NCBI GenBank assembly: GCA_021845835.1
Contig: JAJZVE010000318.1
Location: 1 to 5,914 of the forward strand
Direction: 5' to 3'
Origin: Pseudomonadota bacterium
Lineage (GTDB): Bacteria; Pseudomonadota; Alphaproteobacteria; Acetobacterales; Acetobacteraceae
DNA: 5,914 bases
In this document: positions 1 to 5,914 of the stretch, piece by piece
Numbering within the stretch: the first letter of the stretch is position 1
How the letters are laid out: the number at the start of each line of letters is the position of its first letter
Notes under the pieces: model-generated
Databases searched by the model: none
Seen by the model: the letters and a program-made list of their open reading frames with translations, nothing else
What the model was told of the DNA's origin: nothing
Translations under genes and position numbers: made by a program

Positions 1-2
1 GC

Positions 3-188
3 CAAGTTGAACGACAGATGGGCCGTTGGTTGGCCATCACCGGCAACCCGCACGTCAAGCTCGGCAAGGTCGTCGAACAGAAGGACGGTACGATCACCGT
101 TGATATCGTCACTACTGACAATGGCGGCCTTGTCCAGCGCTACATCGTCAATCGCAATACCGGGTTCCTCGAACCCGCGGGAGAGTGA
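3..188 (+). CDS. C-terminal part of a small periplasmic-type protein (metal-cluster associated), 5' end cut off
   Basis: The frame is open from the window edge (first full codon at position 3) to TGA at 186-188, giving 61 C-terminal residues. The visible part reads from QVERQMGRWLAITGNP, through HVKLGKVVEQKDGTITVDIVT, to an end near NRNTGFLEPAGE. From memory of the family, this pattern (GNP..K.GKV.E.D..TI..DIVT.DG.LV.R..V.R.TG) matches the C-terminus of small secreted proteins with a Gly/Met-rich N-terminus that sit next to SHOCT-domain genes and copper or other heavy-metal resistance genes. The N-terminal signal peptide and any Met-rich segment lie outside the window, so localisation and metal binding are inferred. 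The next gene starts 3 nt after the stop, so the two are almost certainly co-transcribed. An internal ATG at 18 is in frame but would make an implausibly short protein. Confidence 0.7.
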   Translation, partial: QVERQMGRWLAITGNPHVKLGKVVEQKDGTITVDIVTTDNGGLVQRYIVNRNTGFLEPAGE

Positions 189-191
189 TCC

Positions 192-464
192 ATGTGGAAT
201 TACGGGCCAGGCGGCATGATGGGTTATGGCGGCTGGGGACCGGGTGGAGGGCTGATGCCTTTCGGCGGGTTCTTCGGCCTGATCGTAATGGTCCTCGGCT
301 TCGCGGTCGTCGTCTGGGTAATCCGCACGTCATGGCACCCTCGGTATCATCGTCCCTATGTGGAACGGCGCTCGCCCGGGCTTGAAACCCTAGAACAGCG
401 CTACGCGCGGGGGGATATCACGCGCGACGAGTATCTCGAGAAGAAGGCCGATCTCCTCGGGTGA
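192..464 (+). CDS. Small membrane protein with C-terminal SHOCT domain
   Basis: This is a 90-residue protein in three parts. Residues 1-22 are rich in Gly, Met, Trp and Tyr. Residues about 24-45 form one hydrophobic membrane segment (FGGFFGLIVMVLGFAVVVWVI). Residues about 64-89 form a SHOCT domain (LETLEQRYARGDITRDEYLE), the short helical hairpin common at protein C-termini and thought to mediate oligomerisation. The basic stretch after the membrane segment suggests the C-terminus is cytoplasmic. The ATG at 192 is chosen because it begins the Gly/Met segment and follows a purine-rich GGGAGAG stretch that overlaps the end of the preceding gene. A second frame from 185 covers the same DNA but lacks these features. 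Small SHOCT proteins of this build often occur in copper or heavy-metal clusters; the molecular role is not known and no enzyme motif is present. Confidence 0.88.
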   Translation: MWNYGPGGMMGYGGWGPGGGLMPFGGFFGLIVMVLGFAVVVWVIRTSWHPRYHRPYVERRSPGLETLEQRYARGDITRDEYLEKKADLLG

Positions 465-471
465 CCGCAGC

Positions 472-516
472 CGCCACGGGCACCGTGCTCTCCCGAAGAG
501 CGCCTTGTCCGTGGCG
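472..516 (+). terminator. Nested hairpin after the SHOCT gene, possible transcription end
   Basis: The outer arms CGCCACGG (472-479) and CCGTGGCG (509-516) pair perfectly over 8 bp. They extend inward by a G-U pair and two more pairs to 482/506. Inside the loop, GCTCT (487-491) and AGAGC (497-501) form a second stem. The hairpin begins 8 nt after the SHOCT stop codon, where a terminator would be expected. No T-tract follows, so it is not a standard intrinsic terminator. It could instead protect the mRNA 3' end, or act in the opposite direction. Confidence 0.4.
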
Positions 517-1153
517 TCCCTCGTGTGACGCCATGCGCCCATGCAGCGACTGGTCGTCGCCACTGCAGATGAACTTCCTTACACTCACTTCGAGATTAGG
601 TGCCTGATCGGCCACCTTATTTTCGAGGATTATGCAAGCCAATCGGCATCTGAGACGAGAGTTTCGAACAGCTTTTTTCGAATCATACTGCAACTGTGGC
701 TTACCCTTGTCGCCAGATCGAACTCAAATACCGACCGTGTCCTACGCACACACAATTGAAGCCAGCTATTGGGCTTTTCGGCGTGGTAACGCACAACGAT
801 GACTGTCTGCTCCATCCAGCCCACTCCCGAACGCTGCCAGTCCGCATCGCCCCCAAGCTGGTCGACCTGCGGCCGACCGCTAGTGTCGGCTTCGGAAAAT
901 GCCCTCTGGAAAGCCTGGCCACCTGGATGGGCGCAAAGCCGAAGGCCAGGCTCCGGATGAGGAAGGCACGAAACCCAAAAATTGGGAGAGGCAAAATAGT
1001 CGCGCAGACAAATCACACCATCTGCTTCAACGCGTGAGCGACAAAGGCTCTGCTTCCAGCGGATGTGAAGTTCGCAGTACTTCGCGTCCATTCACGCTGC
1101 AGTTACGGCTGTTCGCCAGCTGTCAGCCCAGCTAGGCTCGCCCCGATCGTAGC

Positions 1154-1159
1154 GGAGGG
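1154..1159 (+). promoter_or_regulatory. Ribosome binding site of the SDR gene
   Basis: GGAGGG lies 6 nt before the ATG at 1166. It is a near-ideal Shine-Dalgarno match and fixes that start. Confidence 0.75.
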
Positions 1160-1165
1160 CAAGCT

Positions 1166-1975
1166 ATGGCTGGCGTTGTGGGACGGGTGGCGCTGATCAC
1201 CGGGGCGGGGAGCACGACGGGCATCGGCTTTGCGTGCGCCAAGGCGCTCGCGGCGGCAGGGGCACGAGTGGCAATTACCTCCACCACGGCGCGTATCTTC
1301 GAGCGGCAGGCGGAACTCGGCGCCAGTACCCATGCCGCGGTGGCCGACCTGACCCGGCTAGAGGCTGTGGCGGACCTGGTCGCGGGCGTCGCCGATCTGC
1401 TGGGGCCGGTGGATATTCTCGTCAATAACGCCGGCATGGTGCAGATGGGGCGCGACGAACCCTCCGTGCGGCTATCCGAGCAAAGTGATGAAGGTTGGGC
1501 CTACGGCCTTGCCATCAATCTCACCAGCGCCTTCCTTCTGACTCGTGCGGTACTGCCGGGGATGCGGGCCCGCGGCCACGGCCGGATAGTGCAGATGTCC
1601 TCGGTCACGGGGCCGCTTACGGGCATCGCAGGGTCCGGCACATATGCGGCTGCCAAGGCGGGGTTATTGGGCATGACCCGTGCGCTGGCGCTGGAAGAGG
1701 GGCCGCACGGGATCACCGCGAATTGCATCGGACCGGGCTGGATCGCCACCGGCTCGTCGAGTGAGGCGGAGCGGACCGCCGGCCGCTTCACCCCTATCGG
1801 CCGGCCTGGCAGGCCGGAGGAGGTGGCTCATGCCGCCCTGTTCCCGGCGGCCGACGAGGCGAGCTACATCACTGGCCAAATGATCGTTGTTGACGGCGGC
1901 AACACGATTCAGGAATACAAGGTGGCGCTGCCGGGGCTGTCGGATGACCGGCTCTCATCACGGCCAAACAGGTAA
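1166..1975 (+). CDS. Short-chain dehydrogenase/reductase (SDR), FabG-like
   Basis: This is a 269-residue classical SDR, an NAD(P)H-dependent alcohol dehydrogenase or ketone reductase of the cytoplasm. The cofactor motif TGAGSTTGIG spans residues 12-21, one residue longer than the usual TGxxxGIG. NNAG is at 87-90 and the structural/catalytic Asn is at about 118 (AINLT). The catalytic residues are Ser146, Tyr160 and Lys164 (YAAAK at 160-164). After the second half (ITANCIGPGWIATG, then VVDGG at 241-245) the typical family end near TIQEYK is followed by about 17 extra residues that look unlike conserved sequence. This tail is encoded partly over the antisense 3' end of argC, with an 18-nt overlap, so it may be a simple run-on to the next stop. 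The substrate cannot be read from the sequence: FabG-like proteins reduce 3-oxoacyl chains, sugars, steroids and many other ketones. No partner gene lies beside it on the same strand. Confidence 0.92.
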   Translation: MAGVVGRVALITGAGSTTGIGFACAKALAAAGARVAITSTTARIFERQAELGASTHAAVADLTRLEAVADLVAGVADLLGPVDILVNNAGMVQMGRDEPSVRLSEQSDEGWAYGLAINLTSAFLLTRAVLPGMRARGHGRIVQMSSVTGPLTGIAGSGTYAAAKAGLLGMTRALALEEGPHGITANCIGPGWIATGSSSEAERTAGRFTPIGRPGRPEEVAHAALFPAADEASYITGQMIVVDGGNTIQEYKVALPGLSDDRLSSRPNR

Positions 1976-2935
1976 GCCATCCAGGCCCGCGGTTTCGGGC
2001 AGGCCGCAGATCAGGTTCGCATTCTGCACGGCCTGCCCGGCCGCTCCCTTGCCGAGATTATCGACCACGCCCATCGCAATCACCAGGTTGCGCTCCGGAT
2101 CGGCGGCATAGCTGACGAACGCGAGGTTCGATCCGGTCGCCCATTTGGTTTGCGGCGGCTTGTCGGTCACGCGGACGAACGCCCGCCCTTCGTAGAAGAG
2201 GCGGGCCGCGTCCAGGCATTGGCCCGTGGCGGCGCGGCCGCGACAGTAAATGGTGGCGAGTACGCCGCGGGTCATCGGAACCAGATGTGGCGTGAACACC
2301 AGCCCGGTGGCGCTACCGCCACTCAGCTGCTCGATCGTCTTGGCGATCTCGGGCATGTGGACGTGCTTGAGCAAACCGTAGGGCAGCAGATTCTCGTTGC
2401 TCTCGGCGTAGCCCAGCTTGGTGTTGGCACCGCCCCGGCCGGCACCGGAGATGCCAGTCTTGGCGTCGATCACGATGTTGCCAGGCTCGATCAAATTGTT
2501 GACCAACAGCGGCGCCAGCGCGGTCAGCGTCGCCGCGGGGAAGCAGCCGGGGTTGGCCACGCGGATCTGGCCTTCGATCCGCTCTGGCCAGATATCGGCG
2601 AGGCCATACGCCCAACCCTCGACGTAGCGATGGTCGCCGCCGATATCGACGATCCTCACGTCGTTCGGGACGCGTTCCAGCGCTTCGGTCGAGGTGCCTG
2701 TGGGCAGCGACGCGAACAGCACGTCGAGCTTCGGCAGCGTTGCAGGGTTCCACGTCTCGATCACCAGCTCGGCCAATTTGGCCGGCACACCGGGAAAGCG
2801 GTCCCCCAACCGGCTGCCGGCGCTGCCTTCGCCCGCAGCGTAGATAAGCTCAAAAGAGGGGTGGCTCGCGACGAGGCGCATCGCCTCGCCACCGCCAAAG
2901 CCACTGATCCCGACAATGCCGACGCGAATGCTCAT
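1958..2935 (-). CDS. argC: N-acetyl-gamma-glutamyl-phosphate reductase (ArgC)
   Basis: This protein of 325 residues catalyses the third step of arginine biosynthesis: NADPH-dependent reduction of N-acetyl-glutamyl-5-phosphate to the semialdehyde, in the cytoplasm. The N-terminal nucleotide-binding motif GISGFGG (residues 9-15) has the GxxGxxG spacing. The catalytic Cys131 sits in ANPGCFPAA, GISGAGR is at 161-167, and the catalytic-His region is HVHMPEI (191-197). FTPHLVPMTRGVLATIY (214-230) and VDNLGKGAAGQAVQN (291-305) are typical of the longer ArgC type. The start at 2935 is chosen over an in-frame ATG at 2962 because AAGGA (minus strand, 2947-2943) lies 7 nt before it and because the family begins at the glycine motif. 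The Cys motif has Phe-Pro-Ala-Ala where Tyr-Pro-Thr is common, which is a mild deviation. No other arginine gene is visible. The gene is preceded by an arginine-rich leader frame and a terminator, so expression is probably controlled by attenuation. Confidence 0.96.
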   Translation of the reverse strand: MSIRVGIVGISGFGGGEAMRLVASHPSFELIYAAGEGSAGSRLGDRFPGVPAKLAELVIETWNPATLPKLDVLFASLPTGTSTEALERVPNDVRIVDIGGDHRYVEGWAYGLADIWPERIEGQIRVANPGCFPAATLTALAPLLVNNLIEPGNIVIDAKTGISGAGRGGANTKLGYAESNENLLPYGLLKHVHMPEIAKTIEQLSGGSATGLVFTPHLVPMTRGVLATIYCRGRAATGQCLDAARLFYEGRAFVRVTDKPPQTKWATGSNLAFVSYAADPERNLVIAMGVVDNLGKGAAGQAVQNANLICGLPETAGLDGLPVWP

Positions 2936-2942
2936 GGTGGTA

Positions 2943-2947
2943 TCCTT
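2943..2947 (-). promoter_or_regulatory. Ribosome binding site of argC
   Basis: AAGGA on the minus strand, 7 nt before the ATG at 2935. It decides this start over the upstream in-frame ATG at 2962 and lies after the leader terminator, so only read-through transcripts would carry it. Confidence 0.75.
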
Positions 2948-2960
2948 CTCAGGTTCGGGC

Positions 2961-2985
2961 AAAACAAAACCCCCGGAGCCGAGGG
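2961..2985 (-). terminator. Intrinsic terminator in the argC leader (attenuator)
   Basis: On the minus strand the segment reads CCCTCGGCTCCGGGGG (2985-2970) and then TTTTGTTTT (2969-2961). The stem pairs 2985-2980 with 2975-2970: six pairs, one of them U-G, with a 4-nt GCTC loop. The T-rich tail follows at once. It sits between the leader reading frame and the argC ribosome binding site, about 25 nt before the argC start. A terminator directly upstream of its own gene only makes sense if it is conditional. Confidence 0.75.
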
Positions 2986-3016
2986 CTGCGGAGGTTCAGG
3001 AACGCGGGCCGGGACC

Positions 3017-3022
3017 GCTCCG
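3017..3022 (-). promoter_or_regulatory. Candidate antiterminator strand in the argC leader
   Basis: CGGAGC (minus strand, 3022-3017) is the exact complement of GCTCCG at 2979-2974, which forms the loop and start of the 3' arm of the terminator. Pairing the two would exclude the terminator stem. It lies 11 nt after the leader stop codon, so a ribosome paused at that stop could cover it, while a ribosome stalled earlier at the Arg codons would leave it free. The pairing is seen in sequence only; no folding energy was computed. Confidence 0.4.
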
Positions 3023-3033
3023 ACGTGTGGGAC

Positions 3034-3147
3034 TCAGGGTGAGGCCGTCACCACGCGGAAGGACGCTGATCGACGCGCGGCCCAAAACGCCGCCGCTCGG
3101 GTGAAGCGGCGTCGGCGTCGATCACAAAGGGTCTGGTTCCCGAACAT
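3034..3147 (-). CDS. Arginine-rich leader peptide upstream of argC
   Basis: This is a 37-codon frame from ATG at 3147 to TGA at 3034, beginning MFGNQTLCD. Residues 10-14 are five consecutive Arg (codons CGA CGC CGA CGC CGC), with further Arg at 17, 25, 26 and 31, nine in all. Four of the nine are CGA, usually an uncommon codon in GC-rich genomes. A weak AGGG lies 8 nt before the ATG. In-frame ATGs also exist upstream at 3177 and 3171, so the true start is open. The frame is followed by an intrinsic terminator and argC, a gene of arginine synthesis. By analogy with his, trp and leu leader peptides, its translation is inferred to report charged tRNA-Arg supply, so the peptide itself probably has no function. 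Arg-rich frames arise by chance in GC-rich DNA; here position and terminator argue against chance. Confidence 0.65.
   Translation of the reverse strand: MFGNQTLCDRRRRRFTRAAAFWAARRSASFRVVTASP
3088..3114 (-). promoter_or_regulatory. Hairpin overlapping the Arg codons of the leader (1:2 / pause-type structure)
   Basis: On the minus strand CGCCGCT (3111-3105) pairs with AGCGGCG (3097-3091) across a 7-nt loop. After one A-G mismatch, two further pairs reach 3114/3088. The 5' arm lies in the run of five Arg codons, so a ribosome stalled there would prevent it forming. TTTT follows at 3087-3084, so it could pause polymerase. This is the expected position of the first stem in a classic attenuator. 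Confidence 0.5.
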
Positions 3148-3175
3148 GGGAGTCACCCTGTCGGGACTCATGTTC
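3142..3175 (-). repeat. Inverted repeat spanning the leader-peptide start
   Basis: GAACATGGGAGTC (plus strand, 3142-3154) and GACTCATGTTC (3165-3175) are complementary over 11 positions, with a 2-nt bulge and a 10-nt spacer. In RNA from the minus strand, the ATG of the leader peptide (3147) lies in the stem and its weak AGGG in the loop. It could be a translation-controlling hairpin or a DNA operator; nothing here decides. Confidence 0.5.
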
Positions 3176-3182
3176 ATCGTCA

Positions 3183-3197
3183 AGCGGAATGTCCGCT
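3183..3197. repeat. Perfect 6-bp inverted repeat upstream of the argC leader
   Basis: AGCGGA (3183-3188), ATG, TCCGCT (3192-3197) form a perfect 15-nt inverted repeat. On the minus strand it abuts TTGACG (3183-3178), a fair -35 hexamer, but no matching -10 is seen 16-18 nt further on. It may be an operator or part of a dispersed repeat. Confidence 0.35.
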
Positions 3198-3260
3198 GCC
3201 CCAAAGCCGCGGCGCGCCGCTCGACCCCGGTCGATCCCCGGGTGCCCGCTTCGATCCGCC

Positions 3261-3974
3261 TCAAGGCCGTGGTTGTATGTGGCCTTCCAGCGCCATGGCG
3301 ATCGCCGCCTCGGCATGAAGCGCGGTCGTATCGAAGAGTGGAACCGGACTATCCTCCGGCTTTACGAGCAACATGATCTCGGTGCAGCCGAGGATCACCG
3401 CTTCGGCCCCATCCGCGACAAGGCGGGCGATGATTTGGCGGTAGGCGTCGCGCGAGGCCGACACGACCTTTCCTGCCACCAACTCGTCATAAATGATCCG
3501 GTGGACGACGGCACGGTCATGTTCGTCTGGCACAACCACATCCAGACCGTGCACGTCCCGCAGCCGGCCTTTGTAGAAATCGTGCTCCATGGTGAAAGCG
3601 GTGCCAAGCAACCCGATCCTCTTGAGCCCGGCCTTCCTGATCCGCTGGGCCGTAGGATCGGCGATATGAAGCAGCGGCACCGATACGGCGTTCTGCACCG
3701 CCTCCGCCATCCGGTGCATCGTGTTCGTGCAGATCAGCAGCATGTCCGCCCCGCCCGTCTCGAGCCGCCGCGCGGCATCGATCATGCGAGCGGTCAGCCT
3801 GTTCCAATCTCCATCGTGCTGGAGGCGTTCAATCTCGGAAAAGTCGAACGACCAGAGCAGGCATCGTGCCGACGCGGTAGGTCCAAGCCGGTCGCGCACG
3901 CCCTGATTGAGGATCCGGTAATATTCGGCCGAGCTTTCCCAGCTCATGCCGCCGATCAGTCCGATCATTTTCAT
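3261..3974 (-). CDS. Aspartate/glutamate racemase family protein (YgeA-like)
   Basis: This is a 237-residue cytoplasmic enzyme of the Asp/Glu racemase superfamily, PLP-independent. The N-terminus MKMIGLIGGMSWESSAEYY is the family signature. The two catalytic cysteines are both present: Cys82 in ICTNTMH (81-87) and Cys197 in LGCTEI (195-200). PLLHIADPT (100-108) and GLLGT (121-125) are further conserved segments. Having both Cys fits a true two-base amino-acid racemase; the E. coli relative YgeA, as I recall, has Thr at the first position. D-Asp or D-Glu formation for wall or signalling use is possible, but the substrate cannot be assigned. Start 3974 or 3968 (second Met) are both possible; neither has a clear ribosome binding site. 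It is 113 nt upstream of the argC leader on the same strand with no obvious terminator between, so read-through into argC is possible. It is divergent from the HxlR gene. Confidence 0.9.
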   Translation of the reverse strand: MKMIGLIGGMSWESSAEYYRILNQGVRDRLGPTASARCLLWSFDFSEIERLQHDGDWNRLTARMIDAARRLETGGADMLLICTNTMHRMAEAVQNAVSVPLLHIADPTAQRIRKAGLKRIGLLGTAFTMEHDFYKGRLRDVHGLDVVVPDEHDRAVVHRIIYDELVAGKVVSASRDAYRQIIARLVADGAEAVILGCTEIMLLVKPEDSPVPLFDTTALHAEAAIAMALEGHIQPRP

Positions 3975-4238
3975 GCGGCGACGATAGGGATCGACAACGA
4001 GAATGCAATCGCCCCGTGCTCACCGGGCCGTGTGCCGACGGGTTTGCATCTAGCCGGCCGCGCACCGCGCGACGTGTCTGCAAATCGATTCGACAGTTGC
4101 CCGTGATGCGTCGGACCGGCTCGATCGGCCCGAAAATCGGCGCGCTCGCGAGGAGCCATCGTCGTGACGACGGCGCTGTCGGGAGACGAGTCATAAAATA
4201 ACTTGCAAAACACAAGCGTTCTGCGACATCTTCAAAAT
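3975..4238. promoter_or_regulatory. Divergent intergenic region between the racemase and HxlR genes
   Basis: These 264 nt must hold the promoters of both divergent genes. TAAAAT at 4194-4199 is a good -10 for the HxlR gene, but no -35 match stands 16-18 nt upstream, so an activator-dependent or weak promoter is possible. The palindrome CGTCG-TGA-CGACG is at 4160-4172. No promoter is apparent for the racemase direction. No gene is seen inside. Confidence 0.4.
4202..4216. promoter_or_regulatory. Candidate HxlR operator (CTTG-N7-CAAG)
   Basis: CTTG (4202-4205) and CAAG (4213-4216) form an inverted repeat with a 7-nt A-rich spacer. It lies just after the candidate -10 at 4194-4199 and before the HxlR start, so it would overlap the transcription start. 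HxlR-type regulators bind short A/T-rich inverted repeats and often repress themselves. The assignment is inference from position and symmetry. Confidence 0.35.
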
Positions 4239-4751
4239 ATGCGAGGTACTTCGACCCAACACCCGCGCTCGGGTTGTCCGGTGAATGCGGCGCTGGAGAT
4301 TTTCGGGGATCGCTGGTCGCTGCTGATCATTCGCGATCTGATGGTGCGTGGCTATCGCAGCTTCGGGGAGTTCCTCGGTGCTGGCGAGGGCATCGCGACC
4401 AACATTCTGGCGGACCGCCTGCGTCGGCTGGAGGCGGCGGCACTGCTGACGGTCGAACCCGCGGCGGGGGATCGCCGTGCCCGGCTCTACCGGTTGACCG
4501 AAAAAGGTATCGCGCTCGCCCCCGCGATGTTGGAACTCCTGATCTGGGCGGCCCGGCACGAGGAAACCGCCGCGCCCTGTGCCTTGATCGACCATCTGGC
4601 GAGCAATCGGGCGGAGGTGCTGGCCGAGACCTACCGCCGTTGGGAGGCGCGAGATCCGACGCCGCTGATCCCACCGTTCAGGCCAAGGTCGCCCGTGAAA
4701 GCATCGGCCCGGCGAAGAGCCGCCAAGTCAGGAAAGGAGCAACACGAATGA
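4239..4751 (+). CDS. HxlR-family winged-helix transcriptional regulator
   Basis: This is a 170-residue DNA-binding protein of the HxlR/MarR-like group. The core at residues 11-92 has the family hallmarks: Cys13 in [24 protein letters not shown], the recognition region SFGEFL...[17 protein letters not shown], and the wing [13 protein letters not shown]. The C-terminal part includes [14 protein letters not shown] (133-146), seen in a sub-group of these regulators, and then a basic tail. Cys13 matches the conserved N-terminal Cys that several HxlR proteins use to sense electrophiles or oxidants; whether it does so here is unknown. The ATG at 4239 has no Shine-Dalgarno. A TTG at 4203 is in frame but would lie inside the candidate operator, so 4239 is preferred. 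The stop overlaps the next start as ATGA (4748-4751), implying translational coupling with the BNR gene and joint regulation. Confidence 0.92.
4735..4739 (+). promoter_or_regulatory. Ribosome binding site of the BNR-repeat gene
   Basis: AGGAG, 8 nt before the ATG at 4748, inside the end of the HxlR gene. It fixes the start of the BNR gene despite the frame being open further upstream. Confidence 0.75.
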
Positions 4752-5884
4752 GCAAGGTCAGGGTTCTGGTCGGCACTCGCAAAGGCGCATTCATCCTTGC
4801 CGCCGACGGCGCGCGGCGTAACTGGTCGGTTTCTGGACCATTTTTCGGCGGGTGGGAGATTTTTCACATGAAGGGGTCACCGGCCGATCCCGATCGGCTC
4901 TACGCCTCGCAGAGCACCGGTTGGTTCGGCCAGGTGATGCAACGTTCGGACGACGGAGGCCAGAACTGGACCACTGTCGGCAATGATTTTCCGTACGAGG
5001 GGATTCCGGGTACGCACCAATGGTATGATGGAACGCCGCATCCCTGGGAATTCAAGCGGATCTGGCATCTGGAACCATCGTTGATCGATCCCGACACGGT
5101 TTATGCTGGCGCGGAGGATGCGGCGCTGTTCCGCTCCACCGACGGAGGCACGAGTTGGCAGGAACTAGCTGGTCTCCGACGCCATGGTACGGGAGCCAGT
5201 TGGATGCCGGGGGCTGGCGGCATGTGCCTGCATTCGATCGTGTTGGATCCGGGAAATGAGAAGCGCATGTTCATCGCCATTTCGGCGGCCGGCGCCTTCC
5301 GTTCCGACGACGGAGGTGGGACCTGGAAAGCGATCAATAAGGGCTTGCGTTCTGCTCACATTCCGGATCCGGATGCAGAGACAGGCCATTGCGTGCATCA
5401 CATCGCGATGCACCCCTCGCGACCGAATACGCTCTTCATGCAGAAGCACTGGGATGTGATGCGTTCCGACGATTCGGGCGAAACATGGCACGAAGTAAGC
5501 GGCAACCTGCCGACCGATTTCGGGTTCGTCATCGACGTTCACGCACATGAGCCGGAGACCTTGTATGTCGTGCCGATCAAGAGCGACCAGGAGCATTATC
5601 CACTTGACGGTGCACTGAAAGTGTATCGCAGCCGCAGCAGCGGCGACTGGGAACCTCTGACTCGCGGGCTGCCCCAGCAAGACTGCTACGTGAATGTGCT
5701 GCGGGACGCGATGGCGGTTGATTGCTTGGAGGAATGCGGCGTCTATTTCGGCACTACCGGCGGGCAGGTCTACGCCTCCGCCGACGGGGGCGAGAACTGG
5801 ACAGCGATCGTGCGAGATCTACCCGCTATCCTGTCCGTGGAAGTGCTGATTCCGGGCTCAATTCGCCCGGGATTCCGATATTAA
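4748..5884 (+). CDS. BNR/Asp-box beta-propeller protein (sialidase/YCF48-like fold), C-terminal codons altered
   Basis: This 378-residue protein has five Asp boxes (S-x-D-x-G-x-x-W): SDDGGQNW 67-74, STDGGTSW 130-137, SDDGGGTW 186-193, SDDSGETW 240-247 and SADGGENW 344-351. These mark a beta-propeller of the sialidase/photosystem-assembly type. It starts [15 protein letters not shown] with no signal peptide, so it is probably cytoplasmic. Conserved blocks such as [17 protein letters not shown] and [14 protein letters not shown] suggest a defined family. These proteins are often annotated as exo-alpha-sialidase or glycosyl hydrolase, but I see no sialidase Arg triad I can defend, so enzyme activity is unproven. 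From memory, relatives end shortly after DLPAVLSVEV. Here SVEV is followed by [12 protein letters not shown], encoded by the 23-bp repeat array. The final residues are therefore probably replaced by inserted DNA, with little loss to the propeller. It is coupled to the HxlR gene by an ATGA overlap. Confidence 0.88.
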
Positions 5885-5914
5885 CTCGCCCGGGATTCCG
5901 GGAATTATTCGCCC
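5848..5914. repeat. 23-bp-period direct repeats, possible end of an IS21-type element
   Basis: Three units run in phase: 5848-5870, 5871-5893 and 5894-5914 (cut by the window edge). Each begins GATTCCG and ends TCGCCCGG (the third as far as TCGCCC), with a variable AT-rich centre. The array begins inside the last codons of the BNR gene, right after TG at 5847-5848 (or 5844-5845), and IS21-family elements begin with TG and carry several internal transposase-binding repeats near each end. The transposase genes would lie beyond the window. An ordinary intergenic repeat is the alternative. Confidence 0.55.

Follow-up and report, generated by a model that had tools for sequence, protein, structure and literature searches.

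Directly upstream of argC in the window (the whole stretch of 5,914 nucleotides analysed here) lies a leader on the minus strand which we read, with a probability of roughly 0.85, as a transcription attenuator of the ribosome-mediated kind, with charged Arg-tRNA as its signal and argC as its target, and which would probably restrict production of the argC product to times of arginine shortage. Ribosome-mediated attenuation is known for the trp, his, leu, ilv, thr and phe operons, while bacterial control of arginine synthesis is generally ascribed to repressors of the ArgR type. The type of switch is thus known for other amino acids and, as far as found, apparently new for arginine synthesis; comparative evidence from related sequences supports describing the element as a ribosome-mediated attenuator with a sensor amino acid that is new for its pathway. 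An Arg-codon attenuator of argC was the core of the original prediction for this DNA, and that reading has since been strengthened by the conservation of the leader, by its gene specificity, by a promoter spacing of the leaderless type and by a search of relatives in which ArgR was not found.

Along the minus strand, the region upstream of argC presents, in this order, a promoter-like box, an open reading frame (ORF) of 37 codons, hairpins, an intrinsic terminator, a Shine-Dalgarno sequence and argC itself. The features are as follows, with the subtypes explained further below.

3155..3183, minus strand: predicted promoter, TTGACG at 3183-3178, 17 nt, then CAGGGT at 3160-3155; spacing kept among relatives
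3034..3147, minus strand: leader ORF of 37 codons, MFGNQTLCDRRRRRFTRAAAFWAARRSASFRVVTASP, with ATG at 3147, stop TGA at 3036-3034 and nine Arg codons in total
3106..3120, minus strand: putative sensor, five Arg codons in a row (CGA CGC CGA CGC CGC)
3068..3123, minus strand: Arg hairpin, predicted for the state with no stalled ribosome, its 5' side being the Arg codons (minimum free energy, MFE, fold)
3123-3116 with 3075-3068, minus strand: outer stem of the Arg hairpin, paired in 75.9% of cells of the alignment, mainly in subtype A
3076..3096, minus strand: predicted antiterminator 5' strand (RNAalifold with the Arg run omitted), which a ribosome stalled on the Arg run would free
3083-3076 with 2990-2983, minus strand: alternative pairing, with one C-A mismatch in the window, paired in 93.8% of cells
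2988..3006, minus strand: predicted antiterminator 3' strand, including part of the terminator 5' arm
3017..3022, minus strand: CGGAGC, the antiterminator segment of the original prediction, with a possible extra pairing to the terminator loop and 3' arm
2961..2996, minus strand: intrinsic terminator, AACCTCCG-c-AGCC, loop, GGCT-c-CGGGGGTT, followed by TTTTGTTTT (2969-2961)
1958..2949, minus strand: Shine-Dalgarno sequence AGAAGGA (2949-2943) and argC, start at 2935

Most of these elements had been placed correctly at the outset, including the 37-codon frame with its five consecutive Arg codons at 3120-3106 and nine Arg codons overall, the CGGAGC segment at 3022-3017, the ribosome binding site and start of argC, and the hairpin with the Arg codons on its 5' side, which is part of the MFE fold and whose inner helix pairs in 96.0% of cells across 47 aligned leaders. 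The terminator with its T-tail is also present, but its stem is longer than first described, running from AACCTCCG (2996) to CGGGGGTT (2968) instead of starting at 2985. The product of argC, N-acetyl-gamma-glutamyl-phosphate reductase, scores 281.1 bits with TIGR01850 against a cut-off of 233.6, and an aspartate/glutamate racemase-like gene lies upstream of the leader on the same strand. Taken alone, the window does not stand out: folding the entire leader gives a z-score of -1.24, the terminator scan of the window returns one site where 0.4 are expected, and a strict sigma-70 scan of the window calls no site, the predicted promoter included, so that the case is carried by conservation. A tRNA search of the window found none.

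To describe this conservation, one genome per species was scanned, which gave 222 stretches with relatives of the window argC, and the best 80 of these 222 were kept. A terminator motif together with an Arg run stands directly ahead of argC in 46 of the 80 loci, and these 46 loci and the window make up a set of 47 aligned leaders, selected for the terminator motif. In 46 of the 47, the window included, an ATG lies in frame before the Arg run, the exception being L005. Based on the leader peptides, we assigned the leaders to two subtypes, with labels of our own: subtype A (DRRRRRC; type MLRNQNLCDRRRRRC) comprises 35 leaders including that of the window and is found in Reyranella, Bosea, Methylobacterium, Vineibacter and others, and subtype B (NRRRRC; type MGDLRLRTANRRRRCF) comprises 12 leaders, mostly from Acetobacteraceae and their kin. 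The original prediction proposed to test whether the Arg run, the stem pairing and the T-tail are kept among relatives with compensatory changes; all three are kept in the 47 leaders, the T-tract and terminator stem in a set that was selected for the terminator motif, but the main helices have no compensatory changes.

Upstream regions of argC without the Arg run or terminator, which had been named beforehand as counting against the attenuator, do exist, with 34 of the 80 loci having no terminator motif adjoining argC. Four of these 34, however, have the leader farther upstream, ahead of a GNAT acetyltransferase gene (L013, L021, L023 and L055), and another (L057) starts inside argC and is thus without upstream DNA. 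For 29 of the 80 related argC genes, all with upstream DNA, no such leader was found either directly upstream or before GNAT. By eye, many of the leader-less relatives (e.g. L001, L018, L044 and L068) have a short sequence like TTCGCTCACTCCAGCAGTAGGACACC just ahead of the argC ATG, and leaders of subtype B retain part of it downstream of the terminator.

The coding content of the run was assessed on four codons fixed by the model and not chosen for Arg, and all four encode Arg in 76 of 85 uncut leaders. In the other nine (L094, L105, L111, L177, L186, L198, L205, L328 and L330) three of the four do so, a single Arg having given way to Cys, Ser or Gly or, by alignment in one case, to Asp; the non-Arg codon of L094 comes from the alignment of its six-base loss. 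This count puts back nine leaders omitted from a codon table of 75 leaders (L082, L094, L105, L111, L177, L186, L192, L198 and L205). In that table, the first four Arg codons show 17 third-position changes and 2 others, a synonymous count that is partly circular and weak as evidence because the leaders had been picked by a pattern that demands Arg. An in-frame ATG is present in 77 of the 79 uncut leaders that were checked, all but L005 (the same place as L082) and L192. Among the 47 leaders selected for the terminator, 45 have the four Arg codons and two (L038 and L047) have three, the latter having lost six bases and hence a whole number of codons, and across the 47 leader peptides frame-shifting length changes are seen 3' of the Arg run, startless L005 apart. 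In the subtype A leaders of the codon table, Asp precedes the run in 46 of 48 cases, encoded by either GAC or GAT, and codons 2-6 of the peptide are free to vary at positions 1 and 2, as would be expected for peptides in which only the sensor codons matter. As the sensor codons double as a hairpin arm, conservation of the Arg run is partly structural and, with hairpin and codon run overlapping, cannot separate RNA structure from coding.

In 76 of 80 leaders a TTGAC box precedes the ATG by 36-38 nt, and in 67 of them by exactly 37 nt, with a background density of TTGAC of 0.0005 per position. From this spacing, transcription is expected to start at or next to the ATG, and the leader mRNA is thus predicted to begin, probably, at the ATG itself or within 1-2 nt of it, so that the peptide would be translated from a leaderless mRNA.

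We built a covariance model, R1, from the 47 leaders and ran it on whole genomes, where its E-values reach 1.5e-43 and where places with E below 1e-16 were regarded as strong. Among carriers of this argC, strong places occur in 25 of 40 and 23 of 38 genomes (two draws), and they further occur in 26 of 250 genomes in the order of the Roseomonas nepalensis genome, in 31 of 76 from the order to which Vineibacter terrae belongs and in 10 of 248 from the family that includes Bosea psychrotolerans, these draws of genomes being overlapping ones. The element is rare class-wide (3 of 385 genomes at E below 1e-30) and phylum-wide (2 of 398 genomes), the query genome included in both counts. There were 90 strong places in total, of which 89 were examined, one (G725) having no locus; four places with cut flanks (L124, L125, L127 and L135) are the same as L058, L045, L047 and L043 and were placed from the scan of 80 loci, and a weaker match (L115, E = 9.5e-10) beside a decayed argC was excluded from the count. 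Of these 89, 87 lead into this argC and two, both in one genome (G025), into GNAT alone. The leader runs straight into this argC at 77 places, in one of them (L188) via a small ORF, and reaches it via GNAT at ten, nine with GNAT only and one with GNAT and a GDSL gene. Since no gene among the 89 places other than argC, GNAT and the small ORF of L188 has the leader ahead of it, the leader is associated with argC and this GNAT.

Some of the individual places have features of their own. Genome G025 holds two copies of the leader (L117 and L116) before a GNAT acetyltransferase gene, with argC not found in the available downstream flank, and a search with one of these two GNATs returned no NCBIfam model above its cut-off. 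In L188, the small ORF between leader and argC, at about 1680-2080, is presumably SnoaL-like, judging by its look. The weaker match in genome G398 (L115) is a decayed copy in which the Arg hairpin runs straight into an apparent remnant of the C-terminal coding sequence of argC.

With the Arg run omitted and the 3' arm of the terminator not yet made, RNAalifold pairs 3096-3076 with 3006-2988, much alike in both subtypes. This predicted antiterminator of 14 pairs is paired in 97.1% of cells, compared to 44-59% if slid by 1-3 columns, a comparison in which the helix tends to outscore its slid versions because it was derived from the very sequences scored, having been chosen and then scored on one set. 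The terminator stem is paired in 98.9% of cells in the 47 leaders and the alternative helix GGGCUGCG:CGCAGCCC in 93.8%. Shuffling letters among sequences reached the observed paired share in 500 of 500 cases for the Arg hairpin, 452 of 500 for the antiterminator and 500 of 500 for the terminator, and compensatory changes sought in the inner Arg hairpin, the antiterminator and the terminator of the 47 leaders were found in none of them, these helices being conserved but not covarying.

Two other pairings were considered for the role of antiterminator. In the original prediction the switch was the pairing of CGGAGC with the terminator, and this pairing indeed forms in 89.4% of cells, includes one two-sided exchange of G-C to A-U in 9 cells and has a covariation score reached by 12 of 500 shuffles; it is, however, weaker than the helix of 3096-3076 with 3006-2988 (89.4% versus 97.1% of cells), and we therefore rejected it as the main switch and retain it as a possible addition. 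The pairing GGCUGCG:CGCAGCC was rejected as sole antiterminator as it shows no gain on stalling, its mean being 0.17 without a ribosome, 0.10 at Arg codon 1, 0.04 at codon 3, 0.14 at codon 5 and 0.20 at the stop, and it was replaced by the same longer helix.

The effect of a ribosome on the pairing of the terminator 5' arm with the antiterminator segment was modelled for the 47 leaders, with five composition-keeping shuffles each. Mean pairing is 0.10 without a ribosome; a ribosome placed on Arg codon 2 raises it to 0.44, on codon 3 to 0.35 and on codon 4 to 0.27, and at the stop it is 0.13, the shuffle means being, in the same order, 0.07, 0.12, 0.11, 0.10 and 0.08. Pairing exceeds 0.5 in 4, 24, 21, 11 and 8 of the 47 leaders and in 9, 20, 17, 18 and 10 of the 235 shuffles, again in this order. 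The leader of the window scores 0.00 without a ribosome, 0.55, 0.07 and 0.01 at codons 2, 3 and 4, and 0.00 at the stop, and a strong effect is thus predicted for it at Arg codon 2 alone. Even with the ribosome at codon 2, 23 of the 47 leaders remain at or under 0.5, and in a few (e.g. L005, L019 and L073) the pairing falls below the value without a ribosome. Equilibrium folds of the full length favour the terminator in every state (mean 0.97-1.0), and antitermination must for this reason be kinetic and decided during transcription, which is also when the switch is decided in classical attenuators.

Based on these predictions, we propose that under scarce Arg-tRNA the ribosome would stall on CGA CGC CGA CGC CGC and occupy the 5' side of the Arg hairpin, allowing 3096-3076 to pair with 3006-2988 before the 3' arm of the terminator exists, and RNA polymerase would then continue into argC. 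Under ample arginine, the ribosome would clear the Arg run and the Arg hairpin would re-form behind it as it moves on, leaving the 5' arm of the terminator free, so that the terminator could form and the RNA would end near 2961. We infer that termination follows from this re-forming of the Arg hairpin, an explanation that takes the place of the one first offered, in which a ribosome at the stop codon covers CGGAGC.

The same leader could in principle be a genuine RNA switch that senses something other than charged Arg-tRNA, the Arg codons merely arising as a by-product of the GC-rich hairpin CGACGCCGACGCCGC, which a protein or metabolite would bind while the ORF stays untranslated. The structural share in the conservation of the Arg run, which is also the 5' side of the hairpin, and the freedom of peptide codons 2-6 at positions 1 and 2 are compatible with such sensing, which we nevertheless consider unlikely, since the in-frame ATG is present in 46 of 47 leaders, its distance to the promoter box is kept, two other leaders, on the distant argC described below, encode Arg runs as well, the genes under its control would be argC and the GNAT partner of argC, and Rfam searches of the window and six relatives gave nothing at or above a gathering score. 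It seems to us more improbable still that the leader acts via translation or RNA decay in place of the intrinsic terminator, in the manner of the upstream ORFs (uORFs) of speF in Salmonella and rbf in Staphylococcus aureus. Both of these published Arg-codon uORFs work otherwise than by intrinsic termination, according to the available parts of the two papers (PMC6386406, PMC13009471), and the terminator helix dominates all states at equilibrium; on the other hand, a strong terminator and T-tract are kept in the 47 aligned leaders (selected for it), the competing helix targets the 5' arm of the terminator and not the Shine-Dalgarno sequence of argC, and the terminator of the window ends 25 nt ahead of the argC start.

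Among 469 other ORFs in these GC-rich loci, 32 also have an ATG uORF with at least three Arg codons in a row upstream, which would suit a third alternative, namely that the terminator only ends the upstream transcript and that the short ORF is a chance frame in GC-rich DNA. Yet the unit travels with argC or GNAT and has a promoter box of its own, and the Arg-run detector found a leader at 0 of 27 argG (28 loci, one cut) and 1 of 29 argJ genes, where the start was set at whichever in-frame ATG or GTG came first within 120 nt and several starts are doubtful. A chance frame, against which the shared conservation of unit and argC already speaks strongly, is accordingly the explanation to which we assign only a vanishing probability, and attenuation by stalling on Arg codons remains the reading we prefer.

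The attenuators of the trp, his, leu, ilv, thr and phe operons share with the argC leader a peptide rich in one amino acid, a hairpin over the sensor codons, an intrinsic terminator and a downstream gene of the same pathway, and have a competing antiterminator such as is predicted for the argC leader; the argC leader differs in that it would sense arginine and would control argC and a GNAT gene. A known Rfam element or leader-peptide family was considered and rejected, as in the window and in six relatives all Rfam families stay below their gathering scores (the best sub-threshold match, E = 6.5, being to a miRNA family) and three leader peptides searched against NCBIfam and Pfam gave no match.

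Several published systems resemble the leader in part, as judged from the accessible portions of the papers. In Sinorhizobium meliloti, trpL/rnTrpL is an attenuator with a leaderless small ORF at the first base of the transcript, and it is thus, like the argC leader, an alphaproteobacterial attenuator with a leaderless ORF (reported for trpL, inferred for the argC leader), but it concerns tryptophan, encodes a peptide of 14 residues and has a reported role in trans (PMC10117765). Salmonella speF orf34 has two consecutive uORF Arg codons that sense arginine by ribosome pausing, upon which the mRNA refolds, but it controls ornithine decarboxylase via Rho, the ribosome-binding site and RNase G, with no intrinsic terminator before an arginine-synthesis gene in what is described (PMC6386406). 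The rbfL uORF of S. aureus likewise senses arginine restriction through Arg codons of a leader peptide, but represses rbf translation by covering its binding site, and the portion available describes no terminator (PMC13009471). The motifs uORFC-8-2 (cysS, Rhodobacterales) and uORFC-13-1, one of which is alphaproteobacterial, were also read as ribosome-mediated attenuation from sequence, but with Cys or Phe codons (PMC8632094).

The main text of that survey of RNAs in 26 genomes with the Cys and Phe uORF motifs lacks the word argC (PMC8632094), and the main text of the survey of premature terminators by Naville and Gautheret lacks the words arginine and argC. The nearest lead against novelty is a leader peptide in the promoter region of carA in Pseudomonas aeruginosa, which PMC4997734 cites together with an arginine control that acts on transcription and an attenuation possibly exerted by pyrimidines. 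Judging by titles and the beginnings of abstracts among the literature matches listed, none reports an Arg-codon attenuator of an arginine-synthesis gene, an absence that is weak evidence because papers in subscription journals, which were little covered, lie mostly outside the search.

All 41 genomes of relatives contain a second, distant argC with 28-35% identity, and the argC of the window is therefore probably a second argC; it is assigned to the arginine pathway by TIGR01850, and its role in arginine synthesis is a predicted one. A search for ArgR (PF01316) was positive in 0 of these 41 genomes and in 8 of 14 control genomes. The leader is carried by 38 of the 41 and is absent from G003, G016 and G033, and one further locus with the leader (L080) falls outside these genome-level counts. 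Copies of this argC from distant bacteria, among them records named Cupriavidus, Ramlibacter and Polaromonas, share 84-92% identity with that of the window, which fits horizontal spread of the gene. In a poorly resolved tree of argC, where good support is limited to 18 of 78 branches, the four leader labels require 19 changes versus 36.9 when shuffled, suggesting that leader and gene tend to remain together, although the leader has been repeatedly gained or lost. A simple history of the leader on this tree was rejected, as the labels cluster yet need many changes.

Arg-run leaders also occur on the distant argC, which in G006, the one leader genome typed in a class-wide search, is of the TIGR01851 kind and has a start motif also seen in the other distant argC read. 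The upstream regions comprise 34 loci from 33 relative genomes and 28 loci from the class-wide search, in which 27 of 115 genomes have the distant argC; starts were located in 50 of the 62 loci, L208 and L259 being one gene. In Bosea and its kin, all eight distant-argC loci (L210, L226-L230, L235 and L239) have an RRR leader (e.g. MITNLIRRRPTMAASARPR) followed by a GCGCGG hairpin and seven or eight T. In Reyranella and its kin, a leader of the RSRRRR type is found at eight of ten distant-argC loci (L214, L216, L220, L223, L233, L234, L237 and L260), the run being broken in the other two, and its hairpin after the run has only a weak T-tail, so that this leader may act on translation. At the other 32 distant-argC loci, the Arg-run detector found no leader. 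When aligned, both groups show a conserved TTGAC box ahead of the leader ATG. On the counts given above, Arg leaders on argG and argJ were set aside.

By eye, the leaders of the distant argC are unlike R1, and Arg leaders on argC may thus have arisen several times. We give an even chance to a joint reading in which Arg-codon attenuation arose at least three times on argC in Alphaproteobacteria that gave no ArgR match and serves these bacteria as arginine sensor, and in which one family sits on the horizontally spread second argC and GNAT and two unrelated families on the distant argC. By analogy with rnTrpL, the terminated leader RNA or the basic peptide could act in trans as well.

If the attenuator reading is true, arginine joins the amino acids that control their own synthesis via ribosome stalling and intrinsic termination, and the RNA switch would read the charging of Arg-tRNA directly in genomes where ArgR was not found. 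The leaders would also suggest that one solution was found more than once at the same step of the pathway. The leader further offers a simple test of arginine sensing in these bacteria and helps to judge when the unexplained second argC is meant to be switched on. In one of the genomes without the leader, G033 (named Reyranella massiliensis; L033, C175:3512-5380), this argC immediately follows the other argC and is without a leader of its own.
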